Shown: in pieces, positions 1 to 64,000 of the stretch
How the letters are laid out: every line of letters starts with the position of its first letter
How positions within the stretch are numbered: position 1 is the stretch's first letter
Assembly (NCBI RefSeq): GCF_900115185.1
Contig: NZ_FOVN01000001.1
Coordinates: forward strand, 1,054,001 to 1,118,000
Origin: Algorimicrobium echini
GTDB lineage: Bacteria; Bacteroidota; Bacteroidia; Flavobacteriales; Flavobacteriaceae
Length of the DNA stretch: 64,000 nt
Direction of reading: 5' to 3'
Notes under the pieces: model-generated
Databases searched by the model: none
The model's input: only the letters and a program-made list of their open reading frames with translations
What the model was told of the DNA's origin: nothing
Translations under genes and position numbers: made by a program

Positions 1-1791
1 AATTTGGCCTTGGTAGGTGTTTTCAGGAAGGCCAGGTCTATTTGTGTTGGTATAACCAGGAATAGGTTTGATTACTTTTATTTCATAAAGTCCTCCAGTG
101 TTTTCGTTAATTTGAAGGTTATCTAAAGAGAAGATGCTGTTGAAATTATTAACATCTGTAACAGGATAATTTCCTTGAATTATATCATATCCATAACGGA
201 TATTGTTGAAATTACGGGTTTTACTCTTACCATTATACCCAATATTTAATTTGGCGTTTTCAGAAATTTCATAAGCGAAATTTAAAAATCCATTATACTC
301 ATCGTCAGTAATACTTTGGAAATAACGTTGATTGTCATAATCTACATTACTATAAAATATAGGATTTGTGCTAGCATCATTATCAAAAGCCAAATGGTAG
401 TTTTCTAAACTAATGCGTTTACGGTCTGGCTGATCTGCGTTTACGTAATTATAGCCAAAGCCCCAGTCTACCTCAATTTTTCCGGATTTATGATTTCCTA
501 ATAGTTGATTAACAAACATTTTAGTTTGGTCAAACTGTACATTCATTTGGTAAAAACCTTCATCTGTATTTTGAATGGCATCACGGTTTTTTCCGTTGCC
601 ATTGGTACCAAAATAACCTACAACATCTGAAGAGTTATTGATAAAAACAGAATTATATTTAATAGTGTTGGCATTATCTATTTTGTAATTTATGTTAGCC
701 ATGGCTGTAGTAGTCGTACCATACTCATATTCTTCAGCACTATCCTCAAACGCTTTCTTTTCAACTAGTGTATAATCTCTAGTTGTCCCTTGGCGGTATT
801 CAAAACCGTTTTCAAAAGAACCTGTTACAAAAATGCTTAAGCGCGATCCGTTTTTAAAATTAAAGGACTTTCCTGTGGAAGCACCATAACTCACATTAAT
901 AGGTGTTCCTGCAGAAACCGGATCTATGCCATGAGATAGCACAACAGCAAACGGATTGTGGTCATAACGACCATAGTAACCAAAATAGCCAGTGCCTTCG
1001 CTTCTTACAAAATCTTTATTTATGGCATTGGTATTAAAACCGCTGCCTACAAAAACATTTAAAAAGCCATTACCATTGTAATCTTTAGAGTTGATATTAA
1101 CATTTCCTGCCGAAAAATCGCCATAAAAACCAGCAGCATACGCCTTGCTAATAGATACGTTTTCAATGATATCTGAAGAAAATAAATCCAAATCAATATT
1201 CTTTTTATTAACATTGCTAGATGGAAGTGATAAACCATTCATGGTGGTATTCAAGTAGCGATCGCCTAATCCACGAACATATACGTTGCTAGAACCCTCT
1301 TGTTTTGAAACACCCGAAATTTTTGCAACAGCTCCTGCTGCATTACTAACACCTTTACGCGATAATTCTTCAGCACCAATGCTTTGTTTAATTTCTACAG
1401 CTTTTTTCTGCTCTAATAATAAAGCTACTTCACTTTCGCGTTTAGTAGTTGTCGTAATCACGACTTCATCTAATGATGCTGCACTAGCAGCCATAGGTAA
1501 ATTTATTTCGGTAACCTTTCCTGCAATTATTTTTGCTTCTATTTCTTGCGTTTCGTAGCCTACAAAACTAAATACAATGGTATAAGTTCCAGCTTCTAAA
1601 TTGTCAATAAGATACAAGCCGTCCATATCGGTAGTTGTCCCTTTTGCAGTTCCTTTTATTAGTACATTAGCAAAGGGAAGTGGCTCATTGTTGTATTCTT
1701 GGTCAGTGATTTTTCCTGCTAATGAACCCGTATTCTGTGAATACGTTAGTATGGTAACAAATAAAAACAGGTTAAGAAGTAAATATTTCAT
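1..1791 (-). CDS. TonB-dependent outer-membrane receptor, C-terminus cut off by the window edge
   Basis: The reading frame is open from an ATG at 1791 to the left edge, giving 597 residues without a stop. Residues 1-19 form a signal peptide ending TYSQ. Residues about 20-105 look like the carboxypeptidase regulatory-like (CarboxypepD_reg) domain common on Bacteroidota receptors. A TonB-box-like DEVVIT follows at about 108-113, then a plug domain with VYVRGLGDRY and NGLSLPSSN, then the start of the beta-barrel. Family knowledge: such receptors import siderophores, sugars or peptides across the outer membrane using TonB-ExbBD energy. The substrate cannot be told from the sequence; no SusD-like partner is visible on this side, though one could lie outside the window. 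It is divergent from dgt with 186 bp between them. The receptor assignment is firm. Confidence 0.9.
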   Translation of the reverse strand, partial: MKYLLLNLFLFVTILTYSQNTGSLAGKITDQEYNNEPLPFANVLIKGTAKGTTTDMDGLYLIDNLEAGTYTIVFSFVGYETQEIEAKIIAGKVTEINLPMAASAASLDEVVITTTTKRESEVALLLEQKKAVEIKQSIGAEELSRKGVSNAAGAVAKISGVSKQEGSSNVYVRGLGDRYLNTTMNGLSLPSSNVNKKNIDLDLFSSDIIENVSISKAYAAGFYGDFSAGNVNINSKDYNGNGFLNVFVGSGFNTNAINKDFVRSEGTGYFGYYGRYDHNPFAVVLSHGIDPVSAGTPINVSYGASTGKSFNFKNGSRLSIFVTGSFENGFEYRQGTTRDYTLVEKKAFEDSAEEYEYGTTTTAMANINYKIDNANTIKYNSVFINNSSDVVGYFGTNGNGKNRDAIQNTDEGFYQMNVQFDQTKMFVNQLLGNHKSGKIEVDWGFGYNYVNADQPDRKRISLENYHLAFDNDASTNPIFYSNVDYDNQRYFQSITDDEYNGFLNFAYEISENAKLNIGYNGKSKTRNFNNIRYGYDIIQGNYPVTDVNNFNSIFSLDNLQINENTGGLYEIKVIKPIPGYTNTNRPGLPENTYQGQI

Positions 1792-1977
1792 GTGTATTTT
1801 TACAAATTTTCTTGCGGCAAAGAAACGACTGAAGTGTAATCTCTAGGTTAAGTAGGTATTAAACCTATATCATAAAACCATTACCTAAAGGTTATGAGAT
1901 ATTCTTTTATAATCTGATTTAGAAACGGTTTCTTAACATTGAAAAAATAGTATCTTGCAACTCAATAAAATAGTACA

Positions 1978-3321
1978 ATGAACTGGGAACAATTATTATC
2001 ATTAAAGCGTTATGGTGATACCAATAAACGTTTACGAAAGGAGCAAGATGAAACGCGTTTAGGTTTTGAGGTGGATTATGATCGTATCATTTTTTCATCT
2101 GAATTTAGGAGTTTACAAGATAAAACGCAGGTTATTCCCTTGTCGCAAACAGATTTTGTACACACACGTTTAACACATAGTTTGGAGGTAAGTGTTGTGG
2201 GTAGGACGCTCGGACGATTAGCAGGTAAACAGTTAATTGAAAAGTATCCGCATTTACAAAACATTCATGGCTATCAACCAAACGATTTTGGTGCTATTGT
2301 AGCCGCTGCCGCTTTGGCTCATGATATTGGAAATCCGCCTTTTGGTCATTCCGGAGAGAAAGCAATTGGTGAATTTTTTAAAACAGGTGTAGGCAAAACA
2401 TTTCAACCGGAATTAACTGAAAAAGAGTATCAAGATTTATGCGATTTTGAAGGGAATGCTAACGGCTTTAAAATTTTAACCGAAAGCCGCGTTGGACGTC
2501 AAGGTGGTTTGCGTCTTAGTTACTCAACACTAGGAGCCTTCATTAAATACCCTAAAGAGTCTTTACCTAAAAAACCAACAACTCACATAGCAGATAAAAA
2601 ATATGGTTTTTTCCAAGCCGATAAAACCGCTTTTGAAGATGTAGCAAGTGAGCTAGGTTTAATTTCTAGAGGAATGGATGCTCATATTAGTTATTCTAGG
2701 CATCCATTAACGTTTTTAGTGGAAGCAGCTGATGATATTTGTTATACCATCATTGATTTTGAAGACGGCATTAATTTAGGTCTTATACAAGAAGAATTTG
2801 CGTTGGAGTATTTAATTAATCTGGTACGAGACCGAATCCAAACAGATAAATATCATCAATTATCAACCACACAGGATCGTATAAGTTATTTAAGAGCATT
2901 AGCAATAAATACGCTAATTAACGAAGCTGTTTCTGTTTTTATTGAAAATGAAGAGGCTATTTTAAACGATAAATTTAATATGGCATTATTAGATAAAAGT
3001 AAGTACGACGCGCAGATTAAAGACATTATTAGTATTAGTGTTAAAAATGTTTATCAATCTAAAGAGGTTGTGGAAAAAGAAATTATGGGTTACCGTGTCA
3101 TCAATACTTTGTTAGAAACCTATATATCGGCTGTCAACAATGCCTACAATGGTAGCACTTCTAATTATGACACCCTTATATTAAATACCCTATCAGGACA
3201 TGTTAATCTTCACGAAGATTTAATTTATAAACGGTTGTTAAATGTTTGTAATTATGTGGCATCTTTATCGGATAGCCGTGCGATATTGATTTATAAGAAA
3301 ATTAAAGGCATGGCCTTTTAG
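1978..3321 (+). CDS. dgt: Deoxyguanosinetriphosphate triphosphohydrolase (dGTPase)
   Basis: This 447-residue cytoplasmic enzyme hydrolyses dGTP (or other dNTPs) to the nucleoside and tripolyphosphate, and so helps control dNTP pools. The HD-domain metal site is visible: RLTH with His67, then AHDIGNPPFGHSGE with His115-Asp116, which is the dGTPase signature. The start is preceded by a promoter-like TATCTTGC at 1951-1958, which implies a short leader. It stands alone, divergent from the TonB receptor and followed by a small membrane-protein gene. The length fits the Bacteroidota form of the family. True substrate preference (dGTP alone or several dNTPs) is not visible. Confidence 0.93.
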   Translation: MNWEQLLSLKRYGDTNKRLRKEQDETRLGFEVDYDRIIFSSEFRSLQDKTQVIPLSQTDFVHTRLTHSLEVSVVGRTLGRLAGKQLIEKYPHLQNIHGYQPNDFGAIVAAAALAHDIGNPPFGHSGEKAIGEFFKTGVGKTFQPELTEKEYQDLCDFEGNANGFKILTESRVGRQGGLRLSYSTLGAFIKYPKESLPKKPTTHIADKKYGFFQADKTAFEDVASELGLISRGMDAHISYSRHPLTFLVEAADDICYTIIDFEDGINLGLIQEEFALEYLINLVRDRIQTDKYHQLSTTQDRISYLRALAINTLINEAVSVFIENEEAILNDKFNMALLDKSKYDAQIKDIISISVKNVYQSKEVVEKEIMGYRVINTLLETYISAVNNAYNGSTSNYDTLILNTLSGHVNLHEDLIYKRLLNVCNYVASLSDSRAILIYKKIKGMAF

Positions 3322-3421
3322 TAAGATAATACTTTCAAAATAAACGATTTATCGAAAATATTTGCTCATTATCGATAAGTTGTTTACTTTTAGTTATTCT
3401 CAAATAACTGAACTTAAAAAA

Positions 3422-3550
3422 ATGAAGAAAAATATTCTAGGTGCAATAGTCATATTTTTTGTGGCTTTTGCTAGTTTGTTAGCTATAAGTGAACTAACCA
3501 ATACAAGCGATGATAATATTGATTCGACACAATTTTATGCAGAAGATTAA
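3422..3550 (+). CDS. Small hypothetical membrane or exported protein (42 aa)
   Basis: The gene encodes 42 residues from the ATG at 3422. An upstream in-frame codon at 3362 would add 20 residues, but these look like untranslated leader. Residues 2-24 (KKNILGAIVIFFVAFASLLAIS) are one hydrophobic helix after two lysines, followed by a short acidic tail ending FYAED, so the tail would lie outside the cytoplasm. No family is recognised. It lies 100 bp after dgt on the same strand and ends 5 bp from the stop of convergent dxs, which leaves little room for anything else. Reality of the gene is likely but unproven. Confidence 0.5.
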   Translation: MKKNILGAIVIFFVAFASLLAISELTNTSDDNIDSTQFYAED

Positions 3551-3555
3551 AGAAT

Positions 3556-5322
3556 TTACAAATTCATTATTTTTAACACGAATGCTTTAATTTTTTTAGC
3601 GCTAATACCAACTATATCCTCAAGTTCATCAACTGTTCCGTGCTCTATAAACGTATCAGGAACACCTAAAGTGTTTAGTGTGTTTTTGTATCCAAACTCT
3701 GATTTGAATTCAGCAATGGCACTGCCAAACCCACCGATAATAGTTCCATTTTCTATAGTAATAATGTTTTCATACTTTTCAAAAATGTTGTGAAGTAGGT
3801 TTGTGTCAAGTGGCTTTACAAATCCCATACTGTAATGTGAAACTGTTAAATCATCAATAGCGTGGGCTACATTTTTAGCTACATGGCCAAGACTTAAAAT
3901 TGCAATACTTTCTCCTTGTTTTAACTGTTCACCTTTACCAATTTCTACCTCTTTAAATGGAACTTTCCAGTTTAATTCAGTTCCTCGGCCTCTGGGATAT
4001 CTAATGGCCAAAGGGTTTGAAAGTTTTCCTAGCTGCGCTGTATAAAGTAAATTTCTTAAGGTAATTTCATTTCTTGGAGCAGCAATAATTAAATTTGGAA
4101 TGCAGCGTAAATAGGCTAAATCAAAAACACCATGATGTGTGGCGCCATCTTCGCCAACCAATCCAGCACGATCTAAACAGAAAATAACGGGTAAATTCTG
4201 CAAAGCCACATCGTGTATTATTTGGTCATAAGCCCGTTGTAAAAATGTTGAGTAAATATTACAAAACGGAATCATGCCTTGTGTTGCCATACCAGCAGCA
4301 AGTGTTACCGCATGTTGTTCAGCAATACCAACATCAAACGCACGATTAGGATAGGTATCCATCATGAATTTTAAAGAACTTCCTGTTGGCATAGCAGGTG
4401 TAATGCCTATAATTTTTTCGTTTTTATCAGCTAATTCAACCAATGTTAACCCAAAAACATCTTGATATTTTGGAGCTTGTAAAGTGCTCGGTTTTGCAGG
4501 AATATCACCAGTTATAGCGTCAAACTTCCCAGGTGCATGATATACAACTTGGTTTTCTTCAGCTTGTTTTAAGCCTTTGCCTTTGGTGGTTATTATATGA
4601 AGGAATTTTGGGCCTTCAATTGTTTTTAACCGCTCTAATTCTGAAATTATTTTAAAGACATCATGTCCATCAATAGGCCCTGAATAATTGAAATTTAAGG
4701 CTTCAAAAATATTATCTTGTTTTTGGATGCCTGTTTTTACGTTGGTTAAATATTGTTTTAAGGCACCAACACTTGGGTCTATACCTATGGCATTATCATT
4801 TAGTATGACTAGTAAATTTGTGTTTGTAACACCTGCGTGGTTTAAGCCTTCAAAAGCCATTCCACTGGCTATAGAAGCATCACCAATTACAGCAACATGA
4901 TGCTTTTTAAAATCACCATTTATTTGAGATGCAATAGCCATGCCTAAAGCTGCCGAAATAGAAGTAGAGGAGTGTCCAGTACCAAACGTATCATATTTAC
5001 TTTCAGAGCGTTTTGGAAACCCGCTAATTCCATGTAATTGCCTATTGGTTTGAAAATAACTCTTTCTATCCGTTAAAATTTTATGAACATAAGCTTGATG
5101 TCCAACATCCCAAATTAATAAGTCATCTGGAGTATTAAATACGTAGTGTAAAGCAATTGTTAATTCTACAACACCTAAGCTGGCACCTAAATGGCCTTCT
5201 TTTGTTGCTACAATATCAATTATAAACTGGCGTAATTCTTTTGCTAAATCAGGCAGATGTTTTTGATTTAGTGCCCTTAAATCAGAAGGGTTATTTATCG
5301 TGTTGAGAATACTTAAATTCAT
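3556..5322 (-). CDS. dxs: 1-deoxy-D-xylulose-5-phosphate synthase
   Basis: This 588-residue thiamine-diphosphate enzyme condenses pyruvate and glyceraldehyde 3-phosphate, the first step of the MEP isoprenoid pathway. Visible marks are EGHLGASLG (about 42-50), DVGHQAYVHK, the ThDP/Mg motif GDAS starting at 147 with a downstream Asn near 175, and the transketolase-type regions GIAEQHAVTLAAGMA and YPRGRG. The motif reads GDAS where many DXS have GDGA; the Asp and downstream Asn are kept, so activity is expected. It is a little shorter than the usual 620 residues. It supplies precursors to the polyprenyl synthase at 20.8 kb, but is not in an operon with it. It is divergent from the M36 protease. 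Confidence 0.95.
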   Translation of the reverse strand: MNLSILNTINNPSDLRALNQKHLPDLAKELRQFIIDIVATKEGHLGASLGVVELTIALHYVFNTPDDLLIWDVGHQAYVHKILTDRKSYFQTNRQLHGISGFPKRSESKYDTFGTGHSSTSISAALGMAIASQINGDFKKHHVAVIGDASIASGMAFEGLNHAGVTNTNLLVILNDNAIGIDPSVGALKQYLTNVKTGIQKQDNIFEALNFNYSGPIDGHDVFKIISELERLKTIEGPKFLHIITTKGKGLKQAEENQVVYHAPGKFDAITGDIPAKPSTLQAPKYQDVFGLTLVELADKNEKIIGITPAMPTGSSLKFMMDTYPNRAFDVGIAEQHAVTLAAGMATQGMIPFCNIYSTFLQRAYDQIIHDVALQNLPVIFCLDRAGLVGEDGATHHGVFDLAYLRCIPNLIIAAPRNEITLRNLLYTAQLGKLSNPLAIRYPRGRGTELNWKVPFKEVEIGKGEQLKQGESIAILSLGHVAKNVAHAIDDLTVSHYSMGFVKPLDTNLLHNIFEKYENIITIENGTIIGGFGSAIAEFKSEFGYKNTLNTLGVPDTFIEHGTVDELEDIVGISAKKIKAFVLKIMNL

Positions 5323-5421
5323 TTAGGTGGAATATGTGGTAAAGCTATTAAAATAGCCTTTATATTTTAAATATTTCTGTTTAAATTGAATAATTATTCT
5401 AAATAGTGATTCTAACTTGCT

Positions 5422-5429
5422 TATATTTG
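5422..5429 (+). promoter_or_regulatory. Promoter -7 element of the M36 protease gene
   Basis: TATATTTG matches the Bacteroidota -7 consensus TAnnTTTG exactly and lies 39 bp before the ATG. No clear -33 TTG is seen at the usual spacing. Confidence 0.45.
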
Positions 5430-5468
5430 AGGAATTAAATTCAAACCTCTAATTTTTAATTATTAAAA

Positions 5469-8153
5469 ATGAAAAATAATTACGCAAAAAAATTACTTTT
5501 TCTAGCTGTATTGGTTTTTGCCAATGTAGTCTATTCACAAAGTAAGTTGATGGATTCTAATTATGCATCTGTCATTCAAAATTACCTCAATCAGAACAAA
5601 GATAAATTTGGTTTAACGGTTAGTGATATTTCAGATCTTTCTGTTGAGAATGAGTATCTTTCTAAAAACACTAAAATAACCCATGTATATGTTAATCAAA
5701 GATATCAGGGAGTAGCGATTTTAAATGCCGTTTCTAGTGTAGCTATTAAGGGGAATGTTGTTTTTTACTATGCCAATAATTTTATTGGTAATATTAATGA
5801 TAAGGTCAACACAGTTTCTCCTCAACTAACAGCTGAACAAGCTATTCAAAACGCTGCAACTTCATTGAATTTAGGAAGTGTTCAGAATCTGGATTTAGTA
5901 AAAAATGTTAATAATAATAATTATGTTTTTTCTAACGGAAATATTTCACAAACGAATATTCCAGTCAGATTAGTTTACTTTCAAAATGAAACTGGTAATT
6001 TAATTCTTTCATGGGACTTAAGCATACACACGTTAGATGGTGCTAATTGGTATAGTGTTCGCGTTGATGCGATTTCAGGCGAAATTTTAAACCAAAACGA
6101 TTGGATTTTAGCATGTAACTTTGGAGATAATCAACATGAAAACCATAATCATTTAGTAAATGCATCTAATCAAAAATCATCTGATTTTCAATTATTTAAG
6201 GACGCATCTTATTTAGCTGATGGATCGCAGTATAATGTGTTTGCACTACCGGTTGAAAGTCCTAACCATGGTAGTAGAACCCTTTTATCTGAACCTGCTG
6301 ATTTAAATGCTTCACCTTTTGGGTGGCATGATACCAATGGCGTTACTGGCGCAGAATTTACAAATACGCGTGGTAATAACGTATGGGCTATGGAAGATAG
6401 AAATGGAAATGATGGATTTGGTTATTCACCAAATGGATCTACTTCTTTAAACTTTGATTTTCCTTTAAACTTAAATCAACAACCTGAATTATATCAGGAT
6501 GCTTCAATTACAAACTTGTTTTATGTGAATAATGTCATGCATGACATTTGGTATCAATATGGTTTTGATGAGGTAAGTGGAAATTTTCAAGCAAATAATT
6601 ATGGTAATGGTGGTGTAGGAAATGATTATGTTCGAGCAGATGGTCAAGATGGTAATGGTATAGGAGGTTCTATAAACAATGCTTTTTTTGGGACGCCTCC
6701 TGATGGTTCAAACCCAACTATGCGCATGTTTTTATGGTCAGCACCTGCAGGTGTTCAAGATTTAGTAACTGTTAATAATAGTTCAGCATTAGGAACATAC
6801 GCAGCCGTTAACCCAGCAACAACAGCACCTAATAATTTACCTGGAATTGGAACCACTCCTGTAACAGCAGATTTACAATTAGTAAATGATAATTCGGCAA
6901 ACCCATCTGAAGGCTGTAGCGCAATTGCTAGTGTAGCGGGTAAAATTGCTGTAATTAGAAGAGGTACATGTCCATTTGTAGATAAAATCCAAAATGCACA
7001 AAATGCAGGGGCAGTTGCTGTCATTGTCGTTAATCATAATAACCCTACTAATGACCCAGCATATGTACCATATGTAAATATGGCAGGAGAAACAAATCCA
7101 CCATTAAATATCCCATCTGTATTTATGAATTTTGCCGATGGTGAGTTATTAATTGCTGCCATGCAAAATGAAACAGTAAATGTTACATTGCAAGGTCCTA
7201 GCCCGTTTATGTTGGATGGTAGTTTAGATAATATGATTGTCGCACATGAATATGGGCATGGAATTTCAAACCGTTTAACTGGAGGTCCATCTCAAGCTGG
7301 TTGTTTAACCAACCAAACGCAAATGGGCGAAGGCTGGTCTGACTGGTTTGCTTTAATGATTACTTTACAAGATACAGAAGATTATGCGGCAGGACGTGGT
7401 ATGGTAACGTATGCGTCTGGTCAAGGTGTGAATGGAATTGGTATTCGAAATGCAAAATATGCTACTGACTTTTCTGTAAATGGATTTACATATGCTGATA
7501 CAAATAACGCAGCTCAAGTATCTCAGCCACACGGAATTGGATTTATTTGGGCAACAATGCTTTATGATTTAACAGAGGCTTATGTTGCTAAATACGGTTT
7601 TGATGCTGACATATACAACGGCACAGGAGGAAACAACAAAGTCATGCAATTAGTTTTAGATGGCCTTAAGTTACAACCTTGTGGTCCAGATTTTATAGAA
7701 GCGCGTGATGCACTTTTAGCTGCAGATATGGCCACTACAGGAGGTGAAGATCAGTGTATGATTTGGGAAGTATTTGCCAATAGAGGTTTAGGTATAAACG
7801 CATCTGGTGGTAGTAAATTTAGTAGAACTGATCAGGTTGAAGATTTTACGATGCCTCTAGAAACAGATCCTTCGTTACAAAACTGTACTAGCTTAAGTGT
7901 AGATGAATTTAGACAAAGCGATTACAGAGTGTATCCAAACCCAACGAATAATAATTTGTTTATTAAAACGAATAAGAGTTTTGGCCAAGTAACTATGACG
8001 ATAACGGATATGAACGGCAGACAAGTTTATAACAAGCAAGTAGATTTATTTGGAACTGTTGAAATAAATATGAATACACTACAATCGGGTATTTATATTT
8101 TAAATATGAAAGGTTTGAATATTGATGCTAATCACAAGATTATTAAAAACTAA
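5469..8153 (+). CDS. Secreted M36 (fungalysin-type) metalloprotease with inserted PA domain and T9SS sorting domain
   Basis: This 894-residue protein starts with a signal peptide (residues 1-23, ending VYSQ). A fungalysin/thermolysin-type propeptide covers about 30-210. The zinc motif HEYGH is at 593-597, with a downstream GEGWSDW helix supplying the third ligand. A protease-associated (PA) domain of about 140 residues lies directly before the zinc helix, containing IRRGTCPFVDK and AGAVAVIVVN. Residues about 820-894 (YRVYPNPTNN to the end) are a type A T9SS sorting domain, so the mature enzyme is expected outside the cell or on its surface. It is monocistronic, with a promoter at 5422 and a terminator at 8174-8205. 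Inferred role: digestion of environmental protein. Confidence 0.93.
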   Translation: MKNNYAKKLLFLAVLVFANVVYSQSKLMDSNYASVIQNYLNQNKDKFGLTVSDISDLSVENEYLSKNTKITHVYVNQRYQGVAILNAVSSVAIKGNVVFYYANNFIGNINDKVNTVSPQLTAEQAIQNAATSLNLGSVQNLDLVKNVNNNNYVFSNGNISQTNIPVRLVYFQNETGNLILSWDLSIHTLDGANWYSVRVDAISGEILNQNDWILACNFGDNQHENHNHLVNASNQKSSDFQLFKDASYLADGSQYNVFALPVESPNHGSRTLLSEPADLNASPFGWHDTNGVTGAEFTNTRGNNVWAMEDRNGNDGFGYSPNGSTSLNFDFPLNLNQQPELYQDASITNLFYVNNVMHDIWYQYGFDEVSGNFQANNYGNGGVGNDYVRADGQDGNGIGGSINNAFFGTPPDGSNPTMRMFLWSAPAGVQDLVTVNNSSALGTYAAVNPATTAPNNLPGIGTTPVTADLQLVNDNSANPSEGCSAIASVAGKIAVIRRGTCPFVDKIQNAQNAGAVAVIVVNHNNPTNDPAYVPYVNMAGETNPPLNIPSVFMNFADGELLIAAMQNETVNVTLQGPSPFMLDGSLDNMIVAHEYGHGISNRLTGGPSQAGCLTNQTQMGEGWSDWFALMITLQDTEDYAAGRGMVTYASGQGVNGIGIRNAKYATDFSVNGFTYADTNNAAQVSQPHGIGFIWATMLYDLTEAYVAKYGFDADIYNGTGGNNKVMQLVLDGLKLQPCGPDFIEARDALLAADMATTGGEDQCMIWEVFANRGLGINASGGSKFSRTDQVEDFTMPLETDPSLQNCTSLSVDEFRQSDYRVYPNPTNNNLFIKTNKSFGQVTMTITDMNGRQVYNKQVDLFGTVEINMNTLQSGIYILNMKGLNIDANHKIIKN

Positions 8154-8173
8154 TAATCTTTGAACGATATTTT

Positions 8174-8205
8174 AAAAAGGCAACTAGTAATTTAGTTGCC
8201 TTTTT
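8174..8205 (+). terminator. Rho-independent terminator of the M36 protease gene
   Basis: A perfect 12-bp stem (8174-8185 with 8194-8205) around an 8-base loop, with a T tract running to 8206, sits 20 bp after the protease stop. Its T tract runs into the tadA promoter. Confidence 0.88.
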
Positions 8206-8213
8206 TATTTTTG
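8206..8213 (+). promoter_or_regulatory. Promoter -7 element of tadA
   Basis: TATTTTTG is an exact TAnnTTTG match ending 4 bp before the tadA ATG at 8218. Transcription would begin at or just before the start codon, so the mRNA may be leaderless. It overlaps the T tract of the preceding terminator. No -33 element is evident. Confidence 0.45.
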
Positions 8214-8217
8214 TAAA

Positions 8218-8667
8218 ATGGAAATATGTTTTGATGATGCCTATTTTATGAAAAAAGCCTTATTAGAAGCCGAAATAGCTTTTGATAAAGGCGAGATTCC
8301 CGTTGGTGCTGTTATTGTAATTGATAATAAAATTATTGCACGTGGTCATAACCTTACAGAAATGCTCAATGATGTAACGGCTCATGCAGAAATGCAAGCC
8401 ATAACAGCTGCTGCTAATTTTTTAGGTGGTAAATACTTGCATAATTGTACCTTATATGTTACGTTAGAACCTTGCCAAATGTGTGGTGGTGCCTTATATT
8501 GGAGTCAAATAAGTAAAATTGTATATGGAGCTCATGATGAAGAACGCGGTTGTATTAATTTAAAAACCAAATTACACCCAAAAACAATTATAAAAGGTGG
8601 TGTTTTAGGAGAGGAAGCAGCGCTTCTATTAAAACGGTTTTTTATAGAAAAAAGAAATTTAAATTAA
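8218..8667 (+). CDS. tadA: tRNA-specific adenosine deaminase
   Basis: This 149-residue zinc enzyme converts the wobble adenosine of tRNA-Arg(ACG) to inosine. The deaminase motif HAE is at 56-58 (zinc His56, catalytic Glu58) and PCQMC at 85-89 gives the two zinc cysteines. Length and the ARGHN segment before the HAE helix fit TadA rather than cytidine or guanine deaminase. The gene is monocistronic and convergent with the small membrane-protein gene; their stop codons overlap by 4 bp. Confidence 0.93.
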   Translation: MEICFDDAYFMKKALLEAEIAFDKGEIPVGAVIVIDNKIIARGHNLTEMLNDVTAHAEMQAITAAANFLGGKYLHNCTLYVTLEPCQMCGGALYWSQISKIVYGAHDEERGCINLKTKLHPKTIIKGGVLGEEAALLLKRFFIEKRNLN

Positions 8668-8900
8668 ACTCCTTTGTCCTTTTGACTGTCTCTCATTTTG
8701 TCTAAATTTTCTTTAGTAAGTAGATAGTCCTTAACATTTTTATCTTTCCAACGGTACCATGAAAAAAGTGGAAATACTATAAAAAATAACCCTACAATTC
8801 CTCCGCCTACTAATTTTGGAGCATAATCTAAATTTAAGGTTAAGCCACAAATGATGGCTGTTATAGCTATTATAAAAAATAATAAAATGATATACTTCAT
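8664..8900 (-). CDS. Small two-helix membrane protein, function unknown (78 aa)
   Basis: The 78 residues contain two hydrophobic helices (about 2-22 and 32-50), a WYRWKDK turn, and a charged C-terminal tail (LLTKENLDKMRDSQKDKGV) likely in the cytoplasm. No family is recognised. It lies 2 bp after the ClC gene on the same strand, so it is probably the last gene of the leftward operon that begins at 12037. Confidence 0.65.
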   Translation of the reverse strand: MKYIILLFFIIAITAIICGLTLNLDYAPKLVGGGIVGLFFIVFPLFSWYRWKDKNVKDYLLTKENLDKMRDSQKDKGV

Positions 8901-8902
8901 GT

Positions 8903-10705
8903 TTAATGTGTAATATTTATAAGCTTTCTCCTGTAGGCCGTTAATAATTTTGATTTTGAAACAAAACCATGATATTTTCCGTCCTTTATAACGGGTAGAT
9001 TCCAGGCATTAGTATCTTGAAATTTTTGCATAACTGTTCGCATAGTATCATTTTTGAAATCAATATAACCAGGTGGTAAATGCATGAAAGTTTCAACAGA
9101 TGTCGTGCTATATAAGGATTGGTCAAACATAATGTTTCTAATATCATCTAACAAAATAATGCCTACGAGATTATTATTTTCATTAATAACTGGAAATAAA
9201 TTTCTATTCGATTTGGAAACACCTTCATGAAGCATTTCACCGAGTGACATATCTGGACGAAGCGCAATAAAATTTTGTTCAATTACGCTATTAATATCCA
9301 TAGATGTTAAAACATTTTGATCCTTATCATGAGTTAATAAATCGCCTCTTTCTGCTAATTCTTTTGTGTAAATAGTGTGTTCCATATAATTTTTAGTAAT
9401 CATGTACGATATGGCTACGGTAATCATTAGTGGAAGAAACAGCACGTAGCCACCTGTAATTTCTGCTATCAAAAAGATAGCAGTTAAGGGCGCATGAATA
9501 ACTCCTGCAATCAAGCCTGCCATACCTACCAAAGTAAAGTTTGATTCGGAAACCTGATGCCCTAAACCAATATTGTTTATTATTTTGGCCACGACATTAC
9601 CTAGTGCACTGCCCATGACCATGGTTGGTACAATTACACCACCCACACCACCTGCAGCAAATGTGGTTGTCATAGCAATAGCTTTAAAAACTGTAAAACC
9701 AATTAAGAGTACAATTACAACCCAAATATTGTCTAAATATTTATCAAAGAAAGTAGAACCTAATGCATGGAGGTAATTACCATCATATAAATCTCTGGTA
9801 AAACTCAAGCCCTCTCCATAAAGTGGCGGTATAAAATAAAGCATGACACCTATGGCAAACCCACCTACAATTAGTTTAGTGAATTTGCTTTTAAAGCGAT
9901 CAAAAAAAGTATAAACAGCAAAGTAGATTTTGGTAAAGTAAATAGAGCCAATAGCAGTGCCTAAACCTAAAATGATATAAAATGTTGTATCTCTAATCGT
10001 GAACTTATCGGTAACTACAAAGTTGAAAAGGACTTCATCACCTAAAAAAAAGTATGATGTTAAGACAGAGGAAATAGACGCAATTAACAATGGCAATAGA
10101 GAAGCAAAAGTCAAATCTAAACTAAAAACTTCAACAGCAAAAACAATAGCGGCAATTGGTGATTTAAACATGGATGCCACAGCGCCAGCCGTAGCACAGG
10201 CAATGAGTAATGTTCGTGTTTTTTTATCAATATGCATCAGTTTACTTAAATTAGAACTAATAGCAGAACCAGATGTAATTGCAGGACCTAATAAACCAAC
10301 AGAACCACCAAAACCTACTGTTAATGGCGCCATGATTATAGGATGATAAATTAGTTTATAGGATAGGAGTCCTTTTTGCCTTAATAGGGAGTATAGTAAT
10401 GAGGGTACTGCTCGTTTTATAAATGGAGGAACAGACGGCGACATCTCTTTCTTAAACACATATTTTCTTAATAAATAAACAAAAAGTAAACCTATAAAGG
10501 GTAGAATAAAATAAAGTTGATTTTCAGAAAAAACAATCCCCTTTTTTAAAAATAGTTGAATAGAATACGTTATGTTTTTAAGTGTTAATGCAGCTAAACC
10601 AGTTGATAAGCCTACAAATATACTTAAAATTAAAACAAAGTTTTTTTGAGAGATATTTTTATACCTCCAAATCATTACATGTTTTAAAGTAGATTTTAAA
10701 TTCAT
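8903..10705 (-). CDS. ClC-family chloride channel/transporter with two CBS domains, lacking the gating glutamate
   Basis: The first 430 or so residues of this 600-residue protein form the ClC membrane core. Two CBS domains follow (about 465-525 and 530-595), expected to sense nucleotides in the cytoplasm. The core motif usually written GxEGP reads GLLGP at 137-141, so the external gating glutamate (Glu148 of E. coli ClC-ec1) is Leu139. The internal proton glutamate (Glu203) appears to be Val193, in AVEV. The central tyrosine in TGGYVLFLP is kept. In studied family members loss of both glutamates abolishes proton coupling, so passive anion conduction is inferred. The start overlaps the stop of the upstream TPR gene (TAATG), suggesting translational coupling. 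Confidence 0.88.
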   Translation of the reverse strand: MNLKSTLKHVMIWRYKNISQKNFVLILSIFVGLSTGLAALTLKNITYSIQLFLKKGIVFSENQLYFILPFIGLLFVYLLRKYVFKKEMSPSVPPFIKRAVPSLLYSLLRQKGLLSYKLIYHPIIMAPLTVGFGGSVGLLGPAITSGSAISSNLSKLMHIDKKTRTLLIACATAGAVASMFKSPIAAIVFAVEVFSLDLTFASLLPLLIASISSVLTSYFFLGDEVLFNFVVTDKFTIRDTTFYIILGLGTAIGSIYFTKIYFAVYTFFDRFKSKFTKLIVGGFAIGVMLYFIPPLYGEGLSFTRDLYDGNYLHALGSTFFDKYLDNIWVVIVLLIGFTVFKAIAMTTTFAAGGVGGVIVPTMVMGSALGNVVAKIINNIGLGHQVSESNFTLVGMAGLIAGVIHAPLTAIFLIAEITGGYVLFLPLMITVAISYMITKNYMEHTIYTKELAERGDLLTHDKDQNVLTSMDINSVIEQNFIALRPDMSLGEMLHEGVSKSNRNLFPVINENNNLVGIILLDDIRNIMFDQSLYSTTSVETFMHLPPGYIDFKNDTMRTVMQKFQDTNAWNLPVIKDGKYHGFVSKSKLLTAYRRKLINITH

Positions 10706-11517
10706 TAAAGTGTTAATTCAACTTTTAAAAGTAACAAATCTTCTAAATAAATTTGCCGTAAGGTTTCTACATAAGGTCGGTTGTTAAAATAACCTTGTTT
10801 AAATTCATAAATGGCAGCGTTAATTAATTCTTCGGCTAACTGTATGTTGCTCTCTTTTTGTGCAATTAAAGCCAGATAATATTTAGCATCAGCACTTAAA
10901 TTTCTACCATGTTCCAAACGTTTGTTAAAGTTATAGCGTGCTTTTTCATAATCTCCAGATTCATAATATGCAATGCCTCGATATAAAAAAGCAGTAAGTT
11001 CAACCCAGTCCTCACCTGATTCTACTATTTCTTGATTGATGTATTTATCAAAATATAGTATGGAATTATCATAATCCTTTAAGCCTAAATAGGCAATTCC
11101 GCGCCAGTAATCAACGCTATGTCCTTGTGGCTGATCTACAAAGTTTGGTGTTAGGCTGTCAGAGGCATCAAAATCGGCAATAGCTTTTTTATAATCTCTA
11201 TAAAACCATAAATATAAATAACCACGCCAAGGGATACGTGTTACCGAATCCAGTGGAACTGCTTTATCATATTGCTCTTTCCATTTATGAGGTAAGCCAC
11301 GTTTAAGGTAGGCCACAGAAAGCTCATATACGGCTTGTTCGTATGTTGAGTCTATTTCAATAGCACGTGCAATACCATTCATGCTACCTGCGGAACCTTG
11401 TCCGAAATTGGTAACACCAAAATTGTAAGATTCTTCAGCTTTTTCACGTTTAGTCTTACATGAAAATAGGCAAAAAATCAGACAAAGGTTAAGGGATAAT
11501 TTCAGTAATCTCGCCAT
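10705..11517 (-). CDS. Tetratricopeptide-repeat lipoprotein
   Basis: This 270-residue protein has a lipoprotein signal ending in LFSC, with Cys20 as the lipidated residue. It is followed by helical TPR-like repeats, for example SVDYWRGIAYLGLKDYDNSILYFDKYI and AFLYRGIAYYESGDYEKARYNFNKRLE. It should sit on the periplasmic face of a membrane and act as a protein-binding scaffold; its partner is unknown. Its start overlaps the upstream gene by 29 bp and its stop overlaps the ClC start, so it is the middle gene of a coupled operon. Confidence 0.75.
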   Translation of the reverse strand: MARLLKLSLNLCLIFCLFSCKTKREKAEESYNFGVTNFGQGSAGSMNGIARAIEIDSTYEQAVYELSVAYLKRGLPHKWKEQYDKAVPLDSVTRIPWRGYLYLWFYRDYKKAIADFDASDSLTPNFVDQPQGHSVDYWRGIAYLGLKDYDNSILYFDKYINQEIVESGEDWVELTAFLYRGIAYYESGDYEKARYNFNKRLEHGRNLSADAKYYLALIAQKESNIQLAEELINAAIYEFKQGYFNNRPYVETLRQIYLEDLLLLKVELTL

Positions 11518-12037
11518 TTTCTATTCTATAAGATAAATACATGTAAGAATCTCTATACGCATCGTGTACATAATTTGGATTCCATGTTTTAAGCTCTGTT
11601 GTGAGTTGGAATAATTGGTTTACTAAATCGGTATTAAAGGTTTTAGGCTGTAAGTCTAAATCATTTTCATGAATAACATAACGTCCAGCTTCACCTTTAC
11701 AATTAATAATAAAACGGATGTTTAAATAACCCGAATCTGAATACCCTTTATTTTTATAATTTGAAAGAATAAACTGCCGTAATCCATTTTTACCTTTACT
11801 ATAGGTAGCACGTTCTGGGTTATAATATTGAAGAATATAATTTTCATTACAAACGTCAAAGCCTTCGCTTAACAAAGCTGTTTCAGGATTTATATATTCA
11901 ACCGAATGCGTGTATGTTTCATTTGGCGCAAACTTATAGTAAAACATATAATACGTGTAGCCATATAATGCAAATAGGATAACGGTTATTCCTAAAATAA
12001 CATATAGTAAAATTTTAAAAATACGTTTCCATTTCAT
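11489..12037 (-). CDS. Membrane-anchored protein with a TonB-C-like periplasmic domain
   Basis: The gene encodes 182 residues. A basic N-terminus and one hydrophobic helix (about 8-30) anchor a periplasmic domain. The C-terminal part (GYLNIRFIINCKGEAGRY, then LKTWNPNY and a final strand) has the rhythm of TonB C-terminal or energy-transducer domains: strand, glycine turn, helix, W-x-P, strand. This resemblance is inference from pattern only. No histidine kinase or receptor partner is adjacent. It is the first gene of the operon with the TPR lipoprotein and ClC protein and overlaps the TPR gene by 29 bp. Confidence 0.6.
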   Translation of the reverse strand: MKWKRIFKILLYVILGITVILFALYGYTYYMFYYKFAPNETYTHSVEYINPETALLSEGFDVCNENYILQYYNPERATYSKGKNGLRQFILSNYKNKGYSDSGYLNIRFIINCKGEAGRYVIHENDLDLQPKTFNTDLVNQLFQLTTELKTWNPNYVHDAYRDSYMYLSYRIENGEITEIIP

Positions 12038-12053
12038 TAGTTAAAACTACTAA

Positions 12054-12088
12054 AAAATTTGTCCCGATAGCTCATCGGGACAAATTTT
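12054..12088 (-). terminator. Terminator after aspS, built on a TCCCGAT-ATCGGGA palindrome
   Basis: A perfect 15-bp stem (12054-12068 with 12074-12088) with loop AGCTC lies 6 bp past the aspS stop. Flanking A and T runs allow termination on either strand. The GC core TCCCGAT/ATCGGGA recurs at 49895-49912, so this may be a dispersed palindrome used as a terminator. Confidence 0.75.
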
Positions 12089-12094
12089 AAATAA

Positions 12095-13849
12095 TTATGA
12101 TTTTAAGTTCAGTTTTAAACTTAATTCTTCTAATTGTTTATTATCAAGTGGAGCAGGTGCATCTATCATTACATCACGACCTGAATTATTTTTTGGGAAC
12201 GCAATGAAATCTCTTATGGTTTCTTGACCGCCTAAAATGGCAACCAATCTATCTAATCCAAAGGCTAAACCGCCATGCGGTGGTGCACCATATTGAAAAG
12301 CATCCATTAAAAAGCCGAATTGAGCCTTGGCTTCTTCTTGTGTAAAGCCTAAATAATCAAACATCAAGGCTTGGATTTTTTTATCGTGAATACGAATTGA
12401 GCCACCTCCAATTTCGTTTCCGTTTAATACCAAATCATAAGCATTGGCTTTTACATCGCCAGGATTGGTTTCTAATAATTCTAACTGTCCAGGTTTTGGT
12501 GATGTAAACGGATGGTGCATGGCATGATAGCGTTCCGTTTCTTCATCCCATTCTAAAAGTGGAAAATCCATAACCCAAAGTGGTGCAAATTCGTTTGGTT
12601 TACGCAAATCTAAACGTTCTGCTAATTCCATACGTAGAGCGCTTAATTGTGCACGGACTTTATTGGTTGGTCCAGAAAGTACACAAATTAAGTCGCCAGC
12701 TTTGGCTCCGGTTTTAGCTGCCCATTTAGCCAAATCCTCTTGCGAGAAAAATTTATCTACAGAAGATTTAAAAGAGCCATCATCATTACAACGGCAATAC
12801 ACCATTCCTAAAGCGCCAATTTGCGGGCGTTTTACCCAGTCAATTAGTTTATCAATGTCTTTTCTGGTATAACTATTTCCACCAGGAACTGCAATACCAA
12901 CTACCAATTCGGCATCATTAAAAACGCCAAAGTCTTTATGTTGACTAACCTCGTTTAACTCGCCAAATTCCATTCCGAAGCGAATATCTGGTTTGTCATT
13001 ACCGTAAAGCCGCATGGCGTCATCGTATAACATTCTTGGAAATTTTTCAACATCTACACCATTCACTTCTTTTAAAAGGTGTCTGGTTAATCCTTCAAAA
13101 ACGTTTAAAATATCTTCTTGTTCTACGAAAGCCATTTCGCAGTCAATTTGTGTGAATTCGGGTTGTCTATCAGCCCGTAAGTCTTCATCACGGAAGCATT
13201 TTACAATCTGAAAGTATTTATCCATGCCACCAACCATTAATAATTGCTTAAAGGTTTGTGGACTTTGCGGTAAGGCATAAAATTGCCCTTCATTCATTCT
13301 GGAAGGCACCACAAAATCGCGAGCACCTTCGGGAGTTGATTTAATTAAGTAAGGTGTTTCTACTTCAATAAAACCTTCTTTTGATAAGTAGTTTCTTACT
13401 TCTTGAGTTACCTTATGGCGAAAAATTAAGCTGTTTTTTACAGGATTACGACGGATATCTAAATAGCGATATTTCATTCGGATATCTTCGCCACCATCTG
13501 TTTTATCTTCAATGGTAAAAGGTGGTAAAAGTGATTCATTCAAGATTGTCATTTTAGATACTAATATCTCAATATCACCTGTCGGAATATTTTCGTTTTT
13601 AGAAGCGCGCTCAATAACCGTTCCTGTTACTTGAATAACAAATTCACGACCTAATTTCTGTGCCTTGTCCATCATGGCTTTAGGTGTGCGCTCTTCATCA
13701 AAAACGAGTTGCGTAATGCCGTAACGATCGCGTAAATCTACCCAAACAATAAATCCTTTATCACGTGATTTTTGAACCCAACCTGAAAGGGTTACTTCAG
13801 TATTAATATGTGATGCTCGTAATTCACCACAGGAATGACTTCTGTACAT
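12095..13849 (-). CDS. aspS: Aspartyl-tRNA synthetase
   Basis: This 584-residue class II synthetase charges tRNA-Asp. It shows an N-terminal OB-fold anticodon-binding domain ([15 protein letters not shown]), motif 2 ([18 protein letters not shown]), a bacterial-type GAD insertion, and motif 3 ([13 protein letters not shown]). Start choice: an in-frame codon at 13891 exists, but the promoter at 13889-13918 places the transcript start near 13882-13885, so the extra 14 residues cannot be translated. [11 protein letters not shown] from 13849 also matches the usual N-terminus. With asnS at 36.4 kb in the same genome, it is more likely the discriminating than the Asp/Asn form, although this is inference. 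Confidence 0.96.
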
Positions 13850-13888
13850 AATTTGTTGTTTTTTATACCTAACAGGTATATGCGGATG

Positions 13889-13918
13889 CAAATTTAAGCA
13901 AGTTAACCGATTATCAAA
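13889..13918 (-). promoter_or_regulatory. aspS promoter (TTTG-N18-TAAATTTG)
   Basis: On the minus strand the -33 TTTG (13915-13918) is 18 bp from an exact -7 TAAATTTG (13889-13896). The -33 element lies in the T tract of the efflux-operon terminator. A small hairpin (ATACCT-AAC-AGGTAT on the plus strand, 13865-13879) follows in the leader. Confidence 0.75.
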
Positions 13919-13923
13919 TAAAA

Positions 13924-13947
13924 AAGCCTCAACATTTGTTGAGGCTT
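13924..13947 (-). terminator. Terminator of the tetR-tolC-MFP-RND operon
   Basis: A perfect 10-bp stem (13924-13933 with 13938-13947), loop of 4, followed on the minus strand by TTTTTTATTTG, lies 45 bp past the RND stop. Confidence 0.88.
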
Positions 13948-13991
13948 CCCGCTATTAGCCAATCTTTTATTTGAGGGTATAAGAATTGGCT

Positions 13992-16900
13992 TTAAATATC
14001 TTCAGTAGCTGTTGTTTTCTTTCGAAACCACATTTTTAATTGCATGGATAAAAAGAATAAAACAGGAACCACTATAAGCGTTAAAAAGGTAGCTATTAAC
14101 AAACCATAAATTACAGTCCACGCTAGAGGACCCCAAAATACTACGTTGTCTCCACCCATGTAAATATTAGCATCTAATTCACTAAACAAAGTAAAAAAGT
14201 TAATGTTTAATCCAATGGCTAACGGTACTAAACCTAGAATAGTAGTTATAGCTGTTAGTAGTACAGGACGTAAACGTGCTTTACCAGCTTTTACGATGCT
14301 TTCAAATAAGGCATCTTTAGTAAGGTATTCAGAATTGTCTAAATCTAATTCGTGCTTTTTTCTATCAATTAATAATTGGGCATAATCGAGTAAAACCACT
14401 CCGTTGTTTACTACAATTCCAGCCAATGAAATTATACCAACCATGGTCATCATTATAACAAATGCACTTCCAGTAATTACAATACCACCAAATACACCTA
14501 TAAGGCTTAAAAATATGGCTAGCATGATAATAGTTGGTTTGGAAATAGAGTTAAATTGAAATATTAATATGAAGAAAATTAAGCCTAAACCAGTAAAAAA
14601 GGCACCCATTAAAAAGGCCATTTGTTTATTTTGCTCTTCAATCTGTCCTGTATAGTCAATATGAATATCTTTAGGAAGATTTTTATAGGTTTTCATTTCA
14701 TTTTGAATTTGCGCTACAATAGCACCTGCATCTGTATAACCTGGAGAAAGTGCTGAATAAACTGTAACGACACGCTTGGTGTCTTTATGTTTAATTGCAC
14801 TAAAACTGGAGTTGTTTTCATGCTTGGTTACAGCAGATACCGGAATGCTTTTAAGCTGTCCCGTGTTATCCCTAAAGGTAATATTCTGATTAAATAAAGC
14901 GCTTGTATTGTAACGGTTATCCTCATTAAAACGCACGTAGATATCAAAATCGTCACCATCTTCTTTGTAAATACCTGCTTTAGATCCGAAAATGGAATTA
15001 CGTAATTGCTGACCTACTTGAGCAGCACTAATACCCAATTCTCCTGCTTTTTCTCTGTCAATAATAACACGCATGGATGGCTTATCTTTGTTAACATCTA
15101 TTTTTAATTCGTCAATACCTTGAATGTTTTTAGTATTGATAAATTCACGCATGTTTTCAGCAGTATTGATTAATTCATCATAATCATCGCCTTCAATTTC
15201 AATGTTAATTGGCGGTCCAGCAGGAGGTCCATTGGCATCTTTTTCAACCGAAATAAGTACACCTGGATAAATACCTACAAGCGCTTCTTGTACTTTCTGA
15301 CGCAGCAACTCACTGTCTTCACCACGACGGTATTTGTATTCACGCATGGATGCCGTAATTTTTGCTTTGTGTGGCATTTCGGCTGATGAACCACTATCCG
15401 TTTGTGGATTTCCAGCACCCTCACCAACTTGCGAAACAGCACTTTCTACCATATAATTATAGTCGCCATCACGATATTGTTCGTCATTAACAACATTATA
15501 TACGCGTTTTTCAATTTCTTTAGTTATGGCATTCGTTTTTTCAATAGCAGTTCCTTGAGGATACTCTATGTATACAATAATCTGGTTGGGTTTATTGTCT
15601 GGGAAAAATTCAACTTTTGTACGTTGAGTTGCTAACGAAGCTACAAAAGCGCCAATAGAAACAAATAATAGTATTACTGTAGCTGCAGAAATTATATAAG
15701 GCTTCCAGCCTGATAATGCCCAACGAAGTTGATTTTCGTACCAGCGCTCTAATTTTACGAGTGTTTTTGTTTGGAAATTATTAGCCCATTTACGTAGAAA
15801 TAATCGGTAAACCCATTGCATAATGGCCGTTAAAACCATAAGGGTTCCCAGACCTCGATATTCACCACCAAAGATAACTATAAGAATACCGATACTTGCT
15901 ATAATGGCTGTGTTACGAATAATTTTTTTAAGCGGCATATCTTTGTCCTCCGTGCTCATAAACTGCGATACTAAAACCGAGTTAAAGAAAATAGCAACGA
16001 ATAATGAGGATCCTAGAACAACAGATAGCGTTATTGGTAAAATCATCATAAATTGTCCCATTATTCCTGGCCATAAACCCAATGGAATAAACGCAGCAAC
16101 CGTCGTGGCCGTTGATATAATAATTGGAAATGCAATTTCTCCAATTCCTTTTTTAGCTGCTTCAATACGGCTCATGCCTTCTTCGTCCATTAAACGATAT
16201 ACGTTTTCTACAACCACAATTCCATTATCAACTAGCATACCTAAACCCATAATTAGGCCGAAAAGCACCATGGTATTTAAACTTTGTCCTAATAGATTTA
16301 ATATCATAAGCGACATAAACATGGACATTGGAATGGCAAATCCAACAAAAATGGCGTTTTTGAATCCTAAAAAGAACATCAAAACCATAACCACTAGAAT
16401 AACACCAAAAATAATGTTGTTTACCAAATCATCTACTTGTCCGATAGTAACTGGCGACTGATCGTTAGCAATGGTGACTTTTAAGTCCTGTGGGAACTTA
16501 TTCTCTATGGCATTTTGAACAATAACTTTAATTTGTTCTGCTGCATCTACCATGTTTTTACCTGCACGTTTTTTAACATCTAACATTACTACAGGTTCCC
16601 CAAATTCTCTTGCGAAAGTTGTTTTGTCTTCTTCGTGAAAAGTAACAGTGGCTACGTCTTTTAAATATATGGCATGACCTTTTTCTGCTTTAACAACAAA
16701 ATTTTCTAGTTGTTCAGGCGATTCAATTTCGCCCAAAATCCGAATAGTTCTACGCTGGCCACTCGTTTTTAAATTTCCGGCAGACATGGTCATATTTCCG
16801 TTATTAATAGCGCCTATTATATCGTTAAAAGTCACATCGGCAGCCATCATTTTATAAATATCAACGGCTACTTCAACTTCTTTATCTTGAGCGCCACGAA

Positions 16901-17471
16901 TATCAACTTTTTTAATTTCTAATAAATCTTCAATTTCATCTTGAAGTTCTTCACCGTATTCTTTAAGTTTTTCAACCGGATAATCACCAGAGATATTAAT
17001 GTTTAAAATGGGCATTTCTTCAGAAAGGCTTAATTCAAAAACATCTGGCTTTACTTTAGCACCATTGGACATTGGCCAGTCTTCACCAGCAGTTTTGGTG
17101 TCTATTTCATCTTTTACTTTTTGTTTGGCTTGTTCAACGGTAAGGTGTTCATCAAATTCAACTATAATCATAGAGAAATCCTCTTGTGATGTTGAGGTTA
17201 TTTCTACGACATTACTAACTGTTTTTAGTTCGTCCTCAAGTGGGTCTGTAATAAGTTTTTCTATATCTTCTGCTGTATTTCCAGGATAAATAGAGCTAAC
17301 GTAAATTTTTGTCTCATTTACTTCAGGGAAATTTTCGCGAGGCATATCAAAAAATGCGGCAACACCCAAATAGAATATTACCAGAATAAGCACATACATG
17401 GTGGTTTTATTATTAATGGCCCACGATGATAATCCAAATTCTTTATCGACTTGTTTTTTCTTTTTAGTCAT
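13992..17471 (-). CDS. RND-family efflux pump inner-membrane permease (AcrB-like)
   Basis: This 1159-residue protein has the RND layout: TM1 near 25-45, a large periplasmic domain, a block of TM helices around 335-530, a second periplasmic domain and a final TM block (about 970-1140). The proton-relay helix reads GLGMLVDNGIVVVENV; the first acidic residue of the AcrB Asp-Asp pair is kept and the second is Asn, as in many non-Proteobacterial RND pumps. The matching second-half helix reads AGIVVNNGVVLLDYA. With the adaptor and TolC partner just upstream it should form a tripartite pump expelling toxic compounds; the substrate is not visible. It is the last gene of the operon, 10 bp after the adaptor. 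Confidence 0.95.
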   Translation of the reverse strand: MTKKKKQVDKEFGLSSWAINNKTTMYVLILVIFYLGVAAFFDMPRENFPEVNETKIYVSSIYPGNTAEDIEKLITDPLEDELKTVSNVVEITSTSQEDFSMIIVEFDEHLTVEQAKQKVKDEIDTKTAGEDWPMSNGAKVKPDVFELSLSEEMPILNINISGDYPVEKLKEYGEELQDEIEDLLEIKKVDIRGAQDKEVEVAVDIYKMMAADVTFNDIIGAINNGNMTMSAGNLKTSGQRRTIRILGEIESPEQLENFVVKAEKGHAIYLKDVATVTFHEEDKTTFAREFGEPVVMLDVKKRAGKNMVDAAEQIKVIVQNAIENKFPQDLKVTIANDQSPVTIGQVDDLVNNIIFGVILVVMVLMFFLGFKNAIFVGFAIPMSMFMSLMILNLLGQSLNTMVLFGLIMGLGMLVDNGIVVVENVYRLMDEEGMSRIEAAKKGIGEIAFPIIISTATTVAAFIPLGLWPGIMGQFMMILPITLSVVLGSSLFVAIFFNSVLVSQFMSTEDKDMPLKKIIRNTAIIASIGILIVIFGGEYRGLGTLMVLTAIMQWVYRLFLRKWANNFQTKTLVKLERWYENQLRWALSGWKPYIISAATVILLFVSIGAFVASLATQRTKVEFFPDNKPNQIIVYIEYPQGTAIEKTNAITKEIEKRVYNVVNDEQYRDGDYNYMVESAVSQVGEGAGNPQTDSGSSAEMPHKAKITASMREYKYRRGEDSELLRQKVQEALVGIYPGVLISVEKDANGPPAGPPINIEIEGDDYDELINTAENMREFINTKNIQGIDELKIDVNKDKPSMRVIIDREKAGELGISAAQVGQQLRNSIFGSKAGIYKEDGDDFDIYVRFNEDNRYNTSALFNQNITFRDNTGQLKSIPVSAVTKHENNSSFSAIKHKDTKRVVTVYSALSPGYTDAGAIVAQIQNEMKTYKNLPKDIHIDYTGQIEEQNKQMAFLMGAFFTGLGLIFFILIFQFNSISKPTIIMLAIFLSLIGVFGGIVITGSAFVIMMTMVGIISLAGIVVNNGVVLLDYAQLLIDRKKHELDLDNSEYLTKDALFESIVKAGKARLRPVLLTAITTILGLVPLAIGLNINFFTLFSELDANIYMGGDNVVFWGPLAWTVIYGLLIATFLTLIVVPVLFFLSMQLKMWFRKKTTATEDI

Positions 17472-17481
17472 CAGATTCTTT

Positions 17482-18672
17482 TTAGTTGTTAGTGCTTTCG
17501 GTTTGCATCTCTACAACCTTAACGGTTTGGCCATCCTTTACACTTCTGGCACCTTCTTTAACAATCTCTGCGCCATCTTCTATGCCTTCCAAAACTTCAA
17601 TAACATCGCCTTGTGTTTTTCCAGTTTTTATAATAACACGTTTTACTTCGCCTTCTCCATGATTGTTTTTGTTAGAAATAACATAAATATATTGTTCACC
17701 GTCAGCATTTTCTGAAATAATACTTTGTGGAATTAATAAGGCTTCCTTGTTGGTGTAATCATTAATTTTAAGGCGAGCTGTAAGGTTAGGTTTGATATTT
17801 TTTTCGGTATTAGGAACACTAACTTCTACTTTAAAAGTACGGTTGGCAGGATTGATATAATCGCCAGCCTGACGCACTTTAGTTTCAATTGTTTTTCCAA
17901 GTATAGGAAAATCTACAGTGACATCTTTTCCTTTAGTAATGCTACCAATATAGCTTTCGGGAACATCGGTTTCAATATACATGTTATCCAAATTTACAAT
18001 ACGCATAAGTTGGCTTTGTCCAGCCATAACAACACTTCCTTGTTCTGTTATAACATCGTCTATTGTGCCAGTAAATGGAGCTGTAACATTGGTTTTAGAA
18101 ATTTGTTGTTTAAGCTGATTAACCGCTTCTGCTTGAGATTCGTAAGAAGATTTTGCTTGTAAATATTGGATTTCACTACCAATGTTTTGATCCCATAAAC
18201 GTTTTTGACGTTCGAAAGTTGTTTTAGCCAAATTAGCTTGAATTTCTAATTGGGCAAGTTGTTGGCTTAAACCACCATCGTCAATTTTTGCTAATAGTTG
18301 GCCTTTACTGACTTGTTGGCCTTCTTTAACAAACACATTGGTTAAAATACCATTAAATTCTGGTGTTACAACCAGTAAATTTTTAGTGGTAACATTACCC
18401 TGAATTTCTAATTGGTGATTAAAAACTTCTTGCTTGGCCTTAAAAGTTGTAATTAGGGGTACTTTTTTTATGGTATCTAATTCTGCTATTTTTTCATTTA
18501 GCAACGTCATTTGGTCATTAAGTTCCTGTTGCTTACTATCAATCTGATTACGTCTTTCTTTTAATTCAGTTAAATTGTTGGACTCTAAGACTTCATCAAG
18601 CGATTTTTCTTTTTTATTACCACAAGATGATATGATTAGCGCAATAATGATAAGTAAATTTATATTTTTCAT
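17482..18672 (-). CDS. RND efflux periplasmic adaptor (membrane fusion lipoprotein)
   Basis: This 396-residue protein has a lipoprotein signal ending IISSC (Cys17). A strongly charged helical stretch at about 24-68, rich in E/K/Q, precedes the usual adaptor core and is longer than in AcrA. The core has a lipoyl half-motif (GILTNVFVKEGQQVSKGQLLAKID), a coiled-coil hairpin (about 130-195), the second half-motif (VTAPFTGTIDDVITEQGSVV) and beta-barrel/membrane-proximal domains. It links the RND permease to the TolC channel. It is 22 bp after the tolC-like gene and 10 bp before the permease gene. Confidence 0.94.
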   Translation of the reverse strand: MKNINLLIIIALIISSCGNKKEKSLDEVLESNNLTELKERRNQIDSKQQELNDQMTLLNEKIAELDTIKKVPLITTFKAKQEVFNHQLEIQGNVTTKNLLVVTPEFNGILTNVFVKEGQQVSKGQLLAKIDDGGLSQQLAQLEIQANLAKTTFERQKRLWDQNIGSEIQYLQAKSSYESQAEAVNQLKQQISKTNVTAPFTGTIDDVITEQGSVVMAGQSQLMRIVNLDNMYIETDVPESYIGSITKGKDVTVDFPILGKTIETKVRQAGDYINPANRTFKVEVSVPNTEKNIKPNLTARLKINDYTNKEALLIPQSIISENADGEQYIYVISNKNNHGEGEVKRVIIKTGKTQGDVIEVLEGIEDGAEIVKEGARSVKDGQTVKVVEMQTESTNN

Positions 18673-18694
18673 GAGTGTATTTTGATTGATTGGC

Positions 18695-20038
18695 TTAATA
18701 ATTTACGGTGTTAAGAATGGTTTCTAGTTCAGATTTTTTTGTAATAACATTAAACATGGATTGCAAATATTCTTGTTGTGCTGTATAGAGCTGTGTTTGT
18801 GCTTGTCTTAAATCGAAACTAGACGCGATACCTTCAAAAAATTTGGTTTGGTTTTTTTGCTCAATGCGTTCGGCTAAATTTAAATTTTGGCGTTTGTTTT
18901 GGTATTCCTCTATAGCAAACTGATAATCGCTTTTTGCAGCCGATATTTGAAACTTTAACTGTTGTTCTGTTTCTGTTAATTCTTCTTTAGCTATTTCTAA
19001 ATCTATTTGTGCGCGTTGGGTAGCTGCACTTCGCATTCCAGAACTAAATATTGGTATGGTCATGTTCACTCCAAATAAGGAAGATCCATACCATTCTTGA
19101 TTGTTACTGGCAAAAGCAAAAGTTTCACCAAAACCACTGTAACCACCATTTATAAAAGCACTTAATCTTGGCAGAAAGGTGCTTTTTTCTAATTTTAAAA
19201 GTAATTCTTTGGAAACCTCTTGGTTTTTTGCAATTTGATAGTCAATACTGTTTTCAATATTTTCGTCCGTTTCTAATAACTCTAAAGAAATGTTTTGAAG
19301 CGTTAAAACCTCTAAATTATCGGTTAATGAAATTGGTTCATTTAAGTCAATTCCCAACGTTATATTAAACATTTGATATGCTATGTTTTTAGAGCGCTCC
19401 ACATTGTTTAAATAGTTTTCTAAACCTGTTAAAGTTATTTGTAATTGCTCAACACTTTCTTCTTCGGTTAAACCATTTTCGTAAATTTTGGTTGTTTCAT
19501 CAAGGTTTTTTTGAAGCACATCAATATTTTTCGTGACAATATTTAAATTTTCTTCTGCTAAAAGCACATTTCCATAGGCGTTGATTACTGCGTTTCTAAC
19601 TTCTAAATCGGTTTTAATTTTAGCATTTTCGGAAATTTCTAAATAAACTTTTGCTGACTGGAGGCCAACTAAATAAGAGCCATCAAATAATAGCTGACTT
19701 AAAGTGGCTGTTGCATTTAGATTTTGTTTCGGACTAAAAGTTACGGGAACAAAAGTACCAGGTGTGCCTCCAGCAATTTCAGCTGGTAGTAATGATACTT
19801 GCTGTTTTATCCAATTGGTATAATCTACAGCGCCATCAATTTGTGGCAAACCAGTAGCGGTAGTTTCCCATTTTTGTTTTTCAGCAGCTTCAATATCTCT
19901 TGCGGCATTTTTGGCAGAACGGTTGTTTATTAACGCATAATCTATAGCTTCCTGAAGCGTAAAAGTTTTTGTTGTTTCTTGGGAAAATAACCAAGCGGAA
20001 AACAATAGGCTAAATATGAGTAGTGATGTTTTTTTCAT
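18695..20038 (-). CDS. TolC-family outer-membrane efflux channel
   Basis: This 447-residue protein has a signal peptide (residues 1-20, ending WLFSQ) and the two OEP/TolC repeats: long helical stretches with ETTKTFTLQEAIDYALINN at the N-terminus and ASSFDLRQAQTQLYTAQQEYLQ near the end. It forms the outer-membrane duct of the tripartite pump. It lies 5 bp after the TetR gene and 22 bp before the adaptor gene, so all four are very likely one transcript. Confidence 0.93.
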   Translation of the reverse strand: MKKTSLLIFSLLFSAWLFSQETTKTFTLQEAIDYALINNRSAKNAARDIEAAEKQKWETTATGLPQIDGAVDYTNWIKQQVSLLPAEIAGGTPGTFVPVTFSPKQNLNATATLSQLLFDGSYLVGLQSAKVYLEISENAKIKTDLEVRNAVINAYGNVLLAEENLNIVTKNIDVLQKNLDETTKIYENGLTEEESVEQLQITLTGLENYLNNVERSKNIAYQMFNITLGIDLNEPISLTDNLEVLTLQNISLELLETDENIENSIDYQIAKNQEVSKELLLKLEKSTFLPRLSAFINGGYSGFGETFAFASNNQEWYGSSLFGVNMTIPIFSSGMRSAATQRAQIDLEIAKEELTETEQQLKFQISAAKSDYQFAIEEYQNKRQNLNLAERIEQKNQTKFFEGIASSFDLRQAQTQLYTAQQEYLQSMFNVITKKSELETILNTVNY

Positions 20039-20043
20039 TGTTG

Positions 20044-20661
20044 TTATAAATCTGTTTTGTTTTTTGTAATCCGTAATATTTCATCCAATTTGGCAATCCC
20101 TTTTTCGGTACTAATTCCACGAATATGATATTCTAAATAGTTGTCCATTAGGGCTTTCATTGGAAAATCATCGGTTGAAAATATTTCTGGATCTTTTAAA
20201 CTCATCATGGTGTTAAAATAGAGTCGTGAAATAAATTCAATATCAATTGACTCGCGATATAAACCATCGGAAACACCTCTTTTAAGATTGTCTTTTACAC
20301 AATCTTGCATGATATGGAATTGTTTATTTTTTAAAGATTCAAAAATTTTCGGATAATACTTTTTAAGTTGGTATTGAGGAGATGATTTTTCATCTTTTAA
20401 ATGCGACATGGTGAATTTCTTAATTTCATAAATCTCATCTATCGGATTTTGATTAAGTGCACAAATACAGTCTATGCCTTCAGATATAAAATCGAACATG
20501 TACAACGTGGCAGCTTGAACCAATTTTGTTTTGGTAGCATAATGCTGGTAAATAGTTTTTTTAGAAGCTCCTATTTTATTAGCAATATCATCCATAGTTA
20601 CGCTTTTAAAGCCGTAATTTATGAACATGTTTGCTGCGTTTTTTAAAATTTTTTCTTTCAT
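20044..20661 (-). CDS. TetR-family transcriptional regulator of the efflux operon
   Basis: The gene encodes 205 residues starting MKEKILKNAANMF. A more upstream in-frame codon at 20673 is rejected because the -7 element at 20671-20678 overlaps it. The N-terminal TetR helix-turn-helix is clear: TMDDIANKIGASKKTIYQHY (about 21-40), ahead of an all-helical ligand-binding domain. It is the first gene of the operon. A 9-10-9 perfect palindrome at 20684-20711 just upstream of its -7 box is the likely operator, which implies autorepression and repression of the pump, relieved by an unknown ligand. Confidence 0.92.
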   Translation of the reverse strand: MKEKILKNAANMFINYGFKSVTMDDIANKIGASKKTIYQHYATKTKLVQAATLYMFDFISEGIDCICALNQNPIDEIYEIKKFTMSHLKDEKSSPQYQLKKYYPKIFESLKNKQFHIMQDCVKDNLKRGVSDGLYRESIDIEFISRLYFNTMMSLKDPEIFSTDDFPMKALMDNYLEYHIRGISTEKGIAKLDEILRITKNKTDL

Positions 20662-20670
20662 AATAAGCTG

Positions 20671-20678
20671 CAAATGTA
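20671..20678 (-). promoter_or_regulatory. Promoter -7 element of the tetR-efflux operon
   Basis: On the minus strand TACATTTG is an exact TAnnTTTG match, 9 bp before the tetR ATG, so the leader is very short. Confidence 0.6.
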
Positions 20679-20683
20679 GTAAA

Positions 20684-20711
20684 GGAAACTTTAAAAACCT
20701 AAAAAGTTTCC
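20684..20711. promoter_or_regulatory. Likely TetR operator: GGAAACTTT-N10-AAAGTTTCC
   Basis: A perfect 9-bp inverted repeat with a 10-bp spacer begins 5 bp upstream of the -7 box of the tetR promoter and covers its -33 region. Position and symmetry suit a TetR dimer that blocks RNA polymerase. It lies about 62 bp upstream of the opposite promoter (20773) and is less likely to affect that one. Confidence 0.65.
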
Positions 20712-20748
20712 AAAGTATTAACCTTTTCTTAATATTGCTAAAATGTTG

Positions 20749-20780
20749 TTGTAATTATTAAATGAATTGCCTTATTTTTG
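20749..20780 (+). promoter_or_regulatory. Promoter of the polyprenyl synthase gene
   Basis: TATTTTTG (20773-20780) is an exact -7 match with TTG at 20749-20751, 21 bp upstream. The -7 box ends 4 bp before the ATG at 20785, so the transcript is leaderless or nearly so. Confidence 0.6.
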
Positions 20781-20784
20781 CTTC

Positions 20785-21759
20785 ATGCAAAACACACCTT
20801 ATTATCAGCAAGCCTTTGTAGATTACCTGAATAAATTTGTTCAAGTTAAAGAGCCAAAATCATTGTACAGCCCTATAAATTACATCTTGCAATTAGGTGG
20901 AAAACGTTTGCGTCCGGTTTTGACTTTAATGACTGCAGAGATTTTTAATTGTCCTTATGAAAATGCATTAAATGCAGCTTTAAGTGTTGAGGTTTTTCAT
21001 AACTTTTCATTAGTACATGACGATATTATGGATGATGCGCCTTTGCGAAGAGGGCAAGAAACTGTTCATGAAAAATGGGACGTAAATACAGGAATTTTAT
21101 CGGGTGATGCCATGCTAATAATGGCCTATCAATTGTTTGAAAATTATGATTCTGATACATTTCAAGCACTTGCAAAATTATTTAGCAAAACGGCTTTACA
21201 GGTTTGCGAGGGTCAGCAATATGATGTGGATTTTGAAACACGTGATGATGTTTCTGTTCCGGAGTATTTAAAAATGATTGAATATAAAACAGCTGTTTTA
21301 GTTGGAGCCGCTATGGAAATGGGCGCTATTGTTGCTCAAGCTTCGGAAGCTGATAAACACAACATGTACCAATTTGGTAAAAATTTAGGAATTGCTTTTC
21401 AATTACAAGATGATTATTTAGATGCATTTGGTAATCCGGAAACCTTTGGGAAACAGGTTGGTGGTGATATTATTGAAAATAAAAAAACCTATCTTTATTT
21501 AAAGGCTTTGGAGTTTTCTAATGATGATGATAAACAACAATTGTTACATTTATATAGTTTACAGCCAGCCGATCAGACCAATAAAATAGAAACTATAAAA
21601 GAAATTTTTGATACTTCGGGAGCTAGTTTAGCAACCAAACAAATAATTGAAGAATACACCAATAAGGCATTTCAAATATTAGAGAAATTAGAAATATCTG
21701 ATGAGAAAAAGTCCTTGTTGAAAGCCTTTGGTCAGCAATTAATGAATAGAAACAACTAA
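20785..21759 (+). CDS. Polyprenyl (trans-isoprenyl) diphosphate synthase
   Basis: The gene encodes 324 residues starting MQNTPYYQQAF. The upstream TTG at 20767 is rejected because the promoter -7 box lies between it and this ATG. Both aspartate-rich motifs are present: DDIMDD (79-84, followed by LRRG) and DDYLD (209-213). The LGGKRLRPVL motif is at about 37-46. It elongates allylic diphosphates with isopentenyl diphosphate, probably making the quinone side chain or geranylgeranyl diphosphate; chain length cannot be judged safely. Its stop overlaps the next gene's start (TAATG). Confidence 0.93.
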   Translation: MQNTPYYQQAFVDYLNKFVQVKEPKSLYSPINYILQLGGKRLRPVLTLMTAEIFNCPYENALNAALSVEVFHNFSLVHDDIMDDAPLRRGQETVHEKWDVNTGILSGDAMLIMAYQLFENYDSDTFQALAKLFSKTALQVCEGQQYDVDFETRDDVSVPEYLKMIEYKTAVLVGAAMEMGAIVAQASEADKHNMYQFGKNLGIAFQLQDDYLDAFGNPETFGKQVGGDIIENKKTYLYLKALEFSNDDDKQQLLHLYSLQPADQTNKIETIKEIFDTSGASLATKQIIEEYTNKAFQILEKLEISDEKKSLLKAFGQQLMNRNN

Positions 21760-22109
21760 TGCAGTTACCAACAACTTTTTCTCACTTAATTGCGGAAGCC
21801 AATCAATTAAATTTATATCAAAAATTAATAAGTCAACTAAATAAAGATTTAGCTTTGGCAAATATAGATTTGGAGTTTGATCTGGAAGTATTGCCATCCA
21901 GTTTAAAGTTTATGTTACATGAAATGGTTTATAAATTAATTCAAGAAAAATTTATGGACTATCTAAATCTACTATACATAATTGATGTGTCTGAAGCTAA
22001 AGTTCGCGAGTTAGACGGTTCAGATACCGTTACAATGGCAGAACACGTTGCTTTTTTAGTGTTACAGCGGGAATGGCAAAAGGTGTGGTTTAAGAGTATG
22101 TATTCTTAA
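21759..22109 (+). CDS. Conserved-looking small soluble protein, function unknown (116 aa)
   Basis: The 116 residues are mostly helical and acidic in the middle, with no signal peptide or membrane helix. No domain is recognised. The start codon overlaps the stop of the polyprenyl synthase gene (TAATG), so translation is probably coupled. The stop overlaps by 4 bp the stop of the convergent beta-barrel gene. The coupling suggests a link to the synthase, but nothing in the sequence identifies the role. Confidence 0.7.
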   Translation: MQLPTTFSHLIAEANQLNLYQKLISQLNKDLALANIDLEFDLEVLPSSLKFMLHEMVYKLIQEKFMDYLNLLYIIDVSEAKVRELDGSDTVTMAEHVAFLVLQREWQKVWFKSMYS

Positions 22110-22648
22110 AAATAAAACCTAAAAAATGGCATCCAAGAGCTTCCGTAAATGCTCTTGTCTCTATCGTACAATACATCATATCGAATTCCAATAGCGGTTG
22201 ACACTCGTCCACTATTTATGGTGTAACCAGCACCTAAAAATAAGGCAGGATACCAATAGGTCTCATCAGGAATACGTAATCTATTTTCCCATTTTCTATT
22301 TACATTTAATTCTTCAAATTCAGCTGATAATTGTAATTGTGGTATTGGGTTATATAAACCAAGAATACTTCCGCCTAAAATAGTAGATTTATAATAATCC
22401 TTTCGGCTTGAATACGTTCCATTTAAGGAAACACCCATTGCAAACTGCGAATTGAATTGGTAAATAGCACTAGGCGCTAATGTTCCACTAAAGTAATCAC
22501 CTGAAAATCCTAAACCTATACCACCACCAAAACGCACATGACTCCAAAAATCATTGGTGTTATTTTGGGCAGAAACATTTGCTGTAAACAGACAAAAAAA
22601 GCCAAATAAGATACTAATTTTTTTATGGAATAATAAATCCTGTTTCAT
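22106..22648 (-). CDS. Small outer-membrane beta-barrel protein
   Basis: This 180-residue protein has a signal peptide (about 1-28, ending ANVSAQ) followed by alternating strands rich in aromatic residues and glycine: FGGGIGLGFSGDYF, MGVSLNGTYS, LFLGAGYTI, and a final phenylalanine (FFRFYF) typical of barrel C-termini. Eight strands are plausible. It is divergent from sucA with 113 bp between them. From memory, small proteins next to sucA in flavobacteria have been labelled alpha-ketoglutarate decarboxylase; nothing in this sequence supports that, as there is no thiamine-diphosphate motif. Confidence 0.75.
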   Translation of the reverse strand: MKQDLLFHKKISILFGFFCLFTANVSAQNNTNDFWSHVRFGGGIGLGFSGDYFSGTLAPSAIYQFNSQFAMGVSLNGTYSSRKDYYKSTILGGSILGLYNPIPQLQLSAEFEELNVNRKWENRLRIPDETYWYPALFLGAGYTINSGRVSTAIGIRYDVLYDRDKSIYGSSWMPFFRFYF

Positions 22649-22715
22649 TTTTAAAATTTTAGTTAATTACATGTTATAAAAGTAAGAAAACCATATCTAA
22701 TTTTACTAAAAGTTG

Positions 22716-22723
22716 TACTTTTG
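22716..22723 (+). promoter_or_regulatory. Promoter -7 element of sucAB
   Basis: TACTTTTG is an exact TAnnTTTG match 38 bp before the sucA ATG. No -33 TTG is seen at the usual spacing. Confidence 0.5.
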
Positions 22724-22761
22724 TATAAATTTAGTCTGAACGATTCAGTTTTAATTCATTT

Positions 22762-25521
22762 ATGGATAAATATTCTTTTTTAAACGCCGCACATACAGCA
22801 TACTTTGCTGATTTATACGATCAATATTTACAAAACCCAGATTCTGTTGAGCCAAGTTGGAGAGCCTTTTTTCAAGGTTACGACTTTGGTAGTGAAAGTT
22901 ATGGATTAACAGACTCGGTAGCAGTGGGTGATTCTTGCGAACATGTTTCCGAGAATGTTACTAAAGAATTTCAAGTATTACAACTAATTGAAGGTTACCG
23001 CACCAGAGGTCATTTATTTACCAAAACGAATCCAGTTCGTGCTAGAAGAACTTACGAGCCAACGCTGGCTGTTGAGAATTTTGGTTTATCGCAATCGGAT
23101 ATGGATACCACGTTTAGTGCTGGAAATGTGCTAGGTCTTGGTACACAGTCGTTACGAAATATCATCACGCATTTAGAAAAAATATATTGCCACTCCATAG
23201 GTGTTGAATATATGTATATAAGAAAACCTGAAGAAATTAAATGGATTCAGGAAAAGTTAAACATTAACGATAACCAGCCAAATTTTTCAACCGATGAGAA
23301 GAAACACATTCTTAAAAAGTTGAATGAAGCTGTTTCTTTTGAAACCTTTTTGCATACCAAGTATGTTGGTCAGAAGCGCTTTTCTTTAGAAGGTGGCGAA
23401 TCCCTAATCCCTGCATTAGATGCTTTAATTGAAAAAGCATCAGAATACGATGTCAAGGAGTTTGTTATGGGTATGGCACATCGTGGTCGTTTAAGTACTT
23501 TAACAAATATTTTTGGAAAATCAGCAAAGGATATCTTTAGTGAATTTGATGGGAAGGATTATGAGCAAGAAGTTTTTGATGGTGATGTGAAATACCATTT
23601 AGGTTGGACCAGTGATCGTGTAACTGAAAATGGAAAAAAAATAAACTTAAATATAGCACCTAACCCATCGCATTTAGAAACAGTTGGAGCTGTGGTAGAG
23701 GGTATAGCTAGAGCAAAACAAGATGATAAATATCCAGATAACCCATCGCAAGTCCTACCGATAGTGGTACATGGTGATGCTGCTATAGCAGGTCAAGGTT
23801 TAGTTTATGAAATCATCCAAATGGCACAATTAGATGGTTATAAAACCAACGGCACCATACATATAGTTGTTAATAACCAAATAGGTTTTACTACCAACTA
23901 TTTAGATGCACGTTCTAGTACTTACTGTACAGATATAGCCAAGGTTACATTGTCACCAGTTCTACATGTTAACGCAGATGATGCCGAGGCGGTTGTTCAT
24001 GCCATGTTATTCGCCCTGCACTTTAGAATGAAGTTTAAACGCGATGTCTTTATAGACTTATTAGGCTACAGAAAATATGGCCATAATGAAGGTGATGAAC
24101 CGCGTTTTACGCAACCAAAACTATACAAAGCTATTTCAAAACATCAAAACCCAAGAGATATTTATGCTGCCAAGTTGATTTCTGAAGGGATAATTGATGA
24201 GTCTTATGTTCAGAAATTAGAAGAAGATTATAAGAATAAACTAGAAGAAAATTTAGAAGATTCTAGAAAAGAGGATAAAACCGAAATTACACCGTTTATG
24301 CAAAATGAATGGGAAAATTACATTTCGGTTGATGAAGACAAAATGATGAAACCGGTTGATACTACTTGTAGCAAAGCCGATTTAGAAAAAGTAACCAAAG
24401 TTATTTCAACATTACCAGAAGACAAGAAATTCATTCGTAAAATTGAGCGTTTAATAGAGTCTAGGCAAACCATGTTTAACGAAAACAAATTGGATTGGGC
24501 TATGGGTGAGCATCTTGCTTACGGAACGCTTTTACTGGATGGTAATGATGTTAGAATTTCTGGTCAAGATGTAGAACGCGGTACGTTTTCTCACAGACAT
24601 GCAGTTGTAAAAGTTGAGGATAGTGAAGAAGAAATTATTCTTCATAACCAGTTGAGTGATAATCAGGGTAAATTTTTTATATATAATTCGCTGTTATCAG
24701 AATATGGTGTCGTAGGTTTTGACTATGGTTATGCCATGGCAAGCCCTAAAACCTTAACCATTTGGGAAGCTCAATTTGGTGATTTTAGTAATGGTGCTCA
24801 AATCATGCTAGATCAATATATATCTGCAGCAGAAGATAAATGGAAATTACAAAACGGATTAGTCATGCTTTTACCGCATGGTTATGAAGGTCAAGGAGCA
24901 GAACATTCTTCTGCACGCATGGAGCGATATTTACAATTATGTGCAAAAGATAATATGTTTGTAGCCGATTGTACAACGCCAGCTAATATGTTTCATATAT
25001 TACGCAGACAAGTAAAGGCCAACTACCGTAAACCATTGATTATATTTACACCTAAAAGTTTATTGCGTAATCCTAAAGTTGTTTCAACCGTTGATGAATT
25101 TGCAAATGGAAGTTTTCAAGAGGTTATAGACGATACAGGAATTAAAGCAACAGATATCAAAACACTTGTGTTTGTTACGGGTAAATTTTATTATGATTTA
25201 GAGGAAGAGCGCGAAAACTTAAATCGTAAAGATGTAGCTTTGGTAAGAATAGAACAATTATTCCCATTGCCAACAGAAGCTATTAGAGCGATAATGAAGA
25301 AATATAAAAATGCCGAAGAAATTGTTTGGGCTCAAGAAGAGCCAAGAAATATGGGTGCATATAGCCACATGCTCATGCATTTAGACGAAGCCAAAACATT
25401 TAGAGCGGTATCGCGTAGACCTTATGGAGCACCAGCAGCTGGTAGTTCTGTACGTTCTAAAAAACGCCATAAAGAAGTTATAGACTTCGTATTTGACAAA
25501 ACGAAAAACAACCAACATTAA
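22762..25521 (+). CDS. sucA: 2-oxoglutarate dehydrogenase E1 component
   Basis: This 919-residue thiamine-diphosphate enzyme decarboxylates 2-oxoglutarate in the TCA cycle and passes the succinyl group to SucB. It has the N-terminal helix typical of E1o (FLNAAHTAYFADLYDQYL, then PSWRAFFQGY). Other marks are HRGRLSTLTNIFGK, the ThDP motif GDAAIAGQGLVYE with a downstream VNNQIGFTTN, and the C-terminal RIEQLFPLP. The length matches the family. sucB follows after 27 bp, and the shared terminator is at 26852-26882. The E3 dihydrolipoamide dehydrogenase is not in the window. Confidence 0.97.
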   Translation: MDKYSFLNAAHTAYFADLYDQYLQNPDSVEPSWRAFFQGYDFGSESYGLTDSVAVGDSCEHVSENVTKEFQVLQLIEGYRTRGHLFTKTNPVRARRTYEPTLAVENFGLSQSDMDTTFSAGNVLGLGTQSLRNIITHLEKIYCHSIGVEYMYIRKPEEIKWIQEKLNINDNQPNFSTDEKKHILKKLNEAVSFETFLHTKYVGQKRFSLEGGESLIPALDALIEKASEYDVKEFVMGMAHRGRLSTLTNIFGKSAKDIFSEFDGKDYEQEVFDGDVKYHLGWTSDRVTENGKKINLNIAPNPSHLETVGAVVEGIARAKQDDKYPDNPSQVLPIVVHGDAAIAGQGLVYEIIQMAQLDGYKTNGTIHIVVNNQIGFTTNYLDARSSTYCTDIAKVTLSPVLHVNADDAEAVVHAMLFALHFRMKFKRDVFIDLLGYRKYGHNEGDEPRFTQPKLYKAISKHQNPRDIYAAKLISEGIIDESYVQKLEEDYKNKLEENLEDSRKEDKTEITPFMQNEWENYISVDEDKMMKPVDTTCSKADLEKVTKVISTLPEDKKFIRKIERLIESRQTMFNENKLDWAMGEHLAYGTLLLDGNDVRISGQDVERGTFSHRHAVVKVEDSEEEIILHNQLSDNQGKFFIYNSLLSEYGVVGFDYGYAMASPKTLTIWEAQFGDFSNGAQIMLDQYISAAEDKWKLQNGLVMLLPHGYEGQGAEHSSARMERYLQLCAKDNMFVADCTTPANMFHILRRQVKANYRKPLIIFTPKSLLRNPKVVSTVDEFANGSFQEVIDDTGIKATDIKTLVFVTGKFYYDLEEERENLNRKDVALVRIEQLFPLPTEAIRAIMKKYKNAEEIVWAQEEPRNMGAYSHMLMHLDEAKTFRAVSRRPYGAPAAGSSVRSKKRHKEVIDFVFDKTKNNQH

Positions 25522-25548
25522 AATATTAAAAACTAAAACAGTATCACG

Positions 25549-26829
25549 ATGATTTTAGAAATGAAAGTTCCTTCGCCAGGAGAATCTATTACAGAAGTAG
25601 AAATTGCAACATGGTTAGTTGCAGATGGTGATTACGTAGAAAAAGACCAAGCTATTGCAGAAGTAGATAGTGACAAAGCAACTTTAGAGTTGCCTGCCGA
25701 AGCTAGTGGAACCATAACACTTAAAGCAGAAGAAGGTGACGCTGTAGAAGTTGGAGCGGTTGTGTGTTTAATTGATACTTCAGCTGAAAAGCCAGGAGGA
25801 GGGTCAGAAAAGGATGCGCCAGAAACCTATAAAGGTGGTGGCGATGAAGGTGGCGCTACAAAAAAAGAAACCGAAGAATTAGTTAACGATTTGGATTCAA
25901 ATAAGAAGAACTCTAATCATGATAAAGCATCAAATCCTGCTAATGAATCATACGCATCTGGTGTTGCTAGTCCTGCTGCTAAAAAGATTTTAGCTGAAAA
26001 AAACATGGATGCCTCGCAAATTCCTGGAACCGGTAAGGATGGTCGTATTACTAAAGATGATGCTGTAAATGCCGTGCCTTCTATGGGAACACCAACAGGA
26101 GGTAACCGTTCTAGTACGAACAGCAAAATGTCTATGTTAAGACGTAAAGTTGCTGAACGTTTAGTTGAGGCCAAAAATACTACGGCTATGCTTACTACTT
26201 TTAACGAAGTAGATATGTCGCCAATTTTTGCACTACGAAATGAGTATAAAGAAACCTTTAAAAATAAGCATGGTGTTGGTTTAGGTTTTATGTCTTTCTT
26301 TACTTTAGCTGTTGTTAGAGCCTTAAAAATGTATCCAGCTGTAAACTCTATGATTGATGGAAAAGAAATGATTTCCTATGACTTTGTAGATGTATCTATT
26401 GCTGTTTCAGGACCAAAAGGTTTAATGGTACCTGTTATTAGAAATGCTGAAAACTTATCATTTAGAGGAGTTGAAAACGAAGTAAAACGCTTGGCAATTC
26501 GCGCACGTGATGGAAAGATTACTGTAGATGAGATGACAGGAGGAACTTTTACAATATCTAATGGAGGTGTGTTTGGAAGTATGTTATCTACACCAATTAT
26601 CAATCCGCCACAAAGTGGTATTTTAGGAATGCACAACATTGTGGAAAGACCAGTTGCCATTGATGGTAAAGTTGAAATCCGTCCAATTATGTACGTGGCT
26701 TTATCCTATGACCATAGAATTATAGACGGTAAAGAGTCTGTAGGTTTCTTGGTAGCTGTTAAAGAGGCATTGGAAAATCCGACAGAATTATTAATGGATA
26801 ACAATATTAAAAAGGCTTTAGAGCTATAA
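25549..26829 (+). CDS. sucB: Dihydrolipoyllysine-residue succinyltransferase (2-oxoglutarate dehydrogenase E2)
   Basis: This 426-residue protein has the full E2 layout. The lipoyl domain (1-77) carries the lipoylated Lys43 in [11 protein letters not shown] charged Gly/Glu/Lys linker follows, then a peripheral-subunit-binding domain (about 140-175, [13 protein letters not shown] and [10 protein letters not shown]). The catalytic domain ends with [16 protein letters not shown], containing the active-site His and Asp. It transfers succinyl from the E1-bound intermediate to CoA. It is co-transcribed with sucA. Confidence 0.97.
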
Positions 26830-26851
26830 TTAATAGGGTTTTTATAATATG

Positions 26852-26882
26852 AAAGCGCTACTTCTTTTGGAAGTAGCGCTTT
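26852..26882 (+). terminator. Terminator of sucAB
   Basis: A perfect 13-bp stem (26852-26864 with 26870-26882) with a 5-base loop and a T tract to 26885. It also faces the end of the small leftward gene at 26911, but lacks a strong T run on that strand. Confidence 0.9.
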
Positions 26883-26910
26883 TTTCTTGCATACATAATA
26901 ACTAACATAA

Positions 26911-27042
26911 TTAAAAAAAGCAGACAAGAATATTTAATGAAATAACGATCACGACTAATACAACGATTCCAAAAACGAAAAATTTATTAGTATTTGAATT
27001 CTGCATAACTTCAAAGTTGTTTGGTAGATTGGATTGTTCCAT
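26911..27042 (-). CDS. Small single-helix membrane protein (43 aa) driven by promoter module 1
   Basis: From the ATG at 27042 the gene encodes 43 residues: a polar N-terminus (MEQSNLPNNFEVMQNSNTN) followed by a C-terminal hydrophobic helix (FFVFGIVVLVVIVISLNILV). The N-terminus should face the cytoplasm as a tail-anchored protein. Longer in-frame starts exist at 27090 and 27072; 27042 is preferred because of the A-rich TTAAA just before it. No family is recognised. The promoter module at 27100-27157 places its transcript start near 27107, which supports a real gene controlled with the two putative small RNAs next to it. Confidence 0.5.
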   Translation of the reverse strand: MEQSNLPNNFEVMQNSNTNKFFVFGIVVLVVIVISLNILVCFF

Positions 27043-27099
27043 TTTAATTGGTTTAAGCGTGGAATGTCTCATAATAAAATGGCAATCCATATCTGTAAT

Positions 27100-27157
27100 T
27101 AATAGCAAAGTAAAGGTATGGGTAATGGTTTAAATATGAAATACGTAGAACTACGTA
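27100..27157 (-). promoter_or_regulatory. Promoter module 1: 7-2-7 palindrome, 23-bp spacer, TACCTTTAC, GCTATTA
   Basis: On the minus strand the palindrome TACGTAG-TT-CTACGTA (27142-27157) is followed by exactly 23 bp, TACCTTTAC (27110-27118), 3 bp, and GCTATTA (27100-27106). TACCTTTA is close to the -7 consensus TAnnTTTG. The palindrome centre lies about 42 bp before the expected start, as for activators that stand in for the -33 contact. It drives the 43-aa membrane protein. Confidence 0.7.
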
Positions 27158-27183
27158 ATTTTAGGTTTCAAAAAAATAGCCAT

Positions 27184-27253
27184 AAGAAAAGGGCTTCTAA
27201 TCTTCAGATTAAAAGCCCTCTAATAAATTCCCTCAAATAACTAACTAATAGCA
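27184..27253 (-). ncRNA. Putative small RNA from promoter module 2 (about 70 nt)
   Basis: Transcription from module 2 should start near 27253 and stop at the hairpin 27191-27218. The intervening 30 or so bases contain no ATG, so no peptide is expected. The RNA begins with GCTATTA and contains TTTATTAGAGG before the terminator stem, similar to TTTATTACAGG in the second putative RNA. Ends are inferred from promoter and terminator positions only. Confidence 0.5.
27191..27218 (-). terminator. Terminator of the module-2 small RNA
   Basis: A 12-bp stem (27191-27202 with 27207-27218, one G-T pair) with a 4-base loop, followed on the minus strand by TTTTCTTATGG. Confidence 0.75.
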
Positions 27254-27303
27254 CTGTAAAGATATGTTAGATAAACCATTAAAAAAATACGTAGTTCTAC
27301 GTA
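27246..27303 (-). promoter_or_regulatory. Promoter module 2: 7-2-7 palindrome, 23-bp spacer, TATCTTTAC, GCTATTA
   Basis: On the minus strand TACGTAG-AA-CTACGTA (27288-27303; arms extend to 13 bp with flanking A and T runs, 27282-27309) is followed by exactly 23 bp, TATCTTTAC (27256-27264), 3 bp and GCTATTA (27246-27252). Same geometry as modules 1 and 3. Confidence 0.75.
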
Positions 27304-27328
27304 TTTTTTGCCTGTTAAAGTAAAAGCC

Positions 27329-27409
27329 AAAAAAAAAGACCTTAAAAGTAAAACTTTAAAGGCCTTTTTAGTTTCAACCTGTAATAAACAAGGTATCCGA
27401 TTAATAGCA
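27329..27409 (-). ncRNA. Putative small RNA from promoter module 3 (about 80 nt)
   Basis: Transcription from module 3 should start near 27409 and end in the T tract after the hairpin 27335-27367. No ATG lies between start and terminator. The RNA shares GCTATTA at its 5' end and TTTATTACAGG with the module-2 RNA; the rest differs, so they would be separate members of a family rather than exact copies. Ends are inferred. Confidence 0.5.
27335..27367 (-). terminator. Terminator of the module-3 small RNA
   Basis: A 14-position stem (27335-27348 with 27354-27367, one G-T pair and one mismatch), 5-base loop, followed on the minus strand by a run of nine T. Confidence 0.78.
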
Positions 27410-27459
27410 ATGTAAATATACAGCAAACTAAAATATTGTGAAATACGTAGTTCTACGTA
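27402..27459 (-). promoter_or_regulatory. Promoter module 3: 7-2-7 palindrome, 23-bp spacer, TATATTTAC, GCTATTA
   Basis: On the minus strand TACGTAG-AA-CTACGTA (27444-27459) is followed by exactly 23 bp, TATATTTAC (27412-27420), 3 bp and GCTATTA (27402-27408). The palindrome begins 8 bp past the stop codon of the response regulator gene. Confidence 0.75.
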
Positions 27460-27467
27460 TTTTTTAA

Positions 27468-28103
27468 CTACTCTAAAAACTGTTCATTCTCTTTCGCAAA
27501 TAAAGACAGACTGTTATGTTTAGATTCTAAATTCAATTTTTTAATAATATTACTCTTGTGCTTCTCAATTGTTCTTCCAGATACAGATAATGCATTGCCA
27601 ATTTCGTTAGCTGTTTTATTTTGGGCAATTAAAGCTAAAACTTTAATTTCAGCTTTTGTTAACTCGTTTAAAGCTTGTGGTTTTTGTACATTTAAATTGG
27701 CATTAAGATATTGCGCTATTTCCTCACTAAAGTACGGTTTATTATTCGTGACGTTTTCAATACATAGTTCAATTTCTTCAATAGCAAACTCTTTTAAAAT
27801 ATAACCAAAAATTTTTAGCTCTTGAGCTTTGTCATATAATTCCTCACCCTTATCAAACGTTATTAGAATAATTTTAGTTTTTATACCATTTTTTAAACAT
27901 TCTTCAGCTACCTCTAGCCCTGTTAAATATGGCATTCTTATATCTAGAATAGCAATGTCTGGCTTGTGTTTAATAATTAAATTATAGGCCTCCTTGCCAT
28001 CTTTACCACTACCTAAAATGTTGTAGCCTTTAGACTTTAAAAAGTCATGGAGCCCACGTAACATGAGTGGATGATCATCCGCTATAATTATTGAAGATTG
28101 CAT
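27468..28103 (-). CDS. NarL/LuxR-family two-component response regulator
   Basis: This 211-residue protein has a receiver domain (1-120) with the acidic pocket IADDHP and phospho-acceptor Asp54 in AILDIRMPYL. A LuxR-type helix-turn-helix covers about 145-205 (LTKAEIKVLALIAQNKTANEIGNALSV, then SGRTIEKHKSNIIKKLN). It should bind DNA as a phosphorylation-controlled dimer. No histidine kinase is adjacent, so its partner lies elsewhere. It sits directly upstream of the three promoter modules. Their 7-2-7 inverted heptamers are the geometry known for NarL, which makes this protein the best candidate regulator. A weak promoter-like TATCTTTA (minus strand) lies at 28132-28139. Confidence 0.93.
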   Translation of the reverse strand: MQSSIIIADDHPLMLRGLHDFLKSKGYNILGSGKDGKEAYNLIIKHKPDIAILDIRMPYLTGLEVAEECLKNGIKTKIILITFDKGEELYDKAQELKIFGYILKEFAIEEIELCIENVTNNKPYFSEEIAQYLNANLNVQKPQALNELTKAEIKVLALIAQNKTANEIGNALSVSGRTIEKHKSNIIKKLNLESKHNSLSLFAKENEQFLE

Positions 28104-28167
28104 GATTTGGTTAGTTAGTAAAACTTGAGTATAAAGATACGTAATTTAGATATAGTGAAGTTTTATC

Positions 28168-28623
28168 TTACAATTTTAAATACAAATATTTCTTCTCATA
28201 ATCAATAACCCCTTTTCCTTTTCTTAAAACATCCGCTCCAATAATACCATCAACAGGTTTGGCATTGTGGTTAATTAATGCCGTATTTACATGTGTTAGG
28301 TTAAATAAAATTAAAGGAACCTTGTCTTGTTTCCATTTACCTATTTTTATTTGATTTTTTTTAGATATTTGTGTGATCATATCACTTGCACCAGCTCCTG
28401 CTGCTTTTATTTCAGAATCCTTTACTTTCAGCTTAAAGGTTTCAATGGCTTCAAAACCTACACAAGAACTTGAGGCTCCAGTATCCAAAATAAAAAGTCC
28501 TTTAACACCGTTAATAGATGACTTTATTTCAAAATGATTAGTTTTTGTTAATTTTAATTTGATTTTCGTATAGCCTTTTTCTAATAAAAAATCTTTGAGA
28601 CTCTTGTTGGGTTCTTCACTCAT
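28168..28623 (-). CDS. Retropepsin-like aspartic protease family protein
   Basis: This 151-residue single-domain protein has the clan AA signature ILDTGASSSCVG with Asp47-Thr48-Gly49, a flap region near residues 70-85, and a closing motif around VDGIIGADVL. Such single-domain proteins act as homodimers with one catalytic Asp from each subunit. No signal peptide is seen, so it appears cytoplasmic. The C-terminus (VIDYEKKYLYLKL) is typical of the family. Substrate unknown. A promoter -7 element is at 28646-28653; the response regulator gene follows 64 bp downstream and could be co-transcribed. Confidence 0.8.
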   Translation of the reverse strand: MSEEPNKSLKDFLLEKGYTKIKLKLTKTNHFEIKSSINGVKGLFILDTGASSSCVGFEAIETFKLKVKDSEIKAAGAGASDMITQISKKNQIKIGKWKQDKVPLILFNLTHVNTALINHNAKPVDGIIGADVLRKGKGVIDYEKKYLYLKL

Positions 28624-28645
28624 TTTCTGGTCTTTTTATCAATAT

Positions 28646-28653
28646 CAAAAGTA
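28646..28653 (-). promoter_or_regulatory. Promoter -7 element of the retropepsin-like gene
   Basis: On the minus strand TACTTTTG is an exact TAnnTTTG match 22 bp before the ATG; no clear -33. Confidence 0.4.
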
Positions 28654-28757
28654 CAATAATTAAGAGTTGTTTCCCTGTATACGAGCTATTTTTATAAGGC
28701 TTTCAATTCAAAGTAAAATTATAAACTAGAAAGTAAGCACATTGGTGGTTACTTTTT

Positions 28758-28765
28758 TACTTTTG
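28758..28765 (+). promoter_or_regulatory. Promoter -7 element of tatD
   Basis: TACTTTTG, exact consensus, ends 4 bp before the tatD ATG at 28770, indicating a leaderless or nearly leaderless mRNA. Confidence 0.45.
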
Positions 28766-28769
28766 CAAC

Positions 28770-29537
28770 ATGATAGTTACCGATACACATACCCATTTAT
28801 ATAGTGAAGCCTTTGATGACGATAGGAGCCAAATGATACAACGTGCTATAGATTTAGGTGTTTCACGTTTTTTTATTCCAGCAATAGATTCGTCTTACAC
28901 AAAATCTATGTTGCAGTTGGAAATGGATTTTCCAGATTGCGTTTACTTAATGACAGGTCTGCACCCAACGTCTGTTAAAGAAGACTATCTAGATGAATTA
29001 GCGCATGTTGAAGATCTATTGTCTAAACGTTCTTTTTTTGCTATTGGTGAAATTGGCATTGATTTATATTGGGATACATCTACATTAGATATTCAGATAA
29101 AAGCTTTCAAACATCAAATTCAATTAGCTAAAAAATATCAGTTACCAATTGTTATTCATTGTCGCGATGCGTTTGATGAAATTTTTAAAGTACTTGAAAC
29201 CGAAAAATCGGATGATTTATTTGGTATTTTTCATTGTTTCACAGGAACGCTAGAGCAAGCCAAACAAGCCATTTCTTACAACATGAAATTGGGGATAGGA
29301 GGAGTAGTAACGTTCAAAAATGGAAAAATAGATCAGTTTCTAAATCAAATCCCTTTAAAACACATTGTTTTGGAAACCGATTCACCTTATCTTGCTCCAA
29401 AACCGTTCCGCGGCAAACGGAATGAAAGTGCATACATAATAAAAGTGTTAGATAAGCTTTCGGAACTGTATAATATGCCACAAGAGGATATTGCTGAAAT
29501 AACCACAGAAAACTCTAAAGCCATTTTTAAGATATAA
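28770..29537 (+). CDS. tatD: TatD-family metal-dependent hydrolase (DNase)
   Basis: This 255-residue TIM-barrel metalloenzyme has the TatD motifs in order: DTHTHL (His7, His9), EIGIDLYWD, IHCRDAFDE, HCFTG and ETDSPYLAP. The family has 3'-5' exonuclease activity on DNA and may help in repair; D-amino-acid esterase relatives exist, so the exact substrate is open. The next gene, ansA, starts 2 bp after its stop, so they are one operon. Confidence 0.93.
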   Translation: MIVTDTHTHLYSEAFDDDRSQMIQRAIDLGVSRFFIPAIDSSYTKSMLQLEMDFPDCVYLMTGLHPTSVKEDYLDELAHVEDLLSKRSFFAIGEIGIDLYWDTSTLDIQIKAFKHQIQLAKKYQLPIVIHCRDAFDEIFKVLETEKSDDLFGIFHCFTGTLEQAKQAISYNMKLGIGGVVTFKNGKIDQFLNQIPLKHIVLETDSPYLAPKPFRGKRNESAYIIKVLDKLSELYNMPQEDIAEITTENSKAIFKI

Positions 29538-29539
29538 GT

Positions 29540-30571
29540 ATGGAAAATACCAACCCAAAAATTCTTTTAATATATACAGGTGGTACTATTGGGATGATAA
29601 AAAACCCAAACACAGGCGCATTAAAAACCTTTGATTTTAATAACCTGCTTAAACGAATTCCCGAGTTAAAGTTGCTAACCTGTGAAATTGAAACCACATC
29701 TTTTGACGAACCCATAGATTCATCAAATATGAGTCCAGAATATTGGGTGCAAATGGCAGAAATTATTGAAACCAATTATGAAGCTTTTGATGGATTTGTT
29801 TTGCTTCATGGTAGTGATACAATGAGTTATACAGCATCGGCATTAAGTTTTATGTTAGAAAATTTAGCAAAACCCGTTATTTTAACTGGATCACAATTGC
29901 CTATAGGTGATTTACGAACAGATGCTAAAGAAAATTTAATTACATCCATCCAAATGGCGTCATTACAAGTGCGAAAGCGGCCAGTAATAAGAGAGGTTGG
30001 TTTGTATTTTGAATACAAACTGTATAGAGGTAATAGGACAACGAAAATTAATGCGGAACATTTTGAAGCTTTTGAAAGTTTAAACTATCCACATTTAGCA
30101 GAATCTGGCGTACATATTACTATTAATCACGATGCGCTTTTTGTACCCAATGCTCGAAAAAAACTAGTTGTCCATAAAAATTTTGATACCAATATTGCAC
30201 TCATTAAATTGTTTCCAGGTATTTCAAAAACAATTTTAGAAGGAATTTTACATAACCCACATTTAAAAGGGGTTGTTTTAGAAACCTATGGAGCCGGAAA
30301 CGCATCTACTGAAGATTGGTTTGTACAATTAATTAAGGACACCATTAAAAAAGGCATACAAGTTATTAATGTTACTCAGTGTTCTGGAGGTAGTGTTAAT
30401 ATGGGACAATACGAAACAAGTTCGCAGTTGAAAACAATAGGTGTTATTTCAGGAAAAGATATTACAACTGAAGCGGCAATTACCAAGCTAATGTATCTTT
30501 TGGGTGAGAAAATTTCCAATAAAACCTTCAAAACAGTTTTCGAAACGGCTTTAAGAGGAGAAATGGCATAA
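29540..30571 (+). CDS. ansA: Type I (cytoplasmic) L-asparaginase
   Basis: This 343-residue protein has the two asparaginase threonine motifs: YTGGTIGMI (catalytic Thr16, with Thr13 nearby) and LLHGSDTMSYTASALSFML. There is no signal peptide, as expected for the cytoplasmic type I enzyme that hydrolyses asparagine to aspartate and ammonia. It is co-transcribed with tatD (2 bp apart). Unrelated Ntn-type asparaginase-like enzymes occur at 50.1 and 56.3 kb. Confidence 0.94.
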   Translation: MENTNPKILLIYTGGTIGMIKNPNTGALKTFDFNNLLKRIPELKLLTCEIETTSFDEPIDSSNMSPEYWVQMAEIIETNYEAFDGFVLLHGSDTMSYTASALSFMLENLAKPVILTGSQLPIGDLRTDAKENLITSIQMASLQVRKRPVIREVGLYFEYKLYRGNRTTKINAEHFEAFESLNYPHLAESGVHITINHDALFVPNARKKLVVHKNFDTNIALIKLFPGISKTILEGILHNPHLKGVVLETYGAGNASTEDWFVQLIKDTIKKGIQVINVTQCSGGSVNMGQYETSSQLKTIGVISGKDITTEAAITKLMYLLGEKISNKTFKTVFETALRGEMA

Positions 30572-30643
30572 AATTAACTTTCAAAATTTTCGCCTTTTAA
30601 AGATTTTTCGTTATTTGGCTGCCTGTAAAAGAAAACTTAATAC

Positions 30644-30731
30644 AGAGAGGTGGCCGAGCGGTCGAAGGCGCACGCCTGGAAAGCGTGTATACCTCAAAAG
30701 GGTATCGAGGGTTCGAATCCCTTCCTCTCTG
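30644..30731 (+). tRNA. tRNA-Ser (anticodon GGA)
   Basis: The 88-nt gene folds with acceptor stem AGAGAGG/CCTCTCT and discriminator G. It has anticodon stem CACGC/GCGTG with loop CTGGAAA (anticodon GGA at 30678-30680), a long variable arm (TACCTCAAAAGGGTA) typical of class II tRNAs, and T arm GAGGG-TTCGAAT-CCCTT. CCA is not encoded. It reads UCC and UCU codons. Confidence 0.97.
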
Positions 30732-30957
30732 CAAAAGTATTTTGGATAATGGTTTGATAGCCATTTATTTATTGATAATTTAATAGCATTCATACCATGA
30801 ATTGTCAGGTAAAAATCTTAAAATCCTTTTGTTACAGTGGTGTTTTTGTTGGTTAATTATAAAGCAACTAACAGAACTCTGCGGTAATTTTAATTTTTTA
30901 ATTACAATTTTTTTATATCTTTAACACTTTAACTAATAAAATTAAGAACAAGAACAA

Positions 30958-31734
30958 ATGAAAAGATTATTTTCTATCCTAGCCATCATGTGTTTTGTGG
31001 CATTCGGAACAGCTAACGCAACTACAAGTGCAATTTCAAGTGCAAACACAGTTGTTACTTCAATTCAAGACGATGCCGCTGATGATGCAGCAGCAGAAGA
31101 GTCATTAGGATTTCACCAGGAATTAAAAAAACGTTTCATAGAAGGTGGTCCAGGTTTTATGGGAATTGTATTATTATGTTTAATTCTAGGTTTAGCAATT
31201 GCTATCGAGAGAATTATCTTTTTAAACCTTTCTTCAACAAACACTAAAAAATTAACACAAGACGTAGAAGATGCATTACAATCTGGTGGTGTTGAAGCTG
31301 CAAAAGAAGTTTGTAGAAATACAAAAGGCCCCGTTGCCTCTATATTCTATCAAGGATTAGATAGAACAGATGAGGGTATTGAAGCTGCTGAAAAAGCGGT
31401 TATTGCTTACGGTGGTGTTCAAATGGGACAATTAGAAAAAAATGTATCTTGGATTTCGTTATTTATCGCTTTGGCTCCAATGTTAGGGTTCATGGGTACG
31501 GTAATTGGTATGATTCAAGCATTCGATAAAATTCAAGCTGCTGGTGATATGCAACCGTCTTTAGTTGCGGGTGGTATTAAAGTAGCACTTTTAACAACCG
31601 TATTTGGTTTAATTGTTGCAATTATTCTTCAAATCTTTTACAATTACATCATCGCTAAAATTGACAGTATTGTTAATGATATGGAGGATGCATCCATTAC
31701 TTTAATGGATTTATTGATCAGACACAAGAAGTAA
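30958..31734 (+). CDS. exbB: MotA/TolQ/ExbB proton-channel protein
   Basis: This 258-residue inner-membrane protein has a signal-like hydrophobic N-terminus (1-21), an acidic stretch DDAADDAAAEE, and three TM helices at about 60-80, 160-182 and 206-230. The MotA/ExbB signature includes ISLFIALAPMLGFMGTVIGMI and a Thr/Gly-rich last helix. With ExbD it uses the proton gradient to power TonB or a similar system. It is the first gene of exbB, a 4-TM protein, exbD, exbD, porT. Confidence 0.92.
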   Translation: MKRLFSILAIMCFVAFGTANATTSAISSANTVVTSIQDDAADDAAAEESLGFHQELKKRFIEGGPGFMGIVLLCLILGLAIAIERIIFLNLSSTNTKKLTQDVEDALQSGGVEAAKEVCRNTKGPVASIFYQGLDRTDEGIEAAEKAVIAYGGVQMGQLEKNVSWISLFIALAPMLGFMGTVIGMIQAFDKIQAAGDMQPSLVAGGIKVALLTTVFGLIVAIILQIFYNYIIAKIDSIVNDMEDASITLMDLLIRHKK

Positions 31735-31761
31735 TAATTAACAGCAATAATTTTTTAAATT

Positions 31762-32214
31762 ATGAATTTACACAAAATTTTAAAAATCTTAGCAGGACTA
31801 CTGGGTCTTTTAGGTATCGTGTTTCTGGTAAGAATAATATCTGAAGGTGATGAAGCAATAAAAGCTGCAGCATTAAATGGTGATACAGCCATTGTAGATC
31901 CTTTAGCATATGTAGCTTACGCTATTATGGCTATTACGATTCTATTTGTAGTAATCTTTGTTTTAAAGAACCTTTTTACAAATACTGCTACGCTTAAAAA
32001 TACCCTAATTAGTGTGGGTATTTTTGCAGCCGTTTTAATTGTGGCTTATGTGGTTTCAGGTGGTGATACAACATCTTATTTTTATAATGGTGTGGAAGCA
32101 ACATCCGGTGAATCGCAAATGGTTGGCGCTGGATTAATAGCGTTTTATATCCTAATAGCTTCAGCTGCGATAATTATGTTATTATCAGGCGTTAAAAAAC
32201 TAACGAATAAATAA
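31762..32214 (+). CDS. Four-helix membrane protein of unknown function in the exbBD cluster
   Basis: The 150 residues contain four predicted TM helices (about 7-27, 46-69, 80-101, 120-143) with short loops. No domain is recognised. It lies 27 bp after exbB and 2 bp before exbD, so it is co-transcribed and probably part of, or needed for, the ExbBD motor complex. This placement is the only evidence for a role. Confidence 0.75.
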   Translation: MNLHKILKILAGLLGLLGIVFLVRIISEGDEAIKAAALNGDTAIVDPLAYVAYAIMAITILFVVIFVLKNLFTNTATLKNTLISVGIFAAVLIVAYVVSGGDTTSYFYNGVEATSGESQMVGAGLIAFYILIASAAIIMLLSGVKKLTNK

Positions 32215-32216
32215 TT

Positions 32217-32852
32217 ATGGCAAAAAGAGCAGCACCAGAAGTTAATGCAGGCTCCATGGCCGACATTGCTTTCTTACTATTAATTTTCTTCTTGGTAACA
32301 ACTACCATCGAAATAGACTCTGGTCTTAACCGAAAGTTGCCCCCTATTGAAGAAACAGAGCCACCTATTATTAAAGAAAGAAATATTTTTCAACTTACCG
32401 TAAATCCTAATAACGAGTTATTTTTAAAAGCTGCGGGAAGTGAAGGAGACTTAATTAAGTTAAAAGATTTACGTAAAGCCGCTGTTGCCTTTTTGGATAA
32501 TGGTGGTGGGAAAGGAGAAGACGCTTGTAAGGCCTGTAAAGGTAAGCGTAATCCAGAATCTTCTGATAACTTTCAGAAAGCCATTATTTCTTTACAAAAT
32601 GATAGAGGAACAAGTTATGAAACCTATATAGCGGTTCAAAACGAGATTATTGCAGCGTATAATGTGCTGCGTAATCGTGAGTTTGAGTTAAAGTACCCAA
32701 ATTTAGGTATTAACTTTGTAGAAGCAGATAACGAATATAACGATGCTAGAACATCGGCTTCTAGAAAAGCGCAATTAAAAGATAAAATTGAAGATATTAA
32801 ACTTTTAATTCCGCAGAAGTTTTCAGAAGCAGAACCAAAAAAGTCTAATTAG
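32217..32852 (+). CDS. exbD: ExbD/TolR-family protein, long form with a CxxC insert
   Basis: This 211-residue protein has one TM helix (about 15-35) with the conserved membrane aspartate in GSMADIAFLLLIFFLVTTT. The periplasmic part is longer than the usual 140 residues. It contains an insert with CKACKGK (about 99-105) and a helical C-terminus rich in K/E. The two cysteines could form a disulfide. It pairs with ExbB as a proton-driven stator. A second, shorter exbD follows after 16 bp. Confidence 0.9.
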   Translation: MAKRAAPEVNAGSMADIAFLLLIFFLVTTTIEIDSGLNRKLPPIEETEPPIIKERNIFQLTVNPNNELFLKAAGSEGDLIKLKDLRKAAVAFLDNGGGKGEDACKACKGKRNPESSDNFQKAIISLQNDRGTSYETYIAVQNEIIAAYNVLRNREFELKYPNLGINFVEADNEYNDARTSASRKAQLKDKIEDIKLLIPQKFSEAEPKKSN

Positions 32853-32868
32853 ATAAACCGTAACATTT

Positions 32869-33351
32869 ATGTCTAAATTTAAAAAGAAAAAAGATGGAGG
32901 TCTTCCAGCAATTTCTACAGCATCATTACCTGATATTGTATTTATGCTGTTATTCTTCTTTATGGTTGCTACGGTTATGCGTCAGAGCACATTAAAAATA
33001 CAAAATAGTTTACCAGCTGCTGATCAGGTTGAAAAATTAGCAAAACGTAACCTATTAATGTATATCTATGCAGGGAAACCAAGTAGCGCATATAAGCAGT
33101 TTGGATCTGAAGCTCGTATTCAGTTAAATGATAAGTTTGCTGACGTTTCAGAAATTCCAGCTTTTATAGCAGCCGAACGTGCAGACAAACGTGAAGAGGA
33201 AGTTCCTTTTTTAACAACTGTTTTAAGTGTCGATAAGGAAACTAACATGGGTATTATATCTGATGTTAAGCAAAAATTACGCGAAGTTAACGCACTTAAA
33301 ATAAATTACAAGACTAGAAAAGGTGATGCCTTGCAAAGTCTTAATCAATAA
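32869..33351 (+). CDS. exbD: ExbD/TolR-family protein, second copy
   Basis: This 160-residue protein has a lysine-rich start (MSKFKKKKDGG), one TM helix with the membrane aspartate in STASLPDIVFMLLFFFMVATV, and a periplasmic domain. Two different ExbD proteins in one cluster suggest a hetero-oligomeric stator. It is the last of the four coupled membrane genes before the terminator at 33371-33404. Confidence 0.9.
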   Translation: MSKFKKKKDGGLPAISTASLPDIVFMLLFFFMVATVMRQSTLKIQNSLPAADQVEKLAKRNLLMYIYAGKPSSAYKQFGSEARIQLNDKFADVSEIPAFIAAERADKREEEVPFLTTVLSVDKETNMGIISDVKQKLREVNALKINYKTRKGDALQSLNQ

Positions 33352-33370
33352 AGTATTCTTAATTTTATAT

Positions 33371-33404
33371 AAAAAGGCGTTTTGAGAAATCTAAACGCCT
33401 TTTT
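33371..33404 (+). terminator. Terminator of the exbB-exbD-exbD operon
   Basis: A perfect 12-bp stem (33371-33382 with 33393-33404), 10-base loop, T tract to 33406, 19 bp after the stop. porT downstream is therefore at least partly separately transcribed. Confidence 0.88.
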
Positions 33405-33437
33405 TTGTAGTTTAACACCCATTATTTTAACGATTAC

Positions 33438-34148
33438 ATGAAGAATAACCTCTTTTATTTATTGGTTTTTGCAACTTGGCCTCTGTGTTTTGCTCAAGAA
33501 GGAGAAATTGTACAAGACTCTTTAGTTCAAGAAGTCGATACGAAATATCGGGAGGATCAATTTTATTTAGCTGTTACCTACAATTTATTAGGGAATAAAC
33601 CAGACCAAGTTTCGCAAAGTGGTTTTTCAAGTGGTTTTCATTTGGGGTTTATACGTGATTTTCCAGTTAATAAACGTCGGAATATAGCTTTTGGTGTTGG
33701 TTTGGGTCTGTCTTCTAATTCGTTTAATCAAAACTTTCTAATTACTAAAGATGAAACGGGTAATTTAGAGTATCTAGTTTTAGATAAAAGTGATATTAAT
33801 TACAGCAAAAATAAGTTTACAACTTATATGGTGGAAGTACCATTACAATTACGTTGGCGAACATCTACTGCTGAATCGTATAAATTTTGGCGTATTTATA
33901 CAGGCGTCAATATTGGGTATCTCCTTTATAATTCTTCTAAATTCCGAGGCGATTTGGGGACCATTAAAAACAGTAAGATTGACTCGTTTAATGATTTTCA
34001 ATACGGACTAACTATGAGTGCTGGTTACAATACGTGGAATATTTATTTTTATTATGGATTGAATTCCATTTTTAACAACGCAACTGTTAACAACCAACCT
34101 GTAGATATGAATGCTTTAAAGGTCGGGTTGATTTTCTATATTTTGTAA
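33438..34148 (+). CDS. porT: PorT-family outer-membrane protein (type IX secretion)
   Basis: This 236-residue protein has a signal peptide (about 1-19, ending CFAQ) and a beta-barrel of glycine- and aromatic-rich strands, such as FSSGFHLGFIRDF and FGVGLGLSSNSF, with a hydrophobic C-terminus (LKVGLIFYIL). Family knowledge: PorT is required for T9SS in Porphyromonas and Flavobacterium. The location behind exbB/exbD and the presence of a T9SS cargo at 5.5 kb fit. Plain porin-family barrels look similar, so the assignment is likely rather than certain. Confidence 0.72.
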   Translation: MKNNLFYLLVFATWPLCFAQEGEIVQDSLVQEVDTKYREDQFYLAVTYNLLGNKPDQVSQSGFSSGFHLGFIRDFPVNKRRNIAFGVGLGLSSNSFNQNFLITKDETGNLEYLVLDKSDINYSKNKFTTYMVEVPLQLRWRTSTAESYKFWRIYTGVNIGYLLYNSSKFRGDLGTIKNSKIDSFNDFQYGLTMSAGYNTWNIYFYYGLNSIFNNATVNNQPVDMNALKVGLIFYIL

Positions 34149-34169
34149 TTCTTACTTCTTCAATTTTAT

Positions 34170-34775
34170 TTACAACCAATAATTAACTAAAATTAATTGC
34201 GGTACTAAACCAATAAATAAGCCTGTAATTAATTCTGGATAGGTATGCGCCTTGACATGCAATCTAGAGGTAGCAATTGCGCCAATAAGGATAGCCATAA
34301 GTGCTAATGTACCATTTATGTTGATGCTAAAATGAATACTTAAGGCTAAGTAAAACATAAAAACACCCGATACTGCCATCATATGAATACTTGCTTTAAA
34401 CTTCAGTATAGCAAGTATAAGGCAACTTAAAGTAGAAATTAAAATACCAACAAAAAAGTAGTATAACTCAATAATCTCATTACTAGGCAACACACGAATG
34501 AGGATTAAAACTGTAATTATTGCGTTTAAAATTAGTGGAAAAATACGCTCTTGAGTAGATTGTAAATAAATGGAGCTCGTTTTACCTAATGACTTTAACA
34601 AATAATAAAGTAAAATAGGAAGGAGAATGGTTAATATAAATAACGAAACCACTTTGGCCTGCATCAATTCTAAAGGTAAATATCTTGGTGATTTTGAAAA
34701 ATAGAAAATGACACCAAGTAAGGGCATCACAACCGGATGGAAAATAAACGAAATACTTCTTAATATAAAATTCAT
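34170..34775 (-). CDS. PAP2-like membrane protein
   Basis: The 201 residues form about six TM helices. A degenerate PAP2 (phosphatidic-acid phosphatase) pattern is seen: KFKASIHMMAVSG in place of the PSGH region and SRLHVKAHTYPELITG in place of SRxxxxxHxxxD. The Ser-Arg, His and an acidic residue (Glu for Asp) are present, so lipid phosphatase activity is possible but not assured. Its start overlaps the rpoN stop (TGATG), suggesting coupled translation. Confidence 0.7.
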   Translation of the reverse strand: MNFILRSISFIFHPVVMPLLGVIFYFSKSPRYLPLELMQAKVVSLFILTILLPILLYYLLKSLGKTSSIYLQSTQERIFPLILNAIITVLILIRVLPSNEIIELYYFFVGILISTLSCLILAILKFKASIHMMAVSGVFMFYLALSIHFSININGTLALMAILIGAIATSRLHVKAHTYPELITGLFIGLVPQLILVNYWL

Positions 34776-36235
34776 CAGATTTTCTTTCGTAATCTAGCTA
34801 CAGGAATGTCTAACTGTTCACGGTATTTGGCAACGGTTCGTCTAGCAATTGGATAACCTTTTTCTTTGAGAATTTTGGCTAACGCATCATCTGTCATCGG
34901 TTTTCGCTTGTTTTCTTCTTCGATAACCGTTTCTAATATTTTTTTAATTTCTCGGGTAGATACTTCTTCACCTTGATCATTGGTCATGGACTCTGAAAAG
35001 AATTCCTTGATTAATTTTGTACCATAGGGAGTGTCTACATATTTACTATTGGCTACTCGTGAAACCGTTGAAACATCCATATCAATTTCATCAGCAATAT
35101 CTTTCAAAATCATCGGGCGAAGTTTACGCTCATCACCTGTTAAAAAGTATTCTTTTTGGTAATGCATAATAGAACTCATGGTAATAAATAACGTTTGCTG
35201 ACGCTGTCTAATAGCTTCTATAAACCATTTAGCTGCATCCAGTTTTTGTTTGATAAACTGAACGGCATCTTTTTGAGATTTCGATTTCTCTTTACTTTCC
35301 TTATAACCTTGCATCATGTTACTGTATTCTCTAGATACGTGTAATTCTGGTGCGTTTCTACCATTTAATGTAAGCTCCAATTCGCCGTCTACAATGCGTA
35401 TAGCAAAATCAGGAACCACATGCTCCACAATACGGTTATTTCCTGAATAAGAGCCGCCAGGTTTTGGATTTAAATGTTCAATAACATGAATGGCATCCTT
35501 GAGTTGCATTTCTGTAATATCGAACTTTTGAATCAGCTTTTTATAATGCTTTTTGGTAAATTGTTCAAAGGCATTGTCTATAATATCAATGGCTAGGTCT
35601 ACATCAGGATTCTTTTGTTTTCGGTGTAATTGTATGCTTAAACACTCTTGCAAATTGCGAGCACCTACACCAGCAGGATCTAATTGATGAACTATTTTTA
35701 AAACACTTTTTATTGTATCTTCAGTGGTATATACATTCTGTGTAAAGGCCAAATCGTCCATGATATCAACCAGTTCTCTTCGGATGTAACCACTTTCATC
35801 AACACTTCCTACAAGGAATTCAGCTATTTCACGTTCCTCATCATTTAAACGAAAGGTATTTAATTGATTTTTTAAATGCTGTGTAAAGGAAGTTCCTGCT
35901 GCATATGGCATGGTTTTATCTTCGTCATCTGCGCTATAATTATTAGCTTGCGTCCGATAATCAGGGATTTCATCATCACTTAAGTATTCATCGACATTAA
36001 TATCTTCTGTATTGATGGTTTCATTGTCGTCGAATTCATCTTTACTATTATCAAAGTCATCATCAAAGGTATCTTCCAAAGATTCCTTACCGCTTTCAAG
36101 CGCTGGGTTTTCTTCTAACTCTTGTTTTAAGCGTTGCTCAAAGGCTTGCGTAGGCAACTGAATCAATTTCATTAATTGAATTTGTTGAGGCGATAGCTTT
36201 TGTGATAATTTAAATTGTAAAAATTGCTTGAGCAT
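34775..36235 (-). CDS. rpoN: RNA polymerase sigma-54 factor
   Basis: This 486-residue protein has the N-terminal Gln/Leu-rich activator-interaction region (LSQKLSPQQIQLMKLIQLP), a very acidic region II (about 50-105), the core-binding domain, the helix-turn-helix (DIDMDVSTVSRVANSKYVDTP) and the RpoN box (ARRTVAKYREQL), which binds the -24 element. Transcription from sigma-54 promoters needs an AAA+ activator; none is in the window. It is downstream of the asnS terminator and upstream of the PAP2-like gene. Confidence 0.96.
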   Translation of the reverse strand: MLKQFLQFKLSQKLSPQQIQLMKLIQLPTQAFEQRLKQELEENPALESGKESLEDTFDDDFDNSKDEFDDNETINTEDINVDEYLSDDEIPDYRTQANNYSADDEDKTMPYAAGTSFTQHLKNQLNTFRLNDEEREIAEFLVGSVDESGYIRRELVDIMDDLAFTQNVYTTEDTIKSVLKIVHQLDPAGVGARNLQECLSIQLHRKQKNPDVDLAIDIIDNAFEQFTKKHYKKLIQKFDITEMQLKDAIHVIEHLNPKPGGSYSGNNRIVEHVVPDFAIRIVDGELELTLNGRNAPELHVSREYSNMMQGYKESKEKSKSQKDAVQFIKQKLDAAKWFIEAIRQRQQTLFITMSSIMHYQKEYFLTGDERKLRPMILKDIADEIDMDVSTVSRVANSKYVDTPYGTKLIKEFFSESMTNDQGEEVSTREIKKILETVIEEENKRKPMTDDALAKILKEKGYPIARRTVAKYREQLDIPVARLRKKI

Positions 36236-36266
36236 GCGTGTGTTTTGGGTTTGTATAAAAATAAAA

Positions 36267-36303
36267 AAAACAATCTACATTATACTTGAACGTAGATTGT
36301 TTT
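36267..36303 (-). terminator. Terminator of asnS
   Basis: A perfect 12-bp stem (36267-36278 with 36292-36303), 13-base loop, followed on the minus strand by TTTTTATTTTTATAC, between asnS and rpoN. Confidence 0.8.
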
Positions 36304-36384
36304 ATGAAATTATTTTGTTTTAATTATAAGCAAAGTGTGCAATAATAAAATTATTCGCTTTACTCTGAATGACATATCCTGAAT

Positions 36385-37818
36385 TTAAAACTCCGCATTT
36401 TGCGGTGTTCTTGGAAATGGAATCACGTCACGAATGTTACTCATACCCGTTGTAAACATGACCAAACGCTCAAAACCTAGACCAAAACCTGAATGTACTG
36501 CAGTGCCATATTTACGTAAATCTAAATACCACCATAATTCTTCTTCGTCAATATCTAGAGCTTTCATTTTTTCTTTCAATACATCCAAACGTTCTTCACG
36601 TTGCGAACCACCAACCATTTCACCAATACCTGGAAATAGGATATCCATAGCACGAACGGTTTTTCCGTCTTCATTTAAGCGCATATAGAAGGCTTTAATA
36701 TTTGCTGGATAATCAAATAATATAACGGGACATTTGAAGTGCTTTTCTACAAGAAAACGTTCGTGTTCACTTTGTAAGTCAGCTCCCCATTCTTCAATAA
36801 TATAGTTAAACTTCTTTTTCTTATTAGGTTTACTGTTTCTTAAAATATCAATTGCTTCTGTGTAACTTACACGTTTGAAGTTATTATCTACCACAAACTT
36901 TATTTTCTCAATTAGGGACATTTCCGAACGCTCGGCTTGCGGTTTTGTTTTTTCTTCATCTAAAAGACGTTGGTTTAAAAACTCTAAATCTTCTCTGTTG
37001 TGCTCCAAAACATAACCTAAAACGGATTTCATAAAATCTTCAGCCAAATCCATATTCCCAGCTAAATCCATGAAAGCAACTTCTGGTTCTATCATCCAGA
37101 ATTCTGCTAAATGGCGAGATGTATTGGAGTTTTCTGCTCTAAACGTTGGTCCAAAGGTGTACACTTTGCCTAAAGACATGGCATACGTTTCAGCTTCCAA
37201 CTGCCCAGAAACCGTTAGGTTGGTTTCTTTTCCGAAGAAATCTTCAGTATAATCTACTTTGCCATCTTCTGTTAAAGGAGGATTTTTTGCATCTAAATTT
37301 GTTACACGAAACATTTCACCAGCACCTTCGGCATCACTACCTGTAATTATGGGTGTGTGCATATAATAGAAACCATTGTCATTAAAATATTTATGAATGG
37401 CAAATGATAATGAAGAGCGTAAACGCATAACGGCACTAAACGTATTCGTTCTGGTGCGTAAATGTGCGTTTTCTCTTAAAAATTCGAAAGAATGTTTTTT
37501 TGGTTGAATTGGATAGGTTTCTGGATCTGAATCGCCTAAAATCTCAATTTTTTTAACCTGAATTTCTAAACTTTGCCCTTGTCCTTGACTTTCCGTTAAT
37601 TCACCTGTAATGGATACAGCAGCACCTGTTGTAATCCGCTTTAATATTGCTTCGTCAGTTTCTTCAAAATTAACTACGCATTGTATGTTATTTAAGGTGG
37701 AGCCATCATTTAAGGCTATAAATCGTCTGGAGCGAAAACTTCGCACCCAACCTTTAATAGTAACTTCTTGAAGGGTGTTTCCTTTTTTTAATAATTCAGC
37801 AACCGTATGCATTTTCAT
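36385..37818 (-). CDS. asnS: Asparaginyl-tRNA synthetase
   Basis: This 477-residue class II synthetase has an OB-fold domain (VTIKGWVRSFRSRRFIALNDGS), motif 2 around GPTFRAENSNTSRHLAEFWMIEPE, and motif 3 (GFGLGFERLVMFTTG). It charges tRNA-Asn directly. Start: ATG codons at 37818 and 37812 are both possible; the first is given. The promoter TTTG-N21-TATCTTTG (37841-37873) is directly upstream. Confidence 0.96.
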   Translation of the reverse strand: MKMHTVAELLKKGNTLQEVTIKGWVRSFRSRRFIALNDGSTLNNIQCVVNFEETDEAILKRITTGAAVSITGELTESQGQGQSLEIQVKKIEILGDSDPETYPIQPKKHSFEFLRENAHLRTRTNTFSAVMRLRSSLSFAIHKYFNDNGFYYMHTPIITGSDAEGAGEMFRVTNLDAKNPPLTEDGKVDYTEDFFGKETNLTVSGQLEAETYAMSLGKVYTFGPTFRAENSNTSRHLAEFWMIEPEVAFMDLAGNMDLAEDFMKSVLGYVLEHNREDLEFLNQRLLDEEKTKPQAERSEMSLIEKIKFVVDNNFKRVSYTEAIDILRNSKPNKKKKFNYIIEEWGADLQSEHERFLVEKHFKCPVILFDYPANIKAFYMRLNEDGKTVRAMDILFPGIGEMVGGSQREERLDVLKEKMKALDIDEEELWWYLDLRKYGTAVHSGFGLGFERLVMFTTGMSNIRDVIPFPRTPQNAEF

Positions 37819-37840
37819 TTGTTATAAAAATTAGAGTTTA

Positions 37841-37873
37841 CAAAGATAGTAGTTTCACGAGTCAAAAATCAAA
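37841..37873 (-). promoter_or_regulatory. asnS promoter (TTTG-N21-TATCTTTG)
   Basis: On the minus strand TTTG (37870-37873) and exact -7 TATCTTTG (37841-37848) are 21 bp apart; the -7 box is 22 bp from the ATG. Confidence 0.7.
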
Positions 37874-37901
37874 TACAATTTTTAAAAACATGAGTCCTTA
37901 A

Positions 37902-40319
37902 CTAATTTGAGTTAGCAGCATTATTTTCATCTGCATCATCATCATCTTCGTCTGGTATAATATTAATACTTGGTTCTTTAAAAACTTCTTTATTGGCAAT
38001 ATTGCGTTCTAATGATAACAATAGGGACGGCAATAATAGCAGGTTTGATAGCATGGCAAATAATAGTGTTGCAGAAACTAAGGCACCGAGCGCGACCGTT
38101 CCACCAAAGCTAGAAATGGTAAATACCGAAAACCCAAAAAACAATACAATGGATGTATAAAACATACTCACACCTGTTTCGCGTAAGGCACCATAAACGG
38201 ATTTTCTAATTTTCCAATGGTTAGCCTGTAATTCTTGTCGGTATTTGGCTAAAAAGTGAATGGTATCGTCCACAGAAATACCAAAGGCAATACTAAACAC
38301 TAAAATGGTTGATGGTTTTATGGGTACACCTAAATAACCCATTAAGCCTGCTGTTATTACTAATGGTAGCAGGTTAGGGATTAATGAAACCACAATCATT
38401 TTAAACGAACGAAACATATATGCCATAAAAATGGATATAAGGAAAATGGCCAATGAGAGTGAAATGGCTAAATTTTTGACTAAATATTTGGTGCCTTTTT
38501 GAAAAACTAATGCCTTACCAGTAATGGTAACATGATACTTTTCTTTAGGGAAAGTTTTATCTATTTCAGCTTGGATGTTTTCCTCAATTCGTTCCATTTT
38601 ATCGGTACCCACATCTTTCATAAAAGTGGTAATTCGTGCATATTGTCCTGTGCTATCAACAAAACTCTTTAACAAGTCGACGTTGGAAGATGAGTTTTTA
38701 ATATAGGATGAAATGAATAAATTTTCCTGACTTGTTGGTAATTGATAATACTTCGGGTTGCCATTGGTGTAGGCTTGTTTAGCATATTTCACTAAACTAA
38801 CTACCGAGATAGGCTTGGATAATTCAGGAGTTTCAATAATGAGTTCTTCTAACTTATCCATGCGTTTTAAGGTTGCTAACTTGGTAACTCCTTTTTTACG
38901 TTTGGTATCTACCAATATCTCTAGCGGCATGATGCCATTAAACTCTTCTTCAAAAAAGCGAATGTCACCAAAAAATTCAGCTTCTTTAGACATATCTTCA
39001 ATGAGGCTTCCTGAAATTTTTATTTGGTAAATACCAATCATACTTGCTATAAGTAGAATAAGTGCCGTAATATAAATGGTAATGCGTCTTTCTTTTACCA
39101 TTCGTTCCATCCAATTCACAAAACCACCAATCCATCGTTTGTTTAGATGTTCTAAATGGCGATCTTTTGGATACGGTAAGAAGGTGTAAATAATGGGAAT
39201 AATTAAAATGCATAAGATAAAAATAGCTATAATACTCAAGGAGGCTACAATACCAAATTCTTTTAAAAGGGTGCTTTCTGTTAATATGAATGTTGCAAAA
39301 CCTGAGGCCGTTGTAACATTGGTCATCAAGGTTGCGTTTCCTACTTTAGTAATAACTCGTTGTAATGATTTTACTTTATTACCATGTAACTTGACTTCGT
39401 GCTGATATTTATTAATTAAAAAGATGCAATTAGGAATACCAATCACTATAATTAAAGGAGGAATTAAGGCTGTTAAAACGGTAATCTCATAATTTAACAG
39501 ACCAATAATGCCAAATGTCCACATAACGCCCAGACAGACAACAATCATGGAAATTAAGGTGGCTCTGAAAGACCTAAAAAACAGGAAAAATATAAGAGAC
39601 GTAACTAAAAGCGCACCAGCAATAAACGTACCTATTTCGTCTACAATGTTCTGGGCATTAAGTGTTCGAACATATGGCATACCAGAAACACGAACATCCA
39701 TATTGGTTGCTTTTTCAAAAGCAGCAATTTTTGGCATTAAATCATCGAAAACAAAATCCTTTCTAGCTGATGTATTTACAATGGCTTTATTCATGTAAAT
39801 GGCCGTACGGATTGTTCTCGTGTCTTTATTAAATAGAAAATTATCGTAAAAGGGATACTTATTGAATAAATCGTCTGTTAGCGTTTCAAGTTGGGCGTCA
39901 GAAGTAATAGAGTCTTTTATAAAAGGTTCTAATACAAACCGCTCATTAACATCGTCTTTAACTAATTTCTGTAAATCTTTTAGTGCCACGACGGCATCAA
40001 CAGCATCATAAGCTTTGAAACTATCGGAAAGGGTATTCCAGGCGTTTATGTTTTCTACTGTAAATAGGGTAGAATCTTTAATACCTAAAACAATTAGATT
40101 GCCTTCTTCACCAAAAATATCCAAGAAATTTTGATACACCAAATTAACCTCATGGTCATCGGGAAGGAGGTTGGCTTCAGTATAGGTAAATCGCATGTTT
40201 TTCCATTGTAGACTAAAGAAAATAGTAACTGCAATGATACTAATAAGAATGCCAATTTTATTACGCAAAATAAGTCGCGCAACAACATCCCAAAACCCTT
40301 TTGTAAATAATTTTAGCAT
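37902..40319 (-). CDS. MMPL/RND-superfamily membrane transporter
   Basis: This 805-residue protein has TM1 near 20-40, a periplasmic domain (about 45-220), a block of five TM helices (225-390), TM7 near 410-430, a second periplasmic domain and a last block (625-775). The proton-relay-like motif in the second half reads FGISVDDTIHFLAKYRQEL. The architecture fits the sterol-sensing/MMPL exporters that move lipids or hydrophobic molecules, rather than AcrB pumps, which are much longer. The C-terminus is a poly-Asp tail (PDEDDDDADENN). It lies upstream of asnS and downstream of a beta-barrel gene on the same strand (59 bp gap), which could be its outer-membrane partner. Confidence 0.88.
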   Translation of the reverse strand: MLKLFTKGFWDVVARLILRNKIGILISIIAVTIFFSLQWKNMRFTYTEANLLPDDHEVNLVYQNFLDIFGEEGNLIVLGIKDSTLFTVENINAWNTLSDSFKAYDAVDAVVALKDLQKLVKDDVNERFVLEPFIKDSITSDAQLETLTDDLFNKYPFYDNFLFNKDTRTIRTAIYMNKAIVNTSARKDFVFDDLMPKIAAFEKATNMDVRVSGMPYVRTLNAQNIVDEIGTFIAGALLVTSLIFFLFFRSFRATLISMIVVCLGVMWTFGIIGLLNYEITVLTALIPPLIIVIGIPNCIFLINKYQHEVKLHGNKVKSLQRVITKVGNATLMTNVTTASGFATFILTESTLLKEFGIVASLSIIAIFILCILIIPIIYTFLPYPKDRHLEHLNKRWIGGFVNWMERMVKERRITIYITALILLIASMIGIYQIKISGSLIEDMSKEAEFFGDIRFFEEEFNGIMPLEILVDTKRKKGVTKLATLKRMDKLEELIIETPELSKPISVVSLVKYAKQAYTNGNPKYYQLPTSQENLFISSYIKNSSSNVDLLKSFVDSTGQYARITTFMKDVGTDKMERIEENIQAEIDKTFPKEKYHVTITGKALVFQKGTKYLVKNLAISLSLAIFLISIFMAYMFRSFKMIVVSLIPNLLPLVITAGLMGYLGVPIKPSTILVFSIAFGISVDDTIHFLAKYRQELQANHWKIRKSVYGALRETGVSMFYTSIVLFFGFSVFTISSFGGTVALGALVSATLLFAMLSNLLLLPSLLLSLERNIANKEVFKEPSINIIPDEDDDDADENNAANSN

Positions 40320-40378
40320 AGACTATTTAAAACAGGCGCAAAGTTAAGGAAAAGCGATGTATTACAAATGATATTGCT

Positions 40379-41656
40379 TTATAATGTGACGTTAAATGTA
40401 AACTTTACTGCAATATTGTCTCCAAACTCTGGCAAATGATAACCACCATATCGATATGTGCCACTTAATCCAAAACCAAAAAGAAGTTTATTAATTTCGA
40501 AACCAGATTCTGTATAACCTTTATCAAGCGTACCGAAAGTAATTCCTTGGTGTTTGTTAATGTTATTCATGTTGCCTATAGCAAATCTGGAAATTAAAAC
40601 CAATTGCGGTTTAAAGCGACTGGCAATATGAAACGGTTTAAAATAATGCCGAAACTGTAGTGTGGTAAATCTGTCAGAAAAGAATTCGTTAAAATACATG
40701 GTTTCAAAACTGTCTATTCCTGCTACTGAAAAACGCTGTAAAATAGTTTCTTTATTAATATTGTTAGGATAAGCATGATACAAATGAGATAATGGTGCAT
40801 CGCCATGAGCATAACCAGCTGTTAATACAAAACGCGTAAAGGATTCTGGTTGGTAGCGTATTTCATACAAGGTACGGAAGTCAATTTTGGAAAAATTAAA
40901 TTCACTTTTAAAAATACCACTAACAGCTTGGGTTAATTGGAACGAAAATTTTGGAAAACCAACCGTTGTTTCTTTAAGACGGTTTTTAATTAATGTGTAT
41001 TTGCTAAATGGATTGTATTGAAAAGATACAATAGCCGTGCTTAAATTAAACTCACTATAAGCTCTACCATCATTAAGATACAAATAATTGTAAGTTGGAT
41101 TTACATTACTAACGGCTAATTGGAATTCTGATAAAATATTAGGCGTTAATGCATGTTCAATAGAAACGGATTGTTTTATAAATTTATAAAACAAATCAAT
41201 GTTTAATAATCGAGGTTCAAAAAAGCTAAAAAAGCGTTTGTCAGTCAAGAATTTGGAGCTTCCAGTTTCTTGTAAGTCATCAATATAAGATACATTTAAC
41301 CATGTTCTTCCAGTATTTTCTAACCGAAGACTGCCACCAACACCATACTTAAAACGGTTGTCTCGGAAGCCATAAGCAACATAACTATTAATGCGAAATT
41401 TTTCTGAAAGGCCATCATTTGTTACACCGCCAAACCCATTTCGCAAACCTTCGTATTGATTATACTTAATTAAATAGCGTAAGTCTATATCGAAATATTT
41501 GGTCGGGAAAAAGCCATTTCCTAGCTGTCGGAGTAAATCTCTTTTTTTTATGGAATCTTGTTGAATAACAACAGTGTCCTTAGTTGCTATTGGCGTTTGA
41601 GACTGCGCGCGCAAAACAAAGAAAACACATAAAACAGTTAGATAATATTTCCACAT
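40379..41656 (-). CDS. Outer-membrane beta-barrel protein, possibly DUF5686-like barrel
   Basis: This 425-residue protein has a signal peptide (about 1-19, ending RAQSQ) and a barrel of long strands with turn residues, for example INSYVAYGFRDNRFKYGVGGSLRLE and FKPQLVLISRFAIGNM, ending FTFNVTL. The strands resemble the C-terminal barrel of DUF5686/carboxypeptidase-like proteins, but the regulatory-like N-terminal domain is absent; this is a pattern-based guess. It is 59 bp upstream of the MMPL transporter on the same strand, so the two may work together across the envelope. Confidence 0.65.
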   Translation of the reverse strand: MWKYYLTVLCVFFVLRAQSQTPIATKDTVVIQQDSIKKRDLLRQLGNGFFPTKYFDIDLRYLIKYNQYEGLRNGFGGVTNDGLSEKFRINSYVAYGFRDNRFKYGVGGSLRLENTGRTWLNVSYIDDLQETGSSKFLTDKRFFSFFEPRLLNIDLFYKFIKQSVSIEHALTPNILSEFQLAVSNVNPTYNYLYLNDGRAYSEFNLSTAIVSFQYNPFSKYTLIKNRLKETTVGFPKFSFQLTQAVSGIFKSEFNFSKIDFRTLYEIRYQPESFTRFVLTAGYAHGDAPLSHLYHAYPNNINKETILQRFSVAGIDSFETMYFNEFFSDRFTTLQFRHYFKPFHIASRFKPQLVLISRFAIGNMNNINKHQGITFGTLDKGYTESGFEINKLLFGFGLSGTYRYGGYHLPEFGDNIAVKFTFNVTL

Positions 41657-41683
41657 GAATAGTCGGCAGGTTAATGCTATTAA

Positions 41684-41707
41684 AAAAGCGACGTTTGTGT
41701 CGCTTTT
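41684..41707 (-). terminator. Terminator of frr
   Basis: A perfect 9-bp stem (41684-41692 with 41699-41707) with loop GTTTGT, followed on the minus strand by TTTTTTAATAG, directly after frr and just before the beta-barrel gene. Confidence 0.8.
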
Positions 41708-41711
41708 AAAT

Positions 41712-42266
41712 TTAAACAGTCATTATTTCTTTCTCTTTAACCTCTATAATGGCATCAATTTTTGCAACATAAGTGTCGGTCATTTTTTGAATATCCATTT
41801 CAGCATTTTTTTGAAGATCTTCCGAGGCGTCTTCTAATTTTTTAATGTCTGTATTAGCATCTTTTCGTGCACTTCTAACACTTACTTTAGCATCTTCAGA
41901 TTCTGCTTTAGCCTGTTTGGCTAGTGTAATACGACGCTCTTCAGTTAAAGGTGGTACGTTTATAATAATGGTATCACCATTATTCATGGGATTAAACCCT
42001 AAATTAGCATGCATGATACCACGTTCAATTTCTTGAAGCATATTTTTCTCCCATGGTTGAACCGTAATCGTTCTGCCATCTGGTGTGTTTACGTTGGCTA
42101 CTTGGCTTAATGGTGTTTGGGAACCGTAGTAATCTACCATTACACTGCCAAGCATGGCTGGACTTGCCTTTCCGGCTCTAATATTTACTAATTGTTTTTC
42201 TAAATGCTTAATTGCAGCATCCATAGATTCTTTTGCCGAGTCTAATATAAATTGAATGTCTTCCAT
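41712..42266 (-). CDS. frr: Ribosome recycling factor
   Basis: This 184-residue cytoplasmic protein splits post-termination ribosomes together with EF-G. Family marks are the N-terminal helix AKESMDAAIKHLEKQLVNIRAGKASPAML, the segment VQPWEKNMLQEIERGIM, and NVPPLTEERRITLAKQAKAESEDAKVSVRSARKD. It follows pyrH by 63 bp, the usual bacterial order. Confidence 0.97.
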   Translation of the reverse strand: MEDIQFILDSAKESMDAAIKHLEKQLVNIRAGKASPAMLGSVMVDYYGSQTPLSQVANVNTPDGRTITVQPWEKNMLQEIERGIMHANLGFNPMNNGDTIIINVPPLTEERRITLAKQAKAESEDAKVSVRSARKDANTDIKKLEDASEDLQKNAEMDIQKMTDTYVAKIDAIIEVKEKEIMTV

Positions 42267-42329
42267 TTGTAAAGAATTATATAAGTTTTAAACGTGTTTC
42301 AAAAAACAGGCCAAACCGTAAATGTAATA

Positions 42330-43037
42330 TTATAAATTAACTTTTGTGCCAATATTTTCGCCTGAAACCACTTTTAAAAGGTTTCCTTTTTTGTTCATAT
42401 CAAAAACAATAATAGGCAATTCGTTTTCCTGACTTAATGTAAAAGCAGTTGTATCCATAACCTTTAGGCCCTTTCGCAACACATCATCAAAGGAAATATG
42501 GTCAAACTTAATGGCTTTGGAGTCTTTTTCAGGATCAGCTGTATAAATACCATCTACACGTGTGCCTTTTAAAATAACATCGGCTTCAATTTCAATAGCT
42601 CTTAAAACGGCTGCTGAATCGGTAGTAAAATACGGATTTCCAGTTCCACCTCCAAAAATAACAACACGTCCTTTTTCTAAATGGCGCATGGCTTTTCTTC
42701 GGATAAAAGGCTCGGCAACTTCCTCAATATGAATAGCGGTTTGTAAACGGGTTGGCACTCCAGCATTTTCTAAAGCACTCTGTAATGCTAAACCATTTAT
42801 AACCGTTGCTAACATACCCATGTGGTCACCTTGAACACGATCCATACCATTACTAGCACCTGCAACACCTCTAAAAATATTGCCACCACCAATAACAATG
42901 GCAACTTGGATCCCTTTATCTGTAATTTCTTTTATGTCATTTGCATATTCTGATAAACGTGCTGGATCAATACCATATTGACGATTACCCATTAATGCTT
43001 CGCCAGATAATTTTAAAAGAATTCTGTTGTATTTCAT
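42330..43037 (-). CDS. pyrH: Uridylate kinase
   Basis: This 235-residue kinase phosphorylates UMP to UDP. Motifs: [11 protein letters not shown] at the N-terminus, IGGGNIFRG for phosphate binding, [15 protein letters not shown], and [16 protein letters not shown]. It works as a hexamer in the cytoplasm. The promoter -7 TAGCTTTG (minus strand, 43091-43098) starts a leader that contains a 21-bp hairpin (43059-43079). Confidence 0.97.
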
Positions 43038-43058
43038 GTGTTGTTATAGATATATAAG

Positions 43059-43079
43059 ATTCCTACGTTTGGCAGGAAT
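43059..43079. repeat. Dispersed palindrome ATTCCTRC-N5-GYAGGAAT in the pyrH leader
   Basis: The 8-bp arms pair with one G-U in the RNA. It is related to the palindromes at 50990-51009 and 51236-51255 (ATTCCTGC-N4-GCAGGAAT). It lies 22 bp before the pyrH ATG and would fold in the mRNA leader. Confidence 0.55.
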
Positions 43080-43090
43080 AAAGCGTTGTG

Positions 43091-43098
43091 CAAAGCTA
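43091..43098 (-). promoter_or_regulatory. Promoter -7 element of pyrH-frr
   Basis: On the minus strand TAGCTTTG is an exact TAnnTTTG match 54 bp before the pyrH ATG. No -33 TTG at the usual distance. Confidence 0.5.
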
Positions 43099-43216
43099 CA
43101 TAATTTTTTTATTTTTTGAATTTTTTATAAAATGAGATTTCATACTTAAAACACGAAATATTTTTATGCTAACGAGATTTTATTTTTTTGTTAAAACTTA
43201 CATGAAAAAAAATAAA

Positions 43217-43244
43217 AAAGCCTCTCAAAAATTTGAAAGGCTTT
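43217..43244 (-). terminator. Terminator of tsf
   Basis: A 13-position stem with one mismatch (43217-43229 with 43232-43244), followed on the minus strand by TTTTTTATTTTTTTT. Confidence 0.8.
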
Positions 43245-43267
43245 AGTATATCGTGATAATTTAAATA

Positions 43268-44233
43268 TTATCCTACTGTTACACGTTTGAAATCGGTAAT
43301 GGCAACATCGCTAAAAGACTCTACATATTGTGCAACCGTTTGTTTTTCATCTTTAATAAAACGCTGATCTAATAAACATTGTTCTTGATCTAACGTGGTG
43401 TTATCTGAAATGAAACGCTCCATTTTTCCTGGAAGAATTTTATCCCAAATTTGTTCTGGCTTACCTTCTGCTTTTAATTCTGCTTTTGCATCGGCTTCTG
43501 CTTGTGCTAAAACTTCTGGTGTTAATTGTGCCATAGAAATATATTGAGGTACGTTTTTAAGTGTTTTACCTAAACGACCTAATTCAATATTATCTTTTTC
43601 AATAACTGCAATACGCGCTTCAGTTTCTGAAGCTATATAAGCAGGATCGAAATTTTTGTAAGATAATGAGGTTGCTCCCATAGAAGCAACTTGCATAGAA
43701 ACATCTTTTACTAATGTTTCAGCATTATCAACTTCTTTTGTTAATCCTACTAAAGCTGCAATCTTATTAATGTGAACATACTGCCCAACGTAAGGTGCTT
43801 CTAATTTTTCAAAAGCGGTGATTTCTAATTTTTCACCAACAACACCTGTTTGTTCAACTAATTTTTCAGCAACGGTCATGCCTTTAAAATCGGCTGCTAA
43901 AAAGTCTTCTTTAGTATTAAAGTTGATAGCAACATCTGCTAGCTCGTTCGCTAACGCCAAAAAGCTTTCGTTTTTTCCTACGAAATCAGTTTCGCAACCT
44001 AAAACAAGCGCAACACCTACAGTGTTTGCATCGTTAATTTTAGCGACTGCAGCACCTTCAGAGGACTCTCTGTCGGCTCTTTTTTCGGCTACTTTCTGAC
44101 CTTTTTTACGTAATACGTCAATTGCTTTATCAAAATCGCCTTCAGCTTCTACTAAAGCTTTTTTGCAGTCCATCATACCTGCACCTGTGGCTTGTCTTAA
44201 TTTATTTACTTCTGCGGCTGTTACTTTTACCAT
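43268..44233 (-). CDS. tsf: Elongation factor Ts
   Basis: This 321-residue protein is the nucleotide-exchange factor for EF-Tu. It has an N-terminal UBA-like domain (VNKLRQATGAGMMDCKKALVEAEGDFDKAIDVLRKKG) and the EF-Tu-contact motif (LGCETDFVGKNESF), followed by two core subdomains. It is longer than the 283-residue E. coli form. It follows rpsB by 100 bp, separated by a hairpin at 44260-44309. Confidence 0.96.
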   Translation of the reverse strand: MVKVTAAEVNKLRQATGAGMMDCKKALVEAEGDFDKAIDVLRKKGQKVAEKRADRESSEGAAVAKINDANTVGVALVLGCETDFVGKNESFLALANELADVAINFNTKEDFLAADFKGMTVAEKLVEQTGVVGEKLEITAFEKLEAPYVGQYVHINKIAALVGLTKEVDNAETLVKDVSMQVASMGATSLSYKNFDPAYIASETEARIAVIEKDNIELGRLGKTLKNVPQYISMAQLTPEVLAQAEADAKAELKAEGKPEQIWDKILPGKMERFISDNTTLDQEQCLLDQRFIKDEKQTVAQYVESFSDVAITDFKRVTVG

Positions 44234-44259
44234 AGCTTGAAAATGTATTTTAAATTTAA

Positions 44260-44309
44260 AAAAGTCGTTTAACGTGTTTTCTTTACGGAAACGGTATCAA
44301 ACGACTTTT
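44260..44309 (-). terminator. Hairpin between rpsB and tsf, terminator or attenuator
   Basis: An 11-bp perfect stem (44260-44270 with 44299-44309) encloses a 28-base loop and is followed on the minus strand by TTTAAATTTAAAATAC. The weak T tract and long loop suggest partial termination that lowers tsf expression relative to rpsB. Confidence 0.5.
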
Positions 44310-44333
44310 CTAGTATTGTTTTACTTAAGTTTT

Positions 44334-45107
44334 TTATTCTTCTTCGTCTTTTACAACTTCTTTTTTAGCTGCTTTTTTTGCTTTTGGCGCATCTTTGTCA
44401 GCTTTAGGAGCGTCTTTTTCTGCTTTGCGTTCAGCTAAACCACCAGAAATAGCGGCTGCAACGTGTGTTAACACTTTGTCTATAGATTTAGAAGCATCAT
44501 CATTTGCTGGAATAACATAATCAACTTGACGAGGGTCAGAGTTGGTATCTACCATAGCAAAGATAGGAATGTTTAATTTTTGAGCTTCTTTAATAGCAAT
44601 GTGCTCACGCTTAATATCAACTACAAATAATGCGGCTGGTAAACGTGTCATATCTGAAATAGAACCTAAATTCTTTTCTAATTTAGCACGTTGACGATCT
44701 ACTTGTAAACGTTCTTTTTTAGATAATGAATTGAAGGTGCCATCTTTCTTCATTCTATCAATAGTAGCCATTTTTTTAACGGCTTTTCTAATAGTAACAA
44801 AGTTTGTAAGCATACCACCTGGCCATCTTTCAGTGATGTAAGGCATGTTGATATCTGCTGCTTTTTCTGCTACAATATCTTTAGCTTGTTTTTTAGTAGC
44901 TACAAATAAAATTTTACGACCAGAGGCTGCTATTTTGCTTAAAGCTGCACCGGCTTCTTCTATTTTTGCTGCTGTTTTATAAAGGTTGATAATATGGATG
45001 CCGTTACGCTCCATATATACGTAAGGTGCCATGTTTGGATCCCACTTACGTGTTAGGTGACCAAAGTGTACACCTGCTTCAAGTAATTCTTTTACTTCTA
45101 CTGCCAT
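44334..45107 (-). CDS. rpsB: 30S ribosomal protein S2
   Basis: The gene encodes 257 residues starting [22 protein letters not shown]. An in-frame ATG at 45140 would add 11 residues that do not belong to the family. S2 signatures include [22 protein letters not shown] and the segment [17 protein letters not shown]. The last 35 residues are an Ala/Lys/Asp/Glu tail with near-repeats ([18 protein letters not shown]), as in other Bacteroidota S2. The 193-bp gap upstream holds a possible leader hairpin at 45180-45199. Confidence 0.97.
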
Positions 45108-45179
45108 TTTGTAATAGTTTACGTTCTGTTGAATTAGCAATGATTTAGTGGTCTTTTTCGTTGAAAAATTGCCTGAATC

Positions 45180-45199
45180 ATTTAGATGCTAAACTAAAT
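45180..45199 (-). promoter_or_regulatory. Possible hairpin in the rpsB leader
   Basis: ATTTAG (45180-45185) and CTAAAT (45194-45199) can pair around an 8-base loop in the 5' leader of rpsB. A role in S2 autoregulation is only a guess; the stem is short and AT-rich. Confidence 0.25.
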
Positions 45200-45300
45200 C
45201 CTGTTTTTACACTAGGACAACAATAACTGTTTAATTTTTTTGTTTGAAATGTACTTTACTATGAAGTATTAAACCCCAGATAAAGTAACATTCGATAATA

Positions 45301-45687
45301 TTAACGTTTCGAGAATTGGAATTTCTTACGCGCTTTCTTCTGACCGAATTTCTTACGCTCAACCATTCTAGGATCTCTAGTTAATAAGCCTTCTGGCTTT
45401 AACGTTAATCTGTTTTCAGGATCTAACTCGCACATTGCACGAGATAATCCTAAACGGATTGCTTCAGCTTGACCTGTTATACCACCTCCATATACATTTA
45501 CTGTAATATCAAAGTTGCCATCATTGTTAGTCATAGCTAAAGGTTGGTTTACTTTGTACTGCAATGTTGCAGTCGGAAAATATACCGCCATGTCTTTTTT
45601 GTTCACTGTAATCTTGCCAGTACCCTGAGCAACATATACACGAGCAACAGCCGTCTTTCTACGGCCAATTTTGTGAATTACTTCCAT
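45301..45687 (-). CDS. rpsI: 30S ribosomal protein S9
   Basis: The 128 residues contain the S9 marks [44 protein letters not shown] and the basic C-terminal tail [19 protein letters not shown], which reaches the ribosomal P site. The start overlaps the rplM stop (TAATG), so the two are translationally coupled. Confidence 0.98.
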
Positions 45688-46142
45688 TAATTGAATTCGT
45701 TTAAGTTAATTGTTTTTGGCTTTTGTGCAGCATGTGTATGCTCTGTACCAACAACAACGTTAAGGTTACGGAATAGTTCAGCACCTAATTTGTTTTTAGG
45801 TAACATTCCTTTTACTGATTTCTCTACTAATCTTGCTGGATCTTTTCCAAACAATTCAGTAGCAGTTAAACTTCTTTGTCCACCTGGATACCCTGTATGA
45901 CGGATGTATGTTTTTTCCGTCCACTTGTTTCCTGTCAAGTTGATTTTTTCCGAATTGATAACAATTACGTTATCACCGCAATCAACGTGTGGTGTGAAGT
46001 TAGGCTTATGTTTTCCTCTTAAAAGTTTTGCAACTTTAGAAGCTAAACGGCCTAATGTTTGACCTTCAGCATCAACTAAAACCCACTCTTTAGTAGCAGT
46101 AGCTTTGTTGGCTGAAATCGTTTTGTAGCTTAATGTGTCCAC
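45687..46142 (-). CDS. rplM: 50S ribosomal protein L13, GTG start
   Basis: The 151 residues start [21 protein letters not shown] with a GTG at 46142; no ATG is available nearby in frame and the N-terminus matches other flavobacterial L13. Family motifs: [45 protein letters not shown] and GMLPKNKLG. It is the first gene of the rplM-rpsI pair, with a consensus promoter at 46190-46220 and a small leader hairpin at 46173-46185. Confidence 0.97.
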
Positions 46143-46172
46143 ACTTATTAATTTTTCTAATTAAACATTCCT

Positions 46173-46185
46173 CTCTTTAAAAGAG
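46173..46185 (-). promoter_or_regulatory. Hairpin at the 5' end of the rplM leader
   Basis: CTCTT-TAA-AAGAG can form a 5-bp stem just downstream of the expected transcript start. L13 operons of Bacteroidia are reported to have leader RNAs; whether this is one needs a covariance search. Confidence 0.3.
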
Positions 46186-46189
46186 TTTG

Positions 46190-46220
46190 CAAATTTACGA
46201 TTATATATTTGATTACCAAA
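46190..46220 (-). promoter_or_regulatory. rplM-rpsI promoter (TTTG-N19-TAAATTTG)
   Basis: On the minus strand TTTG (46217-46220) and exact -7 TAAATTTG (46190-46197) are 19 bp apart, the best consensus promoter in the window. It leaves a leader of about 40-45 nt before the GTG. Confidence 0.82.
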
Positions 46221-46342
46221 TAGTGCGCTGAGTTATTTTTGATAACTTTGTTTATATCTTTTTTACTCGTTAATTTGTGAGGTGAACTTGTGGATTTTTA
46301 ATTATTGAAGTACTTGTGAAAATGGTAATTGAAAAGGAGTTA

Positions 46343-46615
46343 TTAGCCAATTAATTTCCGTCTTTTTATTAAGTATTGAATTAAAACCAGAATAGTAGAG
46401 ATTAGAATTAATGCATGAGGCATAAATGTTGGATATGCGCCTGCCAAAATTGATATAAGCATATAAATTGCCAAAGAATTGGATATTGAAATTACTATAG
46501 AAGAAATAAAATTCAAGATGTTTAAATTTTTTCTGGTAAAACCAATTGAAACTAAAATCCCCAAAAGACCAATTAGTATTGGAATGTAACCGTAAATGAA
46601 AGTTTCAAGATTCAT
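46343..46615 (-). CDS. Small three-helix membrane protein, function unknown (90 aa)
   Basis: The 90 residues contain three hydrophobic helices (about 6-24, 33-57, 64-83) and a basic C-terminus (IKRRKLIG). No family is recognised. It lies 22 bp after the 104-aa gene on the same strand; together they sit as a pair between polA and rplM. Confidence 0.6.
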   Translation of the reverse strand: MNLETFIYGYIPILIGLLGILVSIGFTRKNLNILNFISSIVISISNSLAIYMLISILAGAYPTFMPHALILISTILVLIQYLIKRRKLIG

Positions 46616-46637
46616 AGGTTTATTTTGTCTTTTTAAT

Positions 46638-46952
46638 TCAGTCTCTTATAATAGTTTTCAATTTACCGTTTTTAAATATCAATGATATTCGATTTAAAGA
46701 AATCGTATCATTTTGAAAATCCATATACTCATAATCAGCATGGTTCTTGAAAACATTTTCAATTTGGATTCTAGACAAGTCGGTTTTATTAATAATTTCA
46801 ATGAGATTTTCAAAATCACTTTCTGTTTCAGTATAATAAACTTTTTGATAGGTCAAAGCGTATGCTTGATCGATAATAGAATATGCAGAAATTATTGTTA
46901 TTAGAACAAGAATTGTCAAGCAACACCAAAAAGCTATTTTCCACTTCTTCAT
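46638..46952 (-). CDS. Small membrane-anchored protein, function unknown (104 aa)
   Basis: The 104 residues begin with a TM helix (about 7-25, after MKKWK) and continue as a soluble domain of mixed strands and helices (YSIIDQAYALTYQKVYY, then ISLNRISLIFKNGKLKTII). It looks like single-helix anchored proteins found as isolated genes in many Bacteroidota, some of which are labelled immunity proteins; I cannot confirm that. It starts 48 bp after polA on the same strand. Confidence 0.6.
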   Translation of the reverse strand: MKKWKIAFWCCLTILVLITIISAYSIIDQAYALTYQKVYYTETESDFENLIEIINKTDLSRIQIENVFKNHADYEYMDFQNDTISLNRISLIFKNGKLKTIIRD

Positions 46953-47000
46953 TTGTGCCGTTTATTTATTCCCTTTTTTTTCTCTCTCTAACATCTAACA

Positions 47001-49853
47001 CTAATGCGCCTCCAGCCAATTATCACCAATATCCATATCTACATCTAAAGGAACGGATAAACTAAAAGCACTTTCCATTTCGGTTTTTACCAAGGTTTTA
47101 ATAGTTTCTAATTCGGGTTTGTACACATCAAAAACCAATTCATCATGTACCTGTAAAAGCATTTTGGTTTTATAATTGCCAGCATTCAGCTTATTAAAAA
47201 TATTAATCATAGCAATTTTAATAATGTCAGCAGCACTACCTTGAATGGGAGCGTTTACCGCATTACGTTCGGCAGCACCACGAACAACAGCGTTTCTTGA
47301 ATTAATATCTTTTAAATACCTACGTCTGCCTAAAACCGTTTGCACATAACCATGGTCTCGCGCAAAATCCACTTGCGATCCCATATAGCGTTTCAGTTTT
47401 GGGTAGGTTTCATAATAGGTGTCAATAAGTTCCTTGGCTTCGGTTCTATTTAAATCGGTTTGATTGCTCAACCCAAAAGCGGATACACCATATATAATAC
47501 CAAAATTTACGGTTTTCGCATTGCTTCTTTGTTCGCGGCTGACTTCTTCTATAGGCACATTGAAAACTTTTGAAGCCGTAGACGCATGGATGTCTTCGCC
47601 GTTCTTAAAGGCTTCAATCATGGTTTCTTCTTCGCTCAAGGCAGCAATAATGCGCAATTCTATTTGGCTATAATCTGCAGCTAATAAGGTGTAATCATCG
47701 TTTCTTGGAACGAAGGCTTTTCGTACTTGCCGTCCGCGTTCGGTGCGGATGGGAATATTCTGTAAATTCGGATTATTACTGCTTAAGCGTCCCGTGGCGG
47801 CAACGGTTTGCATGTAATCCGTATGCACGCGTCCTGTTGATGGTTCTACCTGAAGCGGCAACGCATCGACATAGGTGCTTTTTAATTTTGAAAGGCCTCG
47901 GAAATCTAAAATGTTTTGAATAATAGCATGGTCTTTAGCAAGGTAGCTTAATATATCTTCACCTGTGGCATACTGCCCTGTTTTGGTTTTTTTAGGTTTT
48001 GCAACCAATTTCATTTTATCAAATAAAATATCGCCTAATTGTTTTGGTGACGCAATATTGAATTCTTCGCCAGCTTCTTTATAGATTTTTTGTTCCAAAT
48101 CGGCTATGTCTGAATTCAGTTGATCGGACAAGGAATTTAAAAAATCGGTATTTAAATTTATACCTTCCAATTCCATGGCTGCTAAAACGCGTAATAAGGG
48201 AATTTCAATATCATCAAATAGTTTTTGCGTATTGGCTTCACCGAGTTCCTTGGTAAAAAGTTCTTTTAACTGCAAGGTTATGTCAGCATCTTCAACCGCA
48301 TATTCGGTTTGAATGTCTAAAGGTACCTCGCGCATACTTTTCTGATTTTTGCCTTTTTTTCCAATTAGTGTTTCTATAGGAATAGGCGAATAATTTAAAT
48401 ACGTTTCAGCAAGAACGTCCATATTATGCCGCATATCTGGATTAATTAGATAATGTGCCAACATGGTATCAAACAATTTGCCCTTAACGGTAATTTTGTA
48501 TTTAGCTAAGACTTTAATATCGTATTTTAAATTCTGTCCGATCTTTTCAATAGCTTCATTCTCAAAAAATGGACGTAAGGCTTCCAGTAGTTCTTGCGCT
48601 TCTTCTTTGTTTTCTGAAATTGGTAAATAAAACCCTTTGCCAACTTCCCAAGAAAATGCAATTCCAACCAATTCGGCTGTTAACGGATTGAGTCCCGTGG
48701 TTTCGGTATCAAAACAAACCGCTGTTTGATTCATTAAGTTTTTGATGAATAAATTAGTAGCCATACCAGGCGCAATGCTTTGATAGAAATGCGGTGTGGT
48801 TTCAGCCGTTTTTCTGGTGAAAGTAGTTGTGGTTTCGGTTTCTGGAGCGCTTGAAGGATCTCCGCCAAACAACGAAAATTGGCCGGCACCAGCCGAAGCG
48901 GTTTCTTTAGGCTTGGCTTTGTTTTCAGTTTTTGTTGTTTCGGTTTTGTTGGTTGAAGAATGGTCTTCAGTTGCAAAAGTTTTTAAGAAGTTGTCAATTA
49001 AACGTCTAAATTCTAATTCTTGAAAAATTTCGGTGACTTTAGGAATATCTGGTTGGTCTAACTCAAAATCTTTCGCATTAAATTCCACAGGAACATCTAG
49101 CATAATTCGTGCGAGTTCTTTAGAAAGTAAGCCTAGTTCTTTAGCGCCTTCTACTTTTTCTTTCATTTTACCTTTTAGCTCATGGGTGTTTGCCAAGAGA
49201 CCTTCCATACTGCCATAAGCTTTAATGAATTTTTTAGCTGTTTTTTCGCCAACACCTGGTAGTCCTGGGATGTTGTCAGATGAATCTCCCATCATACCCA
49301 GAAAGTCAATTACCTGTTCTGGATGTTCCACTTCAAACTTTTTCTGAACTTCAGGAATGCCCCAAACTTCATAACCACCACCAAATGATTTTGGACGATA
49401 CATAAAAATATTATCTGAAACTAATTGAGCAAAATCTTTATCAGGTGTTACCATAAACGTTTGGTAACCTTCTTTTTCAGCTTGCTTGGAGAGTGTGCCA
49501 ATAACATCATCGGCTTCAAAACCTTCTTTTACCATGATGGGAATGTGCATAGCTTTAAGGATTTCCTGAATATAAGGAATGGCAATTTTTATAGCTTCGG
49601 GTGTTTCATCACGATTAGCTTTGTACTCCTCGTACATTTCCACACGATCTGCACTACCACCTTTATCAAAGCAAACCGCTAAATGGTCTGGGCGTTCACG
49701 TTTAATAACATCCAAAAGGGAATTCATGAATCCCATTATAGCAGAGGTGTCTGTACCTTTTGAGTTAATTCGTGGGTTTTTAATAAACGCATAATAGCCA
49801 CGGAAAATAAGAGCATATGCATCAACCAAGAAAAGTCGTTTTTTATCTGACAT
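47001..49853 (-). CDS. polA: DNA polymerase I
   Basis: This 950-residue enzyme has all three domains. The 5'-3' exonuclease (about 1-300) shows LVDAYALIFRGYYAF and GLPGVGEKTAKKFIKAYG. The 3'-5' exonuclease (about 360-540) keeps the catalytic pair in CFDTETTGL. The polymerase domain shows LLAADYSQIELRIIAALS (motif A), RSNAKTVNFGIIYGVSAFGL (motif B) and LLQVHDELVFDV (motif C). The exonuclease acidic residues suggest proofreading is retained. It fills gaps in repair and removes Okazaki primers. A Lys/Thr/Glu-rich linker at about 295-350 is longer than in E. coli. Confidence 0.97.
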   Translation of the reverse strand: MSDKKRLFLVDAYALIFRGYYAFIKNPRINSKGTDTSAIMGFMNSLLDVIKRERPDHLAVCFDKGGSADRVEMYEEYKANRDETPEAIKIAIPYIQEILKAMHIPIMVKEGFEADDVIGTLSKQAEKEGYQTFMVTPDKDFAQLVSDNIFMYRPKSFGGGYEVWGIPEVQKKFEVEHPEQVIDFLGMMGDSSDNIPGLPGVGEKTAKKFIKAYGSMEGLLANTHELKGKMKEKVEGAKELGLLSKELARIMLDVPVEFNAKDFELDQPDIPKVTEIFQELEFRRLIDNFLKTFATEDHSSTNKTETTKTENKAKPKETASAGAGQFSLFGGDPSSAPETETTTTFTRKTAETTPHFYQSIAPGMATNLFIKNLMNQTAVCFDTETTGLNPLTAELVGIAFSWEVGKGFYLPISENKEEAQELLEALRPFFENEAIEKIGQNLKYDIKVLAKYKITVKGKLFDTMLAHYLINPDMRHNMDVLAETYLNYSPIPIETLIGKKGKNQKSMREVPLDIQTEYAVEDADITLQLKELFTKELGEANTQKLFDDIEIPLLRVLAAMELEGINLNTDFLNSLSDQLNSDIADLEQKIYKEAGEEFNIASPKQLGDILFDKMKLVAKPKKTKTGQYATGEDILSYLAKDHAIIQNILDFRGLSKLKSTYVDALPLQVEPSTGRVHTDYMQTVAATGRLSSNNPNLQNIPIRTERGRQVRKAFVPRNDDYTLLAADYSQIELRIIAALSEEETMIEAFKNGEDIHASTASKVFNVPIEEVSREQRSNAKTVNFGIIYGVSAFGLSNQTDLNRTEAKELIDTYYETYPKLKRYMGSQVDFARDHGYVQTVLGRRRYLKDINSRNAVVRGAAERNAVNAPIQGSAADIIKIAMINIFNKLNAGNYKTKMLLQVHDELVFDVYKPELETIKTLVKTEMESAFSLSVPLDVDMDIGDNWLEAH

Positions 49854-49894
49854 GTGTAAATTTTAAATTGAATATAGAATGTCACCTTAAGCAT

Positions 49895-49912
49895 TCCCGA
49901 TTTTTATCGGGA
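49895..49912. repeat. Palindrome TCCCGAT-N4-ATCGGGA upstream of polA
   Basis: Perfect 7-bp arms with a 4-base loop, 42 bp upstream of the polA ATG. The same arms form the core of the aspS terminator (12062-12080). Confidence 0.6.
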
Positions 49913-50058
49913 CGAAAGGTGTTTTATGAATAAAAAATTCAGAAAAAAAACACCAAGTCGTACGCCAACTGACAAGCGCATCAAATCTACAAAAACTTAT
50001 GCTTTTTAGGTGGCATTTCATTTTCTATTTGTAATTTTCCACAGTTAAAAATACATAA

Positions 50059-50988
50059 ATGAATACATTATCAATAGCCATACATGGTGGCGCAGGAACC
50101 TTGGTAAAAGGCATGATGACTCCCGAATTAGAACTAAAATACAAACAGGCATTAAAAGTTGCTTTAGAAGCCGGTTATACCATATTAGAAACTGGAGGAA
50201 CAGCTGTGAATGCGGTAGAAGAAGCAGTTATGGTGTTGGAAAATTCGCCATTATTTAATGCTGGTAAAGGCAGTGTTTTTACTGCTGAAGAAACCCACGA
50301 AATGGATGCTTGTATCATGGACGGAAAATCATTAAACGCTGGAGCTGTGAGTTTAATTTCAGGCATTAAAAATCCGATTAGTCTGGCAAAAGATGTCATG
50401 GAAAAAAGTGAGCATGTATTTTTAGCTGGTGAAGGAGCCATGCGTTTCGCCAAAGAATTGGGATATAAATTAGAAGATAGCAATTATTTTTATGATGAAT
50501 TTCGTCATAAACAATGGTTAGAAATAAAAGATACAGATAGTTTTCAATTAGACCATGCTAAAAAGAAAGATTCTAAATTTGGAACCGTTGGCGCTGTGGC
50601 TTGCGATGTAAACGGAAATATTGCAGCAGCAACATCTACAGGAGGCATGACTAATAAAAAATGGGGACGCGTAGGCGATAGTCCTATGGTAGGTGCTGGA
50701 AATTATGCCAATAATAAAACTTGTGCTATTTCATGTACAGGAAGTGGTGAGTTTTTTATTCGTGGTGTTGTAGCTTATGATGTAGCTTGTTTAATAGAAC
50801 ACAAAAATATGAGTTTACAGGATGCTGCTCATGAAGTCATCAACAAACGTATTTTAGAAATTGGTGGTGATGGTGGTTTAATTGCCGTGGATGCTAAAGG
50901 CAATATTGCTATGCCGTTTAATACGGAAGGGATGTATCGCGGACAAAAAACCTCATTAGGTGTTAATGAGATTTCTATTTACAAATAA
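50059..50988 (+). CDS. iaaA: Isoaspartyl peptidase/L-asparaginase (Ntn-hydrolase)
   Basis: This 309-residue protein is a plant-type asparaginase. The precursor self-cleaves before Thr176 in SKFGTVGAVACD, and that threonine becomes the N-terminal nucleophile. Other marks are IHGGAGTL at the start, FNAGKGSVFT, and GRVGDSPMVGAGNYAN and GTGSGEFF-like segments around the active site. No signal peptide, so cytoplasmic. Its neighbours are cyanophycinase and cyanophycin synthetase; the beta-Asp-Arg dipeptides released by cyanophycinase are known substrates of this family, so its role is inferred as the last step of cyanophycin breakdown. Confidence 0.92.
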   Translation: MNTLSIAIHGGAGTLVKGMMTPELELKYKQALKVALEAGYTILETGGTAVNAVEEAVMVLENSPLFNAGKGSVFTAEETHEMDACIMDGKSLNAGAVSLISGIKNPISLAKDVMEKSEHVFLAGEGAMRFAKELGYKLEDSNYFYDEFRHKQWLEIKDTDSFQLDHAKKKDSKFGTVGAVACDVNGNIAAATSTGGMTNKKWGRVGDSPMVGAGNYANNKTCAISCTGSGEFFIRGVVAYDVACLIEHKNMSLQDAAHEVINKRILEIGGDGGLIAVDAKGNIAMPFNTEGMYRGQKTSLGVNEISIYK

Positions 50989-50989
50989 A

Positions 50990-51009
50990 ATTCCTGCGCA
51001 GGCAGGAAT
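50990..51009. repeat. Palindrome ATTCCTGC-N4-GCAGGAAT
   Basis: Perfect 8-bp arms, overlapping the region just after the isoaspartyl peptidase stop. Same arms as 51236-51255, so the two copies flank the 51.0-51.25 kb gap. Confidence 0.65.
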
Positions 51010-51105
51010 CTTGTATTTACTAAAACAGTATTCAAATCAAAACACCCGTATTACATCAAGCAAACTGGTCGCGCTGTATTTAAGAAACATAAATTGTTAT
51101 TCCTT

Positions 51106-51190
51106 TTTGGGCGTTACCTAAAGGTCGCGCTTTCCGCTATATCTTTTTTTTTGTATCTCAAAAAAGGATGCCGCTTCAATCGCTAACGCA
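51106..51190. repeat. Probable degenerate dispersed intergenic element
   Basis: The stretch TTTTTGGGCGTTACC, then GGTCGCGCTTTCCGCTATATC, T run, A run, AAGGATGCCGCTTCAATCGC and TAACGC is more GC-rich than its surroundings. It has an inner inverted repeat (ATCTTTTTT with AAAAAAGGAT). It resembles, from memory, repeats scattered through Bacteroidota genomes. No reading frame is convincing. A short direct repeat GGTCGCGCT also occurs at 51067-51075. Confidence 0.4.
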
Positions 51191-51235
51191 GTGGGTTAGA
51201 ATAAACCTAATAATTTATATGCATTGAAAATTGAT

Positions 51236-51255
51236 ATTCCTGCTTTCGCAGGAAT
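51236..51255. repeat. Palindrome ATTCCTGC-N4-GCAGGAAT, second copy
   Basis: Perfect 8-bp arms with loop TTTC, just downstream of the cphB stop; may also end cphB transcription. Confidence 0.65.
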
Positions 51256-51259
51256 GTAT

Positions 51260-52123
51260 TTAAATAAAAGGCGCCTCTATCGGTAAAACCGTTACTTGTC
51301 GTTTATTAATGTCATACTGGTCACCATTAGAAAGCACATGAACGGTTAAATTTGTCATGGTCATTGGTGTTCCTAGTTCTAATACTTTTTCGTTATTATG
51401 TGTAAGATTTTTGCCATCAAAAACAATCACCATTCCAGAGCCTATAACAGTACAGGAATTTCCGTTTTTTATTATCATACCAGTATCTTCAGCTAAACCA
51501 AAACCTATTAAACTTGGGAATTTAGCGACGGCTTCTGAAATGCGTCCAAAACGGCCACGTTGAATAAAGTGTGTGTCAATAATTAATTCAGGAATTAAAG
51601 CCAGTCCTTTGCGCATTTTTACAGCGCCTTTTAAAAAGGCTTTAGCAGCACTGCCACCAGAAACCATTTCTTCTGCCATCATCATAGCACCTGCACTGGT
51701 TCCAGCAATTACAAATCCAGCATCGTTTTTGTAACGTTCTAGAAGTACTGTATGAATGGTTGAGCCACCAATATATTTAGATATTTTAGACTGGTCGCCT
51801 CCTGAAAACATAATACAATCTGCCGTTTTAATATGCTGAATAAAATCTGCTTTTTCAGAATCTGCTTGCGTTCGGATATCTAAAACCGTAACATTTTTGC
51901 AACCCAATGTAGCAAAGGCTGTTAAGTAATTTTCACCAACTTCTATTGGGATGCTAGAGGCTGTTGGAATAACAATGATTTTGGCATCTATTCCACCCGC
52001 TTCTTCAACGACATGGGCTAAAATACCTTCTTCTATGTAATCCAATCGGTGAATTTCATCATCCTCAAACCCCTTATCTTCATTTCCACCAATGGGAATT
52101 AGTGTTCCTTTTACGTGTTGCAT
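51260..52123 (-). CDS. cphB: Cyanophycinase
   Basis: This 287-residue serine hydrolase of the S51/class-I-glutamine-amidotransferase-like fold cleaves cyanophycin into beta-Asp-Arg dipeptides. The nucleophile elbow GTSAGAM carries Ser143; MFSGGDQSKI and IDTHFIQRGRFGR are further family motifs. There is no signal peptide, so it acts on intracellular granules. It is divergent from cphA with 117 bp between them. The promoter -7 TAATTTTG (minus strand) is at 52168-52175. Confidence 0.94.
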   Translation of the reverse strand: MQHVKGTLIPIGGNEDKGFEDDEIHRLDYIEEGILAHVVEEAGGIDAKIIVIPTASSIPIEVGENYLTAFATLGCKNVTVLDIRTQADSEKADFIQHIKTADCIMFSGGDQSKISKYIGGSTIHTVLLERYKNDAGFVIAGTSAGAMMMAEEMVSGGSAAKAFLKGAVKMRKGLALIPELIIDTHFIQRGRFGRISEAVAKFPSLIGFGLAEDTGMIIKNGNSCTVIGSGMVIVFDGKNLTHNNEKVLELGTPMTMTNLTVHVLSNGDQYDINKRQVTVLPIEAPFI

Positions 52124-52167
52124 ACCTTTTATTTGCTATTAATGTCTGATAATATAAAATCAGATTA

Positions 52168-52175
52168 CAAAATTA
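52168..52175 (-). promoter_or_regulatory. Promoter -7 element of cphB
   Basis: On the minus strand TAATTTTG is an exact TAnnTTTG match 44 bp before the ATG. On the opposite strand a near match TATATTTA (52198-52205) may serve cphA. Confidence 0.45.
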
Positions 52176-52240
52176 AACTTATTTAGTTAAAAAATTCTAT
52201 ATTTATGACTATTCATTTTCCAACCTAAATAACACATTAC

Positions 52241-54883
52241 ATGAGAATAAGAGAAATCAATGCCATGAGAGGGCCGAATTATTGGTCTGTCCGTCGTCAT
52301 AAATTAATTGTTATGGTTTTAGACCTCGAAGACATGGAGTCACGACCATCCAATAAAATTGATGGTTTTTATGAGCGGTTAACAACCATGTTTCCCACTA
52401 TGTATGAGCATCGTTGTTCGGTAGGTGAAGCAGGTGGCTTTTTTCAACGTGTTAAGGATGGTACTTGGATGGGACATATTATAGAACATATTGCTCTAGA
52501 AATTCAAACCCTTGCTGGTATGGATGTCGGTTTTGGTAGAACACGTGGTTATGGTGAAGATGGTGTTTACAGTGTTGTTTTTGCTTATATGGAAGAATCT
52601 GTTGGGCGTTTTGCAGCCAAAGTTTCTGTGGATATATGTGAAGCCTTAATTAAAGGAGAACCGTATGATATGACTGATGATATTCAGCATATGCGTGAAT
52701 TGCGAGAACAAGAACGTTTAGGTCCAAGTACCGGCTCTATTGTTGAAGAAGCTGAAGCGCGTGGTATACCCTGGATTCGCTTGAATAAGTATTCATTATG
52801 CCAGTTAGGGTATGGTGCTAATCAGAAACGAATTCAAGCAACGGTAACGTCTGAAACCAGTAGTATAGGTGTTGAATTAGCTTGTGATAAAGAGGATACC
52901 AAATTTCTATTAGAACAGGCAGAAGTAGAAGTGCCTAGAGGTGATATTATTCGTCGAGAACGGAGTTTGGAGGAAGCATGCCGTTATGTTGGTTTTCCAT
53001 TGGTTATTAAGCCTATTGATGGTAATCATGGACGAGGTATAACCGTAGATATTCAAAATTATGACGATGCGCTTCAAGCATTTCATCACGCCAAAGAAAG
53101 CTCAAAAAGCGGAGCCATAATTGTTGAAAAATTTATTAAGGGTGAGGATTACCGATTATTAGTTATAAACAATAAGTTAGTGGCAGCAGCTAAACGTACT
53201 CCAGCTCATGTAATAGGGGATGGAAAATCAACCGTTCAAGAATTGGTGGATATTGTAAATTCTGACCCAAGACGTGGTTATGGTCATGAAAATGTGTTGA
53301 CGCAAATCACGATAAACGATTTAACAAAAACCATAATTAAAGATGCTGGATATACGTTAGATTCGGTAATTCCTAAAGATGATATGCTTATTCTTAAAGA
53401 TACTGCCAATTTAAGCACAGGAGGAACGGCCGAAGATGTTACAGATATTGTCCATCCAGCTAATGTAAGTATGGCTGAACGTATTTCAAAAATAATAGAT
53501 TTAGATATTTGTGGTATTGATGTCATGACAACAGATATTACACAACCTCTTTCCGATACTGGAGGTGCTGTTCTAGAAGTTAATGCTGGTCCTGGGTTTA
53601 GAATGCATTTAGCACCAACCAAAGGGTTGCCTCGTAATGTAGCAGGTCATGTAATTGATAAGTTATTTCCAAATCCTGGAGATACAGGACGGATTCCAAT
53701 TGTTGCCATAACCGGAACAAACGGAAAAACCACAACCACACGTTTAATGGCACATATTGCTAAAATGAAAGGGTATCGGGTTGGATATACTACTAGTGAT
53801 GGTGTTTACATTCAAAACCGATTACTCATGACAGGCGATTGTACTGGTCCTGCAAGTGCGGAGTTTGTACTAAAAGATCCAACCGTAAATTTTGCCGTTT
53901 TGGAGTGTGCACGAGGTGGTTTATTACGTGCTGGACTTGGTTTTAAAAAATGTAATGTGGGGATTGTTACCAATGTTGCAGCCGACCATTTAGGGCTAAA
54001 AGGCATTCATACAATTGAGCAATTAGCTAAAGCTAAAGGCGTTATTCCAGAAACTGTATTACCAGATGGCTATGCTATTTTAAATGCTGATGATGATTTA
54101 GTCTATGATATGCGTCGTTCCGTAAATTGTCATGTAGCCTTGTTTTCCATGGATGAAAATAATCCACGCATAAAAGCTATGCAACGTTTAAATGGCATTA
54201 CGGCAATCTATGAAGATGGTTATGTAACCATTTGTCGTGGCGAATGGAAAATGCGTATCATGAAAGCTGAAAATATTCCATTAACCTATGGCGGAAAAGC
54301 AACCTTTATGATTCAGAATGTGTTGGCAGCTATTTTAGGTGCCCACGTTCAAGGTATTAGTATTGAAGATATGAAAGCTGGCTTGGAAACTTTTATACCT
54401 TCTGCAACACAAACACCTGGTCGTTTAAATTTATTCGAATTTAAAAACTTTACTATTTTGTTAGACTATGCGCATAATCCAGCTGGTATGTTGGCTTTAA
54501 AGAAATTTACAGACACCATGGATTGTTCCGTAAAAGTGGGAATCATTGCAGGTGTAGGCGATAGACGTGATGAAGATACCAATCAAATAGGCAGTATAGC
54601 AGCTGATATGTTTGACGAAATTATTATTCGCCAGGATAAGCGCTTACGCGGAAGAACAGAAGAAGAACTCATTAAACTACTAAATGACGGAATCCAATCT
54701 AAAGATCCAAATAAGAAAACCACTATTATTCCATCTGAAAAAGAAGCTATCACCTTTGCTGTAAATAATGCCGTTAAAGATTCATTAATTATTCTATGCA
54801 GTGATGTGATTCCTGATGCCTTGGAACTGGTACAAAAGTTTAAGGAACAAGATTCTAAAGGCGAACCATTTAAAGCCGATTAA
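52241..54883 (+). CDS. cphA: Cyanophycin synthetase
   Basis: This 880-residue enzyme builds multi-L-arginyl-poly-L-aspartate without ribosomes. The N-terminal domain (1-160, starting IREINAMRGPNYWS) is the CphA primer/processing region. An ATP-grasp domain (about 210-480, FPLVIKPIDGNHGRG and EVNAGPGFRMHL) adds aspartate. The Mur-ligase-like domain (about 485-880) has P-loop TGTNGKTTTTRL near 491 and adds arginine. The length is typical. Cyanophycin is a nitrogen and carbon reserve. cphB is divergent, and an aldehyde dehydrogenase starts 7 bp after the stop. Confidence 0.96.
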   Translation: MRIREINAMRGPNYWSVRRHKLIVMVLDLEDMESRPSNKIDGFYERLTTMFPTMYEHRCSVGEAGGFFQRVKDGTWMGHIIEHIALEIQTLAGMDVGFGRTRGYGEDGVYSVVFAYMEESVGRFAAKVSVDICEALIKGEPYDMTDDIQHMRELREQERLGPSTGSIVEEAEARGIPWIRLNKYSLCQLGYGANQKRIQATVTSETSSIGVELACDKEDTKFLLEQAEVEVPRGDIIRRERSLEEACRYVGFPLVIKPIDGNHGRGITVDIQNYDDALQAFHHAKESSKSGAIIVEKFIKGEDYRLLVINNKLVAAAKRTPAHVIGDGKSTVQELVDIVNSDPRRGYGHENVLTQITINDLTKTIIKDAGYTLDSVIPKDDMLILKDTANLSTGGTAEDVTDIVHPANVSMAERISKIIDLDICGIDVMTTDITQPLSDTGGAVLEVNAGPGFRMHLAPTKGLPRNVAGHVIDKLFPNPGDTGRIPIVAITGTNGKTTTTRLMAHIAKMKGYRVGYTTSDGVYIQNRLLMTGDCTGPASAEFVLKDPTVNFAVLECARGGLLRAGLGFKKCNVGIVTNVAADHLGLKGIHTIEQLAKAKGVIPETVLPDGYAILNADDDLVYDMRRSVNCHVALFSMDENNPRIKAMQRLNGITAIYEDGYVTICRGEWKMRIMKAENIPLTYGGKATFMIQNVLAAILGAHVQGISIEDMKAGLETFIPSATQTPGRLNLFEFKNFTILLDYAHNPAGMLALKKFTDTMDCSVKVGIIAGVGDRRDEDTNQIGSIAADMFDEIIIRQDKRLRGRTEEELIKLLNDGIQSKDPNKKTTIIPSEKEAITFAVNNAVKDSLIILCSDVIPDALELVQKFKEQDSKGEPFKAD

Positions 54884-54890
54884 TAATTAT

Positions 54891-56297
54891 ATGAGTCAAG
54901 AAAATCCTTTTTTAGAATTATTTAAAAAGCAGAAAGCACAGCAGTATCAGATTGGTAATACCACTTACAAAGAACGGATTGCCAAATTGAAGCGTCTACA
55001 ACATGCTTTAGAAAACACCTACAAACAAGCCATTCGGGAAGCGCTTTTTCAAGATTTTAAAAAACCACATTTAGAAACAGATTTAACAGAGATTTATCCT
55101 GTAATTGATGAAATTAAATTCACCATTTCTAATTTAAAAGCGTGGTTAAAACCAGAAAAAGTGGCTACACCTATTTCTATGTTAGGAAGTAGCTCCTATA
55201 TAGTTAATGAACCCAAAGGCGTATGTTTAATTATTTCGCCTTGGAACTATCCTATAAATCTCACATTTGGTCCGCTTGTTTCTGCTATTGCAGGCGGAAA
55301 CACAGTGGTTTTGAAGCCTTCGGAAATGACTCCGAATACCTCCAAAATTATGGCAAGAATTGTTGCCGATTTATTTGAGGACAATGAAATTGCTTTGGTT
55401 GAAGGCGAAGTAGAAACATCTACAGCTTTACTAGAACTGCCTTTTAATCATATATTCTTCACCGGTTCACCAGCGGTTGGGAAAATTGTGATGAAAGCTG
55501 CTTCCAAAAACTTAACGTCTGTAACGTTGGAATTAGGCGGAAAATCGCCAGCTATTATTGATGATTCTTCAAATTTAGAGAAAGCTGTTCAAAAAATTGT
55601 TTATGGTAAATGTACCAATGCTGGACAAACTTGTATTGCACCAGATTATGTGCTAATCCAAGAGTCGCTTAAACCTGATTTTATAAAATTATTCAAAAAA
55701 GAAGTTCATGCTTTTTATTCTGATAATCCTGAAAGTTCAGATTCTTACAGTCGCATTGTAAACAAAAAACATTTTGAGCGTTTAACCAACAGCTTGGAAG
55801 ATGCGAAACAAAAAGGAAGTGTTATTGAATCGGGAGGCAGAACCAATCCTTCCGATTGTTATATGGAGCCAACATTAATTAGTGGAATTCCTGAAGAAGC
55901 GACTTTATTACAGGAAGAAATTTTTGGTCCTATATTACCACTTAAAACTTATAAAACCATTGAAGAAGCAGTTGATTATGTCAATTCAAATGAAAAACCG
56001 TTAGCGCTTTATATTTTCAGTAAAAAAAATAAAGTGATTGATTTTGTTATTGAAAACACACGAGCCGGAAGTACCTGTGTGAACCATAATTTATTGCAGT
56101 TTTTAAATCATAATTTGCCCTTTGGCGGTTCCAATAATAGCGGAATAGGGAAGTCGCATGGTATTTTCGGGTTTCGTGAGTTTACCAACCAACGTTCGGT
56201 TTTAAAACAACTTACTATTGGCGCTGTAGATTTGCTGATGCCTCCTTATAATAGCTGGAAACAGAAGTTGGTAGACTTAACGATTAAGTGGCTTTAA
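54891..56297 (+). CDS. Aldehyde dehydrogenase (ALDH3-like)
   Basis: The gene encodes 468 residues starting MSQENPFLELFKKQK; longer in-frame starts would lie inside cphA and are rejected. It has the NAD(P) fold and catalytic motif: SPWNYPINL, ELGGKSPAI with the general-base Glu, and GQTCIAPDY with nucleophile Cys248. The short length and the helical, hydrophobic C-terminus (LLMPPYNSWKQKLVDLTIKWL) fit the ALDH3/fatty-aldehyde class, which often attaches to membranes. It is co-transcribed with cphA. No step of cyanophycin metabolism needs it, so the link is unclear. Confidence 0.9.
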   Translation: MSQENPFLELFKKQKAQQYQIGNTTYKERIAKLKRLQHALENTYKQAIREALFQDFKKPHLETDLTEIYPVIDEIKFTISNLKAWLKPEKVATPISMLGSSSYIVNEPKGVCLIISPWNYPINLTFGPLVSAIAGGNTVVLKPSEMTPNTSKIMARIVADLFEDNEIALVEGEVETSTALLELPFNHIFFTGSPAVGKIVMKAASKNLTSVTLELGGKSPAIIDDSSNLEKAVQKIVYGKCTNAGQTCIAPDYVLIQESLKPDFIKLFKKEVHAFYSDNPESSDSYSRIVNKKHFERLTNSLEDAKQKGSVIESGGRTNPSDCYMEPTLISGIPEEATLLQEEIFGPILPLKTYKTIEEAVDYVNSNEKPLALYIFSKKNKVIDFVIENTRAGSTCVNHNLLQFLNHNLPFGGSNNSGIGKSHGIFGFREFTNQRSVLKQLTIGAVDLLMPPYNSWKQKLVDLTIKWL

Positions 56298-56348
56298 AAA
56301 TTAGTTTACCATCTGGCTGTTGGCTGCAAGTAATGAATTTCGATTGTA

Positions 56349-57338
56349 TTATTCTTTTAAAAAATAATCCGACTGAATCTGTTCATTTACACCAGCTTGA
56401 AATTTGGTCATACTAAACCATTGGTGAATGGAATAACTCCCCGTTTCGCCTTGTTTGTTCACGGCAATATAGCCGACTTGAAAATTCTTATAATCGCTAT
56501 TGGGTTTTTTTACAATCCGTTTAATGGCTTCTTCGCAGGCTTCTTGTGGTGATTTGCCTTGGCGCATCAATTCAACCACCAAAAAGCTGCCAACAGTTTT
56601 TACCACTTCTTCGCCTAAACCTGTAGCCACACAACCACCAATTTCATTATCTATAAATAAGCCAGAGCCTATAATTGGGCTATCGCCAACGCGTCCAGCC
56701 ATTTTATAAGCCAATCCACTGGTGGTACAAGCGCCAGAAATATCGCCGTTTTTATCAATAGCCAACATACCAATTGTATCATGGTTTTCTATGTTTATAA
56801 TAGGTTTGTATTTGGATTCTTTTTTCCATTCCTCCCATGCTTTTTTTGAAGACTCGGTTAGAAGATTTTCTTTTTTAAAGCCTAAATCATACGCATATTG
56901 TTCAGCGCCTTTTCCTGCTAACATAACATGAGGCGTGTCCTCCATAACTTTTCTGGCAATGGAAACCGCGTGGGTAATATTTTGTAAATAAACAACAGAG
57001 CCGCAATCACCATCTTTATTCATAATGCAGGCGTCAAGAGTTACATTTCCTTCACGATCAGGTAGACCACCTTTTCCAACAGATTGATTTTTAACATCAG
57101 CTTCCTCAACCATGCAACCTTGTTCTACAGCATCTAAGGCTGTTCCGCCATTTTGTAAGATTTCCATGGCTTTGGTGGTCGCATTTTTTACATGCCAAGT
57201 AGCAATAACCAAAGGTAGTGTAGCTTTATTTTTTAAAGAATTCTTAAAGGGAGTTTTAGAATATCCAATAAATGTACTTCCTACAGCTATTCCTACACCT
57301 GTAAGTGATGCTCTTTTTATAAAGTTTCTGCGTTTCAT
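56349..57338 (-). CDS. N4-(beta-N-acetylglucosaminyl)-L-asparaginase (glycosylasparaginase), exported
   Basis: This 329-residue Ntn-hydrolase precursor should self-cleave before Thr188 in ENHDTIGMLAID. Further marks are NGGTALDAVEQGC, VTLDACIMN and GRVGDSPIIGSGL. The N-terminus MKRRNFIKRASLTGVGIAVG looks like a twin-arginine (Tat) signal, so the enzyme is expected in the periplasm. It cleaves the bond between GlcNAc and asparagine, the last step of N-glycoprotein linkage breakdown. It is the last gene of the leftward operon with two GH92 mannosidases (3 bp after the first), which fits that role. Confidence 0.9.
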   Translation of the reverse strand: MKRRNFIKRASLTGVGIAVGSTFIGYSKTPFKNSLKNKATLPLVIATWHVKNATTKAMEILQNGGTALDAVEQGCMVEEADVKNQSVGKGGLPDREGNVTLDACIMNKDGDCGSVVYLQNITHAVSIARKVMEDTPHVMLAGKGAEQYAYDLGFKKENLLTESSKKAWEEWKKESKYKPIINIENHDTIGMLAIDKNGDISGACTTSGLAYKMAGRVGDSPIIGSGLFIDNEIGGCVATGLGEEVVKTVGSFLVVELMRQGKSPQEACEEAIKRIVKKPNSDYKNFQVGYIAVNKQGETGSYSIHQWFSMTKFQAGVNEQIQSDYFLKE

Positions 57339-57341
57339 ATT

Positions 57342-59678
57342 TTAATTTTTGTTTTCATTAAAATCTTTGCTTAAAGAATACGGCAAATCAGCTTCCTCAC
57401 TTCCCCATTCTTGGCTAGGTGTATTTTGCATATTAAAATTGAATGTACCGCCATTTTGAATCATATCGTAAGATAGATAATTATGAGTGTATGGTTTTCC
57501 GTTAAAAGTTGTTGAATGGATGTAAAAATGGTTTTCTGAACGATTATCAGTTTTTATAACGAAGGTATTTCCATTTTCTAGATGAAGCGTTGCTTTGTCA
57601 AACAACGGACTTCCTATAATATATTGGTCGGTTGCTGGTGTAACTGGATAAAACCCTAAAGCACTAAAAACATACCAAGCCGAGGTTTGCCCATTGTCTT
57701 CATCACCACAATAACCATCAGGTGTGGCCGAATAAAGCTTGGATAATACATCATGAATTTTTTCTTGTGTTTTATAAGGAACACCAGCATAATTATACAA
57801 ATAAATCATGTGTTGAATGGGTTGATTGCCATGTGCATAATTTCCCATATTTACGATTTGCATTTCGCGAATTTCATGTATGGTTACTCCATAATACGAA
57901 TCGTCGAAATCTGGTGGCATGTTAAAAACAGTATCTAATTGGTTGATAAAATTGGTTTTCCCTCCCATTAAATCAATTAAACCTTGAATATCATGAAAAA
58001 CAGACCAAGTATAATGCAAGCTATTCCCTTCAGTAAAAGCATCTCCCCATTTTAAAGGATTAAAAGGCGATTGAAAACTACCATCTTCATTTTTGCCACG
58101 CATCCAGTTGGTAGATGCATCAAAAACGTTTTTATAGTTTTGAGATTGCTTGAGGAAGGTGTTCGCTATATCTTTTTTACCTAGTTTTTCTGCCATTTGA
58201 GCTATGGTAAAATCGGCATAAGCATATTCCAAAGTCCTAGCTACATTTTCATTGACACCCACATTATAAGGCACATAACCCAAATCGATATAATAATTTA
58301 AACCTTCACGACCAACGGAACTTGCAGGTCTACCTGCTTCCACTTGGGCATTTTTTAAGATGGCTTCAAAAAGCACATTCACATCCTTATCTTTCATATT
58401 CCCTTTTAAATATGCATCTGCAATTATTGGAGCCGAGTTGGAACCAATCATGCAATCACGATGTCCAGGACTTGCCCATTCCGGCAACCAACCCGATTCT
58501 TTATAGGTATTGGCTAAACCTTCCATAATCTGGCTGTTCAGTTCAGGGTACATCATGTTGAAAAATGGATAAACTGCTCTAAACGTGTCCCAAAATCCAT
58601 TGTCGGTAAACATATAACCATTTTCTACTTGTCCATTATAAGGACTGTAATGCACTACCTTGTTGTTGGCATCATGTTCGTAAAATTTTCTTGGGAATAA
58701 TAACACACGATATAAACAGGAATAAAACGTTTTTAGGTTGTCTGTGTTAGTATCTTCAATTTCAATTTTTTGAAGTTCGGTTTCCCAAGCTGATTTGGCC
58801 TTTTGTTTAGTAGTTTTAAAAGAATCATCACCAATTTCCCGATTTAAATTTAATTGTGCTTGCTCTGGACTGATAAAAGATGAAGCTACTTTTATATGTA
58901 CCATTTCGCCTTTTGTTGTTTTAAAACCAACAATGGCTCCTACGTGCTTGCCTTCACTATTGGTTGAGTTTTCCTGTAGTTTCCAATCGTCTGCCCATGT
59001 ATGGGTAATTTCAAAATCTTTATCAAATTCAGCTACAAAATAATTGTGAAAATTATCTGGAACACCTCCCGAATTATTTCTGCAATAGCCTATAATTTTG
59101 CGTTCTTCAGGAATAATTTTTACCATTGAACCTTTAAAAAAAGCATCCAACATAATGTAAGATGAATCGGCTTTTGGAAAGGTAAATTGAAAATGTGCAG
59201 CGCGTTCGGTTGGAGCCACTTCAGCAACCACATCGTAATCCGCTAAATAAACCTTATAATGATACGGTTTTACGGTTTCAGCCTTGTGCGAAAACCAAGA
59301 CTGACGCTCGTCCTCTTTGTATTTCAATTCGCCAGTAACAGCCATAAACGAAAAGGCTGCATAGTCGTTAATCCACGGACTTGGTTGATGGGTTTGCTTG
59401 ATACCACGAATTTTATTTTCATTGTATTTATAGGTCCAACCGTCTCCCATTTTAGAGGTCATGGGTGTCCAAAAATTCATACCCCAAGGTGTAGCTATGG
59501 CAGGATAGGTGTTTCCATTAGATAAACTGTATTTGGAATCCGTTCCCATGAGTGGGTTAACAAAATCTACAAGATCAAATGAAACTTTTTTTACTTTGTT
59601 ATCTTTAATAATTTCAGTTGTTTTGTTGCAAGACGAAACAATAAAAATCAATAAAATGATTAAGATATTTTTATTCAT
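57342..59678 (-). CDS. GH92 family alpha-mannosidase, lipoprotein
   Basis: This 778-residue protein has a lipoprotein signal (IFIVSSC, Cys17). The GH92 layout is clear: N-terminal beta-sandwich (VDFVNPLMGTDSKYSLSNGNTYPAIATPWGMNFW) and a helical catalytic barrel with NGFWDTFRAVYPFF, EWASPGHRDCMIGSN and GYCGDEDNGQTSAWYVFSALGFYPV. GH92 enzymes are calcium-dependent exo-alpha-mannosidases acting on high-mannose N-glycans. Anchored in a membrane, it should act in the periplasm or on the surface. Its start overlaps the stop of the second GH92 gene by 4 bp (ATGA). Confidence 0.94.
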   Translation of the reverse strand: MNKNILIILLIFIVSSCNKTTEIIKDNKVKKVSFDLVDFVNPLMGTDSKYSLSNGNTYPAIATPWGMNFWTPMTSKMGDGWTYKYNENKIRGIKQTHQPSPWINDYAAFSFMAVTGELKYKEDERQSWFSHKAETVKPYHYKVYLADYDVVAEVAPTERAAHFQFTFPKADSSYIMLDAFFKGSMVKIIPEERKIIGYCRNNSGGVPDNFHNYFVAEFDKDFEITHTWADDWKLQENSTNSEGKHVGAIVGFKTTKGEMVHIKVASSFISPEQAQLNLNREIGDDSFKTTKQKAKSAWETELQKIEIEDTNTDNLKTFYSCLYRVLLFPRKFYEHDANNKVVHYSPYNGQVENGYMFTDNGFWDTFRAVYPFFNMMYPELNSQIMEGLANTYKESGWLPEWASPGHRDCMIGSNSAPIIADAYLKGNMKDKDVNVLFEAILKNAQVEAGRPASSVGREGLNYYIDLGYVPYNVGVNENVARTLEYAYADFTIAQMAEKLGKKDIANTFLKQSQNYKNVFDASTNWMRGKNEDGSFQSPFNPLKWGDAFTEGNSLHYTWSVFHDIQGLIDLMGGKTNFINQLDTVFNMPPDFDDSYYGVTIHEIREMQIVNMGNYAHGNQPIQHMIYLYNYAGVPYKTQEKIHDVLSKLYSATPDGYCGDEDNGQTSAWYVFSALGFYPVTPATDQYIIGSPLFDKATLHLENGNTFVIKTDNRSENHFYIHSTTFNGKPYTHNYLSYDMIQNGGTFNFNMQNTPSQEWGSEEADLPYSLSKDFNENKN

Positions 59679-62008
59679 AAATTATTAGTCATTTCAAAAA
59701 TAAGTTTGCCACCTTGCATAATCGCTGCATGAGAAATGGTATTTTTCTTTAATGCCTTTCCATTTAACGTTACACGATTGACATATACATTTTTAGTACT
59801 TTGATTTTTAGCTTTAATGGTTAGTGTTTTACCATTATCTAAATGCAATTTGGCTTCTTTCACCAAAGGACTTCCCAAAGCGTAATTAGGAGAACCAGGC
59901 GTAACAGGGTAAAATCCAAGACTACTAAATACATACCATGCACTCATTTGTCCAGCATCATCATTACCACATAACCCTTCAACTGTTGGGCCGTACATGG
60001 TATCCATAATCATGCGCACTCTGGCTTGTGTTTTTTCAGGATGTCCTGCCCAATTATATAAATAAGGAACATGATGCGATGGTTCATTGCCATGTACGTA
60101 ATTTCCAATTAGGCCATCTCGCGTAATATCTTCGTTTTTTTCAATGTATTTATCGTCCAATTCCATGGTGAAAAGCGAATCTAAATGCTGCGTAAAACGC
60201 TCATTTCCGCCCATTAACTGAATCATATTTGGGATGTTTTGTGGCACATACAATCCATAATTCCAAGCATTACCTTCAATAAAACCTTGGCCGTGTGTGT
60301 CTAAAGGATCAAATTCTTTTTTAAAAGAACCGTTGGCTAATTTTGGACGCATAAAACCAATAGATTTATCGAAGACGTTGTTATAATATTCAGAGCGTTT
60401 TAAGAATTCTGTTTCAACAGAAGTATCTCCAATAGTATTTGCCATTTGTGCAATACACCAATCATCATAAGCATATTCCAAGGTTTTAGAAACCGAAGCG
60501 CCATTTTTGTCTTCTGGGATATATTGGTATTCTTTGTAATAACCAATCCCATCAAAATAATCAACATTGGCTGTGTTTATAGAAGCTTGCAAGGCGTGTT
60601 TTCTATCGAAATCGCCCACGTTTTTAACCATGGCATCTGCAATAACAGATGTTGCGTGATAGCCAATCATGCACCAGTTTTCATTAGCATAATGACTCCA
60701 AATAGGTAACATGCTATGCACGCTTTGATCGTGATGAGCTAACATGCTTTTTATCATGTGGTTATTACGTTGTGGTTGCGTAATATTGAACAAAGGGTGT
60801 AACGCTCTGTAGGTATCCCAGAGTGAAAAAATAGTATAATTGGTAAAGCCTTCAGAAGTATGAATGTTTTGATCTAAACCTCTGTATTGTCCATCAACAT
60901 CTTCATAAATAATTGGCGATAAATTGGTGTGATATAAAGCCGTGTAAAAGGTTGTTTTTTGTTCTTCAGAAAGGGTTTCGACTTCAATTTTAGAAAGTTC
61001 GTCATTCCATTTATCACTGGTTTCTTCATAGGTTTTGTTGAAATCCCAATGCGGAATTTCAGCTTCCAGATTTTTTAAAGCACCTGCAGAACTCACGTTT
61101 GATAAGGCCATTTTTAACTGAATTTTTTCACCTGCTTCGGTATCAAAATTAAAATAGGCTCTGATGTCTTTACCAGCCATTTCTGGAAAATTTTCTGATT
61201 GGTTGAATTTTCTGTAAAAACCATCATAAAGTACTTGGTCGTACTTTCTGTGACCATAGCTTTTAAAAGGTTTTGAAAACTGCATGGCAAAAAACACTTT
61301 TTTATCGCGAGCCCAACCTTTTGTTTGTCGGTAACCTGTAATCATGGAATCGTTTTCCACACGAATAAAAGTCCACACGTTTTTATTGTCGTGATGATAA
61401 ACGTTATAAACCAGATCCAAAACAATATGTGCATCGTTGGATTTTGGAAAGGTATACTGATGAAAGCCTACGCGTTCACTAGCCGTCATTTCGGCTTGAA
61501 TACCATAAGAATCTAAATCTACCTTGTAATAGCCTGGCGAGGCTTCTTCGGAGCTATGCAAAAAGGTAGAATAAAACCCTTTTTCACCTTCTTTTGTTTC
61601 TAATGGATCCAAAACTAAATTTCCAGTAGTTGGCATGACGAGTAAATCGCCTAAATCCGAATGCCCTGTACCACTAAAGTTGGTATGTGCAAAACCAATA
61701 ATTGTTGAGTCCTTATGTTGATAACCTGCACAATACGCGTAGGTTTCTGTATTGTATTTTCCATCTTCAAACATGACTTCAAAATTGGTTTGTGGACTTA
61801 ATTGAACCATTCCAAAAGGCGCTGTTGCACCTGGGAAAACGTGTCCCATTTTACTGGTTCCAATAAATGGGTTTACATATTGTGTGTAATATGTTTTTAA
61901 CGTATCAATAGTGGTTGTTTTCTCTGTGTTTTCTATTAAAGGTGTTTCTTTTTTACATGAAAAAGCCAATCCAATAATTACTAATAATAATGTCAATTTT
62001 TTAAGCAT
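59675..62008 (-). CDS. GH92 family alpha-mannosidase, second copy, lipoprotein
   Basis: The gene encodes 777 residues from the ATG at 62008, chosen because it gives a proper lipoprotein signal (MLKKLTLLLVIIGLAFSC, Cys18). Longer in-frame starts lie within the transporter gene. GH92 marks: QYVNPFIGTSKMGHVFPGATAPFGMVQ, IFSLWDTYRALHPLF, GLCGNDDAGQMSAWYVFSSLGFYPV. It differs clearly from the other copy and probably cleaves a different mannose linkage. It overlaps the transporter gene by 8 bp. Confidence 0.94.
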   Translation of the reverse strand: MLKKLTLLLVIIGLAFSCKKETPLIENTEKTTTIDTLKTYYTQYVNPFIGTSKMGHVFPGATAPFGMVQLSPQTNFEVMFEDGKYNTETYAYCAGYQHKDSTIIGFAHTNFSGTGHSDLGDLLVMPTTGNLVLDPLETKEGEKGFYSTFLHSSEEASPGYYKVDLDSYGIQAEMTASERVGFHQYTFPKSNDAHIVLDLVYNVYHHDNKNVWTFIRVENDSMITGYRQTKGWARDKKVFFAMQFSKPFKSYGHRKYDQVLYDGFYRKFNQSENFPEMAGKDIRAYFNFDTEAGEKIQLKMALSNVSSAGALKNLEAEIPHWDFNKTYEETSDKWNDELSKIEVETLSEEQKTTFYTALYHTNLSPIIYEDVDGQYRGLDQNIHTSEGFTNYTIFSLWDTYRALHPLFNITQPQRNNHMIKSMLAHHDQSVHSMLPIWSHYANENWCMIGYHATSVIADAMVKNVGDFDRKHALQASINTANVDYFDGIGYYKEYQYIPEDKNGASVSKTLEYAYDDWCIAQMANTIGDTSVETEFLKRSEYYNNVFDKSIGFMRPKLANGSFKKEFDPLDTHGQGFIEGNAWNYGLYVPQNIPNMIQLMGGNERFTQHLDSLFTMELDDKYIEKNEDITRDGLIGNYVHGNEPSHHVPYLYNWAGHPEKTQARVRMIMDTMYGPTVEGLCGNDDAGQMSAWYVFSSLGFYPVTPGSPNYALGSPLVKEAKLHLDNGKTLTIKAKNQSTKNVYVNRVTLNGKALKKNTISHAAIMQGGKLIFEMTNNL

Positions 62009-63314
62009 CGAGTAAGTTTTTTTTAGAATTTTTAATTCCATACCATAGAATGTAACCATAACAAACCATAATAAAAATAAGCGCTATTTTAAATCCTACA
62101 TAGTCTGTTAGCAGTCCGAAAAAAGGAGGAATAATAGCACCTCCAACAATAGCCATGCATAGCAAACCAGAGGCTTTTGGTTTTAAAGAGCCAATACCGT
62201 TAATGGCTAAAGCAAAAATAGTTGGGAACATGATAGAATTGAACAGCCCAACAGCTAATATGCTCCACATGCTTAGCAATCCTGTTGAACTAATAGAAAT
62301 AAGAATGAGTATCATGGCAATGGTTGCAAAAATGCCTAATACATTTCCTGGTTTCATGATTTTTGTTAAATAGGCACCTATAAAACGTCCTATCATGGCA
62401 CCAGACCAATAAAACGTTACAAAAACACCAACAATGGCTTTGTTATCACTTTCTGTAATTCCCGAGTTAAGAATGCTTTCTGCTATGGATTTCATGAGGC
62501 TATTTCCCTTAATAACAGTTACTAGATTCATATCTAGAAAATAGTTCACCAAATAACTTCCTATAGCAACTTCGGCACCTACATAAAAGAAAATCCCTAA
62601 AACACCTAGCATTAAATTTTTGTTTTTGAAGGCTTCCGAATAAGAACCTGTGTTTTCGTCGCTTATCATTTTTGGGAGTTTTGCAAATAGAAAAATACCA
62701 GCTATAAAAACAATAAATAAAGCCAAACCTAAAAAAGGTGTTTGAACTGCAGAGGCTTCGGTTGTTAGGTAATTATCTTTTGCAGCACCCGTTAAGGCAG
62801 CAATTTCATCTTTAGTTTTAATTCTATCGCTTAAAATAAATAAAGCTCCAACGGCTGGAGCAATGGCAGTTCCTAGAGAGTTAAAGGCTTGCGATAAATT
62901 TAAACGACTTGAAGCACCTTCTTCAGAACCTAAAACAGCTACAAACGGATTGGCAGCTACTTGCAAAACAGTTATTCCTGCAGCTAAAATAAAATAAGCT
63001 AACATGAAAATACCAAATACTCGGTATGAGGCAGCAGGATAAAATAGTAAACAACCTAGAGCCATGGTTAACAACCCTAAAATAATACCTTTTTTATAAC
63101 CGATTTTCGATAAAATATAACTCGCTGGAACTGATAATAAAAAGTAAGCACCGAAAAAAGCAAACTGTACCAATCCTGCTTGGAAATAGGTGAGTGTAAA
63201 TAACTCACGTAATCTTGGAATTAAAGAATCGACTAAAACTGTTATAAATCCCCAAAGGAAAAATAATATAGTTAGAAGAATGAATGAGGAGCGATAAGAT
63301 TTTTGTTGGTTCAT
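62001..63314 (-). CDS. FucP/GluP-type MFS sugar:proton symporter
   Basis: The gene encodes 437 residues starting MNQQKSYRSSFILL; the upstream extension to 63380 overlaps the preceding gene and is rejected. Twelve TM helices are visible. The FucP-family stretches FFLWGFITVLVDSLIPRLRE and FGAYFLLSVPASYIL are at the N-terminus, with AANPFVAVLGSEEGASSRLNLSQAFNSLGTAIAP in the middle. It should carry a released monosaccharide, perhaps mannose or N-acetylglucosamine, across the inner membrane. It lies 7 bp after the hexosaminidase-like gene and overlaps the GH92 gene. Confidence 0.92.
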   Translation of the reverse strand: MNQQKSYRSSFILLTILFFLWGFITVLVDSLIPRLRELFTLTYFQAGLVQFAFFGAYFLLSVPASYILSKIGYKKGIILGLLTMALGCLLFYPAASYRVFGIFMLAYFILAAGITVLQVAANPFVAVLGSEEGASSRLNLSQAFNSLGTAIAPAVGALFILSDRIKTKDEIAALTGAAKDNYLTTEASAVQTPFLGLALFIVFIAGIFLFAKLPKMISDENTGSYSEAFKNKNLMLGVLGIFFYVGAEVAIGSYLVNYFLDMNLVTVIKGNSLMKSIAESILNSGITESDNKAIVGVFVTFYWSGAMIGRFIGAYLTKIMKPGNVLGIFATIAMILILISISSTGLLSMWSILAVGLFNSIMFPTIFALAINGIGSLKPKASGLLCMAIVGGAIIPPFFGLLTDYVGFKIALIFIMVCYGYILWYGIKNSKKNLLDA

Positions 63315-63321
63315 AATTGTG

Positions 63322-64000
63322 TTAATTATATTTAATTGAAATTTCATCAACAAACAACCAACTTCTGCCATCATGCTCATGCCCTAGATGCCATTTTGGA
63401 AGTTTTCCTAATTTTTTGGCAACAACTTTAACATAGCGTGCTTTGCCCAAACTGGAAATTGAGATAGCTTCCATGTCAATAGTATCCGTAGGTACAGGTG
63501 CTTTTAAGGCCATATTAGTAAATTTGGTAAAAACTTCACCATCCAATGATGTGTAAAAATCGACTTCAGTTGGTAGAAAAATCCAACTTTTTTGATCCTT
63601 CAAAAACGATACTGATACATTGTTAATTAATTTTTCTTGACCTAAATCTACAATAGCAATAACATCTTGATCTTGATAACCTTGCCAAGTTCCAGTTCTG
63701 AAGTCTTTAGCGCCAACAATACCATCTATTAAAGCATTTGGTCCACCTCCGTTATACTGATTAGCATATTCAGTTTCTAATACTATTGAAATGTTTGGAT
63801 CAATTTCATAAAATTCAGTGCTTATTTCGTGGCTTTTTATACTATTTTTTTCTGAATAAATTGTCAGCACAGATTGTTCAGAAATGATGAAAGGTGTTTG
63901 GTATTTTTTGTATTCGGAATCATTTAGTTTATAAAATATGGTAGCTTCAGAATCCGTGTTTTTTAAAACTACTTCCGTTTGTTCTTTAAAAGCCACGTTT
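63322..64000 (-). CDS. C-terminal part of a glycoside hydrolase, probably GH20 beta-N-acetylhexosaminidase
   Basis: Only the last 226 residues are in the window; the start is beyond the right edge. First comes a chitobiase C-terminal/Fn3-like segment (EQTEVVLKNTDSEATIFYKLNDSEYKKY), then a F5/8 type C (discoidin-like) domain of about 140 residues (ALIDGIVGAKDFRTGTWQGYQDQDVIAIVDLG to the end). This tail is typical of Bacteroidota GH20 enzymes, but other glycoside hydrolases can carry it, and the catalytic domain is not visible. The operon context (GH92, glycosylasparaginase) favours a hexosaminidase. Confidence 0.6.
   Translation of the reverse strand, partial: NVAFKEQTEVVLKNTDSEATIFYKLNDSEYKKYQTPFIISEQSVLTIYSEKNSIKSHEISTEFYEIDPNISIVLETEYANQYNGGGPNALIDGIVGAKDFRTGTWQGYQDQDVIAIVDLGQEKLINNVSVSFLKDQKSWIFLPTEVDFYTSLDGEVFTKFTNMALKAPVPTDTIDMEAISISSLGKARYVKVVAKKLGKLPKWHLGHEHDGRSWLFVDEISIKYN

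Follow-up and report, generated by a model that had tools for sequence, protein, structure and literature searches.

A candidate response regulator-small RNA circuit built on promoter modules of fixed geometry in Flavobacteriaceae

In a 64,000-nucleotide stretch of the Algorimicrobium echini genome (contig NZ_FOVN01000001.1, positions 1,054,001 to 1,118,000; hereafter the window), we found three copies of a promoter module directly behind a gene for a response regulator (RR), and we consider it likely that the RR activates sibling small RNAs (sRNAs) from this array, which would in turn repress translation of the RR. The initial annotation had described the modules, all on the minus strand, as TACGTAG-N2-CTACGTA, 23 bp, TAnnTTTAC, 3 bp and GCTATTA with identical spacing; all three are present exactly, to the letter, with no mismatch in any palindrome (Table 1). 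That annotation overlooked the probable cognate RR, the terminator-ended sRNAs, a small membrane protein and the complementarity between the sRNAs and the RR leader.

Table 1. Coordinates of the features of the array and its neighbours in the window.
Feature	Position	Strand	Basis or remark
Palindrome 1, TACGTAG-N2-CTACGTA	27444..27459	.	0 mismatches; centre -43.5 (predicted)
Palindrome 2, TACGTAG-N2-CTACGTA	27288..27303	.	0 mismatches
Palindrome 3, TACGTAG-N2-CTACGTA	27142..27157	.	0 mismatches
-7 box 1 (TATATTTAC)	27412..27420	-	box position after PMC9723704 (excerpted text)
-7 box 2 (TATCTTTAC)	27256..27264	-	sequence match
-7 box 3 (TACCTTTAC)	27110..27118	-	sequence match
Predicted sRNA unit 1 (diverged), about 80 nt, hairpin and T-run end	27329..27408	-	R1 38.5 bits, E 7.7e-5
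Predicted sRNA unit 2, about 71 nt, hairpin terminator	27182..27252	-	R1 59.9 bits, E 1.1e-8
Small-protein mRNA leader (predicted), starting GCUAUUAAUUA like the sRNAs	27043..27106	-	same in L040 +307
43-aa single-helix membrane protein, MEQSN...FFVFGIVVLVVIVISLNILVCFF	26911..27042	-	start by comparison with L040
RR gene, REC and GerE, NarL/FixJ type	27471..28103 (without stop codon)	-	Pfam
RR mRNA leader with proposed sRNA-pairing site ACTAACTAA (-16 to -8), CTCAA upstream of the site	28104..28163	-	
Aspartyl-protease-like (retropepsin-like) gene, upstream of the RR gene	28171..28623 (without stop codon)	-	Pfam Asp_protease_2 1.9e-11

The window contains five matches to the palindrome at three or fewer mismatches, where 1.15 are expected and all of 100 shuffles stayed below five. 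The sigma-A box of Flavobacterium psychrophilum, TAnnTTTG, spans -12 to -5 according to the excerpted text of PMC9723704. With the box of the module set at these positions, the predicted +1 is most likely the G of GCTATTA (27408, 27252 and 27106), and the palindrome would therefore extend from -51 to -36 with its centre at -43.5. The initial annotation had put this centre about 42 bp before the start, where activators replace -33 contacts; the activator-like placement stands, but the F. psychrophilum box placement predicts -43.5 instead, and the palindrome, ending at -36, adjoins the -33 region rather than lying over it. GCTATTA, which had been counted as a part of the module, is present in all three copies but would be the 5' end of the RNA and not a promoter element. 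At -35 to -33, each of the three window copies has TTT, and copies elsewhere have TTG, TTT or some other triplet beginning with T. The LuxR activator binds a lux box centred at about -42.5, close to -43.5. A sigma-70-type promoter scan was uninformative for the window (nine promoter-like sites versus 7.1 expected), and both sRNA terminators were absent from the terminator list of the same scan.

The 23-bp spacing between palindrome and box is selected, as had been suspected from its constancy. Across 249 genomes of the family, a search for TACGTANNNNTACGTA-N{10,40}-TANNTTTAC, which permits 31 spacings, returned 23 bp in 42 of 54 exact matches, with the others scattered over 20 bp (one match), 22 (two), 25 (one), 27 (one), 28 (two), 31 (one), 32 (two) and 33 bp (two); the reversed control gave no exact match in these genomes. 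With up to two mismatches, palindrome and box together occur in 67 of the 249 genomes, often in tandem at about 146 bp, compared to three matches in total for the reversed control. Counts across genomes and loci, here and below, take in related species. The window's own genome holds nine palindromes with at most one mismatch, eight of which have the sigma-A-like box TAnnTTT[AG] at a fixed place, exactly 23 bp on; the opposite pattern, palindromes lacking a box at fixed distance, was not seen. The differing sequences of the spacers and transcribed parts, together with the retention of the array across genera, fit the initial view that the modules are not a recent duplication. This family-wide spacing, and a second palindrome at the same distance (see below), bear out the proposal of an activator-type palindrome at a fixed distance from a Bacteroidota -7 box, and the case for the promoter part of our reading is strong.

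Some palindromes of the own genome precede other genes, with TAGATTTGG or TAGGTTTG as the box, so the site also occurs outside the array. At four such loci (L004, L005, L006 and L009, the last with one mismatch in the palindrome), TAGATTTGG or TAGGTTTG lies at 23 bp, and membrane, secreted or hypothetical genes follow; these genes are possible further direct targets.

The gene directly upstream of the modules encodes a protein of 211 aa in which Pfam recognised Response_reg (6.1e-23) and GerE (2.7e-12) and nothing else. It has the acidic pair, phospho-Asp, Thr and Lys of a REC domain and the C-terminal GerE domain of NarL/FixJ regulators, and residues D9, D10, D54, T82 and K104 are invariant in 20 aligned RR sequences, the window's included (alignment A1, from which L032 was left out because of a stop codon). 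Among 55 orthologous RR loci (50% identity or higher, with 150 bp or more of sequence downstream, from the best 80 of more named loci), 51 carry the module and four have no module site, with the first site at a median of 5 bp past the RR stop codon (range -6 to 290). Several modules are present in 30 of the 55, and 32 of 38 site-to-site spacings measure 136-192 bp. By comparison, the remaining sequence of those loci (427,041 bp) contained a single site on each strand. Among the matches listed, an RR orthologue (cut-off 190 bits) is found in 65 of 67 module genomes versus 37 of 182 module-free genomes (Fisher p=1.7e-30, relatedness ignored), 37 of 102 genomes with an RR orthologue lack a module within two mismatches, one genome (G040) has modules without an RR match, and another module genome (G051) has no more than a fragment of an RR.

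Half-site sequence also follows the recognition helix (each half-site counted singly, relatedness ignored): E accompanies TACGTA in 110 of 112 half-sites, H accompanies TACGCA in nine of 12, D accompanies TACGTA in 30 and TACGCA in 12 of 42, and YRTVE accompanies TACGTG in 16 of 18. Position, co-occurrence and recognition-helix covariation together suggest that the RR binds the palindrome. To our knowledge, no REC-GerE regulator of this group has an operator that has been characterised, and none appeared among the literature matches listed. The initial statement that no flavobacterial regulon with this site had been described held for the open-access literature searched, partly as top-ranked matches, where we found no paper on the module motif or the RNA; what it missed was the candidate cognate RR upstream. 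The aspartyl-protease-like gene lies beside the RR gene in 21 of the 30 loci L010-L039, the window's own included. In a separate set of 28 loci (L092-L119), a TACGTA-type palindrome follows the regulator gene at no more than 330 bp in 14, 13 of these 14 at below 52% RR identity, and two loci (L104 and L114) have two such palindromes 21 bp apart; a wider habit of self-adjacent operators among relatives of the RR is possible.

Most modules precede predicted terminator-ended RNAs of about 75 nt. GCTATTA follows the -7 box in 41 of the 55 RR loci, and the predicted RNA consists of a conserved 5' part (commonest form GCUAUUAAUUAGUUCUUAGGGAGAAUUA) and a terminator hairpin. In the window, the regions of unit 1 (27310-27412) and unit 2 (27170-27256) fold with z-scores of -2.99 and -2.82, respectively. 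Fifty terminator-bearing units were divided between alignments A2 (32 units) and A3 (14 units), with four in neither; among the 32 of A2, both sides have changed in 12 of 14 terminator pairs, 96.9% of cells are paired, and none of 500 shuffles equalled this. An RNA model built from these 32 units (R1) has matches in 111 of the 249 family genomes at E≤0.01, some of the weakest of which may be chance, and in three of 148 genomes of an order-level sample at E≤1e-4, all three in the own family. No Rfam 15 family matched these units at its gathering score in the window and 18 loci, and a permissive scan of the window locus gave matches below gathering score only. The units thus combine the marks of an independent sRNA gene, namely a promoter-like module of their own, conserved structure and an intrinsic terminator that covaries, and the production of sibling sRNAs from modules 1 and 2 is supported by conservation and covariation.

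We then asked where these RNAs might pair. In the window, unit 2 forms a run of nine pairs with the RR leader (UUAGUUAGU with ACUAACUAA, at -16 to -8) and unit 1 pairs weakly (longest run six); the window's RR leader contains neither AATAGC nor TCCCT/CCCTA, and unit 2 is itself diverged in sequence. Ranked against other gene starts for pairing in 12 loci chosen for a canonical core, the RR start region came first in eight and within the top three in all 12. With leaders taken from -60 to the start codon in 42 loci (window left out), TTAATAGC is present in 18 of 42 RR leaders versus 0 of 252 other leaders of the same loci, TCCCT in 21 of 42 versus one of 252, and the median core duplex energy is -14.1 kcal/mol for RR leaders versus -7.9 kcal/mol for other leaders. 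AATAGC or TCCCT/CCCTA occurs in at least half of the loci in 22 of 26 lineages, with unnamed loci treated as lineages of their own. When every locus with a GCTATTA-type unit is taken, the window's among them (43 in all), the leader duplex is singly significant against dinucleotide shuffles in 22 (mean z -1.79). Often a non-cognate RR leader pairs just as well (for the window, at least as well in 24 of 42), and pair-by-pair coevolution is therefore unsupported; the reversed core also favours RR leaders (-10.1 versus -7.5, p=3e-11), so that part of the leader signal is composition. The AATAGC and TCCCT sites occur in both orders among RR leaders, and in several AATAGC lies upstream of TCCCT, an order in which a single simple duplex cannot use both. 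Because the 5' end and loop of the sRNAs are complementary to the RR leader, we infer that they most likely repress the translation of the RR itself.

When we searched for CCCTA..TTAATAGC..ATG as a wider target signature, many matches proved to be the antisense strand of sRNA genes, and 20 others that we fetched had no common theme apart from L171 and L172; we therefore claim no wider sRNA regulon. These two loci encode homologous small secreted proteins in two genera, and their leaders share AACAGATTAATAGCAAC behind CCCTA, making them a candidate shared sRNA target. As for RNA-binding proteins, none of 31 genomes had a CsrA (control positive in three of 14), and the own genome had no match to Hfq (control positive in five of 14 genomes) or RRM_1.

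The third module faces a gene for a 43-aa membrane protein without a Pfam match. A similar small protein (24-85 aa allowed, mostly 30-45) lies within 900 bp downstream of the RR gene in 45 of 52 loci, from the best 80 of more, compared to four of 52 on the opposite strand. These proteins share a single strongly hydrophobic stretch and an end with Asn that recurs, e.g. ISINILVCFF or ISANIAVNFFS. In Altibacter and relatives (e.g. L069, L077 and L082), a TACGTG-type palindrome stands directly before the small-protein gene with no sRNA between them, and for this reason the arrangement of regulator, palindrome and small protein may be the older one, with sRNA units added later. In the window, a perfect 13-bp inverted repeat with T-runs both ways (26852-26882) separates the small-protein gene from a convergent gene, which we take to be an E2-like dehydrogenase gene, and is probably a shared terminator.

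A second regulator appears to use the same RNA core. Away from the RR locus, we fetched 20 places with 22 R1 matches, of which 13 lie behind TACTCAA-N-TTGAGTA or a near variant, three behind a TACGTA-type palindrome, and six behind neither on reading (L150 twice, L159, L165, L166 and L167). In L150, the two R1-matching RNAs follow another inverted repeat, of TTACGG...CCGTAA type, and L167 matches R1 at 87.9 bits though no obvious palindrome lies upstream. Twelve TACTCAA-type loci and that of the own genome carry a gene for a regulator of 255-260 aa, which ends -12 to +95 bp from the palindrome in all 13 loci read, and each of three scanned regulators from these loci has PAS and GerE domains. 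In a free gap scan of the 249 genomes, TACTCAANTTGAGTA (TACTCAA-N-TTGAGTA) lies 23 bp from the box in 23 of 24 matches and 24 bp in the other, with none in the control. The own-genome locus (L170, C17:144119-144886) has a PAS-GerE-type regulator gene with TACTCAATTTGAGTA 3 bp past its stop codon, and then a GCTATTATTTGAGGGA sRNA-like unit. The activator reading gains strong support from this pair of GerE proteins, whose sites differ, adjoin the respective regulator genes and stand equally far from the same RNA. No such small-protein gene occurs within 900 bp at the PAS-GerE loci (0 of 13); of the 13 PAS-GerE gene leaders, none contains AATAGC and one contains TCCCT. We regard the PAS-GerE regulator as the probable driver of this RNA core from its different palindrome, and its RNAs could cross-repress the RR.

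These observations can be joined in one mechanism. A phosphorylatable REC-GerE RR (27471-28103) would bind the 7-2-7 palindrome, and because the palindrome abuts the -33 region, the bound dimer, centred at -43.5, is proposed to recruit sigma-A RNA polymerase to the TAnnTTTA -7 box. Each module of the array would start its own transcript at the G of GCTATTA, modules 1 and 2 yielding short terminator-ended sibling sRNAs and module 3 the mRNA of the conserved small single-helix membrane protein. The 5' end of these sRNAs, GCUAUUAAU, and a UUAGGGA loop (with UUAGUUAGU and UUUGAGGG as its equivalents in the own genome) would pair with the RR mRNA leader near the start codon, block RR translation and so close a negative feedback loop. 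Elsewhere in the genome, PAS-GerE would drive the same RNA core from its own palindrome and may cross-repress the RR. We give about an even chance to the full network, taken jointly: a so far undescribed Flavobacteriaceae system in which REC- and PAS-GerE regulators each drive copies of one new sRNA family from palindromes set 23 bp ahead of the -7 box, the sRNA represses the RR without Hfq, RRM_1 or CsrA, and the RR also makes a new small membrane protein that may feed back on the sensor.

Several other explanations share parts of this evidence. The promoter and sRNAs could be right while the sRNAs act on other mRNAs or on a protein, with the leader complementarity an AT-rich by-product or a means of activation; we think this unlikely, although it deserves the most weight among the alternatives. 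Single significance in 22 of 43 loci, the weaker but real preference of the reversed core, and the occurrence of CCCTA..TTAATAGC before the ATG of other leaders such as those of the L171 and L172 secreted proteins are all compatible with it, but it leaves unexplained the concentration of TTAATAGC (18 of 42 versus 0 of 252) and TCCCT (21 of 42 versus one of 252) in RR leaders over others of the same loci. A protein target fits poorly with CsrA in 0 of 31 genomes and with the lack of Hfq and RRM_1 matches in the own genome, and a CsrA sponge is ruled out by the former count. Somewhat less probable still, the palindrome could be bound by another regulator or be the operator of a repressor that turns the sRNA promoter off. 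Loci L092-L119, nearly all weaker RR relatives, of which 14 of 28 have a TACGTA-type palindrome in the 330 bp behind the gene, and the modules of G040, without an RR match among the matches listed, speak for another regulator, but the fixed position abutting -33, the adjacency to the RR gene in 51 of 55 loci and the covariation of helix and half-site favour the RR as an activator.

It is very unlikely that the short RNAs arise by attenuation, as leaders of the small-protein gene, rather than as independent sRNAs. In the window, GCUAUUAAUUA would also begin the small-protein mRNA, whose gene belongs to the same array, but each unit has a palindrome, -7 box and terminator of its own, and the RNA is found at PAS-GerE loci with no small-protein gene within 900 bp (0 of 13). 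Barely credible is the idea that the palindrome after the RR stop codon ends the RR mRNA, as a terminator or a 3' hairpin that duplication has multiplied. It does lie a median of 5 bp past the stop codon, and in some copies a weak hairpin can form with the A/T runs on either side, but the palindrome also stands ahead of every downstream unit and at other places in the genome (L004-L006), its distance to the next -7 box is fixed, and some copies have no T-run. Spacing and repeated use led us to rule out the palindrome as a terminator.

The preferred reading, activation of sibling sRNAs by the RR with feedback on its own translation, has relatives in other bacteria. In Vibrio, the response regulator LuxO, an NtrC-type sigma-54 activator, activates several sibling Qrr sRNAs, which need Hfq and exert negative feedback, including on the regulator. 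Qrr sRNAs and LuxO are among the closest known systems (PMC2680268, excerpted text). The candidate circuit resembles them in logic, with an activator, sibling sRNAs and (here inferred) feedback, but differs in its candidate activator, REC-GerE without an NtrC-type part in Pfam, its predicted promoter of sigma-A -7 type, its RNA and array, and the absence of an Hfq match in the own genome. GacA/UvrY, a GerE-type response regulator, activates RsmY/Z and CsrB through an upstream palindrome, and Rsm/Csr RNAs, which have GGG in a hairpin loop, titrate CsrA. A GerE regulator, a palindrome, an sRNA and GGG in a hairpin loop recur here; in contrast, CsrA is found in 0 of 31 genomes, the palindrome differs, and the sRNAs lie beside the regulator gene. 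Without an NtrC-type activator, an Hfq match or CsrA, the locus lacks the defining parts of both systems. NarL sites are heptamer inverted repeats of 7-2-7 form, and the palindrome shares this arrangement and a half-site beginning with TAC, but its half-site is TACGTAG, it is fixed at a predicted -43.5, and the regulator subfamily is different. Flavo-1 RNA (RF01705) and Rfp18 are flavobacterial non-coding RNAs (PMC9723704, excerpted text). The present units have no Rfam match at gathering score, and Flavo-1 lies elsewhere in the window (51119-51201, minus strand, 58.9 bits) with no such palindrome nearby.

The proposed circuit is apparently undescribed and would be present in many flavobacteria. 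How sRNAs pair in Bacteroidota without an obvious Hfq or ProQ is an open question according to the excerpted text of PMC7366714. The locus offers a family-wide sRNA family with a candidate activator, a candidate operator of fixed geometry and a specific, testable target, to which the PAS-GerE protein would add a second regulator acting on the same RNA core.
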